From NCBI RefSeq assembly GCF_000828915.1, contig NZ_AP014569.1, forward strand, positions 372,001 through 436,000: a stretch of DNA of 64,000 nucleotides, read 5' to 3'. Every line of letters begins with the position of its first letter. Position 1 is the stretch's first letter. Below the pieces are notes generated by a model. That model was given only the letters and a program-made list of their open reading frames with translations. It was not told the DNA's origin and searched no databases. A program made the translations under genes and the position numbers. This document shows, one piece after another, positions 1 to 64,000 of the stretch. The DNA is from Serpentinimonas maccroryi (GTDB taxonomy: Bacteria; Pseudomonadota; Gammaproteobacteria; Burkholderiales; Burkholderiaceae_C).

Positions 1-812
1 TGCCGGTGGTGGCGACCTTGCCCATGTGGTGGCAGCACGGCTTGCCCGAAGAGGATGGGGTTTTTGATGACCGCAGCCGTGTCGCTGGCGCGCTTAGCCA
101 GACCATCGCCGTGATCGCCTACCCGCGCAGCAGCAACCTTGACGAGTTTCAGCCGCTCAAGAACGTGCCGGGTCTGCGCCTGATCTGGGCGCGCACGCCG
201 GCCGACTGCTCCGGGGCCGACTGGATCGTGCTGCCCGGCATCAAAGCCACAGCAGCCGACTTGGCTTGGCTGCGTGCGCAGGGGCTGGACCAGGCGCTGG
301 CCGCGCACGCCGCACAGGGCCGGGCCGTGCTGGGCATCTGCGGCGGGCTGCAGATGCTGGGCGAGGCGCTGATCGACCCCCACGGCATCGAACCGCTGGC
401 GCTGGGCAACACCCCCGGCCTGGGCTTGCTGCCGCTGGTGACGGTGTTTGCGGAGCGCAAAACCGTCTGCCACACGAGCACGTCCTTTGCTGAACTGACC
501 GGCTGCTGGGCGGCGTTGTCGGGCGTGCGCGTGACCGGCTACGAAATCCATCACGGTCAAACGGTGCAGCACCCCGACATGGCGGCCCAAGGCCTAATCG
601 CGCGCGAGGTCATGCCCGGCCTGGCGTGGCAAAACGCGGCCGGCAACGTACTCGGCTGCTATGTGCACGGCCTGTTCGAACAGCCAGCCGTGCTGCGCGC
701 CCTGTTTGGCAGCAGCGCGCCCACGCTGGAGAGCGTGTTCGATGGCCTAGCCGATTTTGTGCAAAGCCACTTTGCCCCCGGTGTGCTCGACGCCCTGATA
801 CGCAAGCCCTGA
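1..812 (+). CDS. cobQ: Cobyric acid synthase, C-terminal part (5' truncated by window)
   Basis: Amidates the corrin side chains of adenosylcobyrinic acid a,c-diamide with glutamine as nitrogen donor, in late cobalamin synthesis. Only the C-terminal part is present; the reading frame is open at the left edge. The class I glutamine amidotransferase (GATase1) domain is clear: nucleophile Cys in GICGGLQML (about nt 339), a YEIHHG segment (about nt 541), and the catalytic His in YVHGLFE (about nt 660). The N-terminal dethiobiotin-synthetase-like ATPase half lies upstream of the window. It is followed after 32 bp by cobT and then cobS, which supports CobQ over the related CobB. The stop codon lies inside a 14-bp repeat (801-814) that recurs just before cobT. 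Confidence 0.93.
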   Translation, partial: PVVATLPMWWQHGLPEEDGVFDDRSRVAGALSQTIAVIAYPRSSNLDEFQPLKNVPGLRLIWARTPADCSGADWIVLPGIKATAADLAWLRAQGLDQALAAHAAQGRAVLGICGGLQMLGEALIDPHGIEPLALGNTPGLGLLPLVTVFAERKTVCHTSTSFAELTGCWAALSGVRVTGYEIHHGQTVQHPDMAAQGLIAREVMPGLAWQNAAGNVLGCYVHGLFEQPAVLRALFGSSAPTLESVFDGLADFVQSHFAPGVLDALIRKP

Positions 813-844
813 CCCTGCAAGCCCCAACCACGCAAGCCCTGACC

Positions 845-1975
845 ATGCAAAAACTGATGACCATGCCCTTCACCCCGCCCACCCTAGAAGACCTCTTCCA
901 GCCGGCGCTCTCAGCGCGCCTGCAGCACCGGCTCGACCACAAGACCAAGCCGCTGGGCAGCTTGGGCGGGATCGAAGCCCTGGCGCTGCGCATCGGCCTG
1001 ATTTTGGGCAGCGAAAAGCCCACGCTGCAGCAGCCGCAGCTGGTGGTGTTTGCCGCCGACCACGGCTTGGCGGCGCGGGGCGTATCGGCTTATCCGAGCG
1101 CCGTCACGGCGCAGATGGTGCAGAACTTTCTGGCCGGCGGCGCGGCGGTGAGCGTGCTGGCACGCCTGCACGGCTTGGCGCTGACGGTGGTGGACTGCGG
1201 CGTGGCCAGCCCACTGTCGCCGCAGCCAGGTTTGCAGCTGCGCAAGGTCGCCAGCGGCAGCGCCGACGCCAGCGTCGAGCCGGCCATGACGCCCGCGCAG
1301 TGCGCCGCCGCGCTGGCGCACGGCGTGGCCGTGGTGCAGGGCCTGCCCGGCAACGCCTTGTTGCTGGGCGAGATGGGCATAGGCAACACCTCGGCGGCGG
1401 CGCTGCTGCTGGCGCGGCTCGGGGGTTTGCCGATCGAGGACTGCACCGGGGCCGGTACCGGGCTCGATGCCGCCGGGGTGGCGCACAAAACCGCCGTCTT
1501 GCGCGGCGCCTTGGCTTTGCATGCACAGGCCCGCGAACCGCTGGACGCGCTGGCGGCGCTGGGCGGCTTCGAGATCGCCGCCTTGGTCGGGGCGGTGCTG
1601 CAGGCGGCGGCCGAGCGGCGCGTGATCGTCGTCGATGGCTTCATCACCAGTGCCGCGGTGCTGGTGGCGGCGCGGCTGCAGCCGCGGGTGTTGCAGCGCT
1701 GTGTGTTTGCGCACCGCAGCGGCGAGCGCGGCCACGCCGCCATGCTGCGCTTGCTGGGGGCCGAGCCGCTGCTCGATCTGGGGCTGCGCTTGGGCGAGGG
1801 TTCGGGCGCGGCGCTGGCTTGGCCGCTGCTGGTTTCAGCCTGCGCTTTGCTCAACGAGATGGCCAGCTTCGAATCGGCGGCGGTGAGCGGGCCGGTGGTG
1901 GCCACAGCCTCGGGCGAGGCGGCATGCACCCTCGACGGCGGCGCTGCGCCAAGGCGGACCGATGATGGCGCATGA
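845..1975 (+). CDS. cobT: Nicotinate-nucleotide--dimethylbenzimidazole phosphoribosyltransferase
   Basis: Transfers phosphoribose from nicotinate mononucleotide to 5,6-dimethylbenzimidazole, giving alpha-ribazole phosphate for the lower cobalamin ligand. From ATG 845 the product is 376 residues, normal for CobT. Family landmarks are HKTKPLGSLGGIE near the N-terminus, FAADHGLAARGVSAYP, LGEMGIGNTSAAA, and the C-terminal GEGSGAALAWPLL segment holding the catalytic Glu. The frame is open much further upstream, but that stretch overlaps cobQ and has no family similarity. ATG 845 and ATG 863 are both possible; 845 places the start directly after a CGCAAGCCCTGACC repeat. The end overlaps the start of cobS, implying translational coupling in a cobQ-T-S-C operon. 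Confidence 0.95.
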   Translation: MQKLMTMPFTPPTLEDLFQPALSARLQHRLDHKTKPLGSLGGIEALALRIGLILGSEKPTLQQPQLVVFAADHGLAARGVSAYPSAVTAQMVQNFLAGGAAVSVLARLHGLALTVVDCGVASPLSPQPGLQLRKVASGSADASVEPAMTPAQCAAALAHGVAVVQGLPGNALLLGEMGIGNTSAAALLLARLGGLPIEDCTGAGTGLDAAGVAHKTAVLRGALALHAQAREPLDALAALGGFEIAALVGAVLQAAAERRVIVVDGFITSAAVLVAARLQPRVLQRCVFAHRSGERGHAAMLRLLGAEPLLDLGLRLGEGSGAALAWPLLVSACALLNEMASFESAAVSGPVVATASGEAACTLDGGAAPRRTDDGA

Positions 1976-2864
1976 GCTGCGTTGCCTGCTGCTGGCGCTG
2001 CAGTTCTTGACACGCATCCCGGTCACGGGGCGGCTGGCGCACTGGGTGGGCTACAGCCCGCAGCTGCTGCGCGCATCGGCGCGCTATTTTCCGCTGGTGG
2101 GCGCAGGGGTGGGGGTGCTCACGGCGGCCGTGCTGGGGCTGGCTTGGTGGCTGCTACCCCCGGTTCCAGCGGCGGCTTGGGTAGCGGCCGTGGCGGCGCT
2201 GGCGGCCGGTTTGCTGCTCACCGGGGCCTTGCACGAAGACGGGCTGGCCGACACCTTCGACGGCCTCGGCGGCGGCACGACGCCCGAGCGCGCGCTCGAG
2301 ATCATGAAAGACTCGCGCATCGGCAGCTACGGCGCGCTGGCGCTGGGCGTGGCCCTGCTGGCCAAATGCGCCTTACTGGCAAGCCTGCTGCAGATCGAGC
2401 CGCTGCTGGCGCTGCTGGGGCTGCTGTGGGGGCACACCGTGTCGCGCTGCGCGCCTTTGTGGCTGCTGTACCGGCATCGCCACGTGGGCGATCGGGCCGG
2501 AGTCAAAGCCAAGCCGCTGGCCGACGGCATCGGTTTGGGCGGCCTGCTCTGGGCGGCGATGTGGGCGCTGCTGGTGCTGCTGGGCAGTGGGGCGGCGGCC
2601 GTGGCCTTGGGCGCAACGCTGGGTGCAACGCAGTTGGTGCAGGGCGGCGGGTCTGCGCTGGCCCTGGTTGTAGCGCTGTCGGCGGCTTTGAGCGGCGCGC
2701 TGCTGGTGGCGGCCCCCATGGCGCGCTGGTTGCTGCGCCGCCTCGGGGGCTACACGGGCGACGGCTTGGGGGCCACGCAGCAGGCGGCTGAACTGGGTTT
2801 GCTGCTCGGGCTGGTGCTGGCTGGGCCGCTGCTGGTTGGGCCTGTGTTGGGTGCGGGTGCTTGA
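1962..2864 (+). CDS. cobS: Adenosylcobinamide-GDP ribazoletransferase (cobalamin synthase)
   Basis: Integral membrane enzyme that joins adenosylcobinamide-GDP with alpha-ribazole (phosphate), the last assembly step of cobalamin. The 300-residue product has the expected opening (LQFLTRIPV) and the acidic signature GALHEDGLADTFDGLGGG near residues 85-103, followed by KDSRIGSYG. Several Ala/Leu-rich membrane segments follow. The start ATG overlaps the last codons of cobT by 14 bp, and an adjacent second ATG (1965) is an alternative start. The C-terminal motif GYTGDGLGATQQ also fits CobS. Confidence 0.95.
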   Translation: MMAHELRCLLLALQFLTRIPVTGRLAHWVGYSPQLLRASARYFPLVGAGVGVLTAAVLGLAWWLLPPVPAAAWVAAVAALAAGLLLTGALHEDGLADTFDGLGGGTTPERALEIMKDSRIGSYGALALGVALLAKCALLASLLQIEPLLALLGLLWGHTVSRCAPLWLLYRHRHVGDRAGVKAKPLADGIGLGGLLWAAMWALLVLLGSGAAAVALGATLGATQLVQGGGSALALVVALSAALSGALLVAAPMARWLLRRLGGYTGDGLGATQQAAELGLLLGLVLAGPLLVGPVLGAGA

Positions 2865-2886
2865 GCGTGGCCGCTGGGGCTGGGGC

Positions 2887-3567
2887 ATGAATCGCGGCGC
2901 ATTAAGCGCGGGCGCAGGGCAACCCGGCCAGTTGTGGCTGGTGCGCCATGCACGGCCGGTGCGCCCCGACGGCAGCCCGGTGTGCGGCTGCTGTTATGGC
3001 CGGCTCGACTGGCCGGCCGACCCGCTCGCCAACCAGCGCTTGGCGCAGCACCTGGCCGACTGGTTGCCGCGCGCGGCCACGGTGCGCAGCAGCAGCCGCC
3101 AGCGCACCCGTGCCTTGGCGCAGGCGCTGCTGGCCCTGCGCCCCGATCTGCAGTGCGCCGGCAGCGATGCGCGCCTCGATGAGCTCGATTTCGGCGGCTG
3201 GGAAGGGCAGCGCTGGGACGCCATTGGCGAGCCGGCGGTCTCGGCTTGGGTGCGCGATTTTGCCGACCACGCGCCCGGTGGCGGCGAAACGGTGCGGCAG
3301 TTGCTGGCGCGGGTCGGGGCCGCTTGGCGCGCATGGCAGGCCGCGGCGGAGTACAACACAGTCTGGCTCGGTCATGCGGGTACGTTGCAGGCCGTGCAGT
3401 GGCTGACACAGCGCGCGCCGCTGTCAACCGGGGCAAACTGTCCGATCACGTCCAGCCCAAGCAGCACCAGCTCGCAGATCTGTCCTGAGCCGCAAGCCCA
3501 ATCGTGGCCGCGCTCAAGCGTTTCCTTTGGTGGCTGGCGGGTTTTTCCTAGGACATACCCTAGGTAA
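2887..3567 (+). CDS. cobC: Histidine phosphatase family protein, probable alpha-ribazole phosphatase
   Basis: Probably removes phosphate from alpha-ribazole-5'-phosphate or adenosylcobalamin phosphate. It is a phosphoglycerate-mutase-like fold: LVRHARPV near residue 18 carries the phospho-acceptor His, LDELDFGGWEG holds a conserved acidic/Trp segment, and VWLGHAGTLQAVQW carries the second active-site His. ATG 2887 is preferred because it lies 22 bp after cobS and just before the domain; the frame is open upstream but without similarity. After about nt 3420 the sequence becomes Ser/Thr/Pro-rich and unlike the family (finding listed). Function is assigned mainly from the operon position. Confidence 0.8.
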   Translation: MNRGALSAGAGQPGQLWLVRHARPVRPDGSPVCGCCYGRLDWPADPLANQRLAQHLADWLPRAATVRSSSRQRTRALAQALLALRPDLQCAGSDARLDELDFGGWEGQRWDAIGEPAVSAWVRDFADHAPGGGETVRQLLARVGAAWRAWQAAAEYNTVWLGHAGTLQAVQWLTQRAPLSTGANCPITSSPSSTSSQICPEPQAQSWPRSSVSFGGWRVFPRTYPR

Positions 3568-3733
3568 TGGGAGCTTTGGGCGTCGGCATAAGCTGGCTGT
3601 AAGGCTCGGGTTCGACAGTGCCTGCCTGAGCGTTGCTAGGCCTTGATTCGGCAGCGTTCTGGCGCGGCTGCGCAAGCTGCCGTTTCAGAGTTGATTCGAC
3701 CCATCCCGGGCTGATTCAGAAAGGAACCCATTC
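3568..3733 (+). promoter_or_regulatory. Leader region upstream of the symporter operon
   Basis: This 166-bp gap separates the cobalamin operon from the transporter genes. It holds two CCTAGG palindromes 12 bp apart at the left border (3547-3552, 3559-3564) and three TGATTC elements (3644, 3692, 3712). The last sits just before AGAAAGGA, which serves as Shine-Dalgarno sequence for the ATG at 3734. A promoter is expected here, but no convincing -35/-10 pair was identified. Confidence 0.35.
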
Positions 3734-4003
3734 ATGACAAACCCCAGTACCAAAAGCGCGGCGCCGCCCGGCCCCGTGTACGACGAGGCCTTGATCAAGC
3801 GCAAGCTTGGCGCGGCCATCGGCCTGTTGGCCATCTTTTGCGTCACCTACTTCACGGCGGCCGTGATCGCCACGCGCGATTTCCGCGCCATTGGTCAGAT
3901 CGACATCCTTGGCATGCCGCTGGCGCTCTATGCCGCCACGCTGGTGTTCATCGTCGGCCTGGTGGTGACGCGCATGTGCCTCAACCAAGACAAAGGGGAC
4001 TGA
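3734..4003 (+). CDS. Small membrane subunit of sodium:solute symporter (DUF485/DUF4212-like)
   Basis: An 89-residue protein with two predicted membrane helices (about residues 27-46 and 60-80) separated by a short DILGMP turn. Small two-helix proteins of the DUF485 and DUF4212 families are encoded directly upstream of acetate-type sodium:solute symporters, and the next gene here starts one base after this stop. Similarity to either DUF cannot be separated by eye; the Gly-x-Pro-Leu turn and position support the general call. Its role in family members is poorly defined and may be assembly or regulation of the permease. A good Shine-Dalgarno (GAAAGGA) supports the start. Confidence 0.8.
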   Translation: MTNPSTKSAAPPGPVYDEALIKRKLGAAIGLLAIFCVTYFTAAVIATRDFRAIGQIDILGMPLALYAATLVFIVGLVVTRMCLNQDKGD

Positions 4004-4004
4004 G

Positions 4005-5624
4005 ATGGGCTTTGAAAATCCGATTGCCTTTTCCATCCTGGTCGTCAGCCTGATCTTGGTGGTTTACATCAGCTGGTGGGGCAAGAAGCAGACCAGCACC
4101 ACGACCGACTTTTACGTCGCTGGCGGCAAAATCTCGCCGCGCCTCAATGGCTGGGCGATGTTCGGCGACTACTGCAGCGCGGCCAGCTTCTTGGGTGTGG
4201 CCGGCGCCATCGCGCTGGTCGGCATTGACAGCTGGTGGATCGCCATTGGCTTCTTTGGTGCTTGGATCTTTGTGCTCGTCGCGCTGGCTGGCCCGCTGAA
4301 AAGCTCGGGCAAGTTCACCGTGGCCGACGTGCTGGTCGGGCGCTTTGGCGGCCGCAGCCTCAAGTTCCTAGCCATGTTCACCACCGTCGTCATCGGTACG
4401 CTGTACCTGGTGCCGCAGATCGTGGGCGCGGGTCACCTGTTCCAGTTGCTGCTGGGCTGGGACTACATGGTCACGGTGTTCGTCTCGGCGTTCATCATGG
4501 GCCTGATGGTGATTCTGGGCGGCATGATGGGCACCACCTACAACCAGGCCATCCAAGGCGTGATTCTGCTCGTGGCGATGCTGCTGTTGTTCGTGCTGGC
4601 CACTTTCGTGTACTTTGGCGGCAACCCGTTTGCCATCATCAGCCAAGCCATGGACACCGTGCCACCCACCGCAGCCGCTGGTGTGATGGCGCAAGTTGTG
4701 GTGCCGCCTACGCCCGAAGGCGCCTATGGCCCGTTCGTGCTGGCCGAAGCCGTGCGTGCGGGTTTTGCCAACCTGCCTGACGCCCTGACTCCGGGTGTGG
4801 CGACGCCCGACGTCTGGAACCAAGTCAGCTTGGTGCTCGGTCTGCTGCTGGGTGTGGCCGGTCTGCCGCACATCCTGATCCGCTTTTACACCGTCAAAGA
4901 CGCCAAAGACGCCAAGAAAGGCGCCGAAATCACCATCATCGGCTTGGCGGTGTTCTACATCGCGGTGCTGTTCGTCGGCTTTGCCACCATGATGATCCTC
5001 TACCCAGAGCTGATCAAAATGCTGCAAGCGGGCCAACGCGGGCAAGCCACCAACTTGGCGATCCCGATGCTGGGCCAAGCCATGGGCGGTGAAGTGGTGC
5101 TCGGTCTGATCGCTGCCGGTGCCATGGCCGCGATGCTGAGCACGGCGGTGGGTCTGTTGATCTCGATGACCACCAGCCTGTCGCACGACGTCTATGCCGG
5201 CGTGCTGCGCCCCAACAGCACCGACCGCGAGCGCTTGGTGTTTGCCAAACTCGGCGCCGTGGTGCTGACGGTGATCGCGCTGCTGGCCTCGATCTGGCTC
5301 AAAGACCAGAACGTCGCGATTCTGGTGGCCATGTGCTTCGGTATCGCTGCCTCGACCTTCGCCCCGGTGCTGATCCTGTCGGTCTGGTGGACGGGCCTGA
5401 CCAAAGAAGGCGTGATTGCCGGCTTGGTGGTGGGCCTGATCGTCTCGCTGACCTTCACCTTCGCCCGTTTCTCGGCCGTGCCCGATATCATGGGCATCCG
5501 CGTGCTGGGCAACCCAGCGCTCTACGGTGTGCCGGCGGCCCTGCTGTCGATCATTGTGGTGAGCCTGTTGACCAAGAACACGGGCAACGCCCGCGAGTTC
5601 CTCGCCGCTGCGCACCGCAACTAA
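4005..5624 (+). CDS. Sodium:solute symporter, acetate permease ActP-like
   Basis: A 539-residue polytopic membrane protein of the SSS family that probably imports acetate or a related short monocarboxylate with sodium. The opening resembles ActP and its VC_2705-like relatives: FYVAGGKISPRLNGWAMF followed by GDYCSAASFLG. Thirteen or so hydrophobic segments follow. A charged loop, VKDAKDAKKGAEITI, and AAMLSTAVGLLISMTTSLSHDVY also fit this subfamily. It forms a two-gene operon with the small subunit and is closed by a strong hairpin terminator. The convergent CBS/DUF294 protein is a frequent partner in related genomes. Substrate is inferred, not shown. Confidence 0.9.
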   Translation: MGFENPIAFSILVVSLILVVYISWWGKKQTSTTTDFYVAGGKISPRLNGWAMFGDYCSAASFLGVAGAIALVGIDSWWIAIGFFGAWIFVLVALAGPLKSSGKFTVADVLVGRFGGRSLKFLAMFTTVVIGTLYLVPQIVGAGHLFQLLLGWDYMVTVFVSAFIMGLMVILGGMMGTTYNQAIQGVILLVAMLLLFVLATFVYFGGNPFAIISQAMDTVPPTAAAGVMAQVVVPPTPEGAYGPFVLAEAVRAGFANLPDALTPGVATPDVWNQVSLVLGLLLGVAGLPHILIRFYTVKDAKDAKKGAEITIIGLAVFYIAVLFVGFATMMILYPELIKMLQAGQRGQATNLAIPMLGQAMGGEVVLGLIAAGAMAAMLSTAVGLLISMTTSLSHDVYAGVLRPNSTDRERLVFAKLGAVVLTVIALLASIWLKDQNVAILVAMCFGIAASTFAPVLILSVWWTGLTKEGVIAGLVVGLIVSLTFTFARFSAVPDIMGIRVLGNPALYGVPAALLSIIVVSLLTKNTGNAREFLAAAHRN

Positions 5625-5645
5625 AGCGCTCTTTACGACCGCTTG

Positions 5646-5672
5646 AAAACCCGCCGCAAGGCGGGTTTTTTT
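5646..5672 (+). terminator. Rho-independent terminator after the symporter gene
   Basis: A perfect 10-bp stem AAAACCCGCC / GGCGGGTTTT closes a GCAA tetraloop and is followed by further T residues. It lies 21 bp after the symporter stop codon. Since the A/T flanks are symmetric it could act in both directions. Confidence 0.9.
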
Positions 5673-5684
5673 ATGGATGCACGG

Positions 5685-5704
5685 CCCGCCGCAAGGCGGG
5701 TTTT
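5685..5704. terminator. Second copy of the GC stem-loop, at the end of the convergent gene
   Basis: CCCGCC-GCAA-GGCGGG followed by TTTT repeats the core of the hairpin 39 bp upstream. It touches the stop codon of the minus-strand CBS/DUF294 gene (5703-5705). The pair probably insulates two convergent transcription units. Confidence 0.7.
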
Positions 5705-7172
5705 AGAGCTGATTGACCGGGTACAGCCGCGCCAGCGAACCCTGCACGCTCTTGACCACGGCAAAGGCGTTTTTGAGGTGTCCGCGTTCGAGGTTGGAAA
5801 GCTCGTCGGGGCGCAGGTAGTTGTCGGCGGCGTGGCCTTCGGACATGCGCTGCGCCTGGTGCTGCAGCCGCAGCGTGCCCAGGAACTCGTGCGCGTCGAT
5901 CAGGTCGCGCACCCGTTCGGCGGTGATGGCGCCGCTGTCGGCGGCGATCTGCAGCCGGTCGCGGGTGTTGACCGCATCCGAGCCCGCGGCGAGCGCATAA
6001 AAGCGCGCCATGTCGGTGATCGGCACGATGCCCTGCATCTTCAGGTCCACGCAGCCCTCGTGCGCGCCGCCTTTGATGAGGCTGATGTTGCCGAGCCAGT
6101 TCAGCGGCGGCTGGCGCTGCAGCGCGTTGCCGGCCAAGGGCACCAAAAAGCTCTTGTTGCCGCGGGTGCGCTGCACCACTTCGGCGCGCAACTCATCGAT
6201 CAGGGCCGCCTTGCCATAGACGAAACGCTGGTCGAAAAACACGCCGGTGAGCATCAGCGCCTCGGGCTCGGGGAAGGCGATCCAGTGGTGAAAATACCCG
6301 CGCCACTTTTGCAGCGGCTGGCGCCACTGGTCGGTCATGGCCATCATCTCGCCCGGGCAATGGACGTAGCCGCAGGCATCGAGCCCGTCGCAGACGAAGC
6401 GCGACAGTTGTTTGAAATACTCACCATGCTGCGCTTGGTCGTAGTCGTCGGCCAGCACCATGCAGTTGTCTTGGTCCGACTTGGCGGTCTGCTCGTTGCG
6501 CCCTTGCGAGCCGGCCGCCACCCAAGCGTATTCGACCGGCGCCGGGCCGAATTGCAATTCGCCCAGTTGCAGCAGGCGCGCGCTCAGGGCGTCGGTGATG
6601 GCGCTCACGATGTGGCCGGTGCTGTAGGCGCTGGCTTCGGCAGCGGCCAGGCTCTGCTGCAGCAGCTTGATGCGCGCACTGGTCTGCACCAGCGCTTGCA
6701 GCGAGTCCTGGTTGTAGATGGCGCCGGCCAGATAGACCGCCGAATTGCTCTGGCGCTCGTTCAAATCGCTGCCGGTGATCATGCCCGCCACGGCCTGCCC
6801 GTCGAGCACCGGCACGTGGTGGATGTTGTGGCGTGCCATGAGCAGCAGCGCATCGAAGGCCGGGCGTTCGATGTCGATGGTCAGTGGCGCCAGGGTGGCG
6901 ATCTCCAAGATCGGGCGCGAGGTATCGAGACCGGTCGCCACCACGCGGTTGCGCAGATCGCGGTCGGTGATGAGGCCAAACAGGGCCCCGTCTTGCACGA
7001 TCAGCACCGAGGAGATGCGGTGCTCGCGCATCAGGCGCGCGGCTTCGATGATCGGGGTTTGCGGCGGCAGCGTCACCGGCGCGCGCTTGAGCAGGCTGCG
7101 CACCGGGGTGGTGATCAGGGTGGTGGTGGCGTCGCTGCCGGGCGTGGGGGTGGGGTCGGTCTGGATGTTCAT
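5703..7172 (-). CDS. CBS-pair and DUF294 nucleotidyltransferase-like signalling protein
   Basis: A 489-residue soluble protein. Residues about 25-140 form two CBS motifs (RSLLKRAPVTLPPQTPI, then HNIHHVPVLDGQAVAGMITG), which in the family bind adenine nucleotides. Residues about 165-300 match the DUF294/GlnD-like nucleotidyltransferase fold with AAGSQGRNEQTAKSDQDNCM, the expected GS-x-GR-x-E and SDxD metal-site pattern. The rest is the DUF294 C-terminal helical domain. The N-terminal cyclic-nucleotide domain of many relatives is absent. The frame extends upstream to 7316, but MNIQTDP at 7172 starts the recognisable protein. It converges on the acetate-type symporter, a common pairing that suggests a regulatory link. 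Confidence 0.85.
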   Translation of the reverse strand: MNIQTDPTPTPGSDATTTLITTPVRSLLKRAPVTLPPQTPIIEAARLMREHRISSVLIVQDGALFGLITDRDLRNRVVATGLDTSRPILEIATLAPLTIDIERPAFDALLLMARHNIHHVPVLDGQAVAGMITGSDLNERQSNSAVYLAGAIYNQDSLQALVQTSARIKLLQQSLAAAEASAYSTGHIVSAITDALSARLLQLGELQFGPAPVEYAWVAAGSQGRNEQTAKSDQDNCMVLADDYDQAQHGEYFKQLSRFVCDGLDACGYVHCPGEMMAMTDQWRQPLQKWRGYFHHWIAFPEPEALMLTGVFFDQRFVYGKAALIDELRAEVVQRTRGNKSFLVPLAGNALQRQPPLNWLGNISLIKGGAHEGCVDLKMQGIVPITDMARFYALAAGSDAVNTRDRLQIAADSGAITAERVRDLIDAHEFLGTLRLQHQAQRMSEGHAADNYLRPDELSNLERGHLKNAFAVVKSVQGSLARLYPVNQL

Positions 7173-7275
7173 GCGTGTGCGCGGGGAATACCCAAAACCG
7201 CATCTTAAACCCAGGCCGTATCCGTGGCTGCTGGCTGGAATTTTTATCAGAGTGGCGCAGGTCGGCCGGGATTGG

Positions 7276-7288
7276 GTGACAATGTCAC
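7276..7288. promoter_or_regulatory. Short palindrome GTGACA-A-TGTCAC
   Basis: A perfect 6-bp inverted repeat with a single central A lies about 88 bp upstream of the lytic transglycosylase start and about 105 bp upstream of the divergent CBS/DUF294 gene. The layout fits a dimeric regulator's operator. No regulator is assigned. Confidence 0.3.
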
Positions 7289-7376
7289 AACCAGCTACAG
7301 ACAGGGAAAACCCCATGCCCAGCGTTCCCCAATCTCTTTGGGCCCGCTTGCTTCATCGGCAAACGAGGTCCGCACC

Positions 7377-8384
7377 ATGACGCAGCCACCCCCACTCGCG
7401 GCGCGTGCGCTGCGGGCATGGGCTGGGGTTTGGCTCTTGCTTGGGCTGCTGGGTGCTGCGGCCGGTGCGGGGGCTGCCACGCCCGCTCCTGTCCTGCAGC
7501 CATCGCTGTCTGCTGCAGCGTTGCCCACCCCCGCGGCAGGCGCGGCGCATTTGCCCCCCCTGGGGCCGCCGCCCTGGACCGACGAAGCACCGCAGCTTTC
7601 GCGTTGGATCGAGCAGGGTTTCGCGGCGCAGCAGCGCGGCGAGGTGCTGCTGGCGGCCGAGCGCTACTGCGCGGCCGCGCGTTTTGGCAGCACCGAGGCC
7701 CAGTACCGGCTGGGGCGGCTGTTTTTGGAGCGCATCGATGCCCAAGGCCGGCTCGAGGGGCGCGCGTTGCTGGCCATGGCGGCGCAGGGTGGGCACGAGC
7801 AGGCCGTGCTGGCCGTGATGCACACCGGCTTTGCCGAGGCGGTGCCCGATTGTCTGCTGACAGGTGCCGCACCGCAATTCGCCCTTGCGGCCGCACCAGC
7901 GGCCCCCGCATCGCCGGTGGCCGAGGCGGTGGTGCCCTTCGAGGTGGTGCATCGTTTCATCGACGCGCTGCCGCCCGAGCGCCAGCGCTACGCCGAGCTG
8001 ATCCAGCGCTTGGCGCCGCACTTCCAAGTCGATTACCGCTTCGCGCTGGCGGTGGCACGGGCCGAATCGAACTTCAACCCCAGCGCCGTGTCGCCCAAAA
8101 ACGCCATGGGCCTGATGCAGCTCATCCCCGAAACCGCCGCCCGCTTTGGCGTGCGCTACCCCTTCAACCCGGAGCAAAACGTGCGCGGGGGCCTGAGCTA
8201 CTTGCGCTGGTTGCTGGAGCGCTTCAATGGCGACGTGGCGCTGGCGGCGGCGGCCTACAACGCCGGCGAAGGCGCGGTGGACCGTTTTGGCGGCATCCCG
8301 CCGTTTCGGGAAACGCAGGATTACGTGCGCCGCATCCTGAACTTTTACCGCGCCCCGCTGCACGTCTGGCCGCCGCAGCGCTGA
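7377..8384 (+). CDS. Soluble lytic murein transglycosylase (SLT domain)
   Basis: Cleaves the peptidoglycan glycan strand between MurNAc and GlcNAc. The 335-residue protein begins with an export signal (hydrophobic core WAGVWLLLGLLGAAAGAGA, cleavage near AGAAT). Residues about 85-160 contain a Sel1/TPR-like segment (STEAQYRLGRLFLE, LLAMAAQGGHEQA). The C-terminal SLT domain has catalytic Glu in ARAESNFNPSAVSPKNAMG (about residue 229), then GLMQLIPETAARFGV and AAAAYNAGEGAVDRFGGIPP. ATG 7377 was chosen because the signal peptide starts there; the longer frame has no similarity. The exact MltC/MltE/Slt subclass cannot be set by eye. Confidence 0.92.
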   Translation: MTQPPPLAARALRAWAGVWLLLGLLGAAAGAGAATPAPVLQPSLSAAALPTPAAGAAHLPPLGPPPWTDEAPQLSRWIEQGFAAQQRGEVLLAAERYCAAARFGSTEAQYRLGRLFLERIDAQGRLEGRALLAMAAQGGHEQAVLAVMHTGFAEAVPDCLLTGAAPQFALAAAPAAPASPVAEAVVPFEVVHRFIDALPPERQRYAELIQRLAPHFQVDYRFALAVARAESNFNPSAVSPKNAMGLMQLIPETAARFGVRYPFNPEQNVRGGLSYLRWLLERFNGDVALAAAAYNAGEGAVDRFGGIPPFRETQDYVRRILNFYRAPLHVWPPQR

Positions 8385-8410
8385 GCGCTGGGCACGGCAC
8401 CTGTGCCGCT

Positions 8411-8433
8411 GCGGGCGTGCATGCAACGCCCGC
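8411..8433. terminator. Stem-loop between convergent transglycosylase and ppsR genes
   Basis: GCGGGCGT / ACGCCCGC forms a perfect 8-bp stem around a 7-nt loop, 27 bp after the transglycosylase stop. There is no T tract, so it is a terminator-like hairpin only; position between convergent genes is the main support. Confidence 0.5.
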
Positions 8434-8450
8434 CCACACAGATCCAGATC

Positions 8451-9269
8451 TCACAGCTCCAGCTCTTGCCGGATCAGGGTGGCGATCTCTTCGATCGATT
8501 TGCTGGTGGTGGACAGGGTGCGGATGCCGGTGCGGCGCATCATGGCTTCGGCTTCGGCCACCTCGTAGCGGCAGTTCTCGAGGCTGGCGTAGCGCGAATT
8601 CGGGCGCCGCTCGTGCCGGATTTCGCTCAGGCGCTGGGGCTCGATGGTCAGGCCAAAGAGCTTTTTCTTGTGCGGCAGCAGCGGCGGTGGCAGCTGGCGG
8701 CGCTCGAAGTCTTCGGGGATGAGCGGGTAGTTGCTGGCCTTGAGGCCAAACTGCAGCGCCAGATAGAGCGAGGTCGGCGTCTTGCCGCTGCGGCTCACGC
8801 CCACCAAAATCACGTCGGACTGCGCCAGGTCTTTGTTGGTTTGGCCGTCGTCGTGGTCGAGCGTGAAGTTGATGGCCTCCATGCGGTCGTGGTACTCGCG
8901 GCTTTTGGCGACGTCAGAAAAGCGCCCGACGCGGTGGTTGGACTTGATCCCAAGCTCGTGCTCAAGCGGCGCGATGAAGGTGCCGAACATATCGATCAGC
9001 ATGCCCTTGCAGTGGCCGTGCAGCACCTGCAGCACCTCGGGGTTGACCACGGTGGTAAAGACCAGCGGCCGGCGGCCATCGACATCGGCCGCGTGGTTGA
9101 TCTGGCGCAGCGCCTGGTGCGCTTTGTCGGCGTCGTCGATGAAGGGCAGGCGCACGCGGCGCGGCTCGATCTCGAACTGCGCCAAGATGGCTTTGGCAAA
9201 GGTTTCGGCGGTGATGCCGGTGCCGTCGGAAACAAAAAAGGCGGTGCGGTGCGACATGCGGTGCGACAC
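8451..9269 (-). CDS. ppsR: PEP synthase regulatory protein (bifunctional kinase/pyrophosphorylase, DUF299)
   Basis: Controls PEP synthase by ADP-dependent phosphorylation of an active-site Thr and Pi-dependent dephosphorylation. The 272-residue product starts RTAFFVSDGTGITAETFAK, the family hallmark. It carries the P-loop-like GVSRSGKTPTSLYLA at about residue 155 and ends with the SIEEIATLI helix. It is encoded divergently from its target ppsA with 205 bp between start codons, the usual arrangement. The first residues, MSHRMSHR, reflect a short duplication (GTGCGACA repeats at 9246-9270), so MSHRTAFF could be the true start. Confidence 0.95.
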   Translation of the reverse strand: MSHRMSHRTAFFVSDGTGITAETFAKAILAQFEIEPRRVRLPFIDDADKAHQALRQINHAADVDGRRPLVFTTVVNPEVLQVLHGHCKGMLIDMFGTFIAPLEHELGIKSNHRVGRFSDVAKSREYHDRMEAINFTLDHDDGQTNKDLAQSDVILVGVSRSGKTPTSLYLALQFGLKASNYPLIPEDFERRQLPPPLLPHKKKLFGLTIEPQRLSEIRHERRPNSRYASLENCRYEVAEAEAMMRRTGIRTLSTTSKSIEEIATLIRQELEL

Positions 9270-9474
9270 AGGGTGCGGGTTTTACAATCCACGCATTATC
9301 CCGCCCCGGCGCCGGGCCCCGCCGTTGCTCGCTTAGCTGTCCTTGCCGCCCCCACGAACGATGGGGCGCTGGTCGGGCTGTGCACGCCAGCGCCCGGCCA
9401 GCCGCGCGCCGCACGCTGCGCGCTGCGGCCGGCCGTGGGCGGGTGACCGATTTTTAACTTTGGAGCCCTGCATC

Positions 9475-11865
9475 ATGTCGCAACTGTTTGACCCGACCGC
9501 TCTGGTCGTGCCGTTCGAGCAACTCAGAATGACCGACGTCGAGGCCGTGGGTGGCAAAAACGCCAGCCTCGGCGAGATGATCTCGCAGCTGCCGCAAGGC
9601 GTGCGCGTGCCCACCGGTTTTGCCACCACGGCGCACGCGTTCCGGCAATTTTTGGCCGCCGACGATCTGCACCAGCGCATCCAGGCCAAGCTCGACGCGC
9701 TCGACACCGACGACGTGCGCGCGCTGGCGCAGTGCGGGGCCGAAATCCGCGCCATGGTCGAGGCGCAGCCCTTGCCGGCGGCGCTCGAGCAGGCCATCCG
9801 CGCCGCCTTTGCTCAGCTCGACGGCGCCAGCAGCCACGCCAGTTATGCGGTGCGCTCGTCGGCCACGGCCGAAGACCTGCCCGACGCCTCGTTTGCCGGG
9901 CAGCAGGAAACTTTTTTGAACGTGCACGGCATCGACGCGGTGCTGCACAAGATCAAAGAGGTCTTTGCCAGCCTCTACAACGACCGCGCCATCAGCTACC
10001 GCGTGCACAAGGGTTTTGCGCACGCCGAGGTGGCGCTCTCGGCCGGGGTGCAGCGCATGGTGCGCTCCGACTTGGGCGCGGCCGGCGTGGTGTTCACCAT
10101 CGACACCGAATCGGGCTTCGAAGACGTGGTGTTCATCACCAGCAGCTACGGGCTGGGCGAAACCGTGGTGCAAGGGGCGGTGAACCCAGACGAGTTCTAC
10201 GTCCACAAACCGATGCTGCAAGCCGGCAAGCAGGCCGTGATCCGGCGCAACCTGGGCTCCAAGCTGTTGCAGATGGTGTTTGCCACGCCCGAGCAAAAAG
10301 CGCGCAGCGGCAAGCTGGTGCAGACCATCGAGGTGCCGGTGGAGCAGCGCAACCGCTACAGCCTGAGCGAGGCCGAGGTGCTGCAGCTGGCCCACTACGC
10401 GCTGGTGATCGAGCGCCACTACGGCCGCCCGATGGACATCGAATGGGGCAAAGACGGGCTCGACGGCCAGATCTACATCCTGCAAGCGCGCCCGGAAACC
10501 GTCAAGAGCCAGGCCGCCGGCCAGGTGGAGCTGCGCTACCAGCTCAAGGGCCAGGGCGCGGTGCTGGCCACGGGGCGCGCCATCGGGCAAAAAATCGGCA
10601 CCGGGCCGGTGCGCTTGGTGCAGCACATCAGCGAGATGGACCAGGTGCAGCCCGGCGACGTGCTGGTGACCGACATGACCGACCCGAACTGGGAGCCGGT
10701 GATGAAGCGCGCCAGCGCCATCGTCACCAACCGCGGCGGGCGCACCTGCCACGCCGCCATCATCGCGCGCGAGCTCGGCATTCCGGCTGTGGTTGGCTGC
10801 GGCGACGCCACCGAGGTGCTCAAGGACGGCACCCTGGTGACCGTGAGCTGCGCCGAGGGCGACACCGGCCACATTTACGACGGCCTGCTGGAGACCGAAA
10901 TCTCTGAAGTGCAGCGCGGCACCATGCCCGAGCTCGACCTGAAGATCATGATGAACGTGGGCAACCCGCAGCTGGCTTTCGACTTTGCCCAGATTCCCAA
11001 CGCCGGCGTGGGGCTGGCGCGGCTCGAGTTCATCATCAACAACAACATCGGCGTGCACCCGAAGGCGATCCTCGACTACCCGCAGATCGACCCCGACCTG
11101 AAGAAAGCGGTCGAATCCGTGGCTCGCGGCCACGCCAGCCCGCGCGCGTTCTACGTCGATAAAGTGACCGAGGGCGTGGCCACCATCGCCGCCGCCTTCT
11201 GGCCCAAGCCGGTGATCGTGCGCTTGAGCGACTTCAAGAGCAACGAGTACCGCAAACTGGTGGGCGGCAGCCGCTACGAGCCCGACGAAGAAAACCCGAT
11301 GCTGGGCTTCAGGGGCGCGGTGCGCTACCTGAGTGCCGACTTTGGCGAGGCCTTTGCCATGGAGTGCGAGGCCATCCGGCGCGTGCGCGAGCCCATGGGG
11401 CTGGACAACGTGCAGGTGATGGTGCCCTTTGTGCGCACCCTCAAGCAGGCCGAGCAGGTGGTGGAGCTGCTGGCCAGCTTTGGTTTGAAGCGCGGCGTCA
11501 ACGGCCTCAAGCTGATCATGATGTGCGAAATACCTAGCAACGCCATTTTGGCCGAGCAGTTTTTGCAGTATTTTGACGGCTTTTCGATCGGCTCCAACGA
11601 CCTGACCCAGCTCACCTTGGGGCTGGACCGCGATTCTGGGCTCGAGCTGCTGGCGCAGGACTTCGACGAACGCGACCCGGCGGTGACGGCGCTGATCGCG
11701 CAAGCCATTCAGGCCTGCCGCGCACAGGGCAAGTACATCGGCATCTGCGGCCAAGGCCCGAGCGACCACCCCGACTTTGCGCGCTGGCTGCTGCAGCAGG
11801 GCATCGGCTCGATCTCGCTCAACCCCGACACCGTGATCGAGACTTGGAAGCAGTTGGCGCAGTGA
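9475..11865 (+). CDS. ppsA: Phosphoenolpyruvate synthase
   Basis: Converts pyruvate, ATP and water to PEP, AMP and phosphate; the entry to gluconeogenesis from pyruvate-forming substrates. The product is 796 residues, the family length. The N-terminal ATP-grasp domain has [12 protein letters not shown] and [18 protein letters not shown]. The central phosphohistidine domain has [18 protein letters not shown] with the phospho-accepting His near residue 425 and the regulatory Thr two residues before it. The C-terminal TIM barrel ends with [11 protein letters not shown] carrying the catalytic Cys. ATG 9475 was chosen over upstream in-frame codons because the conserved protein starts there. It lies divergent to ppsR, its regulator. 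Confidence 0.97.
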
Positions 11866-11890
11866 GGGGGCTTTAGCCGCTCATGGTGGG

Positions 11891-11907
11891 GGGGCGAGAG
11901 CCGCCCC
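11891..11907. terminator. GC hairpin between convergent ppsA and tolC-type genes
   Basis: GGGGCG / CGCCCC pairs around an AGAGC loop, 25 bp after ppsA and 15 bp before the end of the convergent tolC-type gene. No T tract follows, so it is a weak candidate. Confidence 0.35.
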
Positions 11908-11922
11908 TACCCGGCCCCTCGC

Positions 11923-13392
11923 CTAGTGCTTGGGCTGTGGTGCCCGCAGCAGCGCGGCGATGGGTTGCAGATCGTCGGCGCTGAGCACGCCGCTGGCTTG
12001 GCGCAGGCGCAGGGTGCCCAGCAGCACCTCGTAGCGGGCGCGCGCCAGCTGGGTTTTGGTGTCAAAGAGCTGGCTTTGGGCGTTGAGCACGTCGAGGTTG
12101 ATGCGCACCCCAACCTCGAGGCCGAGCCGGTTGGCATCCAGCGCGCTCTGGCTGGAGGCTTGCGCGGCTTGCAACGCCTGCACCTGCCCGATGCCGGAGG
12201 CCACACCGAGGTAGGCGCTGCGCGTGGCTTGGGTGACGCTGCGCTGGGCTGCGTCGAGCTCGGCACGGGCGCGGGTGTGCAGGGCCACGGCTTCTTCGAT
12301 GCGGTTTTGCAGCGCACCGCCGCTGTAGAGCGGCAGGTTGAACTGGATGCCGACGCTGGCATCGCGCTGGCGCACGTGGCCGCTGGCCGGCTGTGCCGGG
12401 TTGGGGCTGCGGGCAAGCTGGAGCTGGGCCGTGGCATCGACGGTGGGGCCGCGCGCGGCCTGCGCCCGCTGCACCTCGAGTGCGGCGATCTGCAAGCCGG
12501 CCTCGGCCTGGCGCAGCAAGGGGTGCGCGGTTTGCGCGCGCTCGACCCAACTGGGCAGGGCGGTGGTGGGCGATGCTGCAGGGGAGGAGGTAGCAGCGGG
12601 TGTGGTGCCTAGGCCGGCGGCTGGGGTGGTGGCGGTAGCAGCAGGGGCACCGGGCAAACCCGGCAGCGCGGGCAGGGCCACGCCTTCGGGCAGGTGCCAC
12701 GGGCGCACCGGGCTGCGGCCGACCAGTTGCTCGAGCGCGAGCTGGTTCACCTGCAGCTCGTTGGCGGCGGCGATCTGCTGCGCGCGCACGAGGTCGAAGC
12801 GCGCCTGCGCCTCGCGCACGTCGGTGACGGTGGTGGCGCCGACTTCGAACATGCGCCGGGCGGCGGCGAGCTGCTCGGCCACGGCTTGCTGTTGCGCTTC
12901 GATGAAGCGCAGCCGGTCTTGCGCCGCCAGCACGTCGAAGGTGGCTTGGGCGGTGCGCACGATCAGGTCTTGCTCAGCGCTTTGCAAGCGCGCCTGCGCC
13001 GCCTGCAAGGCCCATTGCGCCTGTTGCAGCGCCAGTTGGTTGGCCGGGCGAAACAGCGGCTGGCTGGCGCCCAAGGTGAGCTGCTGCTGGTTGAGCAGGC
13101 GGTCGGGCCCGGGCAGGCTGCTGTCGCGGTGCGTCCAAGAAGCGCCGCCGCTCAAAGCCACGCTGGGGCGCACGCCGGCTTGGGCTTGGGCGGCGCGGGC
13201 GCGGTCGGCCTCAAATTGGGCAAGTGCGGCCTCAAAACTGGCGTCGTGGGCGCGTGCGGCGGCAAAGAGCTCGGGTAGGTTCTGGGCTTGGGCGCTGCCT
13301 AGCGCAAACAATCCGGCCAGCAAGCCAGCCAAGGCGCAGGCCACCGGCGCCCGTTTAAATGCGCTAGAGCGGGCGCGCCGCAGGGGGTTCAT
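11923..13392 (-). CDS. tolC: TolC-family outer membrane channel protein
   Basis: Outer membrane duct for type I secretion and tripartite efflux. The 489-residue precursor has a signal peptide (ACALAGLLAGLFALGSAQA, cut before QNLPELF) and two repeated alpha-hairpin halves. Typical segments are LPELFAAARAHDASFEAA, GASQPLFRPANQLAL, VGATTVTDVREAQARFD and its second-half counterpart VGVRINLDVLNAQSQLFDT. An Ala/Thr/Pro-rich insertion (about residues 245-285) separates the halves and is unusual in length. It starts 13 bp after the pcm-type gene, an arrangement typical of Burkholderiales. Partner efflux or secretion genes are not in the window. Confidence 0.9.
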   Translation of the reverse strand: MNPLRRARSSAFKRAPVACALAGLLAGLFALGSAQAQNLPELFAAARAHDASFEAALAQFEADRARAAQAQAGVRPSVALSGGASWTHRDSSLPGPDRLLNQQQLTLGASQPLFRPANQLALQQAQWALQAAQARLQSAEQDLIVRTAQATFDVLAAQDRLRFIEAQQQAVAEQLAAARRMFEVGATTVTDVREAQARFDLVRAQQIAAANELQVNQLALEQLVGRSPVRPWHLPEGVALPALPGLPGAPAATATTPAAGLGTTPAATSSPAASPTTALPSWVERAQTAHPLLRQAEAGLQIAALEVQRAQAARGPTVDATAQLQLARSPNPAQPASGHVRQRDASVGIQFNLPLYSGGALQNRIEEAVALHTRARAELDAAQRSVTQATRSAYLGVASGIGQVQALQAAQASSQSALDANRLGLEVGVRINLDVLNAQSQLFDTKTQLARARYEVLLGTLRLRQASGVLSADDLQPIAALLRAPQPKH

Positions 13393-13405
13393 GGCTAGGG
13401 GCGGA

Positions 13406-14104
13406 TCAAAACTGGAAACGCGGGGCTTCGGGGAAGCCGCGCAGTCGCGGGGCCACGGTGTCCCACGGCTGCTCGGTGTAGTAGCTGGCCGGGCCGGTGC
13501 GGCGCACCAAGGTGGCGCGCATGATCGGCTCTTGACCGACGATGGCAAACAGGCGCCCGCCGGTCTTAAGCAAGGCCAGCAGATCAGCGGGCACCTCGGC
13601 CACCGAGCCGCTGAGCACAATCGCATCGTAGGGGGCGTTGCTGCCGCAGGCGGCGCAGCGCTGGGCGGCGGCGTCGGCGCAGCGCACCTCGACGTTGTCG
13701 ATGCCGGCGGCGTGCAGCTTCTGGCGCGCCTGCTCGGCCAGCGCCGGGTCGATCTCCAGGCTCAGCACGCGCGCGCTCAGGCGGCCCATGAGTGCGGCCA
13801 TGTAGCCGGAGCCAGTGCCGATTTCGAGCACGGTGTCGGTGTCTTGCAGGGCCAGATCTTGCAGCGCACGGGCTTCGATCTTGGGTGCCAGCATGCACGC
13901 GCCTTCGACCGCCGGCTGGCACAGCGGGATTTCAACGTCGGCCAGCGCCAGCGAGCGGTAGGGGGCGGGGGCGAAATCTTCGCGCTTGAGCTGGCCCAGC
14001 AGCTGCAACACCCGCGCATCGAGCACCTCCCAAGGCCGAATCTGCTGTTCGATCATGTTGAAGCGGGCTTGTTCGAAGTCGAAGGCGGGTAGGGCGGGGC
14101 TCAT
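13406..14104 (-). CDS. Protein-L-isoaspartate O-methyltransferase family protein
   Basis: SAM-dependent methyltransferase of the Pcm family, which methylates isoaspartyl residues in damaged proteins. The 232-residue product has FNMIEQQIRPWEVLDARV near the N-terminus, the SAM site VLEIGTGSGYMAALM (about residue 86), and LLALLKTGGRLFAIVG. This shorter, divergent Pcm subgroup is often found upstream of tolC in betaproteobacteria, and isoaspartyl repair activity is not certain for it. The start at 14104 was chosen because the conserved protein begins MSPALPAFDFEQARFNM; the longer frame is unconserved. A TAAAAT -10-like hexamer lies about 40 bp upstream on the minus strand. Confidence 0.88.
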   Translation of the reverse strand: MSPALPAFDFEQARFNMIEQQIRPWEVLDARVLQLLGQLKREDFAPAPYRSLALADVEIPLCQPAVEGACMLAPKIEARALQDLALQDTDTVLEIGTGSGYMAALMGRLSARVLSLEIDPALAEQARQKLHAAGIDNVEVRCADAAAQRCAACGSNAPYDAIVLSGSVAEVPADLLALLKTGGRLFAIVGQEPIMRATLVRRTGPASYYTEQPWDTVAPRLRGFPEAPRFQF

Positions 14105-14180
14105 GGCAGACTCCAAGGGGGCAGAGGGTAAGTTTGCAGGCGATTTTAGCGGACGGTCTGCAAGGGCTCTCGAGCGTTGT

Positions 14181-17084
14181 TCAATGCCCGGCCCCAGGTG
14201 CAGCCCCGAGCAATGCATTCCCGAGCAGCTGGCGCAAGCGGTACAGCGCCTCGAGTGCCTCGCGCGGGCTCAAGGCGTCGGGGTCGAGCGCAGCCACGGC
14301 TTGCTCGAGGGCGCTTGGGGGCAGCGCAGCGGCGACCTCGGGTGCTGGAGGCTGCGCGTCTGGGGTCTGCGCGGTGTCCCAGGGCTCGGCGGCTTCGAAG
14401 GCGGCGCTGGGCGCGGGGGCAAACAGGTCGAGCTGCGCCTGCGCCGCCGCGCTGTGCGCCTCGAGCGCGTGCAAGAGCTGGCGCGCGTGCTGCAGCACGG
14501 CGGCGGGCACACCGGCCAGCCGCGCCACCTGCACGCCGTAGCTGCGGCTGGCTGGGCCAGGCTCGATCTGGTGCAAAAACACGATCTCGCGCCCGTTTTC
14601 GACCGCGCTCACGTGCACGTTGAGCGCGGCGGCGTGCTCGGCCGGGAAGCGGGTGAGCTCGAAGTAGTGGGTGGCAAACAGGGTGCAGGCGCGCACCTTG
14701 TCGTGCAGGTGGCTGGCGATGGCGCTGGCCAGCGCCAGGCCGTCAAAGGTCGAGGTGCCGCGGCCGATCTCGTCCATCAGCACCAGGCTGTGCGCGCTGG
14801 CGCGATGCAGGATCTGTGCCGCCTCGCTCATCTCGACCATGAAGGTGGACTGGGCGTTGGCCAGATCGTCAGCGGCCCCGATGCGGGTGTGGATGGCGTC
14901 CAGCGGCCCCAAGCGGCAGCGCTGCGCCGGCACGTAGCTGCCCATGCTGGCCAGCAGCGCGATCAGCGCCACCTGGCGCATGTAGGTGGATTTGCCGCCC
15001 ATGTTGGGGCCGGTGACGATCTGCAAGCGCGCCTTGGGGCCGAGCACGGTGTCGTTGGGGGTAAAGGCGGTGTGGCTCTCGGCCAGCCGCGCCTGCACCA
15101 CCGGGTGGCGGCCGGCACGGATTTCGATACCGGGCTCGAGGCTGAACTCGGGCGCGCACCAGTCCAGCGTGAGCGAGCGCTCGGCCAGCGCGCACAGGGC
15201 GTCGAGCGTGGCCAGCGCGCGCGCCAGTTCGGTGAGCGCGCTCAAGTACGGTTGCAGCTGTTCCAGCAGCGCCTCGTAGAGCCATTTTTCGCGCGCCAGG
15301 GCGCGCTCTTGGGCGCTCAGCACCTGGTCTTCAAAGGCCTTGAGCTCTGGGGTGATGAAGCGCTCGGCGTTTTTCAGGGTCTGGCGGCGCCGGTAGTCGG
15401 TGGGCACCCGATCGAGCTGGCCTTGGGTGATTTCGATATAAAAGCCGTGCACCTTGTTGTATTGCACGCGCAGGTTGGCAATGCCGCTGCGCGCGCGTTC
15501 GCGCGCCTCGAGCTCGAGCAAAAAGGCGTCGCAGTTGGACTGCAGGGCGCGCAAGCCATCGAGCTCGGCGTCGTGGCCGTGGTTGATCACGCCGCCTTCG
15601 CGCAGCTGCGCCGCCGGTTCGGGCAGCAGGGCGCGCTGCAGCAGGTCGGCGCAGCCGGGTGGCGGGATCAGGTGCTGCGCCACCCGTGTCAGCAGCGCGG
15701 ATTCGGCCGGTGGGACGGTGCGGGCCGGCTGCGGCACAGCGCCGCTTTGCAGCAGCTGCGCCAGCACGGCGGCGCGCTGCAGCGTCTGCGCCAGACCTGC
15801 CAGCTCGCGCGGGCGCACTTGGCGCAGCGCCAGCCGCGCCGCGATGCGCTCCACGTCGGCCGCGCCGGCCAGCGCCTGGCGCAGCGGCTGCTGCAGGTGC
15901 TCGCGCAGCACGCCGATGGCTTGCAGGCGCTCGAGGGCCGGCGTGCGGTTGCGCGGCGGCTCCAGCAGCCAGCGCCGCAGCAGCCGGCTGCCCATGCTGG
16001 TCTGGCAGCTGTCGAGCAGCGCAAACAGCGTCGGGCTGGGTTCGCCGCGCAGGGTCTGCGTCAGCTCCAGGTTGCGCCGGGTGCTGGGGGGCAGCTCGAT
16101 CAGTTCGTCGGGCCGCGCCACGCGCAGGGTGGCCAGGTGCGCCAGCGCCCGCCCTTGGGTGTGCTCGGCATAGTCCAGCAGCGCCGAGGCGGCCGCATGG
16201 GCCAGCGGCAAATCCTGCGCGCCCCAGCCGGCCAGGCTGGCGGCCTGCAACTGCGCGCACAGCTTGCGCAGCCCCAAGGCGCTATCGAAGGCCCAGGCCG
16301 GGCGCGCTGCCAGGCTCAGGCGTGCTGGCCCGGCCGCGCCCGTGCCTCCTGCCAGAGCCGGCCACTGGCGCTGCAGCTCCTGCAGCTCGCGGGTGCTGGA
16401 ATCGGCCAAGTCGGCGCTGTAGAGCAGCTCGCTGGGCCCGATGCGCACCGCCCAAGTGGGCAGCTCGTCGCTGCGGCACTGCGCCAGCTGCAGCTCGCCC
16501 AGCGTCAGGTTGAGCCACGCCAGGCCCAGCGTCTGGCGCGGCCCCCAGTGCAGCGCCAGCAGCACCGGCTCGGCTTTGTCGGGAAGCAGCTCGGCCTCGG
16601 TCAGGGTGCCGGGCGTGAGCACGCGCAGCACCTGGCGCTCGACCGGCCCCTTGGCCGTGGCCGGGTCGCCCACTTGCTCGCAAATGGCCACCGACTCACC
16701 GTGCTTGAGCAGCCGCGCCAGGTAGTTTTGCGCCGCATGAAAGGGCACGCCGGCCATGGGGATCGGCTCGCCGGCCGAGTGGCCGCGCCGTGTCAGGGTG
16801 ATGTCGAGCAGGCGCGCGGCCTTGTGCGCGTCTTCGTAAAACAGCTCGTAAAAATCGCCCATGCGGTAAAACAGCAAGGCGTCGGGGTGCTGGGCCTTGA
16901 GCGCGAGGTACTGGCGCATCATGGGCGTGTGCGTGCTGAGCTCGGCGGCGCTGGGGGCTGTGGCGGCTGTGCTGGCCGATGCGCTGGATGCGCCGGGCTT
17001 AGTCGAGGCGTCGGCGGCGCTGGCGGCGCTGGCGGCGCTGGCGGCGCTGGCGGCGCTGGCGGCCAAAGGGTGGGGGGTGCTCAT
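14181..17084 (-). CDS. mutS: DNA mismatch repair protein MutS
   Basis: Recognises mismatches and small loops and starts methyl-directed repair with MutL. The product is 967 residues, longer than the roughly 850 usual, because of a low-complexity N-terminus (Ala-Ser-Ala repeat, residues about 10-27) and a Pro/Ala-rich C-terminal linker. The mismatch-reading motif [13 protein letters not shown] lies near residue 75. The ATPase domain has Walker [15 protein letters not shown] (about residue 690), Walker [16 protein letters not shown], and ATHYFELT. All catalytic motifs look intact. Start 17084 precedes the repeat; a start inside or after the repeat cannot be excluded. The gene is divergent from the frameshifted EAL gene. 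Confidence 0.96.
17013..17057. repeat. Five perfect tandem 9-bp repeats inside the mutS N-terminus
   Basis: The unit GGCGGCGCT (plus strand) occurs five times head to tail, with a sixth partial copy. On the minus strand it encodes Ala-Ser-Ala per unit, so gain or loss of copies keeps the mutS frame. Confidence 0.95.
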
Positions 17085-17250
17085 GGGGGCCGATTTTGCC
17101 TGCAAGCGTGCGCGGCCAGGGCTGGGCGGCGCTGCGTAGGCAGACCCGTGAGCCAGGCCCGACTTGCGGCCGTGGCTGCAGAGTGGGGTGTTGTCGCACT
17201 TGCTTGGACGCTGCTTGGACGCTGCCCCCAGGATGTGTAAGATATTCACC

Positions 17251-18008
17251 ATGCAAGAATTGATTCCTCCTCACCCCGCCTGCCGCAAGTGTCAAGACCG
17301 TCCGCCACTGGACTTTGATTTCAGCATGGCTTTTCAGCCCATCGTCGATGTGCGCACGCAGCAGGTCTATACGAAGCCTTGGTAAGGGCACAAGCTGGCG
17401 GCTCGGCGGCCGAGGTGCTGGATCGTGTCAACGACGACAACCGCTACTTTTTTGATCAGACTTGCCGCGTCAAGGCGGTCGAATTGGCTGCTCGCTTGGG
17501 GCTAACGGCTCGCCTGAGCATCAACTTTATGCCCAACGCGGTCTATGAGGCCGCCACCTGCATACGTGCTACGTTGCAAGCGGCACAACAGTGCGGCTTT
17601 CCAACCCAGCAACTGGTTTTTGAAATCACCGAAAACGAACGCCTGGTCGATAAAGAGCACCTCAAGCGCATCATCAAAGAGTACAAACGCCAGGGCTTCA
17701 AGACCGCCATCGACGACTTTGGTGCCGGCTACTCGGGCCTGAACCTGCTGTCCGAGTTTCAGCCCGACCTGATCAAGCTCGACATGGACCTGACGCGCCA
17801 CATCGACAGCGACCAAGTGCGCCAAGCGATCGTGCGCGGCATTTTGGGGGTCTGCCAGGCGCTGCAGATCGAGGTCGTGGCCGAAGGCATCGAGACCGTC
17901 GCCGAATTCAAGACCCTGCGCGGCATGGGTGTGCCCTACATGCAAGGCTATCTGTTTGCACGCCCGGCCTACGAGAAACTGCCAGCGGTGCATTGGCCAG
18001 CGGGCTAG
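17251..18008 (+). pseudogene. EAL-domain c-di-GMP phosphodiesterase gene broken by a frameshift
   Basis: Two consecutive frames together encode one EAL domain. The first (17251-17385) starts [15 protein letters not shown], with a CxxC, continues with FSMAFQPIVDVRTQQVY, then runs into TAA. The second resumes in another frame at 17370 with YEALVRAQAGG and continues to 18008. It keeps FEITENE, AIDDFGAGYSGLNLL, LIKLDMDLTR and VVAEGIET, so catalytic residues other than the frame are intact. The join fits loss of four bases relative to the usual VYAYEALVR. Full length would be about 250 residues, a stand-alone EAL protein. It may be a true lesion, a sequencing error, or a gene read by reinitiation at TTG 17379. 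A TAAGAT hexamer lies 7 bp before the ATG. Confidence 0.8.
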
Positions 18009-18075
18009 ATGGCGCCGCTGGTTCCGCCTGCGTTCGCTGGAAGCCCTAAGTTGCTGGAAACCGGGATTCCTCGGG

Positions 18076-18927
18076 TCAGGCTGGGCTGGCCGGGCTGGGT
18101 TTGGGCGCAGGTGGCGCAATCCGGCTATAGCCGTGCAGCAGGCTGACCATTTGGCCGTAGATGCGCGGGTTGGCGGCCAGACATTCGCCCTGTTCCAGAA
18201 AATCGGATTCGCCGCTGAAGTTGCCCACCAGACCGCCGGCTTCGGTCACCAGCAGCGCGCCGGCGGCCACGTCCCAAGGGCTCAGGCCGGTCTCGAAAAA
18301 CCCGTCGGCAAAACCAGCGGCCACGTAGGCCAGGTCGAGCGCGGCCGAGCCTGGGCGGCGCACCCCGCGCACCTTGGGCATGACCTCGCCCAGCATCTGC
18401 ATGAAGTGCGGTAGCGAGTCTCCGGGCCGAAACGGAAAGCCGGTGCTCACCAGGCAGTCGCTCAACTGGGTGCGTTTGGCCACGCGGATGCGGCGCTCGT
18501 TGAGGTAGGCGCCGCGGCCGCGGGTGGCGGTGAACAGGTCGTTGCGCGTCGGGTCGTAGATCACGGCCTGCTCGAGCTTGCCGTGCACCTGCAGCGCAAT
18601 GCTGACGCAATAGACCGGAAAGCCGTGGATGAAGTTGGTGGTGCCATCGAGCGGGTCGATGATCCAGACGAAGGCGCGATCGCGCCCCTTGCCCTCGCGC
18701 CGGCCCGATTCTTCGGCCCACAGGCCGTGGTCGGGGTAGGCCTCGTGCAGGGTGGCGATGATGGCTTGCTCGGCCGCTTGATCAACTTCGGTGACGTAGT
18801 CGTTGGTCTGCTTGGCCGATACGCGCACCGCCTCGATGTCGAGCGCGGCGCGGTTGATCAGGTTGCCGGCTGCGCGCGCGGCCTTAATGGCCACATTGAG
18901 CATGGGGTGCAGGTGCGGAGAGGTCAT
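18076..18927 (-). CDS. suhB: Inositol-1-monophosphatase family protein SuhB
   Basis: Mg-dependent phosphatase acting on inositol-1-phosphate; SuhB also acts in Nus-dependent rRNA antitermination in E. coli. The 283-residue product carries the metal-site motifs WAEESG (about residue 71), [15 protein letters not shown] (about residue 88) and the C-terminal [17 protein letters not shown]. Start 18927 ([18 protein letters not shown]) gives the usual N-terminus; the frame extends upstream through repeat DNA without similarity. A TAAAAT-like hexamer occurs on the minus strand about 55 bp upstream (near 18980). Confidence 0.95.
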
Positions 18928-19053
18928 GGTTGTGTAGGAGCGCAGGGTGGGGGCGCGATGGCCGCAGGAAGGAGGCCATTTTAGCGGGCTGGTGCCGAGG
19001 CGGTGGGGGCAAGCCTGTGTGGCGTGTGGTGGGGGCGGTGCGTCGGTGGGGTA

Positions 19054-19138
19054 GGGGCTGGGGCGCTGGGGGCAGCCGGCCTCATGCCGTCCGCTGCGCG
19101 GCCAGAAATCGGCCAACTGCCCCCAGCGCCCCAGCCCC
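19054..19138. repeat. 21-bp perfect inverted repeat with 43-nt loop
   Basis: The arms 19054-19074 and 19118-19138 are exact reverse complements, built from G4CTG4CGCTG5CA. The right arm lies inside the first 36-bp tandem repeat. Transcribed RNA would form a very stable hairpin. The structure sits upstream of suhB and left of the IS element. It has no T tract. With the tandem repeat it accounts for most of the 367-bp gene-free gap 18928-19294. Confidence 0.9.
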
Positions 19139-19200
19139 GCGAGATTGGTCAGTTGCCCCCAGCGCCCCAGCGCCATGAGATTGACCAGTTGCCCCAGCGA
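19105..19200. repeat. 36-bp tandem repeat, 2.7 copies
   Basis: Units at 19105-19140, 19141-19176 and a partial unit at 19177-19200. Each begins GARATYGRYCARYTGCCCC and the first two continue with CCAGCGCCCCAGC. Differences are mostly transitions. A reading frame through it on the minus strand gives a 12-residue period (GRWGQL), but there is no sign that it is expressed as protein. Confidence 0.9.
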
Positions 19201-19527
19201 TGAACAATGGATAACGCCCAGTGTCTATGCAATCGTCGGGGATGCGACACGTATCCTCAAACCGGCGGGTAACTTTTATACCGACTGCCCCCCATGTCAG
19301 AATACTTGTCGCCTCGATAGAACCCGGCTGTTCCTGACTTCAAAGTCATGAACCTTGGTGGTAGGAGGCTGTGGAGCTTGTGGTCGAAGGTCGGTGCGGT
19401 GGGCAACGCGTCAGCGTTGTCCACGGCCAGCCGACCGGTGCGCGCAGCGCATCGTCCACAAATCCACAGCCTGCACTGGCGCCGGGTGGCACAGCACACA
19501 CTCGGGGGCGAGTGAAGAGAGAACGAA

Positions 19528-20001
19528 GTGGCTCGATACGGACAAGCATTCAAAAACCGCGTGGTAGCCCGGCTGCTGCCACCAGAGAGCGCCCCACTGG
19601 CGGCGCTGGCACAAGAGTTTGGCGTGAGCGCCGACACCCTAGAGCGCTGGCGCAGCGCCGCTTTGGCCCAGCCCGCGCAGCAGCGCAGTTGGACGGCGGC
19701 GGCGCGCCTCGAAGCGGTGATCAGCACAGCGGCGCTGGACGAGGCAGCGCGCAGCGCCTGGTGCCGCCAGCACGGCCTGTACCCGCACGATCTGGCGCAG
19801 TGGCACAGCAGCGCTGCGCAGGCCCTGGCCAGCCCCGAGGAGGCCCGCGCCAGCCCGCAGCAGACCAAGGAAGACCGGCGGCGCATCAAAGAGCTCGAAC
19901 GCGAGCTGCGCCGCAAGGACAAGGCCCTGGCCGAGACGGCAGCGCTGCTGGTGCTGTCAAAAAAAGTCGAGGCGATCTTCCACAAGGGCGCGGCCGAATG
20001 A
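19528..20001 (+). CDS. IS3-family transposase OrfA (HTH DNA-binding protein)
   Basis: A 157-residue protein starting at GTG 19528 (MARYGQAFKNRVVARLL) with a helix-turn-helix (LAALAQEFGVSADTLERWR) that recognises the IS ends. A C-terminal coiled-coil/leucine-zipper-like region (RIKELERELRRKDKALAETAA) fits OrfA multimerisation. The slippery heptamer A-AAA-AAA (19959-19965), in zero frame, would shift ribosomes -1 into orfB to make the OrfAB transposase. The stop overlaps the orfB start (ATGA at 19998-20001). Confidence 0.88.
   Translation: MARYGQAFKNRVVARLLPPESAPLAALAQEFGVSADTLERWRSAALAQPAQQRSWTAAARLEAVISTAALDEAARSAWCRQHGLYPHDLAQWHSSAAQALASPEEARASPQQTKEDRRRIKELERELRRKDKALAETAALLVLSKKVEAIFHKGAAE
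19959..19965 (+). promoter_or_regulatory. Programmed -1 ribosomal frameshift site (A7)
   Basis: In the orfA frame the codons TCA AAA AAA GTC give a canonical A-AAA-AAA slippery heptamer. The downstream frame reached by a -1 shift is that of OrfB and stays open to 21089. This is the known mechanism for OrfAB production in IS3 elements. A stimulatory stem-loop or pseudoknot was not modelled. Confidence 0.75.
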
Positions 20002-21089
20002 TCGGCCTCGAAGATCGCCGCAGTTTGGCCCAAGACATCCAAGCGGCTCACGCAGCCGGTGCACGGCTGCACAAGGCCTGCGAGGTTGCCGGCATTGACG
20101 TGCGCACCCTGCAGCGCTGGCGCGCCGGTGCGGGCTTGCAACGCGGCGACGGCCGCCCACAGGCCGTGCGGCCTACGCCCGGGCATGCCTTGAGCCCCGT
20201 CGAGCGTGAGCAGATCCTGCGTGTGGCCAACCAGCCGCGCTTTGCCGACATGCCCCCGGCGCGCATTGTGCCGGCCTTGGCCGACGAGGGCGTGTATCTG
20301 GCCAGCGAATCCAGCTTTCAGCGCGTGCTGCGCGCGCATGGTCAGACGCAGCACCGCGGGCGCGCCAAGGCGCCGCGCGCCAGCCGCGCGCCAACCACCC
20401 ACGTGGCCACGGCGCCGCGCCAACTGTGGTGCTGGGACATGAGCTACCTGCCGGCGCAGGTCACTGGGCGTTGGTTCTATCTGTACCTGATTCTGGACGT
20501 CTACAGCCGCAAGATCGTGGGCTTTGAAGTCCATGAGCGCGACGACTCCGTGCACGCCACGCAGTTGGTCAAGCGCACGGCGCTGGCCGAGGGCATCCAC
20601 GCCTTGGACAACAAGCCCGTGCTGCACGGCGACAACGGCGCCACGCTCAAGGCCACCACCGTGCTGGCGATGCTGCACTGGCTGGGCGTCAAGCCCTCGT
20701 ACTCGCGGCCCCGCGTCAGCGACGACAACGCCTTTGTGGAGAGCCTGTTTCGCACGGCCAAGTACAGGCCGCAGTATCCTGAAAAAGGGTTTGCCGACTT
20801 GCAGGCTGCGCGCCAGTGGGCGAGCGATTTCGTGCATTGGTACAACCATGAGCACCGCCACAGTGGCATCCGCTACGTCACGCCGGCGCAGCGCCATGCC
20901 GGACTGGACCAAGAGATTCTGCAAGCACGCCACGCCCTCTACGCCCAAGCCCGCGAAGACAACCCGCGGCGCTGGTCTGGCCCCACGCGCGACTGGTCAC
21001 TCATCAAAACCGTCACCCTCAACCCTGAACGAACGGAGGTGCAAAACGCTGCCCTGACGCGCAGCATTACGCAGCCAATGGCTGCTTGA
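19998..21089 (+). CDS. IS3-family transposase OrfB (DDE integrase)
   Basis: 363 residues from ATG 19998, in the -1 frame relative to orfA; this frame is open back past the slippery A7 run, as needed for an OrfAB fusion. The rve-type catalytic core is intact: first Asp in CWDMSYLPAQ, second in LHGDNGATLKA, and Glu in DDNAFVESLF, with 35 residues between the second Asp and the Glu (DD35E). It is followed by WYNHEHRHSGIRYVTPAQR, the usual IS3 C-terminal signature. No internal stop or frameshift was seen, so the element may be active. Confidence 0.93.
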   Translation: MIGLEDRRSLAQDIQAAHAAGARLHKACEVAGIDVRTLQRWRAGAGLQRGDGRPQAVRPTPGHALSPVEREQILRVANQPRFADMPPARIVPALADEGVYLASESSFQRVLRAHGQTQHRGRAKAPRASRAPTTHVATAPRQLWCWDMSYLPAQVTGRWFYLYLILDVYSRKIVGFEVHERDDSVHATQLVKRTALAEGIHALDNKPVLHGDNGATLKATTVLAMLHWLGVKPSYSRPRVSDDNAFVESLFRTAKYRPQYPEKGFADLQAARQWASDFVHWYNHEHRHSGIRYVTPAQRHAGLDQEILQARHALYAQAREDNPRRWSGPTRDWSLIKTVTLNPERTEVQNAALTRSITQPMAA

Positions 21090-21177
21090 GGACGCGACAA
21101 GTTGCTTGACATGTACCGACTGGTCTGCCGCCGCCAGCCCAGAGCGAGAAAATGGTGGATTGAACCCGATTTTTTCT

Positions 21178-21645
21178 TCACAATGGACGCCCCAACTGTT
21201 TTTCTACTTGCTTTCGCTCCCACTTGGCACCGAAAAATGGGATGAACTCAAATGTGGCTGCAGCATGCGCCAAGATGGCGACACCCCAACCAAATGCAGG
21301 CCAGAAAAACCACAAGTTGGATGGATGCATAATGAGGTTGATAACAGCCAGCACGCTGATGACGACCACGTACTGCACCAAGTGATAATAGAAGCCTTTG
21401 ATCTTACGTACCTTGGCAAGTGCCAGTTGTTCATCCTGCTGTGAATTGCTGTGCGTGCTCATGTTTTGCTCACTGGTGAGAGTGGAGAAGTCGATCTCGA
21501 AGACCGACGCCAGTGATTTCAAGGACTCCGTACTGGCTGGCTGCCCGTTTTCGAGTCGCTGAATAGTACGGGCGCTAAGCCCGCTCAGTTCAGCGAGTTG
21601 TTGTTGAGACCAGCCACGTTGCAAGCGCAATTTTTGAATGTTCAT
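21178..21645 (-). CDS. XRE-type HTH protein with C-terminal 2TM domain
   Basis: A 155-residue protein: an XRE/HTH_3 domain at residues 1-60 (LRLQRGWSQQQLAELSGLSARTIQRLENG shortened to WSQQQLAELSGLSARTIQR), a Ser/Gln-rich linker, and two hydrophobic helices (about residues 88-106 and 112-133) ending with a basic WERKQVEKQL tail. This resembles the 2TM family (PF13239-like), often joined to HTH domains as small membrane-tethered regulators. Base composition is clearly lower in GC than the neighbours, and it lies just right of the IS, suggesting horizontal acquisition. AAGGA before the ATG serves as Shine-Dalgarno. Target genes are unknown. Confidence 0.8.
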   Translation of the reverse strand: MNIQKLRLQRGWSQQQLAELSGLSARTIQRLENGQPASTESLKSLASVFEIDFSTLTSEQNMSTHSNSQQDEQLALAKVRKIKGFYYHLVQYVVVISVLAVINLIMHPSNLWFFWPAFGWGVAILAHAAATFEFIPFFGAKWERKQVEKQLGRPL

Positions 21646-21902
21646 AAGAAGTCCTTGTCGTCACGCAGCACAGGTTACAGCAGTTGATCAAAGCACGCCA
21701 CGACACGAGCACGACAGCAAGGCGACACCGACACGACACATCGCGAAAACGCCCCAGGCATGCGACACCGGAGTGCTAAACGCCTAGCTACGCAGGGATA
21801 TCATCGGGGCATTGTGGCCGCCAAGGTTGCACCACACCAGCCGCACCGCAGCGGCGGCTCATGGACAATCCGGGTTCAACCCGTCCACCCCCCCTAGAGT
21901 CC
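21646..21902. other. Gap with CGACA-rich direct repeats between the HTH gene and trmJ-like gene
   Basis: About 257 bp without a gene. The section 21695-21745 contains repeated CACGACA / GCGACA units at irregular spacing, and TTGATCAA occurs near 21684. These are weak repeats of unknown role; a promoter for the downstream gene is expected but not clearly visible. Confidence 0.4.
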
Positions 21903-22778
21903 ATGCGCAACCAGCCGATCGTCAGCCGTTTCATTTTGATCGAGCCCAGCCACGCTGGCAATGTGGGCGCGGTGGCGCGGGCGCTCAAGGTGATGGGCTT
22001 TGCCGATCTGGTGCTGGTGCGGCCGCGCTGGGCCGATGTGTTGCAGCGCCCCGAGGCGCTGGAGCGCGCCAGCGGTGCCGCCGACGTGCTGGCGGCAGCG
22101 CGGGTGTGTGCCACGCTCGACGAGGCCTTGGGCGGCATCACGCACCTGTGCGCCACCGCCATGACGGCGCGCGACTTTGGCCCGCCCACTCTGGCCCCGC
22201 GCGAGCATTTAGGCGCTTGGGTGCAGGCGCAGCGGGCTGCGCCCGCCGCGGCGCACGGGGTGGCGTTTGTCTTTGGCCCCGAGCGCTATGGCCTGAGCAA
22301 CGGCGACGTGTACCGCTGCCACGCCAGCCTGCGCATCCCGACCTCTCCCGGCTACGGCTCGCTCAACCTGGCTGCTGCGGTGCAGCTGATCGCCTACGAG
22401 TGGCGGCTGGCTTTGGGTGGATTTGAGCCTCACACCAACGACCGCGCCGGCGACCGTGCGCACGATCGCGCCGGACAACATACCGATGATCGCGCCATAG
22501 ATCACACCGACGACCGCCCCGATCAGCTCCCCGGCGCTCCCGCGCCGACACCGCGCAACGCCGCCGACACCCCCGCCGACGCCGCCACCGTGGCCGCGGC
22601 GCTGGCGCATTGGCAAGAGGCGCTGGTGGCGCTGCAATACCTCGACCCAGCCGCCCCCAAAAAACTGCTGCCGCGCCTGCAGCAGTTGCTCAACCGGGCA
22701 CAGCCCACGCTGGCCGAAATCCATATTTTGCGCGGGGTGGCGCGCGCGGTGTTGCGTTTGGCGCAGACCAAGGGTTAG
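21903..22778 (+). CDS. trmJ: tRNA/rRNA 2'-O-methyltransferase, TrmJ-like (SpoU family)
   Basis: Probable SAM-dependent 2'-O-methyltransferase of tRNA position 32. The 291-residue product has the SPOUT motifs: [20 protein letters not shown] (motif 1), [15 protein letters not shown] (motif 2) and [20 protein letters not shown] (motif 3, knot). A repetitive Asp/Arg/His-rich linker (residues about 178-205) sits between the catalytic domain and the C-terminal helical extension ([17 protein letters not shown]...). ATG 21903 begins the conserved protein; ATG 21861 is an in-frame alternative. It lies 11 bp upstream of cysE, so the two may be cotranscribed. Confidence 0.9.
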
Positions 22779-22781
22779 ACT
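22776..22781 (+). promoter_or_regulatory. Candidate -10 element for a near-leaderless cysE transcript
   Basis: TAGACT overlaps the stop codon of the trmJ-like gene and ends 8 bp before the cysE ATG. TTGCGT occurs 18 bp upstream. There is no Shine-Dalgarno sequence before the ATG. Confidence 0.4.
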
Positions 22782-22789
22782 GCACGGCT

Positions 22790-23563
22790 ATGTTTGCCCG
22801 ACTCAAGTCCGACCTCGATTGCATTTTGGAGCGCGACCCGGCGGCGCGTTCGCGCTGGGAGGTGCTGACCTGCTACCCCGGCTTGCATGCGCTGCTGCTG
22901 CACCGCATCGCGCACCGGCTGTGGGGCCGGGGCTGGAAATGGCTGGCGCGCTGGCTGGCGCACTGGAGCCGCTGGCTCACCGGCATCGAAATCCACCCCG
23001 GCGCGCAGATCGGTGCGCGCGTGTTCATCGACCACGGCATGGGGGTGGTGATCGGCGAGACGGCCGAAATCGGCGACGGTTGCACCATCTACCACGGCGT
23101 CACGCTGGGCGGGGTGGCGCTGCACAAGGGGGCCAAGCGGCACCCGACGCTGGGGCGCGACGTGGTCATCGGGGCCGGCGCCAAGGTGCTGGGCGGCTTT
23201 GTGGTGGGCGACGGCGCGCGCGTGGGCAGCAACGCGGTGCTGACCAAGGCCGTGCCGCCCGGGGCCACGGCGGTGGGCAACCCGGCGCGCATCATCTTGG
23301 CCCAAGCCGACGCCCGGCGCGAGGAGCAGGCCGCGAAGCTGGGTTTTTCGGCCTACGGCATCACGCAAAACGACGACCCGCTCAGCCAAGCGCTGCGTGG
23401 CCTGGTCGACAGCGCCGCCAGCCAAGAGCACCAGATCGCGCTGCTCTGGCAGGCGCTGGAGCAGTTGTCGGCCCAGCAAGGACTGAACCAGCCGCTGCCG
23501 CCCGACGCCGCCCGGCTCGAGCAGTTCGAGGCCCAAAAGCTCAACGATCTGGTGGGTAAGTAG
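22790..23563 (+). CDS. cysE: Serine O-acetyltransferase
   Basis: Acetylates L-serine with acetyl-CoA, the first committed step of cysteine synthesis. The product is 257 residues. The N-terminal helical part has [25 protein letters not shown]. The left-handed beta-helix hexapeptide region follows, with [20 protein letters not shown] (acidic/His active site), [21 protein letters not shown] and [19 protein letters not shown]. It ends in a longer C-terminal tail than the E. coli enzyme. ATG 22790 lacks a Shine-Dalgarno sequence but starts the conserved [19 protein letters not shown]. Confidence 0.95.
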
Positions 23564-23661
23564 GGGGCTGGCCCGCGAGTAGGGTGCTTACGGGGCCGGT
23601 TCCAGCGGGACAGGGCAAAGGGCTGGGCTTACGGGGCAGGCAGCCTACGGAGCCGGATTTG

Positions 23662-24261
23662 CTAGGTCGGGCTCGCCGGCCGCTGCGCGCTCTTGGGTCT
23701 GAAGGCGGCGCAGACGGCGGGGTCGGTCTCGAGGTAGGGGCCGCCGATCAGGTCGATGCAGTAGGGCACGGCGGCGAAGATGCCGGGCAGCAGCACCTGG
23801 CCGTTGGGGTCGCGCAGGCCCTCGAGCGTCTCGGCGATGCTCTTGGGCTGCCCCGGCAGGTTGATGATCAGGCAGCGGCCGCGCAGCACGGCTACTTGGC
23901 GCGACAAAATGGCCGTGGGCACGAAGCGCAACCCGATCTGGCGCATCTGCTCGCCAAAGCCGGGCAGCTCACGCTCTGCCACGTCGCGCGTGGCCTCGGG
24001 CGTGACATCGCGCGGGGCCGGTCCGGTGCCGCCGGTGGTGAGCACCAACGCGCAGCCGGCCGCGTCGGCCAGCTCGATCAGGGTCTGGCCGATGCGCTCG
24101 CGTTCGTCGGGGATCAGGCGCGGCTCGAAGTGCAGCGGGTTGCGCAGCGCCCGGCGCAGCCAGTCTTGCAGCGCGGGCAGGCCCTGGTCGGCATAGACGC
24201 CGGCGCTGGCGCGGTCGCTCACCGACACCAGCCCGATGCGCACCGGCTCCAGCGCGCTCAT
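23662..24261 (-). CDS. mog: Molybdopterin adenylyltransferase
   Basis: Adenylylates molybdopterin before molybdate insertion during molybdenum cofactor synthesis. The 199-residue product belongs to the MogA/MoaB fold: IGLVSVSDRASAGVYADQGLP at the N-terminus (the YxDxG-type motif of MogA), TTGGTGPAPRDVTPEAT around residue 78, and INLPGQPKSIAETL. The start overlaps the yjgA stop by an ATGA junction, so the two are translationally coupled. Confidence 0.93.
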   Translation of the reverse strand: MSALEPVRIGLVSVSDRASAGVYADQGLPALQDWLRRALRNPLHFEPRLIPDERERIGQTLIELADAAGCALVLTTGGTGPAPRDVTPEATRDVAERELPGFGEQMRQIGLRFVPTAILSRQVAVLRGRCLIINLPGQPKSIAETLEGLRDPNGQVLLPGIFAAVPYCIDLIGGPYLETDPAVCAAFRPKSAQRPASPT

Positions 24262-24929
24262 GCGGCCTCCAGCGGTTGCGCGGGGGCCGCAGCGGCAGGG
24301 TCGGGCGGTGGCTCTAGGCCGGCGCGCACCAGCTGGTAGATTTCGCGGTAGCTTTTGCCCTGGCGTGCGGCTTTGCCGGCGGGTGCAGCGCCCGGCTCGG
24401 CGGCGCGCTGCGACTGCGCGTCTTTGCGCGCCTGCCGGATGAGGGTGCGCAGGTGTTGCAAGTCGGTGTCTGGGGCGATCTGCAGCCAGGCGCTCAGCGC
24501 CTCGTCGTCGGTCAGCAGGCGCTCGCGCCACTGCTCGGCCTGGTGCAGGCGCAGGGTGTCGGCGGCGCTGCCTTGGTGCTGCTCGGCCAGCGCCTGCTCG
24601 ACCGCTTCCACGGTGGCGGCGTCGAGCCGGCGCATGAGCTTACCGACGTACTGAATCTGGCGCCGGCGGCCTTCGAAGTCGCTGATGCGCCGCGCCTCGG
24701 CGAGGGCGTCGAGCAGAATGCCGGGCAAAGCCAACCGGTCGAGCAAGCCGCTGCGCAAGCCCAGCAGCTGCTCGCCCAGCTGCTGCAGGTGTTCGCTGTG
24801 TTTTTTGAGGTCGGTCCTGCTGGCCTCGGTGTCGCCTTTGAGTTCGCGCTTGAGTTCAAGGTCCAGTTCGCTGCCTGCAGCGACGAAGTGGCCTTTGACG
24901 AAGTAGCCTTTGGTGGGTTTGCGTGCCAT
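24258..24929 (-). CDS. yjgA: Ribosome-associated protein YjgA (DarP, DUF615)
   Basis: A 223-residue protein of the DUF615 family, associated with late 50S ribosomal subunit assembly in E. coli. Markers are the N-terminal KPTKGYFVKG/SELDLELKRE helix, LALPGILLDALAEARRI, RRRQIQYVGKLMR and the C-terminal RKDAQSQRAAEPG / KSYREIYQLVR. It is longer at the C-terminus than E. coli YjgA by a Pro/Ala tail. It is divergent from pmbA with only 21 bp between start codons, a conserved pair in proteobacteria. A TATGAT hexamer on the minus strand lies six bases before the ATG. Confidence 0.93.
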   Translation of the reverse strand: MARKPTKGYFVKGHFVAAGSELDLELKRELKGDTEASRTDLKKHSEHLQQLGEQLLGLRSGLLDRLALPGILLDALAEARRISDFEGRRRQIQYVGKLMRRLDAATVEAVEQALAEQHQGSAADTLRLHQAEQWRERLLTDDEALSAWLQIAPDTDLQHLRTLIRQARKDAQSQRAAEPGAAPAGKAARQGKSYREIYQLVRAGLEPPPDPAAAAPAQPLEAA

Positions 24930-24934
24930 CCGGC

Positions 24935-24941
24935 TATCATA
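24935..24941. promoter_or_regulatory. Overlapping divergent -10 elements, yjgA and pmbA
   Basis: GCTATCATAGC reads TATCAT on the plus strand (10 bp before the pmbA ATG) and TATGAT on the minus strand (6 bp before the yjgA ATG). Only 21 bp separate the two start codons and neither has a Shine-Dalgarno sequence, so both transcripts may be leaderless or nearly so. The -35 regions are weak. Confidence 0.45.
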
Positions 24942-24950
24942 GCGCCCAGC

Positions 24951-26414
24951 ATGAAAAAATCCCGATCTACTGGACCCGCCTCCGGCCCAAATAGCCCAAC
25001 AGGCACGAATAGCCCGGCTGGCCCGCACACCCCCCCCGCTCCCGAAGCGGGTTTTCAGTACCACCGGCAGCAGTTTGAGGCCTTGGCCGATCTGGCTTTG
25101 CAGCACGCCAAGCAGCTCGGGGCCGCCGATGCGGCGGTCGAGGTCTCGGAAGGCGCGGGCCTCAACGTCTCGGTGCGCATGGGCGAGCTAGAAAACGTGG
25201 AGCGCAACCGCGACAAGTCGCTCGGCGTCACGGTCTATTTGGGGCAGCGCCGCGGCAACGCCTCCAGTTCCGACTTCAGCCCGCAGGCCATCCGCCAAGC
25301 CGTGCAGGCCGCTTACGACATCGCCCGCTACACCGCCGAAGACCCGGCGGCGGCCCTGCCCGACGAGCAGGACGTGGCCCGCGACGCCCCCGAGCTGGAG
25401 CTGTTTCACCCTTGGGCCATCGACGCGCAGCAGGCGCAGCAACTGGCGCTGCGCTGCGAGGCGGCGGCGCTGCAAACCAGCAAACACATCCGCAACAGCG
25501 AAGGCGCGGCGGTGTCGGCGCAGCAGTCGCACTTTTACGCCGAGCACATGCGCGGCGGCGAGCGCGGGCGCGAGGGCATTTTTCGCGGCGGCTACGCCAG
25601 TTCGCGCCACAGCCTGTCGGTGAGCCCGATCGCCGGCAAGGGCGCGCAGATGCAGCGCGATTACTGGTACAGCTCGATGCGCAGCCCGCACGATTTGGCC
25701 AGCCCCGAAGCGGTGGGGCGCTACGCCGCCGAGCGCGCGCTGGCGCGGCTGGCGCCGCGCAAAATTGCCACCACCGAATGCCCGGTGCTGTTTGAGTCGC
25801 CGCTGGCGGCAGGGCTGCTGGGGGCCTTTGTGCAGGCCATCAGCGGCGGCGCGCTGTACCGCAAAACCAGTTTTTTGCTCGACAGCCTGGGCCGCCAAGT
25901 GTTCCCCGAGCACATCGATTTGCACGAAGACCCGTGGGTGGTGCGCGGCAAAGGCAGCGCCCCGTTCGACAGCGAAGGCGTGCAAACGCAGGCCCGCGAG
26001 GTGCTGAGCGGCGGCTGCGTCAAGGGTTATTTTCTGAGCAGCTACTCGGCGCGCAAGCTCGGCATGCGCACCAGCGGCAACGCGGGCGGCTCGCACAACC
26101 TGTACCTGCGCAGCCGCCTGACGCAGCCCGAAGACGATCTGCCGGCCATGCTGCGCCGGCTCGGCACCGGCTTGTTCGTCACCGAACTGATGGGGCAGGG
26201 CGTGAACTACGTCACCGGCGACTACTCGCGCGGCGCCAGCGGCTTTTGGGTGGAAGGTGGCGCCATCGCCTACCCGGTGCAAGAGATCACCATCGCCGGC
26301 AACCTTAAAGACATGTTTTTGGGCCTGCAAGCGATCGGGGCCGACGAGTTTGCCTTTGGCTCCAAAAACGTGGGTTCGGTGCTGATCGAGCGCATGAAGG
26401 TCGCGGGCACCTGA
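24951..26414 (+). CDS. pmbA: Metalloprotease PmbA/TldE
   Basis: Partner of TldD in a protease complex that matures peptides such as microcins and affects CcdA and gyrase-related phenotypes in E. coli. The product is 487 residues with a Pro/Gly/Ser-rich N-terminal extension (about 30 residues) before the family domain. Signatures include GLNVSVRMGELENVERNRDKSLGV shortened to VRMGELENVERNRDKSLG, RHSLSVSPIAG, LFESPLAAGLLGAF, MRTSGNAGGSHNL and YPVQEITIAGNLKDMF. ATG 24951 follows a probable -10 element by ten bases. A tldD gene is not in the window. Confidence 0.95.
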   Translation: MKKSRSTGPASGPNSPTGTNSPAGPHTPPAPEAGFQYHRQQFEALADLALQHAKQLGAADAAVEVSEGAGLNVSVRMGELENVERNRDKSLGVTVYLGQRRGNASSSDFSPQAIRQAVQAAYDIARYTAEDPAAALPDEQDVARDAPELELFHPWAIDAQQAQQLALRCEAAALQTSKHIRNSEGAAVSAQQSHFYAEHMRGGERGREGIFRGGYASSRHSLSVSPIAGKGAQMQRDYWYSSMRSPHDLASPEAVGRYAAERALARLAPRKIATTECPVLFESPLAAGLLGAFVQAISGGALYRKTSFLLDSLGRQVFPEHIDLHEDPWVVRGKGSAPFDSEGVQTQAREVLSGGCVKGYFLSSYSARKLGMRTSGNAGGSHNLYLRSRLTQPEDDLPAMLRRLGTGLFVTELMGQGVNYVTGDYSRGASGFWVEGGAIAYPVQEITIAGNLKDMFLGLQAIGADEFAFGSKNVGSVLIERMKVAGT

Positions 26415-26454
26415 TTGCCGCTGCTGGCGCTGCGCCGGCGTTGAGCTGGGTGGG

Positions 26455-27333
26455 TTAAACCGGCAGCGCGGCGGCCACCACCGGCGCGCCCCACAGGCGC
26501 GAGATCAGCCTCGAGGCATGGGCGCAGTCGCCGCTGCTCCAAAAATGCGTGCAGCCTGCGCCTAGTAGGGTCTGGGCCGCAGCAATCGGCGTGGTACCTA
26601 GCGCAGCGTTCGACGCAGCAGCCGGCAAGCGGCGCAGCAGCTCGCGCGCCACGGCGGCTGCCGGGTCCAGCACCTGCACGCCGGGGCCGGCGTGTTGCTC
26701 GATCAGCGGGCGCAAAAAGGGGTAGTGGGTGCAGCCCAGCACCAGCACATCGGCCCCTTGTGCCAGCAGCGGATCGAGGCAGGCAGCCACCGCCGCCCTA
26801 GAGGCGGGGCCATCGAGCTCGCCGCGCTCCACCAACTCGACCCAGCCCGGGCAGGCTTGGGCCAGCACCCGCACCGGCCCGGCGTGGGCCGCGATCAGGC
26901 GCGCCAGGCCCGGGCTGTGCACGGTGTTGTGGGTGGCGAGCACGCCCACGGTGCCGCTGCGCGTGGCGGCCACGGCGGGCTTGACGGCCGGCTCGATGGC
27001 CACCAGCGGCAGCTGCGGGAAGCGCTGGCGCAGCGCTTGGATCGACAGGCCGGTGACGGTGTTGCACGCCACCACCACCGCTTGCACCGGCTGCGCCGCC
27101 AAAAATTCGATGATGCGCTCAGCGCGCGCCTGCACCTGCTGCGCCGCCTTGTCGCCGTAGGGGGCATGGCCCGAATCGGCCACGTAGCGCAGCGCCTGCG
27201 CCGGCAGCAGCGCGCGGATTTCGCGCAGCACCGACAAGCCGCCGACGCCGGAGTCGAACACGCCCACGGCGGCACCGGCGTCGCCGTGTGGCAGCGCTGG
27301 GGCGGCTGGAGGGTGCGGCGGCAAGGTTGGCAT
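26455..27333 (-). CDS. murI: Glutamate racemase
   Basis: Makes D-glutamate for peptidoglycan. The 292-residue product has the paired active-site cysteines in VVACNTVTG (about residue 91) and LGCTHYPFLRPLIE (about residue 205). It opens with VGVFDSGVGGLSVLREI and YVADSGHAPYG. ATG 27333 was chosen because the N-terminal glycine motif follows closely; the frame runs upstream through a 22-nt-period repeat without family similarity. An Ala/Pro-rich stretch of 20 residues precedes the domain. Confidence 0.94.
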   Translation of the reverse strand: MPTLPPHPPAAPALPHGDAGAAVGVFDSGVGGLSVLREIRALLPAQALRYVADSGHAPYGDKAAQQVQARAERIIEFLAAQPVQAVVVACNTVTGLSIQALRQRFPQLPLVAIEPAVKPAVAATRSGTVGVLATHNTVHSPGLARLIAAHAGPVRVLAQACPGWVELVERGELDGPASRAAVAACLDPLLAQGADVLVLGCTHYPFLRPLIEQHAGPGVQVLDPAAAVARELLRRLPAAASNAALGTTPIAAAQTLLGAGCTHFWSSGDCAHASRLISRLWGAPVVAAALPV

Positions 27334-27554
27334 GGGGGGTGAATGCTGGGCGAATGTTGGGGAAATTTTGGGCCAATGTTGGGGAAATAGGGCGCGAATT
27401 CGAGGCGAGTGGCGCGGGTGCGGCGGCCGGGCGAGTGGGGCTGGTGGGCCAGGAGCCACGTCCTGCGGGTCTGCCAAGCAAAGCAGCCCGCCAAAGCAAG
27501 CTCTAGCGGGCTGTTGTCGGGCTGTTGTCCGGTGCCCCAAGTGGGGCGGCCTGA

Positions 27555-27767
27555 TCAGTACATGCGTTTGGGCAGTTGCATCGAGCGCACGCGCTTGTAG
27601 TGGCGCTTGACGGCGGCGGCCTTCTTGCGCTTGCGCTCGGCGGTGGGTTTTTCGTAGAACTCGCGTGCGCGCAAGTCGTTAAGTAGGCCCAGTTTTTCGA
27701 TGGTGCGCTTGAAGCGGCGCAGAGCGACATCAAAAGGTTCGTTGTCTTTAACGCGGATGGTGGTCAT
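27555..27767 (-). CDS. rpsU: 30S ribosomal protein S21
   Basis: Small-subunit protein near the anti-Shine-Dalgarno region. The 70-residue, highly basic product ([20 protein letters not shown] at the N-terminus, [12 protein letters not shown] then [10 protein letters not shown]) is the full family length. It stands alone without the dnaG-rpoD partners of the E. coli macromolecular operon. A minus-strand TATAAT at 27899-27904 could drive it with a leader of roughly 125 nt. Confidence 0.96.
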
Positions 27768-27898
27768 TAGCCAAAAGTTTCCAGGATTGCGCCGCGCCGG
27801 TTCTAGGGCAAGATCGAGCCCCTAGGCCGCGCTGCAAAAATTTTTCCCCGTCTTGTGGTGGATCAAGGCCGACGGGGGGATTGCCAGCAAAGCTTGGA

Positions 27899-27904
27899 AT
27901 TATA
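27899..27904 (-). promoter_or_regulatory. Candidate -10 element for rpsU
   Basis: Perfect TATAAT on the minus strand, about 130 bp upstream of the rpsU start and in the gap between rpsU and the divergent PPK2 gene. A matching -35 is weak (TTCCCT at 17 bp). Confidence 0.4.
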
Positions 27905-27977
27905 TGCATCTGCGCCAGGTTAGGGAAGGGCTTTGTGTGTTTTTGGCGCTACAGTGCGTTTGTAGGAGGCAGTTTAG

Positions 27978-29495
27978 ATGTTTGAATCGGCAGAAATTGG
28001 GCACCGGGTCGAAAAAGAGCGCTGGAAGCAAGAGTCGGCGCGCCTGCGCCAGGCGCTGTTGCAAGCCCAGTACCGGCTGCTGCATGAGGCGCACACGGCG
28101 GTGCTGATTTTGGTCAACGGCGTCGATGGCGGTGGCCGCGGCGAGACCGTAAACACGCTCAACGAGTGGATGGACCCGCGCCACATCCGCACCGAAGCCT
28201 TTGGCCCGCTCACGCCCGAAGACCGCAAGCACCCCGAGATGTGGCGCTTTTGGCAGGTGTTGCCGCCCAAGGGCCGCATCGGGATTTTTTTCGGCTCCTG
28301 GTACACCGACCCGGTGTACTCTTATGCCCGGGGCGGCGAGCCCCACGACCGTTTCGTGCAGCGGCTGGAGCGCATCCGCCAGTTTGAGCGCATGCTGGTT
28401 GCCGAAGGGGTGGTGCTGGTCAAGCTGTGGTTTCACTTGTCCAAAAAAACGGCCAAGGAGCGCCTCAAAGCCCTGCAATCCGACCCCAAAACCGCTTGGC
28501 GCGTCACGCCCCAAGAAAAAGACAACCTGCGGCACTACGACCGCTTCATCGAGGTGAGCGACGAGGCGCTGCGCAAGACCAGCATCGGTGAGGCCTCGTG
28601 GCTGGTGATCGACGGCAGCGACCCAGCCTACCGCACCCTGAGCGCCGCGCAGCACCTGCTGCAGGTCATGCAGGCGGCGCTCGCCCGCCCGGTGGCCGCA
28701 GGCGAGGCTACCCCGGCACTCGCCGCCGCCGACCGGGTGTTGCAACAACCGCCATTTCTAGCGCTCGACCAGCGCAGCCTGCTCAAGGCGCAGGATTACT
28801 CGCGCAGCCTCAAGCGCAGCGTTTATGAAGACGAACTCGAACAATGGCAAGGCAAGCTGGCCTTGCTCAGCCGCGACGCGCGCATGCAAAAACGCGCGCT
28901 GGCGCTGGTGTTCGAGGGCATGGACGCGGCCGGCAAGGGCAGCACCATCCGGCGCGTCACGCAGGCGCTGGATGCGCGCTTTTACCGCGTGGTGCCGGTG
29001 GCGGCCCCGAACGAAAACGAACGCGCCCAGCCCTACCTGTGGCGCTTTTGGCGCTACATTCCGGCGCTTGGGCGCGCGGTGATCTTTGACCGCTCGTGGT
29101 ATGGCCGGGTGCTGGTCGAGCGCGTCGAAGGCTTGTGCGCTCCGGCTGACTGGCTGCGCGCCTACGGCGAGATCAACGAGTACGAAGAGGAGCTGAGCGA
29201 TGCCGGGGTGGTGATCGTCAAGTTCTGGCTCGCCATCACGCCCGAGGAACAGCTGCGCCGTTTTCGCGAGCGCGAGCAAACGCTGTACAAAAACTTCAAG
29301 ATCACGCCAGACGACTGGCGCAACCGCGAAAAATGGCCGCAGTACGAGCGCGCCGTGGAGGAGATGATCGACCGCACCTCGACCCAAGTCGCGCCGTGGC
29401 ACATCGTGGCCAGCGACAACAAACACTGGAGCCGCATCGAGGTTTTGCGCCACCTGTGCCAGCGGCTGGAGGCGGCACTGGAGCGAGTGGCGTGA
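27978..29495 (+). CDS. pap: Polyphosphate:AMP phosphotransferase (two-domain PPK2)
   Basis: Phosphorylates AMP to ADP with polyphosphate in the known class II PPK2 proteins. The 505-residue protein is two fused PPK2 domains. The C-terminal domain is complete: Walker A EGMDAAGKGSTIRR (about residue 314), Walker B FDRSWYGRVLVERVEG, and the lid EEQLRRFREREQ. The N-terminal domain keeps a Walker-A-like NGVDGGGRGETVNT but has FFGSWYTDPV where the catalytic Asp-Arg of DRSWY would be, so it is probably non-catalytic, as in other fused members. It is monocistronic. Confidence 0.92.
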   Translation: MFESAEIGHRVEKERWKQESARLRQALLQAQYRLLHEAHTAVLILVNGVDGGGRGETVNTLNEWMDPRHIRTEAFGPLTPEDRKHPEMWRFWQVLPPKGRIGIFFGSWYTDPVYSYARGGEPHDRFVQRLERIRQFERMLVAEGVVLVKLWFHLSKKTAKERLKALQSDPKTAWRVTPQEKDNLRHYDRFIEVSDEALRKTSIGEASWLVIDGSDPAYRTLSAAQHLLQVMQAALARPVAAGEATPALAAADRVLQQPPFLALDQRSLLKAQDYSRSLKRSVYEDELEQWQGKLALLSRDARMQKRALALVFEGMDAAGKGSTIRRVTQALDARFYRVVPVAAPNENERAQPYLWRFWRYIPALGRAVIFDRSWYGRVLVERVEGLCAPADWLRAYGEINEYEEELSDAGVVIVKFWLAITPEEQLRRFREREQTLYKNFKITPDDWRNREKWPQYERAVEEMIDRTSTQVAPWHIVASDNKHWSRIEVLRHLCQRLEAALERVA

Positions 29496-29532
29496 TGGTC
29501 TACGCGCAGGACTGGTCTGCGCTCACAGCCAC

Positions 29533-30479
29533 TCAAGCCGGCGCTTGCTGCCCGCCGCTGCAGCGCCGGTGGCCGGCGAGGTCGAGCCGGTGCGTCACGC
29601 TCTGGTAGCCGTGCGTGCGCAGCAGGGCGGCCACGGCGTCGGCCTGATCCCAGCCGTGTTCGAGCAACAGCCAGCCACCGGGCTGCAGGTGGGCGCGGGC
29701 GCTGGCGATGATTTCACGCAGGTCGTCTAGGCCATCGGGCCCGGCCACCAGCGCCTGCTGCGGCTCGTGGCGCAAGGCGGGCAGGTGCGGGTCGGCGGCG
29801 CGGATGTAGGGCGGGTTGGACACGATCAGCCCCAGCGCGGCTGGGGGCGTGTGCGGCTCGTCTAGAGGGGGCAGGGCGCTACCTGGGTCTGCTTGGGCTG
29901 GCGGGGAGCCAGCCGCTTTCGGCCAGCCGCGCAGCCAGTGGCCGTGGCGCAAGCGCAGCGGCAGGCGCAGCCGCGCGGCGTTGGCGCGCGCCACCTCTAG
30001 GGCATCGAGGCTGGCGTCGAGCGCCCACACTTGGGCCAGCGGCCGCTGCTGTTGCAGCGCCAGCGCGATGGCGCCGCTGCCGGTGCCCAGATCGAGCACC
30101 GGCACGGCCTGCCCCAGGGGCAGCAGCTCGAGCGCCCAGTCAACCAGGGTTTCGGTGTCGGGGCGCGGGTCGAGCACGCGCGCGTCGATCTGCAGCGCTA
30201 GGCCGTAGAACTCGCGTTGGCCGCTCAGGTAGGCCAGCGGCTCGCCGCTCAGGCGGCGCGCGCACAGGGCGTGGTAGCGCTGGGCGGCGGTGCTGGGCAA
30301 GGGCGCATCGCCATGCGCCAGCAGCCAAGCGCGCTCGTGCGGTTGGCGCCCGAGCGCGTGTAGCAGCAGCAGCTGGGCTTCGAGCCGCGGCAGCCCGGCT
30401 CGCTGCGCGCTGTGGCAAGCGGCCTCGGTGCTGGTCGATTCGGTGCGGGCCATTTCGGTGCTGGCCGCGGGCAGGCCGG

Positions 30480-30483
<4 letters not shown>
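29533..30483 (-). CDS. prmC: Peptide chain release factor N(5)-glutamine methyltransferase
   Basis: Methylates the Gln of the GGQ motif in RF1 and RF2. The 316-residue product has the PrmC/HemK N-terminal helical domain, [22 protein letters not shown] before the SAM site [15 protein letters not shown] (about residue 130), and catalytic SNPPYI. A Pro/Ala-rich insertion (about residues 185-210, [17 protein letters not shown]) precedes the NPPY motif and looks lineage-specific. It overlaps prfA, its substrate's gene, by 4 bp (ATGA), in a hemA-prfA-prmC operon. Confidence 0.95.
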
Positions 30484-31595
<1,112 letters not shown>

Positions 31596-31602
31596 AGACG
31601 GT

Positions 31603-32880
31603 TCACAAGCGCCCGGGCCCGCGCAGGAACAGGCGCGAGACCGCTTCAGCGGTGGCGGCGCGGGTGTGTTCGTCGCCGGCGTGCAGCTCGGCCAGCGGGC
31701 CGTGCAGCATTTTTTGCGTCAGGCCGCGCGCCAGCGCTTGCAGCACGGCCTCGGTGTCCTCGCCGCGCGCCAGCCGCTTGCGCGCCCGCTCCAGTTCGAG
31801 CGCGCGCCAGTCTTCGGCCTGCGCGTGCAGCTGGCCGATCAGCCCGACCACGCCCTGGGCCGGGTCGCGCTGCTGCAGCCAGTGCATGAAACCCTGCACG
31901 CCAGAGTCGATGATCGCTTCGGCCTGCGCCACCGCCGCCTGGCGCTGGCTTTTGCCGTTTTGCACCACGTGCGCGAGGTCATCGACGGTGTAGAGGTACA
32001 CGTCGTCGAGCCCCTTGACTTCGGCCTCGATGTCGCGCGGCACGGCCAGATCGACCATGAACATGGGCCGGTGGCGGCGCTGCTTGAGCGCGCGCTCGAC
32101 CGCCCCGAGCCCAATCAGCGGCAGGGTGGAGGCGGTGCAGCTGATCACGGCGTCGAACTCGTGCAGCCGGTTGGGCAAATCGGACAGCCGCAGCGTTTCG
32201 GCCCCGAAGCGGCTGGCGAGCTTTTCGCCGCGCTCCAGCGTGCGGTTGGCGATGGCCATCGAGAGCGGCTGCTTGGCGGCAAAGTGGGTGGCGGCGAGTT
32301 CGATCATCTCGCCGGCGCCGACGAACAGCACCCGGATCTGGTGCAAATCTTCAAACAACTGGCCCGCCAGGCGCACGGCGGCGGCGGTCATGCTGATGGA
32401 CTGCGCGCCGATGGCGGTGCTGCTGCGCACCTGCTTGGCCACCGCAAAGGAGCGCTGAAACAACTGGTGCAGCGTGCGGCCCAGGGCGCCGGCTTGTTCG
32501 GCGGCGCGCACCGCGTCTTTCATCTGGCCCAAGATTTGCGGCTCGCCCAGCACCATCGAGTCGAGCCCGCTGGCGACGCGAAAGGCGTGCCGTGCTGCGG
32601 CGTCGTCGTGCAGCACGTAGGCGTGGTGCAGCAGCTGCTGTGGGCTCACACCGCCGGTGTCGGCCAGCCAGTGCAGGGTGGGTTCGAGCGCGGCCTGCTC
32701 GGCGGCGCAGTAGATTTCGGTGCGGTTGCAGGTCGAGAGCAGCGCCGCCTCGGGCCGCTGCGCCAAGCCGGCGCGAAAGCGCTGCAGGGTGGGGGGAAGC
32801 TGGTCGAGCGCGAACGCGAACCGACCGCGCACGTCGAGCGGCGCGGTTTGATGGTTGATTCCTAGCGCCCAAACTGCCAT
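31603..32880 (-). CDS. hemA: Glutamyl-tRNA reductase
   Basis: Reduces glutamyl-tRNA to glutamate-1-semialdehyde, the first step of C5 tetrapyrrole synthesis. The 425-residue product opens [19 protein letters not shown] and has the catalytic Cys in [12 protein letters not shown] (about residue 51), [15 protein letters not shown], and the NADPH-binding [17 protein letters not shown]. It is first in a hemA-prfA-prmC operon. The ATG lies ten bases after a perfect TATAAT on the minus strand with no Shine-Dalgarno sequence, which suggests a leaderless or very short-leader mRNA. HemA in this pathway also links to cobalamin synthesis, present at the left of the window. Confidence 0.96.
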
Positions 32881-32889
32881 AAGGGCCGG

Positions 32890-32895
32890 ATTATA
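32890..32895 (-). promoter_or_regulatory. Candidate -10 element for a leaderless hemA transcript
   Basis: Perfect TATAAT on the minus strand, nine bases before the hemA ATG. The usual start distance would place +1 within a few bases of the ATG. No TTGACA-like -35 was seen at 16-18 bp. Confidence 0.5.
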
Positions 32896-32908
32896 AAATC
32901 GAAGCGGA

Positions 32909-32930
32909 TTTGCCCCTAGTTTGCCCCTAG
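32909..32930. repeat. Two tandem 11-bp TTTGCCCCTAG repeats
   Basis: TTTGCCCCTAG occurs twice in direct succession, followed by the degenerate TTTGTTGCCCCTAC (32931-32944). It overlaps the expected -35 region of the hemA promoter. Confidence 0.8.
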
Positions 32931-32973
32931 TTTGTTGCCCCTACAGCAGGCCTGCGTGGCCGCACCACCCCAC

Positions 32974-33255
32974 ATGAGCTTCTTCGACGGCCTGCTGCAT
33001 CTGTTCCATTTCTTCCTGCCGGCCTTAGGCATGGCGGCGCTGCTGGCGCCGGCGCTGGTCTGGGGGCAGGGCGCGGGCAGCCGGCGCGGTTCGCGCTTCA
33101 AAAGCCTGCTGCTGGGCTGGCTTGCTTTGTCGGCGCTGGGCGCGCTGGTGCTGCTGGCCGGGCTGTGGTGGCACGGGCGCGACGGCCGCATGGCCACCTA
33201 CGCGGCGCTGGTGGTGGCGCTAGGCTCGGCAGTGGCCTACTGGCGCTCGCGCTGA
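32974..33255 (+). CDS. Hypothetical small membrane protein
   Basis: A 93-residue protein with three likely membrane helices (LFHFFLPALGMAALLAPAL, LLLGWLALSALGALVLLAGL and MATYAALVVALGSAVAYW) and a short basic loop. No family is recognised. Start 32974 (MSFFDGLLHLFHFF) is preferred to the in-frame ATG 32932, which lies in the 11-bp repeat region. It is divergent from hemA and upstream of the large oxidoreductase gene. Confidence 0.6.
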   Translation: MSFFDGLLHLFHFFLPALGMAALLAPALVWGQGAGSRRGSRFKSLLLGWLALSALGALVLLAGLWWHGRDGRMATYAALVVALGSAVAYWRSR

Positions 33256-33396
33256 CTTCAAGGTTGGCAGGGGCGGCAACGGCGGCATGGGGATCACCGC
33301 ATACCCTTGCGCGGCGCAGGCACAGCGCCGCAATGCCGCCCGGTGCAGGAAGGCGCTGCGTTAATATCGGCAACCCAGCCTGACGCTTTGGCCCTT

Positions 33397-36300
33397 ATGA
33401 ACGCCCCGATCCCGATGCAGCAGCTGCTCGCCGCCGCCGACGTGCAGCCGCGACTGCGCGAAATCCCCTACAACTACACCTCGTTTTCCGACCGCGAGAT
33501 CGTCATCCGGCTGCTCGGCGCGCGCGCTTGGGAGGTGCTCAACCAGCTGCGCCAGGAGCGCCACACCGGCCGCTCGGCGCGCATGCTCTACGAGGTGCTG
33601 GGCGACATTTGGGTGGTGCAGCGCAACCCCTACCTGCAAGACGACCTGCTCGACAACCCCAAACGCCGCAGCGCGCTGGTGCAGGCGCTCGAACACCGTT
33701 TGTGCGAGATCGAAAAACGCCGCCGCCCGCTCGAAGACGGTGCGCGCGACGCGCTGGTGGGCGAACTGCTGGCGGCCGCGCAGCAGGCGGTGCGCGAGTT
33801 CGAGCGCCGATTCGTGGATGTGGCCACCCTGCGCCAGCGCGTGGCCAAGGCGCTGCGCCGCCACACCGCACGCGACAACGTCAAGTTCGACGCCCTGAGC
33901 CGCGTCAGCCACGTCACCGACGCCACCGACTGGCGCGTCGAATACCCCTTGGTGGTGCTCACGCCCGACAGCGAGGCCGAAACCGCCGCCTTGGTGCGCG
34001 CCTGCTTCCAGCTCGGGCTGACATTGATTCCGCGCGGCGGTGGCACCGGCTACACCGGCGGCGCGGTGCCGCTGTGCTGGAACAGCGCCGTCATCAACAC
34101 CGAAAAACTCGAAACCCTGAGCGCCGTCGAAATGACTGCGCTGCCCGGCGTGGCGCAGCCCGTGCCCACGATCTGGAGCGAGGCCGGCGTGGTGACGCAG
34201 CGCGTGGCCGACGCCGCCGAGCGCGCCGGTTTCGTGTTCGCTGTTGACCCCACCAGCGCCGAGGCCTCGTGCGTGGGCGGCAACATCGCCATGAACGCCG
34301 GCGGCAAAAAAGCCGTGCTCTGGGGCACCGCGCTCGACAACCTGGCCAGCTGGCGCATGGTCACGCCCGACGCCGAGTGGCTGCAAGTCACGCGCCTGAA
34401 CCACAACTTGGGCAAGATCCACGACGCCGAAATCGCCAGCTTCGAGCTGCAATACTTTGGGCCCGACGGCAAAACGCTGCTGCGCACCGAGGGCCTCGAC
34501 ATCCCCGGCGGCACCTTCCGCAAGGCCGGGCTGGGCAAAGACGTGACCGACAAGTTTCTCGCCGGCCTGCCCGGGGTGCAAAAAGAGGGCTGCGACGGCC
34601 TCATCACCAGCGCACGCTGGGTGTTGCACCGCATGCCGGCGCACACCCGCACCGTGTGCCTCGAGTTTTTTGGCAACCCCAAAGACGCGGTGCCCAGCAT
34701 CGTTGAAATCAAAGACTACCTCGACCGCCTGCAACGCAACGGCAGCGCGCAGCCGGTGCTGCTGGCCGGGCTCGAGCACCTAGACGACCGCTACCTCAAG
34801 GCGGTGGGCTACAGCACCAAGAGCAAGCGCGGCGGCCTGCCCAAGATGGTGCTGATCGGCGACGTGGTGGGCGACGACCCAGACGCGGTGGCGCACGCCA
34901 CCAGCGAGGTGGTGCGGCTGGCCAATGGCCGTGCCGGCGAAGGCTTTGTCGCCGTGAGCCCCGAGGCCCGCAAAAAGTTTTGGGCCGATCGCAAGAAAAC
35001 CGCCGCCATCAGCCGCCACACCAACGCCTTCAAGGTCAACGAAGACGTGGTCATCCCGCTGGCGCGCATGGGCGAATACACGCTCGGCATCGAGCGCATC
35101 AACATCGAGCTGAGCCTGCGCAACAAGATTGAGCTGGCCGATGCGCTGCTGGCCTTCTTTGAGCGCGCCGCGCTGCCGCTGGGGCCGGTGGAAGACGCCG
35201 CCGACCGCCCCGGGCCGCAAGCGCAGCTCGAGCGGGCGCAGCAGGCGCGGGCGCTGATCGAGCGCGTGCGTGCGCAGTGGCAGGGGTGGCTCGACAGCCT
35301 CGACGGCTTCGCCGCCGCCCCCAGCCCGAATGTCTTGGATACCCTCGATGCCCTCAATGCCCTAGACGGCGTGGATGGCTCGAACGGCGCGCCCGCCGAG
35401 CGCAACAGCTTCGAGCCCTTGCAAGAGCAGCGCTGGCGCGCCAGCTGGAAGACGCAAATTCGCGCCCCGCTGCGCGCCCTGTTCACCGGCAGCGTCTGGG
35501 CGCCGGTGCTGGCCGAATGCGAGGCCATCCACCAGCGCGTGCTCAAGGGCCGGGTCTGGGCGGCGCTGCACATGCACGCCGGCGATGGCAACGTGCACAC
35601 CAACATCCCCGTCAACAGCGACGACTACGCCATGCTGCACACCGCACACGAAGCGGTGGCGCGCATCATGGCGCTGGCGCGCAGCTTGGGCGGCGTGATC
35701 AGCGGCGAGCACGGCATCGGCATCACCAAGCTCGAATACCTGACTGAGGCCGAACTGGCCCCCTTTGCCGACTACAAGCAGCGCATCGACCCCGAAGGCC
35801 GCTTCAACCGCGGCAAACTGCTGCGCCACAGCCCCTTGTTCGAGCAGGCCGAGCAGCGCCGCGCCGACCTGAGCCAAGCCTACACCCCCAGCTTTGGCCT
35901 GATGGGCTACGAGTCGCTGATCATGCAGCAAAGCGACATCGGCGCGATTGCCGACTCGGTCAAAAACTGCCTGCGCTGCGGCAAATGCAAGCCGGTGTGC
36001 TCGACCCACGTGCCGCGCGCCAACCTGCTCTACAGCCCGCGCAACAAAATTTTGGCCACCAGCCTGCTGATCGAAGCCTTTTTGTACGAGGAGCAAACCC
36101 GGCGCGGCATCAGCCTGCGTCACTGGGAAGAGTTCGAAGACGTGGCCGACCACTGCACCGTCTGCCACAAGTGCCTGTCGCCCTGTCCGGTGAACATCGA
36201 CTTTGGCGACGTCACCATGAACATGCGCAACCTGCTGCGCAAAATGGGCAAAAAGAGCTTCAGGCCGGGCAACGCCGCCGCCATGTTCATGCTCAACGCC

Positions 36301-37404
36301 ACCCGGCCCGAGACCATCAAACTCGCGCGCAGCCTGATGGTGGGGGTGGGCTTCAAGCTGCAGCGCTGGGCGCACGGGCTGCTCAAAGGGTTGGCGAGAA
36401 AGCAGACCAACGCCCCACCCGCCACCCTAGGGACGGCCCCGATCAAAGAGCAGGTGATCCACTTCGTCAACAAAAAGCTGCCCGGTGGCCTGCCCAAAAA
36501 AACCGCGCGCGCCCTGCTCGACATCGAAGACCGGGCCTACGTGCCCATCATCCGCGACCCGCGCGCCACCAGCAGCGACACCGAGGCCGTGTTTTACTTC
36601 CCCGGCTGCGGCTCCGAGCGCCTGTTCAGCCAAGTGGGGCTGGCGACCCAAGCCATGCTCTGGCACGCCGGCGTGCAGACCGTGCTGCCGCCGGGCTACC
36701 TGTGCTGTGGCTACCCGCAGCGCGGCTCGGGCCAGTTCGACAAAGCCGAGCAGATCATCACCGACAACCGGGTGCTGTTCCACCGCGTCGCCAATACGCT
36801 CAACTACCTCGACCTCAAAACCGTGGTGGTGAGCTGCGGCACCTGCTACGACCAGTTGCAGGGCTACCAGTTTGAGCAAATCTTCCCCGGCTGCCGCATC
36901 ATCGACATCCACGAATACCTGCTCGAAAAAGGCATCACCCTGCCCAAGACCGACGGCAGCTACCTGTTTCACGACCCCTGCCACAGCCCGATGAAGCTGC
37001 AAGAGCCGCTGCAAACCGTGAAGGCGCTGCTTGGCCCCAAGGTGCTCAAAACCGAGCGCTGCTGCGGCGAGTCGGGCACGCTGGGCGTGACCCGGCCCGA
37101 CATTTCGACCCAAGTGCGCTTTCGCAAAGAGCAAGAACTGAAGCAAAACGCCGCCGATCTGGCCGCTTTATCGGTTCAGGCGGGCCCCGGCGCCGGCACG
37201 CGCCCCAGCAAGACCAAGGTGCTCACCAGCTGCCCGAGCTGCCTGCAAGGCCTGAGCCGCTACGGCGACGACCTAGGCGGCAACGGCCTGCTCGAGGCCG
37301 ACTACATCGTGGTCGAGATGGCGCAGCAGATCCTAGGCCCCAACTGGCTGCCCGAGTACGTGGCGCGCGCCAACGCTGGGGGCATCGAACGGGTGCTGGT
37401 GTGA
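33397..37404 (+). CDS. Fused FAD-linked oxidase / 4Fe-4S / CCG-domain oxidoreductase (DUF3683)
   Basis: A 1335-residue cytoplasmic oxidoreductase. Order: N-terminal DUF3683-like region (residues 1-150), FAD_binding_4 with [16 protein letters not shown] (about 210), FAD-linked oxidase C-terminal domain with [15 protein letters not shown] (about 725) and [15 protein letters not shown] (about 765), two 4Fe-4S motifs [11 protein letters not shown] (about 858) and [12 protein letters not shown] (about 919), then two CCG domains with [10 protein letters not shown] (about 1101) and CCGESGTLG (about 1222) and a final SCPSCLQG. It looks like GlcD and GlcF joined in one chain, so D-lactate, glycolate or D-2-hydroxyglutarate are possible substrates; this is not resolved. 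An Asp/Leu/Asn repeat linker (nt 35335-35380) interrupts the oxidase domain. The next gene overlaps the stop. Confidence 0.9.
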
Positions 37405-37937
37405 GCGGTGCCGCTGCGCCTCCTGCCCAAGCGGTGGCTTCGGCCCCGGCCGAGGCTGCGGCCCACGAACTGATCTGCCCCTTGTGCGCGCACGCCGGTG
37501 GCGTGATGCTGCTGCGCCAGCACAAGCTGCGCCTCGTGCGCGTGGCCAGCGTGCTCGATGGCAGTTTGCCCGCCGGCGTGCAGGCCGAGGCATTGGCAGA
37601 GCCCTTCCCGGCCTTTTACCGCGTGATCTGGAATGCCCACGTGCCCGAGTGGTCCGACCTCACCGAGGCCGAGCAGGGCTTGTGCATGCGCGCCGTCAGC
37701 GCCGTCGAGCGCGTGCTGCGGCGCCAGCTGCAACCGAGCAAGATCAACCTCGCGGCGCTGGGCAACATGGTGCCGCACCTGCACTGGCACATCGTGGCGC
37801 GCTTCGACTGGGACAGCCACTACCCGGCCCCGATCTGGGCGGCTGCGCAGCGCCCGCCGGACACGGAACGCTTGGCCCAGCTGCGCCTGCGCCTAAAGGC
37901 CTGCGACGCCGAACTGGCTGCTGGGCGCTGGTTGTGA
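37401..37937 (+). CDS. HIT-family (histidine triad) protein
   Basis: Probable nucleotide hydrolase or transferase. The 178-residue product starts at GTG 37401, overlapping the oxidoreductase stop by 4 bp. The triad is clear: [11 protein letters not shown] (about residue 130). A CPLC pair near residue 31 may bind zinc. [16 protein letters not shown] and [10 protein letters not shown] match a HIT subgroup common in betaproteobacteria. Substrate unknown. Confidence 0.88.
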
Positions 37938-37967
37938 ACCGAGCCAAGTGGTCGCGGCTGCTGTTGT

Positions 37968-39554
37968 TTAGGCCGGGAGCGCGCTGCGGCCGGGGGCCCT
38001 ACCCGCATCAGACGCCAAGGTAAAGCCGCGCACCAGCTCGCTCAAGTGCTCGGCCTGGCCCTTGAGGCTGGCGGCGGCGGCGGCGCTTTCTTCGACCAGC
38101 GCGGCGTTTTGCTGCGTCACCTGATCGAGTTGCTGCACCGCTTCGCCCACTTGCGTGATGCCTTCGGACTGCTCGTGGCTGGCGGCGCTGATCTCGGCAA
38201 TCAGGTCGGTCACGCGCTGCACTTGGTTCACGATTTCGCTCACGCTCTGGCCGGCTGCCGCCACCTGTTGCGTGCCCGCACCCACCTTCTCGACGCTGGC
38301 GCCAATCAGGGCTTTGATTTCTTTGGCCGCCTGTGCGCTGCGCCCGGCCAGGCTGCGCACCTCAGAGGCCACCACGGCAAAGCCGCGCCCCTGCTCGCCG
38401 GCGCGCGCCGCCTCCACAGCGGCGTTGAGCGCCAAAATGTTGGTCTGAAACGCGATGCCGTCGATGACGTTGATGATGTCGGCAATTTTTTTGCTGCTGG
38501 CGGCAATCTCGTCCATGGTGCCCACCACCTGCGCCACCACGGCGCCGCCGCGTTGGGCTGCGGCACTGGCACCGCTGGCGATCTGGCTGGCCGAGCGTGC
38601 AGTTTCAGCGTTTTGCTTCACGGTTGCGGTGAGCTGCTCCATGCTGGCCGCGGTTTGTTCGAGGTTCGAGGCCTGGGTTTCGGTGCGGCTCGACAAATCG
38701 GCGTTGCCGCTGGCGATTTGGGCCGAGCCGGTGGCAATGGCGTCGGCGCTCTGGCGCACCTCGTGCACCACGCGGCTCAGGCCGGAGTTCATGGCGTCAA
38801 GCGCGCGCAGCAGGGCCGCGCTTTCATCGCGGTTGGTGGTGGGTGTGATGCGCGTGCTCAAGTCGCCCTGGGCTGCGCTTTGCACCAGCGCCAGCGCTTG
38901 CTGCAGCGGCCGTGTGATCGAGCGCGTGATGGCCCAGGCCAAGCCCGCCCCCAGCAGCAGCGCCAGCAGGGTGCCGAAAATGATGATCAGATTCACCCAC
39001 TGGTTGAGGCTGGTGGTGGCATCGTACTCAGCGCGGGCCATATCCACGTTGTACTGAATCAGGGCTTCGAGGTCGGTGCGCGACTGGCGCGCCAAGCCCG
39101 ACATGCGCTGGTCGTAAATCTGACGCGCTTGATCCAAGTTGCCAGCCAGGGCGGCGGCGATCATGGGGCGCAAACCCTCATCGATAAAGGCCTTGCGCGA
39201 ACGCGCCAAGGCGTCGGCGAGCCGCTGCTCTTGTGCCGATAGTTTGGTGGCCAAATAGGCCTGCCATTCTTGCTCGATGGTTTGTAGATTTTTTTGGAAC
39301 TCGTCTGCGCGCGCTTGCACGTTGGCGGTCGGGTCGGCTACCGTGTCCATGGCCAGAATGCGGTTGCGCTGCATCAAGAATCCGATGCGCTCAAAGTGCT
39401 GCAGCGGCACCAGGTTGTTGTGATAGACGTTGTTGATGTTGCGGTACATCAGATCAGTGGCCACATAGGCCAGAGCCGACAGCGCCAGCATCAGGCTAAG
39501 CAAAACGCCGCTCAGCAAGCCTAAGCGTGGGCCGAAACGCAGGTGTTGAATCAT
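37968..39554 (-). CDS. Methyl-accepting chemotaxis protein with 4HB sensor domain
   Basis: Transmembrane chemoreceptor, 528 residues. TM1 at about 12-32, periplasmic four-helix bundle (4HB_MCP-like, [20 protein letters not shown] onward), TM2 at about 188-210, HAMP domain, then the MA signalling domain. The highly conserved hairpin tip is present ([20 protein letters not shown] followed by [17 protein letters not shown]). There is no C-terminal NWETF-type CheR/CheB tether. Ligand unknown. It stands alone, far from the chemotaxis genes at 49 kb. A sigma-28 promoter was looked for upstream and not found. Confidence 0.95.
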
Positions 39555-39864
39555 GTACCAAAAACCTCAGATGTGTTGGAAGAGCAAGCCGCACAAATCC
39601 CAAAATGGACTGACCCCGAAACGGCGCGCTGAGCGTGCGCTGCAAGTGCCTCAAAAGTCTATGGCAGCCAACCCAGCAGGGGAATCTAGCATCTTGACCC
39701 TATAGATCCGTGCGCTGTGGAGAATATGATACACGATGCCGGTGACACTGCTGGCGCTCCCTGGATACCCCTCGGCGCTTCACCGCCCAGCTTGCCGGCG
39801 CAGCTGCGGCTTATGGGTGCCCAGATACCGCGCCCCAGCCCCAAACCCGCTACCATAGCGCCCC
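39555..39864. other. 310-bp gap between divergent chemoreceptor and ubiE genes
   Basis: No gene is supported. The right end holds the probable ubiE -10 (TACCAT, 39851). TATGAT at 39725-39730 is another -10-like hexamer. No terminator, tRNA or strong repeat was seen. Confidence 0.6.
39851..39856 (+). promoter_or_regulatory. Candidate -10 element for a near-leaderless ubiE transcript
   Basis: TACCAT ends 8 bp before the ubiE ATG, with no Shine-Dalgarno sequence. The string CTAYCATAGCGCCC is shared with the pmbA start region at 24934-24947. No clear -35. Confidence 0.4.
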
Positions 39865-40596
39865 ATGAGCCAGACCCATTTCGGATTCGCCGCCGTCGAG
39901 GAACAAGACAAGGCGCGCCACGTGCGCGCCGTGTTCGATTCGGTGGCGCCGCGCTACGACCTCATGAACGACCTGATGTCGGGCGGCCTGCACCGCTTGT
40001 GGAAGCGCTACGCGGTGGCGGTGGCCAATGTGCAGCCGGGGCAGCGCGTGCTCGACCTCGCTGGCGGCACCGGTGACTTGGCGCGCGCCTTCGCGCCGCT
40101 GGTGCAGCCCGGCGGCGTGGTGGTGCACACCGACATCAACGAGGCCATGCTGCGCGAGGGCCGCGAGCGCCTGCTCGACGCCGGTGTGCTGCTGCCCACG
40201 CTGGTCTGCGACGCCGAGCGCCTGCCCTTCGACGAAGGCGCGTTCGACCTAGTCACGGTGGCCTTTGGGCTGCGCAACATGACGCACCAGCAGCACGCGC
40301 TGCAAGAGATGCACCGGGTGCTGCGCCCGGGCGGCAAGCTGCTGGTGCTGGAGTTTTCCAAAGTGGCGCCGCCGCTGCAAGCCGCTTACGACTGGTACAG
40401 CTTCAACATCCTGCCGCGGCTGGGCCAGTGGGTGGCCGGCGATGCTGGCAGCTACCGCTATTTGGCCGAATCGATCCGCATGCACCCGGATCAGGAAACT
40501 TTGCGTGGCATGATGCGTCAAAGCGGCTTCGGGCATGTGGACGTGCACAACCTCACGGCCGGCGTCACGGCCTTGCACGTGGGCATCAAGTGTTGA
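39865..40596 (+). CDS. ubiE: Ubiquinone/menaquinone C-methyltransferase
   Basis: SAM-dependent C-methylation of the quinone ring. The 243-residue product has the UbiE signatures [21 protein letters not shown] (residues about 33-52), [36 protein letters not shown] and [20 protein letters not shown]. It heads a run of ubiE, tim44-like, ubiJ and ubiB on one strand, as in other Burkholderiales. Confidence 0.97.
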
Positions 40597-40620
40597 TTTT
40601 TCAATGAAAGTGAGCGAGAC

Positions 40621-41622
40621 ATGAAGTTTTGGTCGATTTTTCTGGCGCTGATGCTGGCGCTCACCTCCTTTGATGCCTTTGCGCAAAAACGCTTTGGCGG
40701 CGGCGGCTCCTTCGGGCAGCAGTCGGGCAATGTGCAGCGCAACGCCACCCCAGCGCAACCGGCGCAAGCCCCGGGCCAGCGCGCTGGGCAGGCCACACCC
40801 AATCAGGCCCCGGCTTCGCGCCCTTGGGGGGCCATGCTGGGCGGCTTGGCCGCGGGTCTGGGCTTGGCTTGGCTGGCTTCCTCGCTCGGTTTGGGTGAAG
40901 AGTTTGCCACCCTGCTGCTGTTCCTGCTCGCTGGTTTGGCGATCATGGTGGTGGTGGGCCTGATTCTGCGTGCCCGCGCGGCTTCGTCGGGCCGTTCGCC
41001 CTTCGCCCTGCAAGGCGCCGGTGGCCAGTACACGGCGCGCAGCTACCAGCCCGGCAACGTGGGCAACGACGCCTCGGCCCGGCCTTGGGAGCGCAGCCAG
41101 AGCGGCTTTGGTGGCAGCCCGGCCCCGACCCATGGTGGTGGCAATCAAGGCGGTAGCCAAGGCGGCAGCCTGATCGGCTCGGCCTTGGGCGGTTCGGCGC
41201 TGGGCGGCAGCCAAAGCTGGGGCGTGCCTGCAGACTTCGACACCGAAGGTTTCCTGCGCGCCTCCAAAGCCAATTTCGTGCGCATCCAAGAGGCTTGGGA
41301 CCGCGCCGACATCGCTGCCCTGCGCACCCTGATGAGCGACGAGATGGTGGGCCACATCCAGGCCCAGTTGGCTGAGCGCGCCGCCGAGCGCGAGCGCGCA
41401 GGCGCCCCGCTGGCACAGAAAAACGAAGTGCTGATGCTCGAAGCGCAGCTGCTGGGCATCGAAGACCGCGGGCACGACTACATGGCCAGCGTCGAGTTCT
41501 CGGGCATGATGCGCGAAGAAGGCTCCGCCGGCCCCACGCCGATGCGCGAAGTCTGGAACATCACCCGCCCCAAACAAGGCCCCGGTGGCTGGGTGGTGGC
41601 GGGCGTGCAGGCCATGCACTAA
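40621..41622 (+). CDS. Tim44-like domain protein
   Basis: A 333-residue exported protein: signal peptide MKFWSIFLALMLALTSFDAFA, Gly/Ser/Gln-rich segment, a TM pair (AMLGGLAAGLGLAWLASSLG and LLFLLAGLAIMVVVGLIL), a low-complexity GGSQGGSLIGSALGGSALGG stretch, and a C-terminal Tim44-like domain (FLRASKANFVRIQEAWDRAD, LRTLMSDEMVGHIQAQLAE). The cone-shaped Tim44-like domain may bind lipids or partner proteins. Its constant position between ubiE and ubiJ suggests a link with quinone synthesis or membranes, unproven. Confidence 0.88.
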   Translation: MKFWSIFLALMLALTSFDAFAQKRFGGGGSFGQQSGNVQRNATPAQPAQAPGQRAGQATPNQAPASRPWGAMLGGLAAGLGLAWLASSLGLGEEFATLLLFLLAGLAIMVVVGLILRARAASSGRSPFALQGAGGQYTARSYQPGNVGNDASARPWERSQSGFGGSPAPTHGGGNQGGSQGGSLIGSALGGSALGGSQSWGVPADFDTEGFLRASKANFVRIQEAWDRADIAALRTLMSDEMVGHIQAQLAERAAERERAGAPLAQKNEVLMLEAQLLGIEDRGHDYMASVEFSGMMREEGSAGPTPMREVWNITRPKQGPGGWVVAGVQAMH

Positions 41623-41670
41623 GAGGCTGGATGCGATAGGCCAGGCTTTATGCGCCAAAATCGAGGGGCC

Positions 41671-42273
41671 ATGAAACAGCCCCCCTTTACTTTTCCGCCG
41701 CCGCCCGAAGCGCTGCAGCGCTTCCTAGAAGCGCTGCCCAAGCTGCCCGCCCTAGATGCGCTACCCGGCGCGCTGCCCAGTTTGGCGGCCTTGCCCGAGC
41801 CCCCCGAGTGGTTGCGCCTCGAGCTGCACAACCGCTTGCTGCTGCTGCTCAACCACGTGCTGCAGCAAGAGCCACAAGCCATGGAGCGGCTGCGCCGCCA
41901 GCAAGGCAAGGCGGTGCAGGTGCAATGGGGGCCGTTCGCGCTCAAGCTGCAGGCCACGCCGGCGGGCTTGCTGGCGCTGGCGGCGTCCGAGCGCACCCCC
42001 GATCTGCGCATCGAGCTCACCGACCCCTCGCCGCTGGCGCTGGCCCAGGCGGCCCTGAGCGGCACCAAGCCCGCGCTCGAAATACAGGGCGACGTGCAGC
42101 TCGCCGCCGAAGTGGCATGGCTGTTCGACAACGTGCGCTGGGACGCCGAAGAAGACCTTTCCCGCCTGCTGGGCGACGCGCTGGCGCACCGGCTGGTGAG
42201 CGCGGTGCAGGCCGGTTTGGCCGAGCTCAAGCGCTTTGGTGCCGGCCGCGGCGAGCGCGGGGCGCCAGCGTGA
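41671..42273 (+). CDS. ubiJ: Ubiquinone biosynthesis accessory factor UbiJ (SCP2 domain)
   Basis: Lipid-binding accessory factor of the Ubi complex that holds the hydrophobic intermediates. The 200-residue product has a central SCP2-like domain ([40 protein letters not shown]) and a C-terminal helix ([20 protein letters not shown]). It overlaps the ubiB start by 4 bp, matching the ubiJ-ubiB order of other proteobacteria. ATG 41671 ([14 protein letters not shown]) is preferred over the in-frame 41650. Confidence 0.9.
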
Positions 42274-43826
42274 TTCGGCGCTTTTTTCGCGGCGCTTTCA
42301 TCGTCTGGGTGGTGCTGCGCTACGGCCTTGACGAGCTGGTGCTGTCGGGCTTTGACAACCCGCTGCTGGCCTTGCTGCGCCGCATCGTCTCGGTGGGGCG
42401 CGACCTGCGCGCCCCGCGCGGCCAGCGCCTGCGCGAGGCGCTCGAGCGGCTCGGGCCGATCTTTGTCAAATTCGGCCAAGTGCTCTCGACCCGGCGCGAC
42501 CTCATGCCGCCCGACATCGCCGAAGAGCTCGCGCACCTGCAAGAGCGGGTGCCACCTTTTCCCAGCGCGGTGGCGGTGGCCACGATCGAAAAAGCCTTTG
42601 GCAAGCCGCTGCAGCAGATATTTACCCAGTTCGAGCAAACGCCGGTGGCCAGCGCCTCGATCGCCCAGGTGCATTTTGCTACGCTGCACGACGGGCGCGA
42701 GGTGGCAGTCAAGGTGCTGCGCCCGGGCATGCAGCCCGTGATCGAAAAAGACCTCGGCCTCATGCGCCTGATGGCCGGCTGGGTGGAGCGGCTCTCGGTC
42801 GATGGCAAGCGCCTGAAACCGCGCCAAGTGGTGGCCGAATTCGACAAATACCTGCACGACGAGCTCGACTTGGTGCGCGAAGCCTCCAACGCGGCCCAGT
42901 TGCGCCGCAACATGCAAGACCTCGATCTGGTCTTGATCCCCGAAATGCATTGGGACTGGTGCCGCAACGACGTGCTGGTGATGGAGCGCATGCGCGGCGT
43001 GCCCATCAGCCAAGTCGAGCGGCTGCGTGCGGCCGGGGTGGACATCCCGCGCGTGGCGCGCGAAGGGGTGACGATCTTTTTTACCCAGGTGTTTCGCGAC
43101 GGGTTTTTCCATGCCGACATGCACCCCGGCAACATCCAGGTCAGCCTCGAGCCCGCGACCTTTGGGCGCCTGATCTCGCTCGACTTTGGCATCGTCGGCA
43201 CCCTCACGCCGACCGACAAAGAGTATCTGGCGCAAAACTTCACCGCTTTTTTCAGGCGCGACTACAAGCGCGTGGCCGAACTGCACGTGGAAAGCGGCTG
43301 GGCCCCGCCGCACACCCGCATCGACGAGCTCGAGGCCGCCATCCGCGCCGTGTGCGAGCCCTATTTCGACCGACCTTTGAAGGACATCTCGCTCGGCATG
43401 GTGCTCATGCGGCTGTTCCAGACCTCGCGCCGCTTTCAGGTCGAAATCCAACCGCAGCTGGTGCTGCTGCAAAAAACCCTGCTCAACATCGAAGGCTTGG
43501 GGCGCGAACTCGACCCCGATCTCGACCTCTGGAGCACGGCCAAGCCTTTTCTGGAAAAGTGGATGCTCGAGCAGGTGGGGCCGCAGCGCCTGTGGCAGCA
43601 GCTCAAGGCCGAAGCGCCGCTGTACGCCAAGCTGCTGCCCGCCCTGCCGCGGTTGCTGCACGACTACCTGCAGCAGCGCCCGACCGACCTGCGGCGCGAG
43701 GTGCAGGAGCTGGTGCAAGAGCAGCGCCGCACCAACCGGCTGCTGCAGGGCATCATTTATGGCGGCGTGGGCTTCGTGCTGGGGCTGCTGGCGATGCAGC
43801 TTTATGTGCGCGTCAGCTTGTGGTGA
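42270..43826 (+). CDS. ubiB: Atypical kinase/ATPase UbiB
   Basis: ADCK/UbiB-type atypical kinase needed for ubiquinone synthesis. The 518-residue product starts at GTG 42270 ([19 protein letters not shown]), within the last codon of ubiJ. Family features: [20 protein letters not shown] (KxGQ motif), the Ala-rich nucleotide loop [47 protein letters not shown], and a C-terminal membrane hairpin ([19 protein letters not shown]). The frame is open 462 bp upstream but only as a shadow of ubiJ. Confidence 0.96.
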
Positions 43827-43838
43827 GGGCAAGCGCCA

Positions 43839-43878
43839 AAGCCCCGAGCAGCTAGGCCCAAGCTGCGTCTAGGGGCTT
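43839..43878 (+). terminator. Hairpin after ubiB
   Basis: AAGCCCC / GGGGCTT outer arms enclose an inner GCAGCT / AGCTGC pairing, 13 bp after the ubiB stop. A strong stem, but there is no T tract. Confidence 0.5.
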
Positions 43879-43902
43879 GAAATGGTGTGCGCCGGCCCCA
43901 GC

Positions 43903-43908
43903 TAAAAT
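43903..43908 (+). promoter_or_regulatory. Candidate -10 (TAAAAT) within a small stem-loop, upstream of fmdB-type gene
   Basis: TAAAAT forms the loop of CCCAGC / GCTGGG (43897-43914), followed at once by the palindrome GGGTTCGAACCC (43912-43923). The ATG of the next gene is 58 bp downstream. The -35 is weak (TTGAAA at 20 bp). Confidence 0.4.
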
Positions 43909-43966
43909 GCTGGGTTCGAACCCGTTTCAAACACCCCCCATTCCCCGATTTGCACAGGTACACCCC

Positions 43967-44272
43967 ATGCCCATCTACGCCTATCAGTGTGAGTCCTGCG
44001 GCCACGCCAAAGACGTGCTGCAAAAAATCTCGGCCGACCCCCTCAGCACCTGCCCGGTTTGCGGGGCCGAGAGCTTCAAGAAGCAGCTCACCGCCGCCGG
44101 TTTCCAGCTCAAGGGCTCAGGCTGGTACTGCACCGATTTTCGCAACGGCTCCGGTGCCGCGGCCAAGCCGGGCGCTGCTGCCGAGCCTGCCGGCCAGCCC
44201 GCGGCGGCTGCGGCGGCACCCCCACCCTGTGGCCAGCCCGCCTGTGCGGCCGCGTGCCAAGGCCAAGCCTGA
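43967..44272 (+). CDS. FmdB-family zinc ribbon protein
   Basis: A 101-residue protein. Two CxxC pairs in YQCESCGHAKDVLQKIS and LSTCPVCGAESFKKQLTAAG form a zinc ribbon; GSGWYCTDFR follows as in the family. The C-terminal half is Ala/Pro/Gly-rich with extra cysteines (PPCGQPACAAAC). The function of FmdB-type proteins is not settled; relatives regulate formamidase genes. It lies 128 bp upstream of aspS; the membrane gene often found between them in relatives is not seen here. Confidence 0.88.
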   Translation: MPIYAYQCESCGHAKDVLQKISADPLSTCPVCGAESFKKQLTAAGFQLKGSGWYCTDFRNGSGAAAKPGAAAEPAGQPAAAAAAPPPCGQPACAAACQGQA

Positions 44273-44400
44273 TGCCCACCTTGGCGCTACGCCTTGCCGT
44301 GGCCCAAGTCCTGCGCGCACCCTCTGGGCCGGGCGCGCCACCGCTGCGCCTTTGAGCCCTTGCTTCACCTGTTTGATCACCTGTTTTTGAAAGCCTTTAC

Positions 44401-46200
44401 ATGTCGATGCGCAGCCACTATTGCGGTTTGGTCACCGAAGCCCTGCTGGGCCAAGCCGTCAGCCTGTGCGGCTGGGTCAACCGCCGGCGCGACCACGGCG
44501 GCGTGATCTTCATCGACCTGCGCGACCGTGAAGGCACGCTGCAAGTGGTCTGCGACCCCGACCGGCCCGAGATGTTTGCCAGCGCCGAGGGCTTGCGCAA
44601 CGAGTTTTGCGTCCAAATCCAGGGGGTGGTGCGCGCGCGCCCGGCCGGCACCGCCAACGAAGCCATCAAGAGCGGACAGGTGGAGCTGCTCTGCCACGCC
44701 ATCACGGTGCTCAACCCCTCGGTCACGCCGCCATTCACGCTCGACGACGACAACCTGAGCGAGACCACGCGCCTGACGCACCGTGTGCTCGATCTGCGCC
44801 GCCCCGCCATGCAGCGCAACCTGATGCTGCGCTACCGCGTGGCGATGGCGGTGCGTCAGTTCCTCGACGCGCACGGCTTCATCGACATCGAAACCCCGAT
44901 GCTCACCAAGAGCACGCCCGAGGGCGCGCGCGACTACCTCGTGCCCAGCCGCGTGCACGACGGCCACTTTTTTGCGCTGCCGCAGTCGCCGCAGTTGTTC
45001 AAGCAGCTGCTCATGGTGGCCGGCTACGACCGCTACTACCAGATCACCAAGTGCTTTCGCGACGAAGACCTGCGCGCCGACCGCCAGCCCGAGTTCACCC
45101 AGATCGACATCGAGACCTCGTTTCTGAGCGAGCAAGAGATTCGCGACCTGTTCCAGCGCATGATCACCGAGGTGTTTCGCAGCACGCTGGGTGTGGAGTT
45201 GGGCGCGTTCCCGGTCATGGCCTACGCCGAAGCCATGCACCGCTTTGGCTCCGACAAACCCGACTTGCGCGTGCAGCTCGAGTTCACCGAGCTCACCGAC
45301 ATCATGGCCGGCGTCGAGTTCAAGGTCTTTAGCAGCGCGGCGCAGATGAAGGGCGGGCGCGTGGTGGCGCTGCGCGTGCCCGGCGGCGCGGCCCTGAGCC
45401 GCTCCGAGATCGACGCCTACACCGAGTTCGTGAAAATCTACGGCGCCAAAGGGCTGGCCTGGATCAAGGTCAACGACCTGGCTGCGGGCCGCGACGGCCT
45501 GCAAAGCCCGATCGTGAAAAACCTCGACGACGCGGCGCTGGCGGCGGTGCTGGCGCGCAGCGGCGCGCAGAGCGGCGACTTGTTGTTCTTCGGTGCCGAC
45601 AAGGCCAAGATCGTCAACGACGCCATCGGCGCCTTGCGGCTCAAGATCGGCCACAGCGACTTTGCCAAGGCCAACGGCCTGTTCGAGCAGCGTTGGGCGC
45701 CGCTGTGGGTGGTCGATTTCCCGATGTTCGAATACGACGACGACGCGGCGCGCTGGAACGCCGTGCACCACCCTTTCACCGCCCCCAAAGCTGGCCACGA
45801 ACCCTACATGGCCAGCGAGCCCGGGCGCTGCGTCGCGCAGGCCTACGACATGGTGCTCAACGGCTGGGAACTGGGCGGCGGCAGCGTGCGCATCCACCGC
45901 GCCGAGGTGCAAAGCCAGGTCTTCGCCGCGTTGGGCATCGGCCCGGAAGAAGCGCAGTCCAAGTTCGGCTTTTTGCTCGACGCGCTGCAGTACGGCGCAC
46001 CGCCGCACGGTGGGCTGGCGTTTGGGCTCGATCGCCTGATCACGCTCATGACCGGGGCCGAGTCGATCCGCGACGTGATCGCCTTCCCCAAAACCCAGCG
46101 CGCCCAGTGTCTGCTGACGCAGGCCCCGAGCGCCGTGGACGAAAAGCAACTGCGCGAGCTGCATATCCGACTGCGCAACCCGGATGCCGTGCGGGCCTGA
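44401..46200 (+). CDS. aspS: Aspartyl-tRNA synthetase
   Basis: Charges tRNA-Asp (and probably tRNA-Asn, if non-discriminating). The 599-residue product has the N-terminal OB domain ([20 protein letters not shown]), class II motifs ([39 protein letters not shown]), the GAD insertion domain, and C-terminal [20 protein letters not shown] (motif 3). Length and motifs fit the bacterial type. It has no convincing Shine-Dalgarno in the eight bases before ATG 44401. Confidence 0.97.
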
Positions 46201-46251
46201 TATAGTGGTTTAATTGCTTTCTTCGTTCCTCAACCCTGCTGGAGTACACCC

Positions 46252-46563
46252 ATGTCCGACGCCATTCAACCCTCCAAAGACAAACTGGTCGCCGACCTCA
46301 AAGTCGTGGTCGCCGACGCCGAAGATCTGCTGGCCGCCACCGCGCACCAGACCGGCGAGCGCGTGGCCGAACTGCGCGAGCGCATGCAAGACAACCTGCG
46401 CAACGCGCGCCACAAACTCGGCAGCCTCGAAGACGACCTGCGCCTCAAAGCGCGCGACGCCTGCCGCGCCACCGACCACTATGTGCACGAGCACCCATGG
46501 ACCTCGATCGGCGTCGCCGCCGGTGTCGGGCTGCTGCTGGGCCTGCTGATCAGCCGCCGCTGA
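46252..46563 (+). CDS. DUF883 family protein (YqjD/ElaB-like)
   Basis: A 103-residue protein with long amphipathic helices (KDKLVADLKVVVADAEDLLA onward) and a C-terminal membrane helix of the HEHPWTSIGVAAGVGLLLG type ending ISRR. YqjD and ElaB anchor ribosomes to the membrane in stationary-phase E. coli. TGGAG lies upstream of the ATG. It is followed by YqjE-like and YqjK-like genes, the E. coli yqjDEK order. Confidence 0.92.
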   Translation: MSDAIQPSKDKLVADLKVVVADAEDLLAATAHQTGERVAELRERMQDNLRNARHKLGSLEDDLRLKARDACRATDHYVHEHPWTSIGVAAGVGLLLGLLISRR

Positions 46564-46587
46564 GCGCAGCGCTGGCCTGAAGCCTTC

Positions 46588-46992
46588 ATGCCCTCGCTGA
46601 CCCCCGAGGGCGGGCCGCAAGTCGCCCGCCCCACTTGGACTTCGGCCCTGCGTGGCGTGGTGCGCGACACGGTCGCGCTGGCGCGGGTGCGGCTGGAGCT
46701 GGTGGCGCTCGAAGGCCGCAGCCACGCCCAAGCCGTGGTGGCGCTGCTGCTGCTGGGCTGGGCGGCGCTGTGCTTGCTCCTGCTCGGGCTGGCCTTTCTG
46801 GCGGTGTTGCTGACCGTGCTCTGGTGGGACACGCCCATGCGCGTGCTGGCCTTGGCCGCTTTTACCTTCATCTTCCTCACCTTAGGTGCGGTGGCTGCGG
46901 TTTGGGCGTGGCGCAACTGGCAGCGCGAGCGCAACTGGTTCGAGGCCACACGCGCCGAACTCGCGGCTGATGCCCAAAAGCTGCGGCCATGA
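46588..46992 (+). CDS. Phage holin family / YqjE-like membrane protein
   Basis: A 134-residue protein with two closely spaced membrane helices (about residues 48-70 and 80-107) and flanking charged regions, matching YqjE (Phage_holin_3_6-like). It overlaps the next gene by 4 bp. There is no sign of phage context; the holin label is only a family name. Function unknown. Confidence 0.85.
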   Translation: MPSLTPEGGPQVARPTWTSALRGVVRDTVALARVRLELVALEGRSHAQAVVALLLLGWAALCLLLLGLAFLAVLLTVLWWDTPMRVLALAAFTFIFLTLGAVAAVWAWRNWQRERNWFEATRAELAADAQKLRP

Positions 46993-47279
46993 ATGCCAGC
47001 CGCGCCGCCTACTGGCAACGCCGCGCCTTGCTGCAGCAGCAGTCGGCCCAGTTGCGTCACAGCCTCGAGCAGCAGGTGCAGGCGCTGGCGCCGGCTTGGC
47101 AGGTGCTCGACGGCACCCAGCGCGGCGTGGCTTGGGTGCGCCAGCGCCCTTGGGTGCTGGCTTTGGGCCTGCTGGTGCTGGCGCGCAAGCCGCGCACGGC
47201 GCTGCGCTGGGGTTGGCGCTCGTGGCGCGCTTGGCGCTGGGCGCAGCAGTGGCTGGGCGGCTCTGCAGGCTCGAAATGA
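46989..47279 (+). CDS. YqjK-like protein
   Basis: A 96-residue basic protein: an N-terminal Arg/Gln-rich helix (RRALLQQQSAQLRHSLEQQ) and a short hydrophobic region (RPWVLALGLLVLARKP). It resembles YqjK in length, composition and gene order after YqjD and YqjE. Function unknown. Confidence 0.7.
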   Translation: MNASRAAYWQRRALLQQQSAQLRHSLEQQVQALAPAWQVLDGTQRGVAWVRQRPWVLALGLLVLARKPRTALRWGWRSWRAWRWAQQWLGGSAGSK

Positions 47280-47337
47280 CTCGGCTCGAGCGGGTCTATA
47301 GCTCAGGCAGCAACATCTGCACAAGGCGGCAAGACGC

Positions 47338-48198
47338 ATGAAGCTGATCTTTGGTTTGTTATTTGGCATAGGCTGCATCTTCGGCGGTTATGTGATTGCC
47401 GGCGGCAAGATGGGCCCGATTTTGATCGCGCTCCCGGTCAAGATGATGATCATCATGGGCGGGGCCTTGGGCGCCTTCGTCATCAACAACGAGCCCAAGG
47501 TGCTCAAGGGCGCGCTGGCCGGCATTGGCCGCGCCATGAAATCCTCCAAGTACACCAAGGCGCGCTACATGGAGCTGCTGGCCTTGCTCTACGACATCTT
47601 GCAAAAAGCGCGCAAAGAAGGCCTGATGGCGATCGAGTCCGACGTCGAAAATCCGCAAGATTCGGCCTTGTTCCAGAAATACCCGGCGATCGCCACCGAC
47701 CACCACACAGTCGAGTTCATCACCGACTATTTGCGCATGATGGTTTCGGGCAACCTGAACGCGCACGAGATCGAGTCCATCATGGACAGCGAGATCGAAG
47801 CCCACCACAACGAGGGCCATGTGGTGGTGGCGGCGTATGCGCGCTTGGCGGGTGCGCTGCCGGCTTTTGGCATCGTGGCGGCGGTGTTGGGGGTGATCCA
47901 AACCATGGGTTCGGTGACCGAGCCGCCCGAGGTGTTGGGGGCCAAGATCGGCGCGGCCTTGCTGGGTGCGTTTTTGGGGATTTTTCTGGGTTATGCGATT
48001 TTCGAGCCGCTGGCAGGCACCCTCGAGCAAAAGCTCGACGAGGACACCAAAGAACTGCAGTGCATCAAAACCACCTTGCTGGCCAGCATGCAGGGCTACC
48101 CCCCCATGACGGCGATCGAGTTTGGGCGCAAGGTGCTTTACTCGGCGGAACGCCCCAGCTTCGTCGAGCTCGAAGGACACGTGAAGCAAAAGAAATGA
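47338..48198 (+). CDS. motA: Flagellar motor stator protein MotA
   Basis: Proton-channel stator subunit. The 286-residue product has four membrane helices; residues MKLIFGLLFGIGCIFGGYVI form the first. A cytoplasmic loop with basic and acidic residues includes KARKEGLMAIESDVENPQDS. The Pro-containing channel helices LPAFGIVAAVLGVIQTMG and GAALLGAFLGIFLGYAIFEP match the E. coli-type motor. It starts a motA-motB-cheY-cheZ run. A tRNA-like 15-base string (47292-47306) precedes it, and no clear promoter or Shine-Dalgarno sequence was identified. Confidence 0.97.
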   Translation: MKLIFGLLFGIGCIFGGYVIAGGKMGPILIALPVKMMIIMGGALGAFVINNEPKVLKGALAGIGRAMKSSKYTKARYMELLALLYDILQKARKEGLMAIESDVENPQDSALFQKYPAIATDHHTVEFITDYLRMMVSGNLNAHEIESIMDSEIEAHHNEGHVVVAAYARLAGALPAFGIVAAVLGVIQTMGSVTEPPEVLGAKIGAALLGAFLGIFLGYAIFEPLAGTLEQKLDEDTKELQCIKTTLLASMQGYPPMTAIEFGRKVLYSAERPSFVELEGHVKQKK

Positions 48199-48244
48199 AA
48201 AGCCAGCGCCTTCCAGCCAGACCCAGCCCTGTTGAGACGCAACC

Positions 48245-49249
48245 ATGAGCGCCACCGGCAAGCCGCTACAGCCCATTATCATCAAGCGCATCAAGAAAAC
48301 TGCGCATGGTGCGCACGGCGGTGCCTGGAAGATCGCCTATGCCGACTTTGTGACGGCGATGATGGCGCTCTTTTTGCTGCTCTGGCTGTTGGGCGCGACC
48401 ACCGACGAGCAGCGTGGCGGCATTGCCGATCACTTCAATGTCCCGATCATGGTGGCGTTGTTTGGCGATCCGGCAGCGGGCGCGGCCACGATCTTGCCTG
48501 GTGGCGGCGCAGACTTGCTGCGCCCCGAAGCGCCGCTGACGCCGCCCGACGATCCGGCCCAGCAGCCGCCGCAGATAGTCATCCACGAACAGCAACTGCG
48601 CCAAGCCCAACTGGCGCTGGACCGCCAGCGCATCGAAAACCTGCGCGGCCAGATCGAGCAGGCGATTGCGGCCAATCCGCAGTTGGCCGAGTACGGCGAA
48701 CAGATCCGGCTCGAGATGGTGCAAGATGGGCTCTACATCCAGATCGTCGATGAGCTCAATCGCCCTATGTTTGGTACCGGCAGTCCGGTGGTCGAGCCCC
48801 ATTTGCGCAGCATTTTGCGCCAAATCGCGGTGTCGATGGGAACGGTCGAGAATCGGATTTCGATTTCCGGCCATACCGACGCCGCCCCCTTTGGCCGCGG
48901 CGCACTGGGCTACAGCAACTGGGAGCTGTCGGCCGATCGCGCCAACGCCTCGCGGCGCGAACTGATGGCGGCTGGTTTGCCCGAAACCAAAATCGCTCGC
49001 GTGGTGGGTATGGGACCGAGCCAACCCTTGCTGCCCGAGGAGCCGCTGGACCCACGCAACCGCCGCATCAGCATTTTGGTGCTGACGCAAGAGGCTGAGG
49101 ATCGCATGACGCGCGCCATAGAAGGCGTTGCTCCAGCTGCTCCTGCTCCACCTGACGCAGCGCCTGACGCTACCAGACAAGGTGCCACTCCGGGTGCCGT
49201 CAATCTGCCGCCTCTCCCTAACTTATTGCCGCCGATGGGGGCCCGTTGA
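48245..49249 (+). CDS. motB: Flagellar motor protein MotB
   Basis: Stator subunit anchoring MotA to peptidoglycan. The 334-residue product has the single N-terminal membrane helix with the proton-binding Asp in AYADFVTAMMALFLLLWLLG, a plug/linker region, and a C-terminal OmpA-like peptidoglycan-binding domain (ISISGHTDAAPFG, NWELSADRANASRRELMAAG, DPRNRRISILVL). It lies 46 bp after motA. Confidence 0.97.
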   Translation: MSATGKPLQPIIIKRIKKTAHGAHGGAWKIAYADFVTAMMALFLLLWLLGATTDEQRGGIADHFNVPIMVALFGDPAAGAATILPGGGADLLRPEAPLTPPDDPAQQPPQIVIHEQQLRQAQLALDRQRIENLRGQIEQAIAANPQLAEYGEQIRLEMVQDGLYIQIVDELNRPMFGTGSPVVEPHLRSILRQIAVSMGTVENRISISGHTDAAPFGRGALGYSNWELSADRANASRRELMAAGLPETKIARVVGMGPSQPLLPEEPLDPRNRRISILVLTQEAEDRMTRAIEGVAPAAPAPPDAAPDATRQGATPGAVNLPPLPNLLPPMGAR

Positions 49250-49273
49250 ATGTCCGCCTGCTGCAGGTATAGT
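49246..49273 (+). promoter_or_regulatory. Candidate sigma-70-type promoter for cheY
   Basis: TTGAAT (49246-49251) and TATAGT (49268-49273) are spaced by 16 bp and overlap the motB stop. The ATG of cheY lies 38 bp downstream of the -10. It could drive cheY-cheZ separately from motAB. Confidence 0.5.
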
Positions 49274-49311
49274 TACACTCGACACCCGCGTACCCCGTAC
49301 TGGATATAGCC

Positions 49312-49695
49312 ATGCCCGAATTGCGTTTTCTTATCGTCGACGACTTCTCCACCATGCGCCGCATCGTGCGCAACCTGCTCAAGGAAATCGGCCATGCCGA
49401 TGCCGACGAGGCTGAAGACGGCGTGGTGGCCTTGCACAAGTTGCGCAACGGCAAGTTCGATTTTGTCGTCTCCGACATCAACATGCCCAATATGAACGGT
49501 TTTGAGCTGCTGACGCAGATCAAGGCCGACGACAAGCTCAAACACCTGCCGGTGCTCATGGTCACGGCCGAGGCGCGCAAAGAAGACATCATCGCTGCTG
49601 CTCAAGGGGGTGCGGCCGGCTACATCGTCAAGCCTTTTACCAAAGCCACGCTGGAAGAAAAGCTGGCCAATATTTTCAAAAAAATGGGCTGGTGA
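49312..49695 (+). CDS. cheY: Chemotaxis response regulator CheY
   Basis: Single-domain receiver that binds the flagellar switch when phosphorylated. The 127-residue product has all expected residues: acidic pair in [17 protein letters not shown], phospho-acceptor Asp in [17 protein letters not shown], Thr in [10 protein letters not shown] and Lys in [15 protein letters not shown]. It overlaps the possible GTG start of cheZ and is followed by cheZ. Confidence 0.97.
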
Positions 49696-49724
49696 GCGCA
49701 GCAAGGCAAGTACAGGGCAGGGAT

Positions 49725-50369
49725 ATGGATCAGCACACGCACGAACATCAGGCCGAAATGTTTCAGCGACTCGGGCGCATCACGCGCCAGTTGCATGATG
49801 CGCTCAACGAGCTGGGCTACACCCCGGTGCTCAAGGGGGCCGTCGATGAACTCCCCGACGCCCGCAGCCGTCTGCAATACATCGCGCGCCTGACCGGCGA
49901 TGCGGCCGAAAAGGTGCTCAACCGCGTCGATGAGGCCAAGGCCGAGCAAGACGCCGTGCGCCTGCACAGCCAGCAACTGCTCGACACCATCGGGGCTGTT
50001 CCGGGCCTCAAATGGGCCATGCCTGAGCTGCTCGAGTGGTCGCAAAAAATCCAGCACAGCACCGAGCGCACCGACGCGCACCTGACCGATATCATGTTGG
50101 CGCAAGACTTTCACGACCTCACCGGGCAGGTGATCAAGAAAGTGGTGACGCTGGCCGCCACCATCGAGGAGCAACTGCTGCAACTGCTGCTCGAATCGGC
50201 CGCGCACGCGCAGTCCGAGGCGGCGCCGCAGCCCGCCGCGCTTGCCGCGCCGGCCCCTGCGGTGCGGCGCGAGCAGTTGGCCGGCCCAGTGGTCAACCCC
50301 GAAGGCCGCACCGACGTGGTCACCGACCAGTCCCAAGTGGACGATCTGCTCGCCAGCCTAGGGTTCTAA
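49725..50369 (+). CDS. cheZ: CheY phosphatase CheZ
   Basis: Dephosphorylates CheY-P. The 214-residue product carries the catalytic segment LAQDFHDLTGQVIKKVV (acidic residue and Gln) and the C-terminal CheY-binding peptide QSQVDDLLASLGF. ATG 49725 is preferred over GTG 49692 because GGGCAGGGAT precedes it and the conserved MDQHTHEHQAEMFQR starts there. A linker of Pro/Ala residues separates the helix hairpin from the tail. Confidence 0.95.
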   Translation: MDQHTHEHQAEMFQRLGRITRQLHDALNELGYTPVLKGAVDELPDARSRLQYIARLTGDAAEKVLNRVDEAKAEQDAVRLHSQQLLDTIGAVPGLKWAMPELLEWSQKIQHSTERTDAHLTDIMLAQDFHDLTGQVIKKVVTLAATIEEQLLQLLLESAAHAQSEAAPQPAALAAPAPAVRREQLAGPVVNPEGRTDVVTDQSQVDDLLASLGF

Positions 50370-50374
50370 AAAAT

Positions 50375-50393
50375 CGCGCCTGCCTGAGGCGCG
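50375..50393 (+). terminator. Hairpin after cheZ
   Basis: CGCGCCT / AGGCGCG, a 7-bp perfect stem with a 5-nt loop, 5 bp after the cheZ stop. A short AAAAA run precedes it and only weak T residues follow. Confidence 0.5.
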
Positions 50394-50443
50394 TGTTAAG
50401 TGCAAACAGCTCGGTTTAGGTGGGGCTAATCGGGCTTTAGAAA

Positions 50444-50459
50444 TCTGGTGCGCACCAGA
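50444..50459. promoter_or_regulatory. 16-bp perfect palindrome upstream of flhB
   Basis: TCTGGTGCGCACCAGA is fully self-complementary. It lies directly against a possible -10 (GACAAT, 50458-50463) and within the inferred spacer, 29 bp before the flhB ATG. This position would suit a repressor or activator dimer. Confidence 0.5.
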
Positions 50460-50488
50460 CAATGCGGTCAACCCAGCGTCGGCCGCCC

Positions 50489-51643
50489 ATGGAATCCTCC
50501 CAAGACAAAAACCTACCCGCTACCCCGCGGCGCCTGCAAAAGGCGCGCGAGGACGGTCAGGTGCCGCGCGCCAAAGATTTAAGCAATCTGGTGGTGGTGG
50601 CCGGCGGCATGGTGCTGCTGTGGCTCAGCACCGCCTGGGCCTACGAGCGCATGGGCCAGGTCATGCGCATCAGCTACCGCTTCAACGCCGAGTCGCTGCG
50701 CCACCCGGAGGTCATGCTCGAGGTGCTGGCGCTGGCCATGTACACCGCCCTGCTGTACTACCTGCCGCTGGCGCTGGCTGTGGCGGTGTTGGCGGCTCTA
50801 TCGATGGTGGCGGCGGGCTCCTTCGCCTGGAGCTTCAAGCCGCTGGAGCTCGATTTGAGCAAAATCGGCCTCATCAGTGGCTTTGGAAGGCTGTTTTCGA
50901 TGCAGCAGCTGTTCGAGCTGCTCAAGCTGCTTGCGGTTTCGGTCTTGTTGGCGCTGGTGGGGTGGTGGTTTGTGAGCAGCCATTTGCCGGCTTTTGGCTC
51001 CCTGTTGCTGCGCCCGCTCGAGAGCTCGATCGTGCAGTTGGGGCAGTGGTTCATGCTGGGTGTCGGTGGCTTGCTGCTGGTGATGCTGCTGGTGGCCCTG
51101 ATCGATGTGCCGCTGCAGCAGTATCTGCACCGGCGCAACCTCAAGATGTCGCACCAAGAGGTGGTCGAAGAGCACAAGGAAACCGAGGGCAACCCGTGGT
51201 TGCGCGCCAAGCGCATGCAACGCCAGCGTGAACTGGCACAAGGCAGCAGCGTGGCCCAGGTACCGGCGGCCGACCTGGTGCTGATGAACCCGACCCACTA
51301 CGCCGTGGCGCTCAAGTACGACGAAAAAACCATGGCTGCGCCGCACGTGATCGCCAAGGGGGCCGACCTGAACGCGCTGCGCATCCGCGACATGGCCAAG
51401 CTGCACCAGGTGCCGGTGTTGCAGTCGCCCATGCTGGCGCGCGCGCTGTACACCCACACTGAAATCAACCAGCAGGTGCCGGCGGCGCTGTTCACCGCCG
51501 TGGCCCAGGTGTTGGCCTATGTGTACCGCCTGCGCGCTGCGCTGCGCGGCCAAGGCTCCATGCCGGGCCAGCCGCCCAAGCCCCACGTGCCCCCCGAGCT
51601 CGACCCGCATCAGGGCCACGACGTGGCGCCAGCGCAGGCCTAA
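50489..51643 (+). CDS. flhB: Flagellar type III export switch protein FlhB
   Basis: Membrane component of the flagellar export gate that switches substrate class. The 384-residue product has four membrane helices after the conserved KNLPATPRRLQKAREDGQVP, and the autocleavage site NPTH in DLVLMNPTHYAVALKYDE (about residue 269). The tail is Pro-rich. It starts the flhB-flhA-flhF-flhG-like-fliA run. ATG 50489 was chosen over in-frame 50462 for the conserved N-terminus. Confidence 0.97.
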   Translation: MESSQDKNLPATPRRLQKAREDGQVPRAKDLSNLVVVAGGMVLLWLSTAWAYERMGQVMRISYRFNAESLRHPEVMLEVLALAMYTALLYYLPLALAVAVLAALSMVAAGSFAWSFKPLELDLSKIGLISGFGRLFSMQQLFELLKLLAVSVLLALVGWWFVSSHLPAFGSLLLRPLESSIVQLGQWFMLGVGGLLLVMLLVALIDVPLQQYLHRRNLKMSHQEVVEEHKETEGNPWLRAKRMQRQRELAQGSSVAQVPAADLVLMNPTHYAVALKYDEKTMAAPHVIAKGADLNALRIRDMAKLHQVPVLQSPMLARALYTHTEINQQVPAALFTAVAQVLAYVYRLRAALRGQGSMPGQPPKPHVPPELDPHQGHDVAPAQA

Positions 51644-51670
51644 GCCAGCGCGCTCAAACACGATGCTCCC

Positions 51671-53767
51671 ATGAACGCCCTATTGCAAACCCTACAACGC
51701 TGGTTTGGCCCCGGCAGCGGTTATGCCGCCGTGATCGCCGTGCCCATTCTGGTGATGCTGGTGCTGGCCATGCTGGTGCTGCCGCTGCCGCCGTGGCTGC
51801 TCGACCTGCTCTTTACCCTCAACATCGCCATCGCCCTGATGGTGATGATGGTGGCGGCTTATATGCGGCGGGCGATGGACTTCATCGTCTTTCCGACCGT
51901 GCTGCTGCTGACCACGCTGATGCGGCTGGCGCTCAACGTGGCTTCGACCCGCGTGGTGCTGATGGAAGGGCACCAAGGCACAGGGGCAGCCGGCAACGTG
52001 ATCGAGGCCTTTGGCACCTTTTTGGTGGGTGGCAACTTCGCCGTGGGCGTGATCGTGTTCCTGATCTTGGTGGTGATCAACTTTGTGGTGGTCACCAAAG
52101 GCGCCGAGCGCATCGCCGAAGTGGGCGCGCGCTTCACGCTCGACGCCATGCCGGGCAAGCAGATGGCGATCGACGCCGACCTCAACGCCGGCATCATCAC
52201 CGACAAAGAGGCCAAGCAGCGCCGCGCCGAAGTGGCCGAGGAAGCCGACTTTTTTGGCAACATGGACGGTGCCGCCAAGTTTGTGCGCGGCGACGCCATT
52301 GCCGGCATCCTGATCCTGCTCATCACCATGATCGGTGGTTTTGCGATCGGCATGTTGCAGCACAGCATGAGCGCCAGCGATGCCTCGGCCACTTACATCA
52401 CGCTGGCCATCGGCGACGCGCTGGCGGCGCAGGTGCCGGCGCTGCTGATCTCGGTGGCGGCGGCGATGGTGGTCTCGCGCGTGGGCAAAGAAGAAGACCT
52501 GGGGCAGCAGATCGTCGGCCAAGTGTTCGATTCGCCCAAGGTGCTGGGAATCAGCGCGCTGGTGCTGTTTTTGCTGGGCATCATTCCGGGCATGCCCAAT
52601 GTGGTGTTCCTCAGCTTTGCCTTTGCCCTCGGGGGGGCGGCGTTCTGGATCGGTTGGCAGCAGCGCCAGGCGCAGGCGGCCAGCGAGCTGGCGCAGCAGC
52701 AGGCCAATGCGCCCGCCCCCAGCGACGGTGAGGCCTCGTGGAACGACATGCAACCGGTCGATCTGCTGGGCCTGGAGCTGGGCTACCGCCTGATTCCGCT
52801 GGTGGACAAAGCGCGCCAGGGCGATTTGCTCACGCGCATCAAGGGCGTGCGCAAAAAATTCGCCCAAGACGTGGGCTTCTTGCCGCCGCCGGTGCACGTG
52901 CGCGACAACCTCGAGCTGCGCCCCAGCAGCTACCGCATCGCGCTGCGCGGCGTGGTGGTGGGCGAGGGCGAGGTGTTCCCGGGCCAGTTCATGGCCATCA
53001 ACCCGGGGCACATCCGCACCCCGCTCATCGGCACCGCCACCACCGACCCCGCCTTTGGCCTGCCGGCGCACTGGATCGAGGAGCGGCAAAAAGAAAACGC
53101 GCAAATGGCCGGTTACACCGTGGTTGATTCCGAGACCGTGCTGGCCACGCATTTGTCACACTTGATGCAAGTCCATGCCGCCAGATTGCTGAGCCGCACC
53201 GAGGTGCAGGAGCTGGTGGCGCACGTGGCCAAACTGGCCCCCAAACTGATCGAGGAAGTGGTTCCGGCCATGGTGCCCATCGGCGTATTTCACAAGGTGC
53301 TGCAGCTGCTGCTCGAAGAGTCGGTGCACATCCGCGACGTGCGCACCATCGTCGAGGCCTTGGCCGAACACGCCGGCCAGACGCAAGACCCGGCCGAACT
53401 GGCGCGGCGCATTCGGCAGGCGCTGGCGCCCGCCATCGTGCAGCAAATCTACGGCCCGGTGAGCGAACTGGAAGTGATCGCCATCGAGCCCGGGCTCGAG
53501 CGCTTGCTCACCCAGGCCCTGAGCGGGCAGGGCTCGGGTGCGCTCGACCCCGGCGTGGCCGAACTGCTCACCCAGTCGGCGGCCCAGGTCTCGAACCGGC
53601 AGGAAGAGAAAGGCATCCCGGCCTGCCTGCTGGTGCCCGACGCCATTCGCAGCGCCATGGCGCGCCTGCTCAAACGCGCGGCGCCCCGCCTGCAGGTGCT
53701 GGCGCACAGCGAAATTCCTGACACCCATTTGATCCGCATCGGCCCAATACTTGGAGAGCCCGCATGA
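51671..53767 (+). CDS. flhA: Flagellar export gate protein FlhA
   Basis: Large membrane component of the flagellar export gate. The 698-residue product has eight membrane helices in the N-terminal half, the conserved loop (FVVVTKGAERIAEVGARFTL, LDAMPGKQMAIDADLNAGII, AEVAEEADFFGNMDGAAKFV) and a soluble C-terminal chaperone-docking half. It overlaps flhF by 4 bp (ATGA). Confidence 0.98.
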   Translation: MNALLQTLQRWFGPGSGYAAVIAVPILVMLVLAMLVLPLPPWLLDLLFTLNIAIALMVMMVAAYMRRAMDFIVFPTVLLLTTLMRLALNVASTRVVLMEGHQGTGAAGNVIEAFGTFLVGGNFAVGVIVFLILVVINFVVVTKGAERIAEVGARFTLDAMPGKQMAIDADLNAGIITDKEAKQRRAEVAEEADFFGNMDGAAKFVRGDAIAGILILLITMIGGFAIGMLQHSMSASDASATYITLAIGDALAAQVPALLISVAAAMVVSRVGKEEDLGQQIVGQVFDSPKVLGISALVLFLLGIIPGMPNVVFLSFAFALGGAAFWIGWQQRQAQAASELAQQQANAPAPSDGEASWNDMQPVDLLGLELGYRLIPLVDKARQGDLLTRIKGVRKKFAQDVGFLPPPVHVRDNLELRPSSYRIALRGVVVGEGEVFPGQFMAINPGHIRTPLIGTATTDPAFGLPAHWIEERQKENAQMAGYTVVDSETVLATHLSHLMQVHAARLLSRTEVQELVAHVAKLAPKLIEEVVPAMVPIGVFHKVLQLLLEESVHIRDVRTIVEALAEHAGQTQDPAELARRIRQALAPAIVQQIYGPVSELEVIAIEPGLERLLTQALSGQGSGALDPGVAELLTQSAAQVSNRQEEKGIPACLLVPDAIRSAMARLLKRAAPRLQVLAHSEIPDTHLIRIGPILGEPA

Positions 53768-55314
53768 ACGCCCAACGCTTTATAGCCCCCAACTCGCGCG
53801 AAGCCATGGCGCTGGCCAAGGCCACTTTTGGCGACAGCGCCGTGATTTTGTCGAGCCGCTCCGTTGATCAGGGCTTTGAAGTGGTGGCCACCAGCGAGGA
53901 AGACTTGGGGCAGTTGCGCACGCAGGTCGCGGCTGCCCCCAAGCCGGCGCAGCGCCCCGAGGAACGCACGCAGCGCGCCAACCTGCAGCAGCGCGCCGAG
54001 AGCCAGTTGCCGCGCCAGCCGGCGGGCGGCAGCGTGGCCCAAGACACCGAAACCATGGCCATGAGCACCTTGTCGTTCCAAGACTACGTGCGCGAGCGCA
54101 TGCTGCGCAAGCGCCGCGAAGCCATGCAAAGTCCCCAGCGTTCGGAGCCCATGCCCAGCGAGCCCACTCACGCCCAGGGCGCGGCGCCTCCACGCCTCGC
54201 AGCGCCCGAGCGCGATGGCTTTCGGGTCCAGCCAGACGAGCACGACTTCCGCTTGCGCTTCACCCAGTCCGCGCCTGAAGCAACCAAGCCCAAAGCTCGG
54301 CCTGCGCAGTCCAGTCCGGCGCCCGAAGCGCCCAAAATTCCCAAGGCTGAAGCCACGCCCAATGCCGCTGCGCGCCTGACCGAGCAAATCGACAAGCTGC
54401 AAACGCTGATGGAAGAGCGCCTGAGCACCTTGGCTTGGCTCGGTCAGGCCAAGCAAAACCCGATCGAGGCCGGTCTGCTGCTCAAACTCATCCGCTGCGG
54501 TTACTCGCCCACGGTGGCGCGCGCCGTGATGGAGCGCCTGCCCGAGCGCTACGCTCCTGCCGAGGCCTTTCGCTGGACGCAAGAGGTGTTGGCGCGCAAC
54601 CTGCGCACCCACCGCGAAGCGGGCCAGCTGTGCGACGAGGGCGGGGTGTTTGCGCTGGTGGGAGCCACCGGAGTGGGCAAAACCACCACCGCCGCCAAGT
54701 TGGCGGCGCAGTGCGTGCAGACCTATGGGCCCAGCAGCGTCGGCCTGATCACGCTCGACAGCTACCGCGTGGCCGGCTACGAGCAGCTGCGCTCCTATGC
54801 CCGCATGCTGGGCGTGGTGGCGCACCTGGCGCACGACCGCGCGGCGCTGCAAGACTTGCTCGAGCTGCTGGCCAACAAGCGCATGGTGATCATCGACACC
54901 GCCGGGCTTGGGCAAAAAGACCCACGCATCGCCGAGATGATGGAGCTGCTGGACTCACCCAGCATCAAAAAACTGCTGGTGCTCAACGCCGGCGCCCACG
55001 GCGACACGCTCGACGAGGTGGTGCACGCCTACGTGGGCAGCGGCCTACACGGCGTGATTTTGTCCAAACTCGATGAAGCCGCGAAGCTCGGGCCGGCGCT
55101 CGACACCTTGATCCGGCACCAGCTGGTGCTGCGCGGCCTGAGCACGGGTCAGCGCGTGCCAGAGGACTGGCAGCGCCCTGATGCCCCGACGCTGGTGCGT
55201 TTATCAATGGCCACCAGCAGCAAATCGTCTTTTGACCCCAAAGAGGCCGAGCTGCCCTTCTACTTTACCGAATCGGGCCAGGTGCGGGTGCCTTTGGATG
55301 GCCGCCATGTTTGA
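53764..55314 (+). CDS. flhF: Flagellar SRP-like GTPase FlhF
   Basis: GTPase controlling flagellar placement and number. The 516-residue product has an N-terminal B domain rich in Pro/Ala and charged residues, then an NG domain: G1 VGATGVGKTTTAAKLAAQC (about residue 300), LDSYRVAGYEQLRSYARMLG, G3 IDTAGLGQKDPRIAEM and G4 ILSKLDEAAKLGPALD. The active-site motifs look intact. Its usual partner FlhG would follow; the gene found there has lost the P-loop. Confidence 0.96.
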   Translation: MNAQRFIAPNSREAMALAKATFGDSAVILSSRSVDQGFEVVATSEEDLGQLRTQVAAAPKPAQRPEERTQRANLQQRAESQLPRQPAGGSVAQDTETMAMSTLSFQDYVRERMLRKRREAMQSPQRSEPMPSEPTHAQGAAPPRLAAPERDGFRVQPDEHDFRLRFTQSAPEATKPKARPAQSSPAPEAPKIPKAEATPNAAARLTEQIDKLQTLMEERLSTLAWLGQAKQNPIEAGLLLKLIRCGYSPTVARAVMERLPERYAPAEAFRWTQEVLARNLRTHREAGQLCDEGGVFALVGATGVGKTTTAAKLAAQCVQTYGPSSVGLITLDSYRVAGYEQLRSYARMLGVVAHLAHDRAALQDLLELLANKRMVIIDTAGLGQKDPRIAEMMELLDSPSIKKLLVLNAGAHGDTLDEVVHAYVGSGLHGVILSKLDEAAKLGPALDTLIRHQLVLRGLSTGQRVPEDWQRPDAPTLVRLSMATSSKSSFDPKEAELPFYFTESGQVRVPLDGRHV

Positions 55315-56047
55315 ATCCGGCTTCGACCAAGCCACAGGGCTCGCGGCCCTGCACTTGCAGCCCCCCAAGCGCTTGTTGCCGGTGGTGCACAACCCCGACC
55401 CGGCGCTGGCGCAGGCGGCACTGCTGCGGCTCGAAGACGGTTTGATGGATTTGGGTTTAAGCGTGCTGCCGCTCGATGGCATGCCCGAGACCGGTGGCGC
55501 GCTTTCCAAGTCGAGCGTTTGGCTGGAGCAGTCGGAGCAGGCGCTGCCCGAATCTGGGGTGTTGCTCTGGCAGGCCCCGCTGGAGGCGTGGGCGGTGCGG
55601 TTGGCCGATACCCAGGCGCGCCCGCTGGTGCTGCTCAATGCGGCCCCGGCGAGCTTGGTGAGCGCCTACAACGCCATCAAGGTGTTGTGGCAGGTGGCGG
55701 CCCTGCAGGCGCTGGTGCTGTGGCTGCCCGATGCCGACCTAGCCGCGAGCCAGTCTGCGAATTGGGATCGAGGCATAGAGCCAGATCCGGTTCGAACACT
55801 GCGTCAGCAGGCTTTGCGTCACCTGGGTCTGAGGCCAGCGGTGTGGCCACTCGGGTATGATCGTCAGCGGGGTGTCTTGGACCCAGCGGCTGGCGAATCC
55901 TGCATGCAACGGGTTCTGGAAACGGCGTTGGTGCTGCAAGATAGCGTGAGACAACCCCATGTACATTCCTTTTCACACCAGTTTTTCGCGCTTTCAGCCG
56001 ACCAGACCCGCTCAGTTTCTGATGTACACCGCCAAAGGCACGCTTGA
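55307..56047 (+). CDS. FlhG/FleN-position protein lacking the P-loop
   Basis: A 246-residue protein encoded between flhF and fliA, where FlhG normally lies; it overlaps flhF by 8 bp and fliA by about 26 bp. There is no KGGVGKT-type Walker A motif. A MinD/FlhG-like stretch remains (APASLVSAYNAIKVLWQVAA, about residues 109-128, compared with the family's TPEPTSLTDAYALIK). The N-terminus is LLPVVHNPDPALAQAALLRL. So it may be a diverged, nucleotide-independent relative of FlhG, or an unrelated protein. ATG 55298 (MAAM) is an alternative start. Function is inferred only from position. Confidence 0.55.
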   Translation: MFESGFDQATGLAALHLQPPKRLLPVVHNPDPALAQAALLRLEDGLMDLGLSVLPLDGMPETGGALSKSSVWLEQSEQALPESGVLLWQAPLEAWAVRLADTQARPLVLLNAAPASLVSAYNAIKVLWQVAALQALVLWLPDADLAASQSANWDRGIEPDPVRTLRQQALRHLGLRPAVWPLGYDRQRGVLDPAAGESCMQRVLETALVLQDSVRQPHVHSFSHQFFALSADQTRSVSDVHRQRHA

Positions 56048-56738
56048 CCGCGATGCCCAACTCAGACGCCATAGCCCTTTGGTGCTCCGTTTGGCGCATC
56101 ATTTGATGGCGCGACTGCCCGCCAGCGTCGATATCGATGACCTGATCCAGGTTGGGATGATCGGTCTCAACGAAGCCCTGACGCGCTACGACCCGGCGCA
56201 AGGGGTGCAATTCGAGACCTTTGCCAGTCAGCGCATCCGTGGCGCCATGCTCGACGAGTTGCGCGACGGCGACTGGCTCTCACGCAGCTCGCGCAAGCAA
56301 CAAAAAGACATCGAGGCGGCGGTGCAACGGCTGGAACAGCGCCTGCAGCGGGCACCGCGTGAATCCGAGATCGCGCTCGAGCTCGGGCTGTCGCTGCCCG
56401 AATACCAGGAGATGCTGGGCCGGGTGCGCGGCTCGCAGCTGGTCTATCTCGAGGACTTGACCGGCGGGACGGAAGACGAGCCGTTTCTTGACCGCTTTTT
56501 GCCCGCCGACGAAGGTGCCAACCCACAGGCTCAGTTGAGCGTGCAGCGCATGCGTGCGGCCTTGGTCGAGGGCATCAACAAACTGCCCGAGCGCGAGCAG
56601 CACGTGATGAGCATGTATTACGAACATGACATGAACCTCAAAGAGATCGCTGCCGTATTGGGTGTGACCGAGTCGCGCGTGAGCCAGTTGCACAGCCAGT
56701 CGATCGCCCGGCTGCGGGCCCGGCTTCGTGCCCACTAA
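56022..56738 (+). CDS. fliA: Flagellar sigma factor sigma-28
   Basis: Alternative sigma factor for late flagellar genes. The 238-residue product (MYTAKGTLDRDAQLRRHSPL start, as in homologues) has region 2 LAHHLMARLPASVDIDDLIQ and GMIGLNEALTRYDPAQGVQF, region 3 ASQRIRGAMLDELRDGDWLS, and region 4 HDMNLKEIAAVLGVTESRVS. ATG 55959 is in frame but deeper in the upstream gene. No promoter was seen directly before it, so it should be expressed with flhBAF. It is opposed by the nearby FlgM. Confidence 0.95.
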   Translation: MYTAKGTLDRDAQLRRHSPLVLRLAHHLMARLPASVDIDDLIQVGMIGLNEALTRYDPAQGVQFETFASQRIRGAMLDELRDGDWLSRSSRKQQKDIEAAVQRLEQRLQRAPRESEIALELGLSLPEYQEMLGRVRGSQLVYLEDLTGGTEDEPFLDRFLPADEGANPQAQLSVQRMRAALVEGINKLPEREQHVMSMYYEHDMNLKEIAAVLGVTESRVSQLHSQSIARLRARLRAH

Positions 56739-56767
56739 AGCACGCGGGCCCAAACAGCTTCGGCGTT

Positions 56768-57217
56768 TCAGGTTTTGAAGTAGCCCGATGCTGCCCCGTT
56801 GCTCGAGGCAAACGGGCTGGCGCGCCCAGCCAGGCGGCTATAGGCTTTGACGGCGTCGGCTGGGAAAAGCACATCAAGCGCACGCTGCGCTTGTGCCGAC
56901 AGGCGGGTGTTGGTCTGGCTGATTTGCTGGATATCGGCGCCTAGGCGCTGCAATTGCAATGCAACCTCAGCAGGTACGGCCGCGCCCTGCGTGGCGGTTT
57001 TCTGCAGCAGCGGCAGGTGGTGGGCCATAGACCGGTTCAGTTCTGCGACGGCAGCAACCAAGGCATCCGCGTTTTCGCCATCTATAGATTCCAGCGCCAA
57101 GCGCTGCACCGCAGCAACAGCCCCGCGCAAGGCCGTCAAGGTCTCAAGTGCCGCGCGCCAACCGGGGTCGCCAGCAGGGGTGGGCGGGGGCTTGCGCACC
57201 AAACCCGGGTTGCTCAT
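56768..57217 (-). CDS. flgN: Flagellar export chaperone FlgN
   Basis: A 149-residue mostly helical protein, probable chaperone for the hook-filament proteins FlgK and FlgL. The recognisable helix is RLALESIDGENADALVAAVA with HHLPLLQKTA. The sequence is poorly conserved, and identity rests also on the ATGA overlap with flgM. It converges on fliA with a 29-bp gap. Confidence 0.85.
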   Translation of the reverse strand: MSNPGLVRKPPPTPAGDPGWRAALETLTALRGAVAAVQRLALESIDGENADALVAAVAELNRSMAHHLPLLQKTATQGAAVPAEVALQLQRLGADIQQISQTNTRLSAQAQRALDVLFPADAVKAYSRLAGRASPFASSNGAASGYFKT

Positions 57218-57567
57218 CGCATGGGGGCAGAGCCGGTTTCAGAGCGGGGTGCAGAGGCCGCCACGCCGAGCATTTCACGCGCCTGAACCAGCACCTGATC
57301 GGCGATGGCTTCGGCGTTGACCGAAAACGAACCGTTTTGGATTGCGCTGCGCATGGCCTGCACCTTTTCGGCGTTGAAAACGTCGGCGCCGGAGCGCGCC
57401 ACGTTATTGGTCATGGTCTGGGTCACGGCCGAAAGCCGCACCTCGACACTGGCCGCGGTTGCGGACCCGGTGCTGCCAACCGCCTGAGCGGGCACGGCTG
57501 CCCGATCCAACATTCGCGTGGACGGACTAACTGCAGCAGGCTTGTCGGTGAGGTGATTGACGTTCAT
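57214..57567 (-). CDS. flgM: Anti-sigma-28 factor FlgM
   Basis: Binds FliA until exported through the completed hook. The 117-residue product has the C-terminal helical region RSGADVFNAEKVQAMRSAIQ followed by NGSFSVNAEAIADQVLVQARE. ATG 57567 (MNVNHLTDKPAAVSPS) was chosen over the in-frame 57600, which is inside the promoter region. It has a near-perfect sigma-28 promoter directly upstream, so FliA drives its own inhibitor. Confidence 0.93.
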   Translation of the reverse strand: MNVNHLTDKPAAVSPSTRMLDRAAVPAQAVGSTGSATAASVEVRLSAVTQTMTNNVARSGADVFNAEKVQAMRSAIQNGSFSVNAEAIADQVLVQAREMLGVAASAPRSETGSAPMR

Positions 57568-57609
57568 GACGCGCTCCAAACCCCCAGATAAGAGGGGCAC
57601 TTGAGAGCC

Positions 57610-57636
57610 TTATCGGCCGAATGAAGCCCGACTTTA
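57610..57636 (-). promoter_or_regulatory. Sigma-28 (FliA) promoter of flgM-flgN
   Basis: On the minus strand TAAA (57636-57633) and GCCGATAA (57617-57610) are separated by exactly 15 bp. This equals the enterobacterial sigma-28 consensus. The flgM ATG lies 42 bp further downstream on the minus strand. Confidence 0.92.
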
Positions 57637-57670
57637 ACCTTTTTTTGCGGTTCTGGCTATGGCGCTGGTG

Positions 57671-58459
57671 TCACAGGCGTACAGCGACTGTGTCGGCGTT
57701 GATGACCACCCCGTTGACGATTTGCCGATTCGGTAGCCGCACCCGCACCGCTTGGCCGAGCACCCCGTGGCTGAGCGCGGTACCACTGGCGCTTAGTGTA
57801 AAGCCCGCGCCATCGAGTTGCAATTTTACTTGGCTGCCCGAGGCAAACATTTGCGGTGCGCGCACCATGCCGTTGCGCAGCACTTGCCCAGGTTGCAGCG
57901 CGCTGACCGCCGCCAGGCCCAGCCATTGCTCGGAGCGGGTCAGCGGTGGCGAGGGGTGCGCGGCCCAGTCGATCTCGGTGAGCTCTAAGTCGGACTGGGT
58001 CAAGGTGGTACCGGCTCGCACTGGCTGGCGGATGACCCAAGCCGGGCCCCAGGCGCGCACCTCGATGGGCAAAAACACCGTCCAAGCCACCGGGCCTTGC
58101 ACGCAGCGCAGCCCGATGCGGGTGCGGCCCCAGAGCCGCGTGTTGTTGGGCATAAAGGGTTCGACACGGGCGCATGGGGCCAATTGCAGACGGCTGTCGA
58201 AGCGCCCAACCACCACCTCGGGGCGCAAGGGCAAGTCGGAGCTGGCTTGGGCGATCAGCTGTTCGTTGATCCAGCGCTCGGTCTGTTGCGACCAGGCCTG
58301 GTGTGCCGGGCTGGGCTGGGTGGAGGCGGCGGCACCGCTCAAGCCCATTGCGAGCGCCAATACCCACCCCAGCAGCAGGGCGGCACGCCGCACGTGGCTG
58401 CGCTGCGGTCTTTGGCAGGAGCAGAGTGGGTTCGGGCGCATGGGGGCAGGTATGGGCAT
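57671..58459 (-). CDS. flgA: Flagellar basal body P-ring assembly chaperone FlgA
   Basis: Periplasmic chaperone for P-ring assembly (FlgI). The 262-residue precursor has an unusual Pro/Arg-rich extension and then a signal core (AALLLGWVLALAMGLSGAAA). The SAF/ChapFlgA domain includes AWVIRQPVRAGTTLTQSDLE, SALQPGQVLRNGMVRAPQMF and NGVVINADTVAVRL. It is divergent from flgB, with a FlhDC-box-like element between. TACAGT on the minus strand (58480-58475) is a possible -10. Confidence 0.94.
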   Translation of the reverse strand: MPIPAPMRPNPLCSCQRPQRSHVRRAALLLGWVLALAMGLSGAAASTQPSPAHQAWSQQTERWINEQLIAQASSDLPLRPEVVVGRFDSRLQLAPCARVEPFMPNNTRLWGRTRIGLRCVQGPVAWTVFLPIEVRAWGPAWVIRQPVRAGTTLTQSDLELTEIDWAAHPSPPLTRSEQWLGLAAVSALQPGQVLRNGMVRAPQMFASGSQVKLQLDGAGFTLSASGTALSHGVLGQAVRVRLPNRQIVNGVVINADTVAVRL

Positions 58460-58505
58460 GAACTGTGTTGCAGCACTGTAGCCCGGTCGTGGGCGTGAGT
58501 TGAGC

Positions 58506-58535
58506 GGAAATAACCGGCTTACAGGCCGCTTATTC
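58506..58535. promoter_or_regulatory. FlhDC-box-like inverted repeat between flgA and flgB
   Basis: GGAAATAACCGG (58506-58517) and CCGCTTATTC (58526-58535) are imperfect inverted halves. The AAATAACC and GCTTATTC cores are 12 bp apart, as in E. coli FlhD4C2 sites (AAATARCG - N10-12 - CGYTATTT). They lie in the divergent flgA/flgB control region, an FlhDC target in enterobacteria. Confidence 0.6.
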
Positions 58536-58552
58536 AGGGCTTAACCAGGGCT

Positions 58553-58578
58553 CAAGTTTTCCACAATCGCGGCATCGG
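58553..58578 (+). promoter_or_regulatory. Core promoter motif upstream of flgB, shared with the flgI region
   Basis: TCAAGTTTTCCACAAT is followed after five bases by CATCGG. The same T-x-AAGTTTT-x-CACAAT-N5-CATCGG arrangement occurs at 63867-63892, between flgH and flgI. CACAAT (58562-58567) is a possible -10. Confidence 0.5.
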
Positions 58579-58628
58579 GGCCGGATTCGCTGCAAGCGCC
58601 CCCCAACCGCAAGCCGCAGGAGCGCAAG

Positions 58629-59057
58629 ATGTTTGAGCCACTGACCCGGCGTCTCGAGTTCTTCTCGGACGCGCTGCAGTTGCGGGCCCACCGCCAGCAG
58701 GTGTTGGCCAGCAACATCGCCAACGCCGACACGCCCGGCTTTGTGGCGCGCGACTTCGATTTTCGCCAAGCAATGGACAGCGTGCGCTCGCGCGGCCCCG
58801 AGCTGCGCGCCGGGGCCATGCCAGTGCTCACCGGCGGCAACGCCCAGCATCTGCGCACAGCATCGGCCCTGGCCGACGTACCCGACCGCAACCGCGTGCA
58901 GTACAGCGTCCAGACCCAGCCCAGCCTCGACGGCAACACCGTGGACCTAGACCAACAGCGCGCCAACTTCATCCACAACGCGGTGCAGTACGAGTCCACG
59001 CTGCGCTTCATCAACGGCCACGTGCGCACCATGCTCAGTGCCATCCAAGGCCAGTAA
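58629..59057 (+). CDS. flgB: Flagellar basal body rod protein FlgB
   Basis: Proximal rod protein, 142 residues. N-terminal LRAHRQQVLASNIANADTPG and DFDFRQAM match FlgB. AGGAG precedes the ATG. It leads the operon flgB-C-D-E-F-G-H(-I). Confidence 0.97.
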   Translation: MFEPLTRRLEFFSDALQLRAHRQQVLASNIANADTPGFVARDFDFRQAMDSVRSRGPELRAGAMPVLTGGNAQHLRTASALADVPDRNRVQYSVQTQPSLDGNTVDLDQQRANFIHNAVQYESTLRFINGHVRTMLSAIQGQ

Positions 59058-59069
59058 AGGAGCACCATC

Positions 59070-59477
59070 ATGTCGATGTTCACCATTTTCAGCGTCTCGG
59101 GCAGCGCCATCAGCGCCCAAGCGCAGCGCCTCAACACCGTGGCCAGCAATTTGGCCAACGCCGACGCCGTGGCCGGTCCCGATGGCCAGGCCTTCCGCGC
59201 GCGTCAGGTGGTTTTTCAGACCGTGCCTATGGGCAACAACCCGGCTTCGCAAGGGGTGCGGGTGCAAGACGTGATCGAAAGCCAAGTGCCCAACCGGCGC
59301 GTGTTTAACCCGCAGCACCCCAACGCCGACGGCGAGGGCTACGTGACGCACTCCAACGTGAATCCGGTCGAAGAAATGGTCAACATGATCTCGGCCTCGC
59401 GCTCGTACCAGAACAACGTCGAAGTCATGAACACCGCCAAACACCTGCTGCTGCGCACGCTGCAGATGGGCCAATAA
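59070..59477 (+). CDS. flgC: Flagellar basal body rod protein FlgC
   Basis: Proximal rod protein, 135 residues. SAQAQRLNTVASNLANADAV at the N-terminus and the C-terminal VNPVEEMVNMISASRSYQNN match FlgC. AAAGGAG is a strong Shine-Dalgarno sequence. It lies 12 bp after flgB. Confidence 0.97.
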   Translation: MSMFTIFSVSGSAISAQAQRLNTVASNLANADAVAGPDGQAFRARQVVFQTVPMGNNPASQGVRVQDVIESQVPNRRVFNPQHPNADGEGYVTHSNVNPVEEMVNMISASRSYQNNVEVMNTAKHLLLRTLQMGQ

Positions 59478-59497
59478 GCGCACACCGGAGCCTCGCC

Positions 59498-60154
59498 ATG
59501 TTTATGTCTGCCCTGAGCCGCACCGAGATCGATGCCTACAACGCCAAAGGCGGCGCGCAAGGCCAGGCCACCGATCCGCAAGCGGCGCAAGACCGCTTCC
59601 TCAAGCTCTTTGTGGCCCAGTTGAGCAACCAAGACCCGCTCAATCCCATGGACAACGCGCAGATGACGAGCCAGATGGCGCAGATCAACACCGTCACCGG
59701 CATCCAGCAGCTCAACCAGACCGTCAAGTCGTTGGCCGAGCAGTTTGGCCAGACGCAGGCGGCACAAGCCGCGAGCTTGGTCGGGCGCCAAGTAGTGTCC
59801 CAAGGCAACGCGCTGAGTGTGCACAACGGCGTGGTGCAGGGCAGCTTCAGCCTGCCCCAAGCCAGCGACAGCGTGCGCGTCGATGTGCTCGGCCATGCGG
59901 GCGAGTTGCTGGGCAGCACCAGTCTGGGCCCGCGCGGTGCCGGCTTGCAGCACTTTGACTGGGTGCCCGAAGGTGTGGATGCGGCGCGCGTGGCCTCGAT
60001 GCAGGTGCACGCCATGGCCAATGGCCAGGCGCTCACGGCCATGCCGCTGGCGCGCCAGCGTGTCGAATCGGTCGGCATCATCGAAGGCCAAGTGCACCTG
60101 CGCGCCGCCGACGGCAGTACCCTCAAGCAGCAAGACGTGCTGGCCTTTTTTTGA
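59498..60154 (+). CDS. flgD: Flagellar hook capping protein FlgD
   Basis: Scaffold for hook polymerisation, 218 residues. The FlgD signature is FLKLFVAQLSNQDPLNPMDN followed by QMTSQMAQINTVTGIQQLN. C-terminal beta domains include SDSVRVDVLGHAGELLGSTS. Located between flgC and flgE as expected. Confidence 0.96.
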   Translation: MFMSALSRTEIDAYNAKGGAQGQATDPQAAQDRFLKLFVAQLSNQDPLNPMDNAQMTSQMAQINTVTGIQQLNQTVKSLAEQFGQTQAAQAASLVGRQVVSQGNALSVHNGVVQGSFSLPQASDSVRVDVLGHAGELLGSTSLGPRGAGLQHFDWVPEGVDAARVASMQVHAMANGQALTAMPLARQRVESVGIIEGQVHLRAADGSTLKQQDVLAFF

Positions 60155-60185
60155 ACCCAATTTCCAGCATTGATTGGAGCACGAC

Positions 60186-61460
60186 ATGAGTTTTCAAACC
60201 GGTTTGTCAGGCCTGAACGCGGCTGCACGCAACCTCCAGGTGATCGGGCACAACATCGCCAACGCCAACACCACCGGCATGAAAGCCAGCCGGGCCGAGT
60301 TCGCCGAGGTTTATGCCGCCGCTTTGGGCGCGACTGGCGGAGCCAGCGCCGGCATGGGGGTGCAAGTGGCCGCGATAGCGCAACTGTTTACGCAGGGCAA
60401 CCTAAAAATAACCGGCAATCAGCTCGATCTGGCCATCAACGGGGCCGGGTTTTTCCAAGTCAATGCCCCCGATGGCAGCCCACTGTTTACCCGAAACGGT
60501 GAGTTCAAACTCGATAAAGACGGTTTTATCGTCACCAACACCGGCGCGCGCCTGCAAGGTTTTGACACCGACGCGTTGGGTCAGCGCACCAGTGCCGTGA
60601 CCAGAGACCTGACGCTGCCTACCGGTCAGCCGATTCCGCCACGAGCCTCTGGCATCACTGCGGCCAACCCCTTGAGTCGAGGCATAGAGATCACGGCCAA
60701 CCTCGACGCGGGTGCGGCGATTGAGTCGCCTCCGACGGCCCCCCTGACGGAGGCCCAAAAGCGCTTTGGTACCGCGCTCAATGCGTTTGATGAGCAAGGC
60801 AGCCCGGTTGCCGTGCAGCTTTATTTCGTCAAGACGGCTGCCAACACCTGGCAAATTGCAGCCAGCTTGGACAATGGCAACAGCTTGTTGGCAGGCGGCG
60901 GCGCCCTGACTTTTGGTGCCAATGGCCAGTTGGTTTCTTCAGCCATCTCGAACATCACGATTCCGGCTGCGGTCGCTCCCGCCACCGTACCGAGTTCAGC
61001 GCTGACCATTCCCCTCACTCTGGCAGACCCTGCCGGCACCCCCACCCTGACCCAGTTTGGCTCCCGTTTTGGCGTTTTTGCCCTGACCCAAGATGGTTAT
61101 GCCGCCGGCGATCTGACATCGATCGATATCGCTGAAAACGGCGTGGTCATGGCGCGCTACTCCAACGGCATTTCGCGTGCCGAAGGCCAGGTCGCTTTGG
61201 CCAACTTTCGCAACTTGCAGGGCTTGCAGCCGATCAATGGCGGCTTCTGGGCGCAGACCTTTGCGTCGGGACCTCCCACATTGGGCGGTCCGCAAGAAGG
61301 TGGAGTGGGTTTGGTGCGCCAAAATGCGTTGGAGGAATCCAACGTCGAACTGACCCAAGAGCTGGTCAACATGATGGTCGCGCAGCGTTCGTACCAGGCC
61401 AACGCGCAGACCATCCGCACGCAGGACCAGGTGTTGCAGACCCTGGTCAATATGCGCTGA
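60186..61460 (+). CDS. flgE: Flagellar hook protein FlgE
   Basis: Hook subunit, 424 residues. The N-terminal FQTGLSGLNAAARNLQVIGH with NIANANTTGMK and the C-terminal NVELTQELVNMMVAQRSYQA with NAQTIRTQDQVLQTL are the conserved rod/hook motifs. ATG 60186 follows TTGGAG; in-frame ATG 60174 is less suitable. Its central part (60900-61050) is Thr/Ser/Pro-rich and somewhat lower in GC than the flanking genes. Confidence 0.97.
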   Translation: MSFQTGLSGLNAAARNLQVIGHNIANANTTGMKASRAEFAEVYAAALGATGGASAGMGVQVAAIAQLFTQGNLKITGNQLDLAINGAGFFQVNAPDGSPLFTRNGEFKLDKDGFIVTNTGARLQGFDTDALGQRTSAVTRDLTLPTGQPIPPRASGITAANPLSRGIEITANLDAGAAIESPPTAPLTEAQKRFGTALNAFDEQGSPVAVQLYFVKTAANTWQIAASLDNGNSLLAGGGALTFGANGQLVSSAISNITIPAAVAPATVPSSALTIPLTLADPAGTPTLTQFGSRFGVFALTQDGYAAGDLTSIDIAENGVVMARYSNGISRAEGQVALANFRNLQGLQPINGGFWAQTFASGPPTLGGPQEGGVGLVRQNALEESNVELTQELVNMMVAQRSYQANAQTIRTQDQVLQTLVNMR

Positions 61461-61498
61461 TGCCACAAGCTGCGCACTAAACGCCAAGGAGCCCGAGC

Positions 61499-62242
61499 AT
61501 GGACCGCATGATCTATCTAGCCCTGTCGGGGGCCAACGCGGCCATGCACCGCAAGCAGGTGCTCACGCACAACCTGGCCAACGTGAGCACCAACGGCTTT
61601 CGCGCCGAAATGTCCACCTTCCGCTCGGTGCCGCTGCGCGGCGAGGGGGCGAGCACGCGTGCCTTTGCGCTCGAAGCCACCGCTGGCCACCTCGACACCC
61701 CTGGGGCCATCAACCAGACCGGACGCAACCTCGATGTGGCCGCAGCCGGACGCGCCTTTTTTGCCGTGCAGGCGCTCGACGGCACCGAGGCCTACACCCG
61801 CGCCGGTGCCTTGCAGGTGTCGGCCCAAGGGCAGCTGGTGGGCGTCAATGGCTTGCCGATGCTCGACGACGGCGCGGCACCGATCGCGGTGCCGGCCAAC
61901 GCCCAGGTGATGATCGCCAGCGACGGCACGGTGAGCGCGCGCGTGGGCGAGGAGCCGCCGCAGGCGCTCGGGCGCCTCAAGCTGGTCACGCCCGACGACG
62001 CAGCGCAGCGCCTGGTGCGTGGCAACGATGGCCTGTTTCGCAGCGCCGACGGCGGCCCGCTGCCGGCAGACGCCACCGCCACGCTGATCGACGGCGCCCT
62101 CGAGGGCTCGAACGTGAACCCGGTCGAGGCCATGGTGGGCATGATCAGCGTGGCGCGCCAGTTCGAACTGCAACTGCGCATGCTGCAAAACGCCGAGCGC
62201 AACGACCAAACCGCCGCCCGCCTGTTGAATCTGCAGGGCTAA
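61499..62242 (+). CDS. flgF: Flagellar basal body rod protein FlgF
   Basis: Proximal rod protein, 247 residues. MIYLALSGANAAMHRKQVLT with HNLANVSTNGFRAE and C-terminal NVNPVEAMVGMISVARQFEL are typical. AAGGAG precedes the ATG. Confidence 0.97.
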   Translation: MDRMIYLALSGANAAMHRKQVLTHNLANVSTNGFRAEMSTFRSVPLRGEGASTRAFALEATAGHLDTPGAINQTGRNLDVAAAGRAFFAVQALDGTEAYTRAGALQVSAQGQLVGVNGLPMLDDGAAPIAVPANAQVMIASDGTVSARVGEEPPQALGRLKLVTPDDAAQRLVRGNDGLFRSADGGPLPADATATLIDGALEGSNVNPVEAMVGMISVARQFELQLRMLQNAERNDQTAARLLNLQG

Positions 62243-62272
62243 ACCCGGCCCTTTGCACCCTAGGAGCACACC

Positions 62273-63055
62273 ATGATTAACTCACTGCAGATCGCCAGCA
62301 CCGGCATGCGCGCGATGCAAACCCAGCTCGACGTGATTTCGCACAATCTGGCCAACGTCTCGACCACGGGTTTTAAGCGCAGCAGCGCCATGTTCGAAGA
62401 CTTGATCTACCAAAATCTGCGTCAGGTCGGGGCCCCCAACTCCGAGCAGGCCGAGCTGCCCACCGGTTTGCAGCTCGGGCTGGGGGTGCGCACCGTGGCC
62501 ACCGCGCGCACCTTCACCCAAGGCAGCTTGCAAAAAACCGAAAACCAGCTTGACGTGGCGATCAACGGCGACGGTTTTTTCCAGATCGAAATGCCCGACG
62601 GCAGCACCGCCTTCACGCGCGACGGCAGCTTCAAGATCACCGCCGAGGGCCGCTTGGTGAACAACAGCGGCATGCCAGTGATCGGCGCGGTGACCATTCC
62701 GCGCGATGCGCGCAGCGTCACCATCGGCGCAGACGGTCAGGTGACGGTGCTGGTGGGCACCAACCCGGCGCCACAGCCGGCGGGCACGATCACGCTCGCC
62801 ACCTTCATCAACCCGGCGGGGCTGGAGCCGCGCGGTCAAAACCTATTCACCGAAACCGCGGCCTCAGGTGAGGCGGCTGTGGGTGCACCCGGCAGCGAAG
62901 GGCGCGGCCCGGTGCTGCAGGGCTTTTTGGAAAGTTCCAACGTGAATGTGGTGCAAGAGCTGGTGGCCATGATCCAGACCCAGCGCGCCTACGAACTCAA
63001 CTCGCGCGCCGTCCAGACCTCGGACCAGATGCTGGCGCGGCTGGCGCAGATTTGA
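62273..63055 (+). CDS. flgG: Flagellar distal rod protein FlgG
   Basis: Distal rod protein, 260 residues, the standard length. LQIASTGMRAMQTQLDVISH with NLANVSTTGFKRSSAMFEDL and C-terminal VQELVAMIQTQRAYELNSRA match FlgG. TAGGAG precedes the ATG. Confidence 0.98.
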   Translation: MINSLQIASTGMRAMQTQLDVISHNLANVSTTGFKRSSAMFEDLIYQNLRQVGAPNSEQAELPTGLQLGLGVRTVATARTFTQGSLQKTENQLDVAINGDGFFQIEMPDGSTAFTRDGSFKITAEGRLVNNSGMPVIGAVTIPRDARSVTIGADGQVTVLVGTNPAPQPAGTITLATFINPAGLEPRGQNLFTETAASGEAAVGAPGSEGRGPVLQGFLESSNVNVVQELVAMIQTQRAYELNSRAVQTSDQMLARLAQI

Positions 63056-63118
63056 AGCGGGTTGAAGCGATTCCGCAACCGCGCCCTTAAACCCAGCCGA
63101 CCTTCCGGATTACGCATC

Positions 63119-63868
63119 ATGAATCCCTTACTGCCGCGCAGGCCCATGGCTGTGCATTTTGTACGACCCGTACGCAGCGGCCCACGTGGGTCGGTGCTGC
63201 TGGTGACCCTGCTGGGCGCGCTGGTCTTGAGCGGCTGCGAAACCCTGTCGCAAGTGCCCCAAGTCGATCTGGTGCCGGCGCCGCGCACCCTCGACTTCCC
63301 GCAGGCGCAGGCCGCACCGGCGGCACCGCTCAACGGCAGCCTGTTTGCCGCCGCCACCTTTCGTCCGGGCTTTGAAGACCATCGCGCGCGCTTGGTGGGC
63401 GATGCGCTCACTATCCAGATCAGCGAACGCGTCAGCGCCACGCAAGAGAGCGCGACCACGGTCAACCGCAATTCGGAGCTCAGCGCTGGAGTGACCGCTT
63501 TTCCGCTGGCGCGTGCACGCGAGCTCGGGCGCTTGCGCACTGCGGCCGAGACCGAAAACAGCTTCAACGCCGACGGCTCGACCGAAGCCACCCACACCTT
63601 TGCCGGCAGCATCACGGCGGTGGTGACGCAGGTGCTGCCCAACGGGCACCTGGTGGTGGTGGGCGAAAAACAGATCGGTGTGAACCAGAACGTGGATGTG
63701 CTGCAGTTTTCGGGCACGGTCGATCCGCGCACCATCCGACCCGGCAACACGGTTCAGTCGACCCAAGTGGCCAACGTGCGCGTGCTCTCGCGCGGCCGCG
63801 GCGCGCAGGCCGATGCGCACACATTTGGCTGGTTGGCACGCTTCTTTTTAACGCTTATGCCGTTCTAA
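63119..63868 (+). CDS. flgH: Flagellar L-ring lipoprotein FlgH
   Basis: Outer-membrane L-ring subunit. The 249-residue precursor has a lipoprotein signal ending LVLSGC (Cys at about residue 40). The L-ring part has LVGDALTIQISERVSATQES and FAGSITAVVTQVLPNGHLVV then GEKQIGVNQNVDVLQFSGTV. ATG 63119 is chosen over in-frame ATG 63062, since the signal begins shortly after. The N-terminal region before the hydrophobic core is longer than usual. Confidence 0.96.
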   Translation: MNPLLPRRPMAVHFVRPVRSGPRGSVLLVTLLGALVLSGCETLSQVPQVDLVPAPRTLDFPQAQAAPAAPLNGSLFAAATFRPGFEDHRARLVGDALTIQISERVSATQESATTVNRNSELSAGVTAFPLARARELGRLRTAAETENSFNADGSTEATHTFAGSITAVVTQVLPNGHLVVVGEKQIGVNQNVDVLQFSGTVDPRTIRPGNTVQSTQVANVRVLSRGRGAQADAHTFGWLARFFLTLMPF

Positions 63869-63892
63869 AGTTTTACACAATGGGCTCATCGG
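63867..63892 (+). promoter_or_regulatory. Promoter-like motif upstream of flgI, shared with flgB
   Basis: TAAAGTTTTACACAAT followed after five bases by CATCGG. It overlaps the flgH stop codon and matches the flgB upstream element. It may give flgI (and following genes) their own promoter inside the operon. Confidence 0.45.
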
Positions 63893-63933
63893 CTGCTGTT
63901 TGCAGCCGCATGCGCCGCACCGGAGTTTGTACG

Positions 63934-64000
63934 ATGAATCGCCTACCCACCCCACGAGCCACCCGGCCCCGCGTTGCCGCAGGGCCTCTGGGTGCGGTGT
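63934..64000 (+). CDS. flgI: Start of flagellar P-ring protein FlgI (truncated by window)
   Basis: Only 22 codons are visible: MNRLPTPRATRPRVAAGPLG, the basic beginning of a signal peptide. Identification is from gene order after flgH; no FlgI domain is in the window. In-frame ATG 63910 is an alternative start. Confidence 0.6.
   Translation, partial: MNRLPTPRATRPRVAAGPLGAV

Follow-up and report, generated by a model that had tools for sequence, protein, structure and literature searches.

Probable recent inactivation of a stand-alone EAL phosphodiesterase gene in Serpentinimonas maccroryi by a net 4-nt deletion before the EAL motif

The gene for a stand-alone EAL protein in the genome of Serpentinimonas maccroryi (G000; 2.62 Mb in 2 contigs) is divided over two reading frames, and we consider it, with a probability of roughly 0.8, to be a young and otherwise ordinary pseudogene that arose through a net deletion of 4 nt before its EAL motif. 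It is located in the stretch of 64,000 nucleotides analysed here (C1:372001-436000), hereafter called the window. In the scenario that we propose, a c-di-GMP phosphodiesterase gene would have been inactivated recently, its remaining product would be a truncated protein of 44 residues without the catalytic domain, and no visible feature of the sequence would restore the frame. The break would also fit a local pair of cyclase and phosphodiesterase genes that is eroding, with the EAL gene inverted and the GGDEF partner absent. Taken alone, the case adds a further young pseudogene to a very large family of enzymes.

The frame break at the EAL motif

The N-terminal part of the gene (N-part; 17251-17385, forward strand) runs from an ATG at 17251, a plausible start as judged from the sequence, to a TAA at 17383-17385 and encodes in its 44 residues a CxxC motif (17281-17292) and the FQPIVD strand. 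It resembles the N-termini of the corresponding proteins of the congeners G001 and G002, with which 30 codons were aligned. The frame of the C-terminal part opens past a stop at 17316-17318, reads EALVR from 17373 and ends with a TAG at 18006-18008; the C-part itself (17373-18008, forward strand) comprises 211 codons without an internal stop. The frames share the interval 17319-17385, and the junction, at which the net 4 nt are missing relative to the congeners, falls within about 17368-17372 of the forward strand, directly 5' of the Glu codon of EAL. A sequence-only reading of this DNA had described a frameshift right at the EAL motif, with the frame changing at 17370 and EALVR out of frame with the N-terminus. 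This description holds: two frames are present, 17370 lies inside the junction interval, and no single open frame covers the EAL domain together with a start codon 5' of the Glu of EAL. The intact protein of G001 also matches the locus in two frames in a census of frames against the ORFs of the congeners.

The C-part reaches 157.4 bits with the Pfam EAL profile (PF00563; cut-off 31.3) over profile positions 53-236, and the N-part reaches 12.8 bits over positions 12-29, which is below the cut-off. The earlier claim that the catalytic motifs are conserved is borne out by an alignment of eight rows, that of the window included, in which E1, N51, E84, D114, D115, K135, E171 and Q191 of the C-part, i.e., the E(AL), N, E, DD, K, E, and Q columns, are invariant. 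The catalytic and metal-binding roles of these residues were taken from literature passages and mapped to the columns of the C-part by eye. E175 of RocR, the E of its EAL motif, is described in one such passage as catalytic and metal-coordinating (PMC7911125), and a passage on ProE counts the E328 mutant as one of those whose activity is very low or abolished (PMC7290235).

The size of the lesion can be read from the distance between the Q of FQPIVD and the E of EAL, which is 38 nt in the window gene vs. 14 residues (42 nt) in 94 of the 97 scorable relatives (15 residues in two and 25 in one), in agreement with the loss of 4 nt proposed before. Scorable were those of the 109 related loci examined that have a QP motif upstream in an open frame; the 12 others comprise nine loci with an FHP variant in an open frame, two loci cut by a contig edge (L030 and L068), and L108. 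The last, from a genome of another genus (G107), holds a relative of the EAL gene that lacks the 5' part, EAL motif included. When the HP variants are counted, the enzyme lies in one frame in 106 of the 109 related loci. Of the 97 scored relatives, 95 carry a CxxC motif ahead of the EAL domain; as far as its sequence tells, this feature of the family's N-terminus might serve as a metal or redox site.

A comparison with close relatives, suggested earlier as a check, gave the same picture, both congeners (the set consisting of G001 and G002, one genome per species) being open through the motif where the window is broken. A search found the gene in all three genomes of the genus, that of S. maccroryi included, and, with a threshold of E <= 1e-70, in 65 genomes out of a sample of 399 from the family. 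The C-part shares 77% identity with the open genes of G001 and G002. A tree was built from the window gene plus 70 of the 109 related sequences fetched, 71 rows in all; in it the window gene is sister to those of the two congeners (99/94), and the three fall inside a set of six that also comprises Comamonas granuli, Comamonas sp. NTP6, and G213 (96/91). The branch of the window row measures 0.27 vs. 0.044-0.047 for the congeners plus 0.13 that they share.

Soundness of the sequence and translation of the C-part

An error of sequencing or assembly restricted to the junction, behind which the EAL gene would be intact, seems unlikely to us. It would fit a gene that has no further damage, a low dN/dS and a C-part without decay. 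However, the lesion is a loss of 4 nt outside a homopolymer, to our knowledge not a usual type of sequencing error, the EAL locus is rearranged anyway (see below), and a comparison of the window with 48 congener-derived ORFs revealed no other frame change. In this census the ORFs of four stretches of G002 were used, with a coding filter and a floor of at least 50% identity, and the one flag raised corresponds to two overlapping genes. The set of 48 includes some antisense shadow ORFs, the true genes numbering roughly 40 by our judgement. The EAL gene had itself been displaced from the set by a shadow ORF; it was flagged against the G001 protein in a first census, the other flags of which look like antisense shadow ORFs or neighbouring genes on the basis of codon-position GC and the ORFs of the window. 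A recheck of six ORFs, partially covered ones among them, revealed no frame change, the good match of one of these (L120 17313-18068) extending over only 59 of 251 residues. Since no other frame change was found in the 48 ORFs, a generally poor assembly is unlikely.

If the lesion is real, the C-part might still be translated by itself. Its frame contains no ATG, GTG, or TTG between the stop at 17316-17318 and position 17379, and the first start, a TTG at 17379-17381 on the forward strand, is, on reading of the frame, the L codon of EAL. Translation from this TTG, coupled to the TAA ending at 17385, would yield a short EAL protein that might still have some function, such as binding c-di-GMP or a partner, and the position of the TTG just before the stop of the N-part frame would suit such reinitiation. 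The product would, however, be devoid of E and A of the EAL motif as well as of the FQPIVD strand, and by eye no obvious purine-rich ribosome site was seen 5' of the TTG. Because the catalytic Glu precedes the TTG and is thus outside the product, hydrolysis of c-di-GMP would not be expected, and we consider reinitiation, one of the options named in the sequence-only reading, to be very improbable.

Still less credible is that ribosomal -1 frameshifting, whether programmed or casual, yields the full enzyme. The overlap of the frames (17319-17385) makes such a shift geometrically possible, but by eye no X XXY YYZ heptamer was found at the junction, the RNA downstream of it folds like shuffled sequences (z 0.06), and after a -1 shift one residue would still be missing ahead of the EAL motif. 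The enzyme is, moreover, encoded in one frame in nearly all related loci (106/109), and assignment to the programmed -1 frameshift genes was rejected, as heptamer and stimulator were not found and the split is not conserved in relatives. The suggestion of frameshifting made earlier is, therefore, disfavoured. A promoter scan found no sigma-70-like site, and terminator-like sites numbered 2 vs. 1.3 expected. From the sequence, a loss of function of the EAL gene is most likely.

The locus, its GGDEF partner and the age of the lesion

On one side the EAL gene is flanked by a divergent ORF on the reverse strand (14181-17252), which we take to be mutS and which is syntenic with G001 and G002; its true start is probably further in, the alignment with the congeners beginning near 16934. 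At the N-terminal end of this mutS frame (17011-17063) a 9-nt unit is repeated head-to-tail and translates into a stretch rich in Ala and Ser, which the listed MutS frames of the congeners do not show. On the other side lies a convergent ORF, also on the reverse strand (18076-19176; congener alignment about 18121-18945), presumably an inositol-monophosphatase-like (IMPase) gene. In both congeners the order is IMPase, EAL, PAS-PAS-GGDEF, and mutS, all on one strand, and the EAL and GGDEF genes overlap by 4 nt; the PAS domains were assigned by reading the sequence. Relative to this arrangement, the EAL gene of the window is inverted between mutS and IMPase. DNA similarity to the EAL gene of the congeners stops near the gene edges (17290-17998), and only short imperfect pairs of inverted repeats were found around the flipped gene. 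A close relative of the GGDEF partner was not found in G000 (best match 36% identity), an absence that represents either loss here or gain in the line of the congeners. The phosphodiesterase may, judging from this arrangement, already have been dispensable in the absence of its partner.

The dN/dS of the EAL C-part is 0.159 and 0.129 for the window vs. the two congeners and 0.091 between the congeners, compared with 0.119, 0.130, and 0.031 for IMPase and 0.233, 0.268, and 0.117 for mutS; the 30 codons of the N-part gave 0.084 and 0.096, at dS > 2. The EAL gene is thus close to IMPase and below mutS, and it shows no window-side excess of amino-acid changes vs. these neighbours. Its dS vs. the congeners (1.08 and 1.40, against 0.32-0.44 in the two neighbours) exceeds 1 and is near saturation, and dN/dS is, therefore, a measure of constraint here and cannot date the lesion. 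Where the congeners agree, window-side changes (synonymous/nonsynonymous) amount to 45.3/40.7 in the EAL C-part, 43/21 in IMPase, and 128.5/114.5 in mutS, counts that are unpolarised and include the stem of the congeners, and some relaxation of the EAL gene before the lesion is possible. Both features looked for in a pseudogene, a broken frame next to open orthologues and recent constraint, were found. We infer from the preserved catalytic residues and the low dN/dS, together with the two open congeners, that the lesion is recent, as had been proposed from the sequence. Horizontal replacement of the EAL gene, considered in view of its inversion and high dS, was set aside: the tree places the window gene with the congeners, and between G001 and G002 the dS of the EAL gene (0.54) likewise exceeds that of the neighbours (0.17 and 0.21) roughly threefold.

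The GGDEF partner has a broken record of its own. It is open in G002 (L120 8758-10086), frame-split by a 2-nt difference in G001 (L119 8695-10022), and split at another place in G213, where a gene of 52-56% similarity (L092 7-1471) is convergent to the EAL gene. The pair was seen side by side in three genomes, and only in G002 are both genes open, although G001 and G213 are drafts and their GGDEF breaks could be errors. Among the 107 other related loci, many with flanks of only 1.5 kb, only that of G213 gave a match at E <= 1e-25 to any of the three genes (partner, mutS, IMPase), and in a plain motif search one of 16 loci with longer flanks showed a GGDEF frame (L017). Six of 398 family genomes, among them G001 and G002, contain relatives of the partner at E <= 1e-100; the relatives in the remaining four have 48-50% identity, and these four genomes are outside the set with an EAL match at E <= 1e-70. 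In G002, about 3.5 kb that are not present in G001 separate mutS from the GGDEF gene (L120 4957-8719) and carry a second, partial copy of the 5' end of mutS (about 8390-8622).

Breaks across the pair thus comprise that of the EAL gene in the genome of the window and those of the GGDEF gene in G001 and G213, next to the EAL relative without 5' part in G107. That the EAL and PAS-PAS-GGDEF genes form a local signalling pair repeatedly switched off in different lineages by small frame-changing indels, contingency-like and under recurrent selection for loss, seems very improbable, yet this repeated breakage is the part that deserves a second look. If true and not draft noise, it would provide a small natural case of the dismantling of a cyclase/phosphodiesterase module, in which the cyclase was possibly lost first.

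Elsewhere in the genome, EAL matches number 15 in S. maccroryi and 15 and 14 in the congeners, GGDEF matches in S. maccroryi number 22 (two being pieces of one broken domain), and each of the three genomes of the genus has three flagellin-domain matches. The earlier remark that loss of the phosphodiesterase could affect motility is speculative: as about a dozen near-complete EAL domains remain, the effect of one loss on motility is not predictable. Three of the 15 EAL matches belong to damaged genes, i.e., the window gene, a gene at C1:1544.9-1547.0 kb, and a stub at C1:1711440-1711733. The second is a GGDEF-EAL gene (C1:1544871-1547000; L005 41-2106) in which the frame changes inside the GGDEF domain, in a poorly alignable stretch; its relative in G002 (86% in the EAL part) has an open frame of 1065 residues, and that in G001 one of only 457, along with an altered GGDEF motif. 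The stub is separated by about 0.4 kb from an insertion element (region C1:1711440-1713828; L125) that is an identical copy of the transposase-bearing element of the window (19400-21118, forward strand; left bound set by the query start), and between stub and element are short repeats, with the translations PRASGDRP and PAQAGID, which we take to resemble CRISPR repeats. The window copy, whose start is about 1.4 kb away from the EAL gene, has no counterpart at this position in G001 and G002; as the five copies in the genome, this one included, are 100% identical, the element has probably moved recently.

Comparison with known systems

The closest solved relatives of the C-part are 6ih1 and 6ifq (E 7e-74, residues 1-207), which we take to be VcEAL (VC0395_A1247) of Vibrio cholerae. 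VcEAL is a stand-alone EAL phosphodiesterase like the product of the window gene, but it is encoded in one open frame whereas the frame of the window gene is broken. Its activity on c-di-GMP and cGAMP is mentioned, by way of citation, in a passage of PMC7290235. The EAL protein urf2 of the mer operon of C. metallidurans and ZpdA of V. cholerae were set aside, as both have, according to passages on them (PMC6629876 and PMC12607878, respectively), another domain layout. The next-best solved match is the EAL domain of Klebsiella BlrP1 (3gfx; C-part residues 1-210, 2.2e-43). In BlrP1 this domain is fused to a BLUF light sensor, whereas the window gene has only a short CxxC N-terminus.

In Yersinia pestis, small mutations disable EAL phosphodiesterases, and a selected role has been claimed for this. 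The window gene shares with that case the small disabling mutation, the claim of a selected role applying to Y. pestis only. The genome of S. maccroryi also resembles Shigella flexneri, where several genes of c-di-GMP turnover are broken in one lineage according to passages of PMC11327459. The same passages report that cyclase genes of S. flexneri with nonsense mutations before the GGDEF domain still act (PMC11327459); unlike in the cyclases described there, the first in-frame start of the window gene lies inside the catalytic motif itself.
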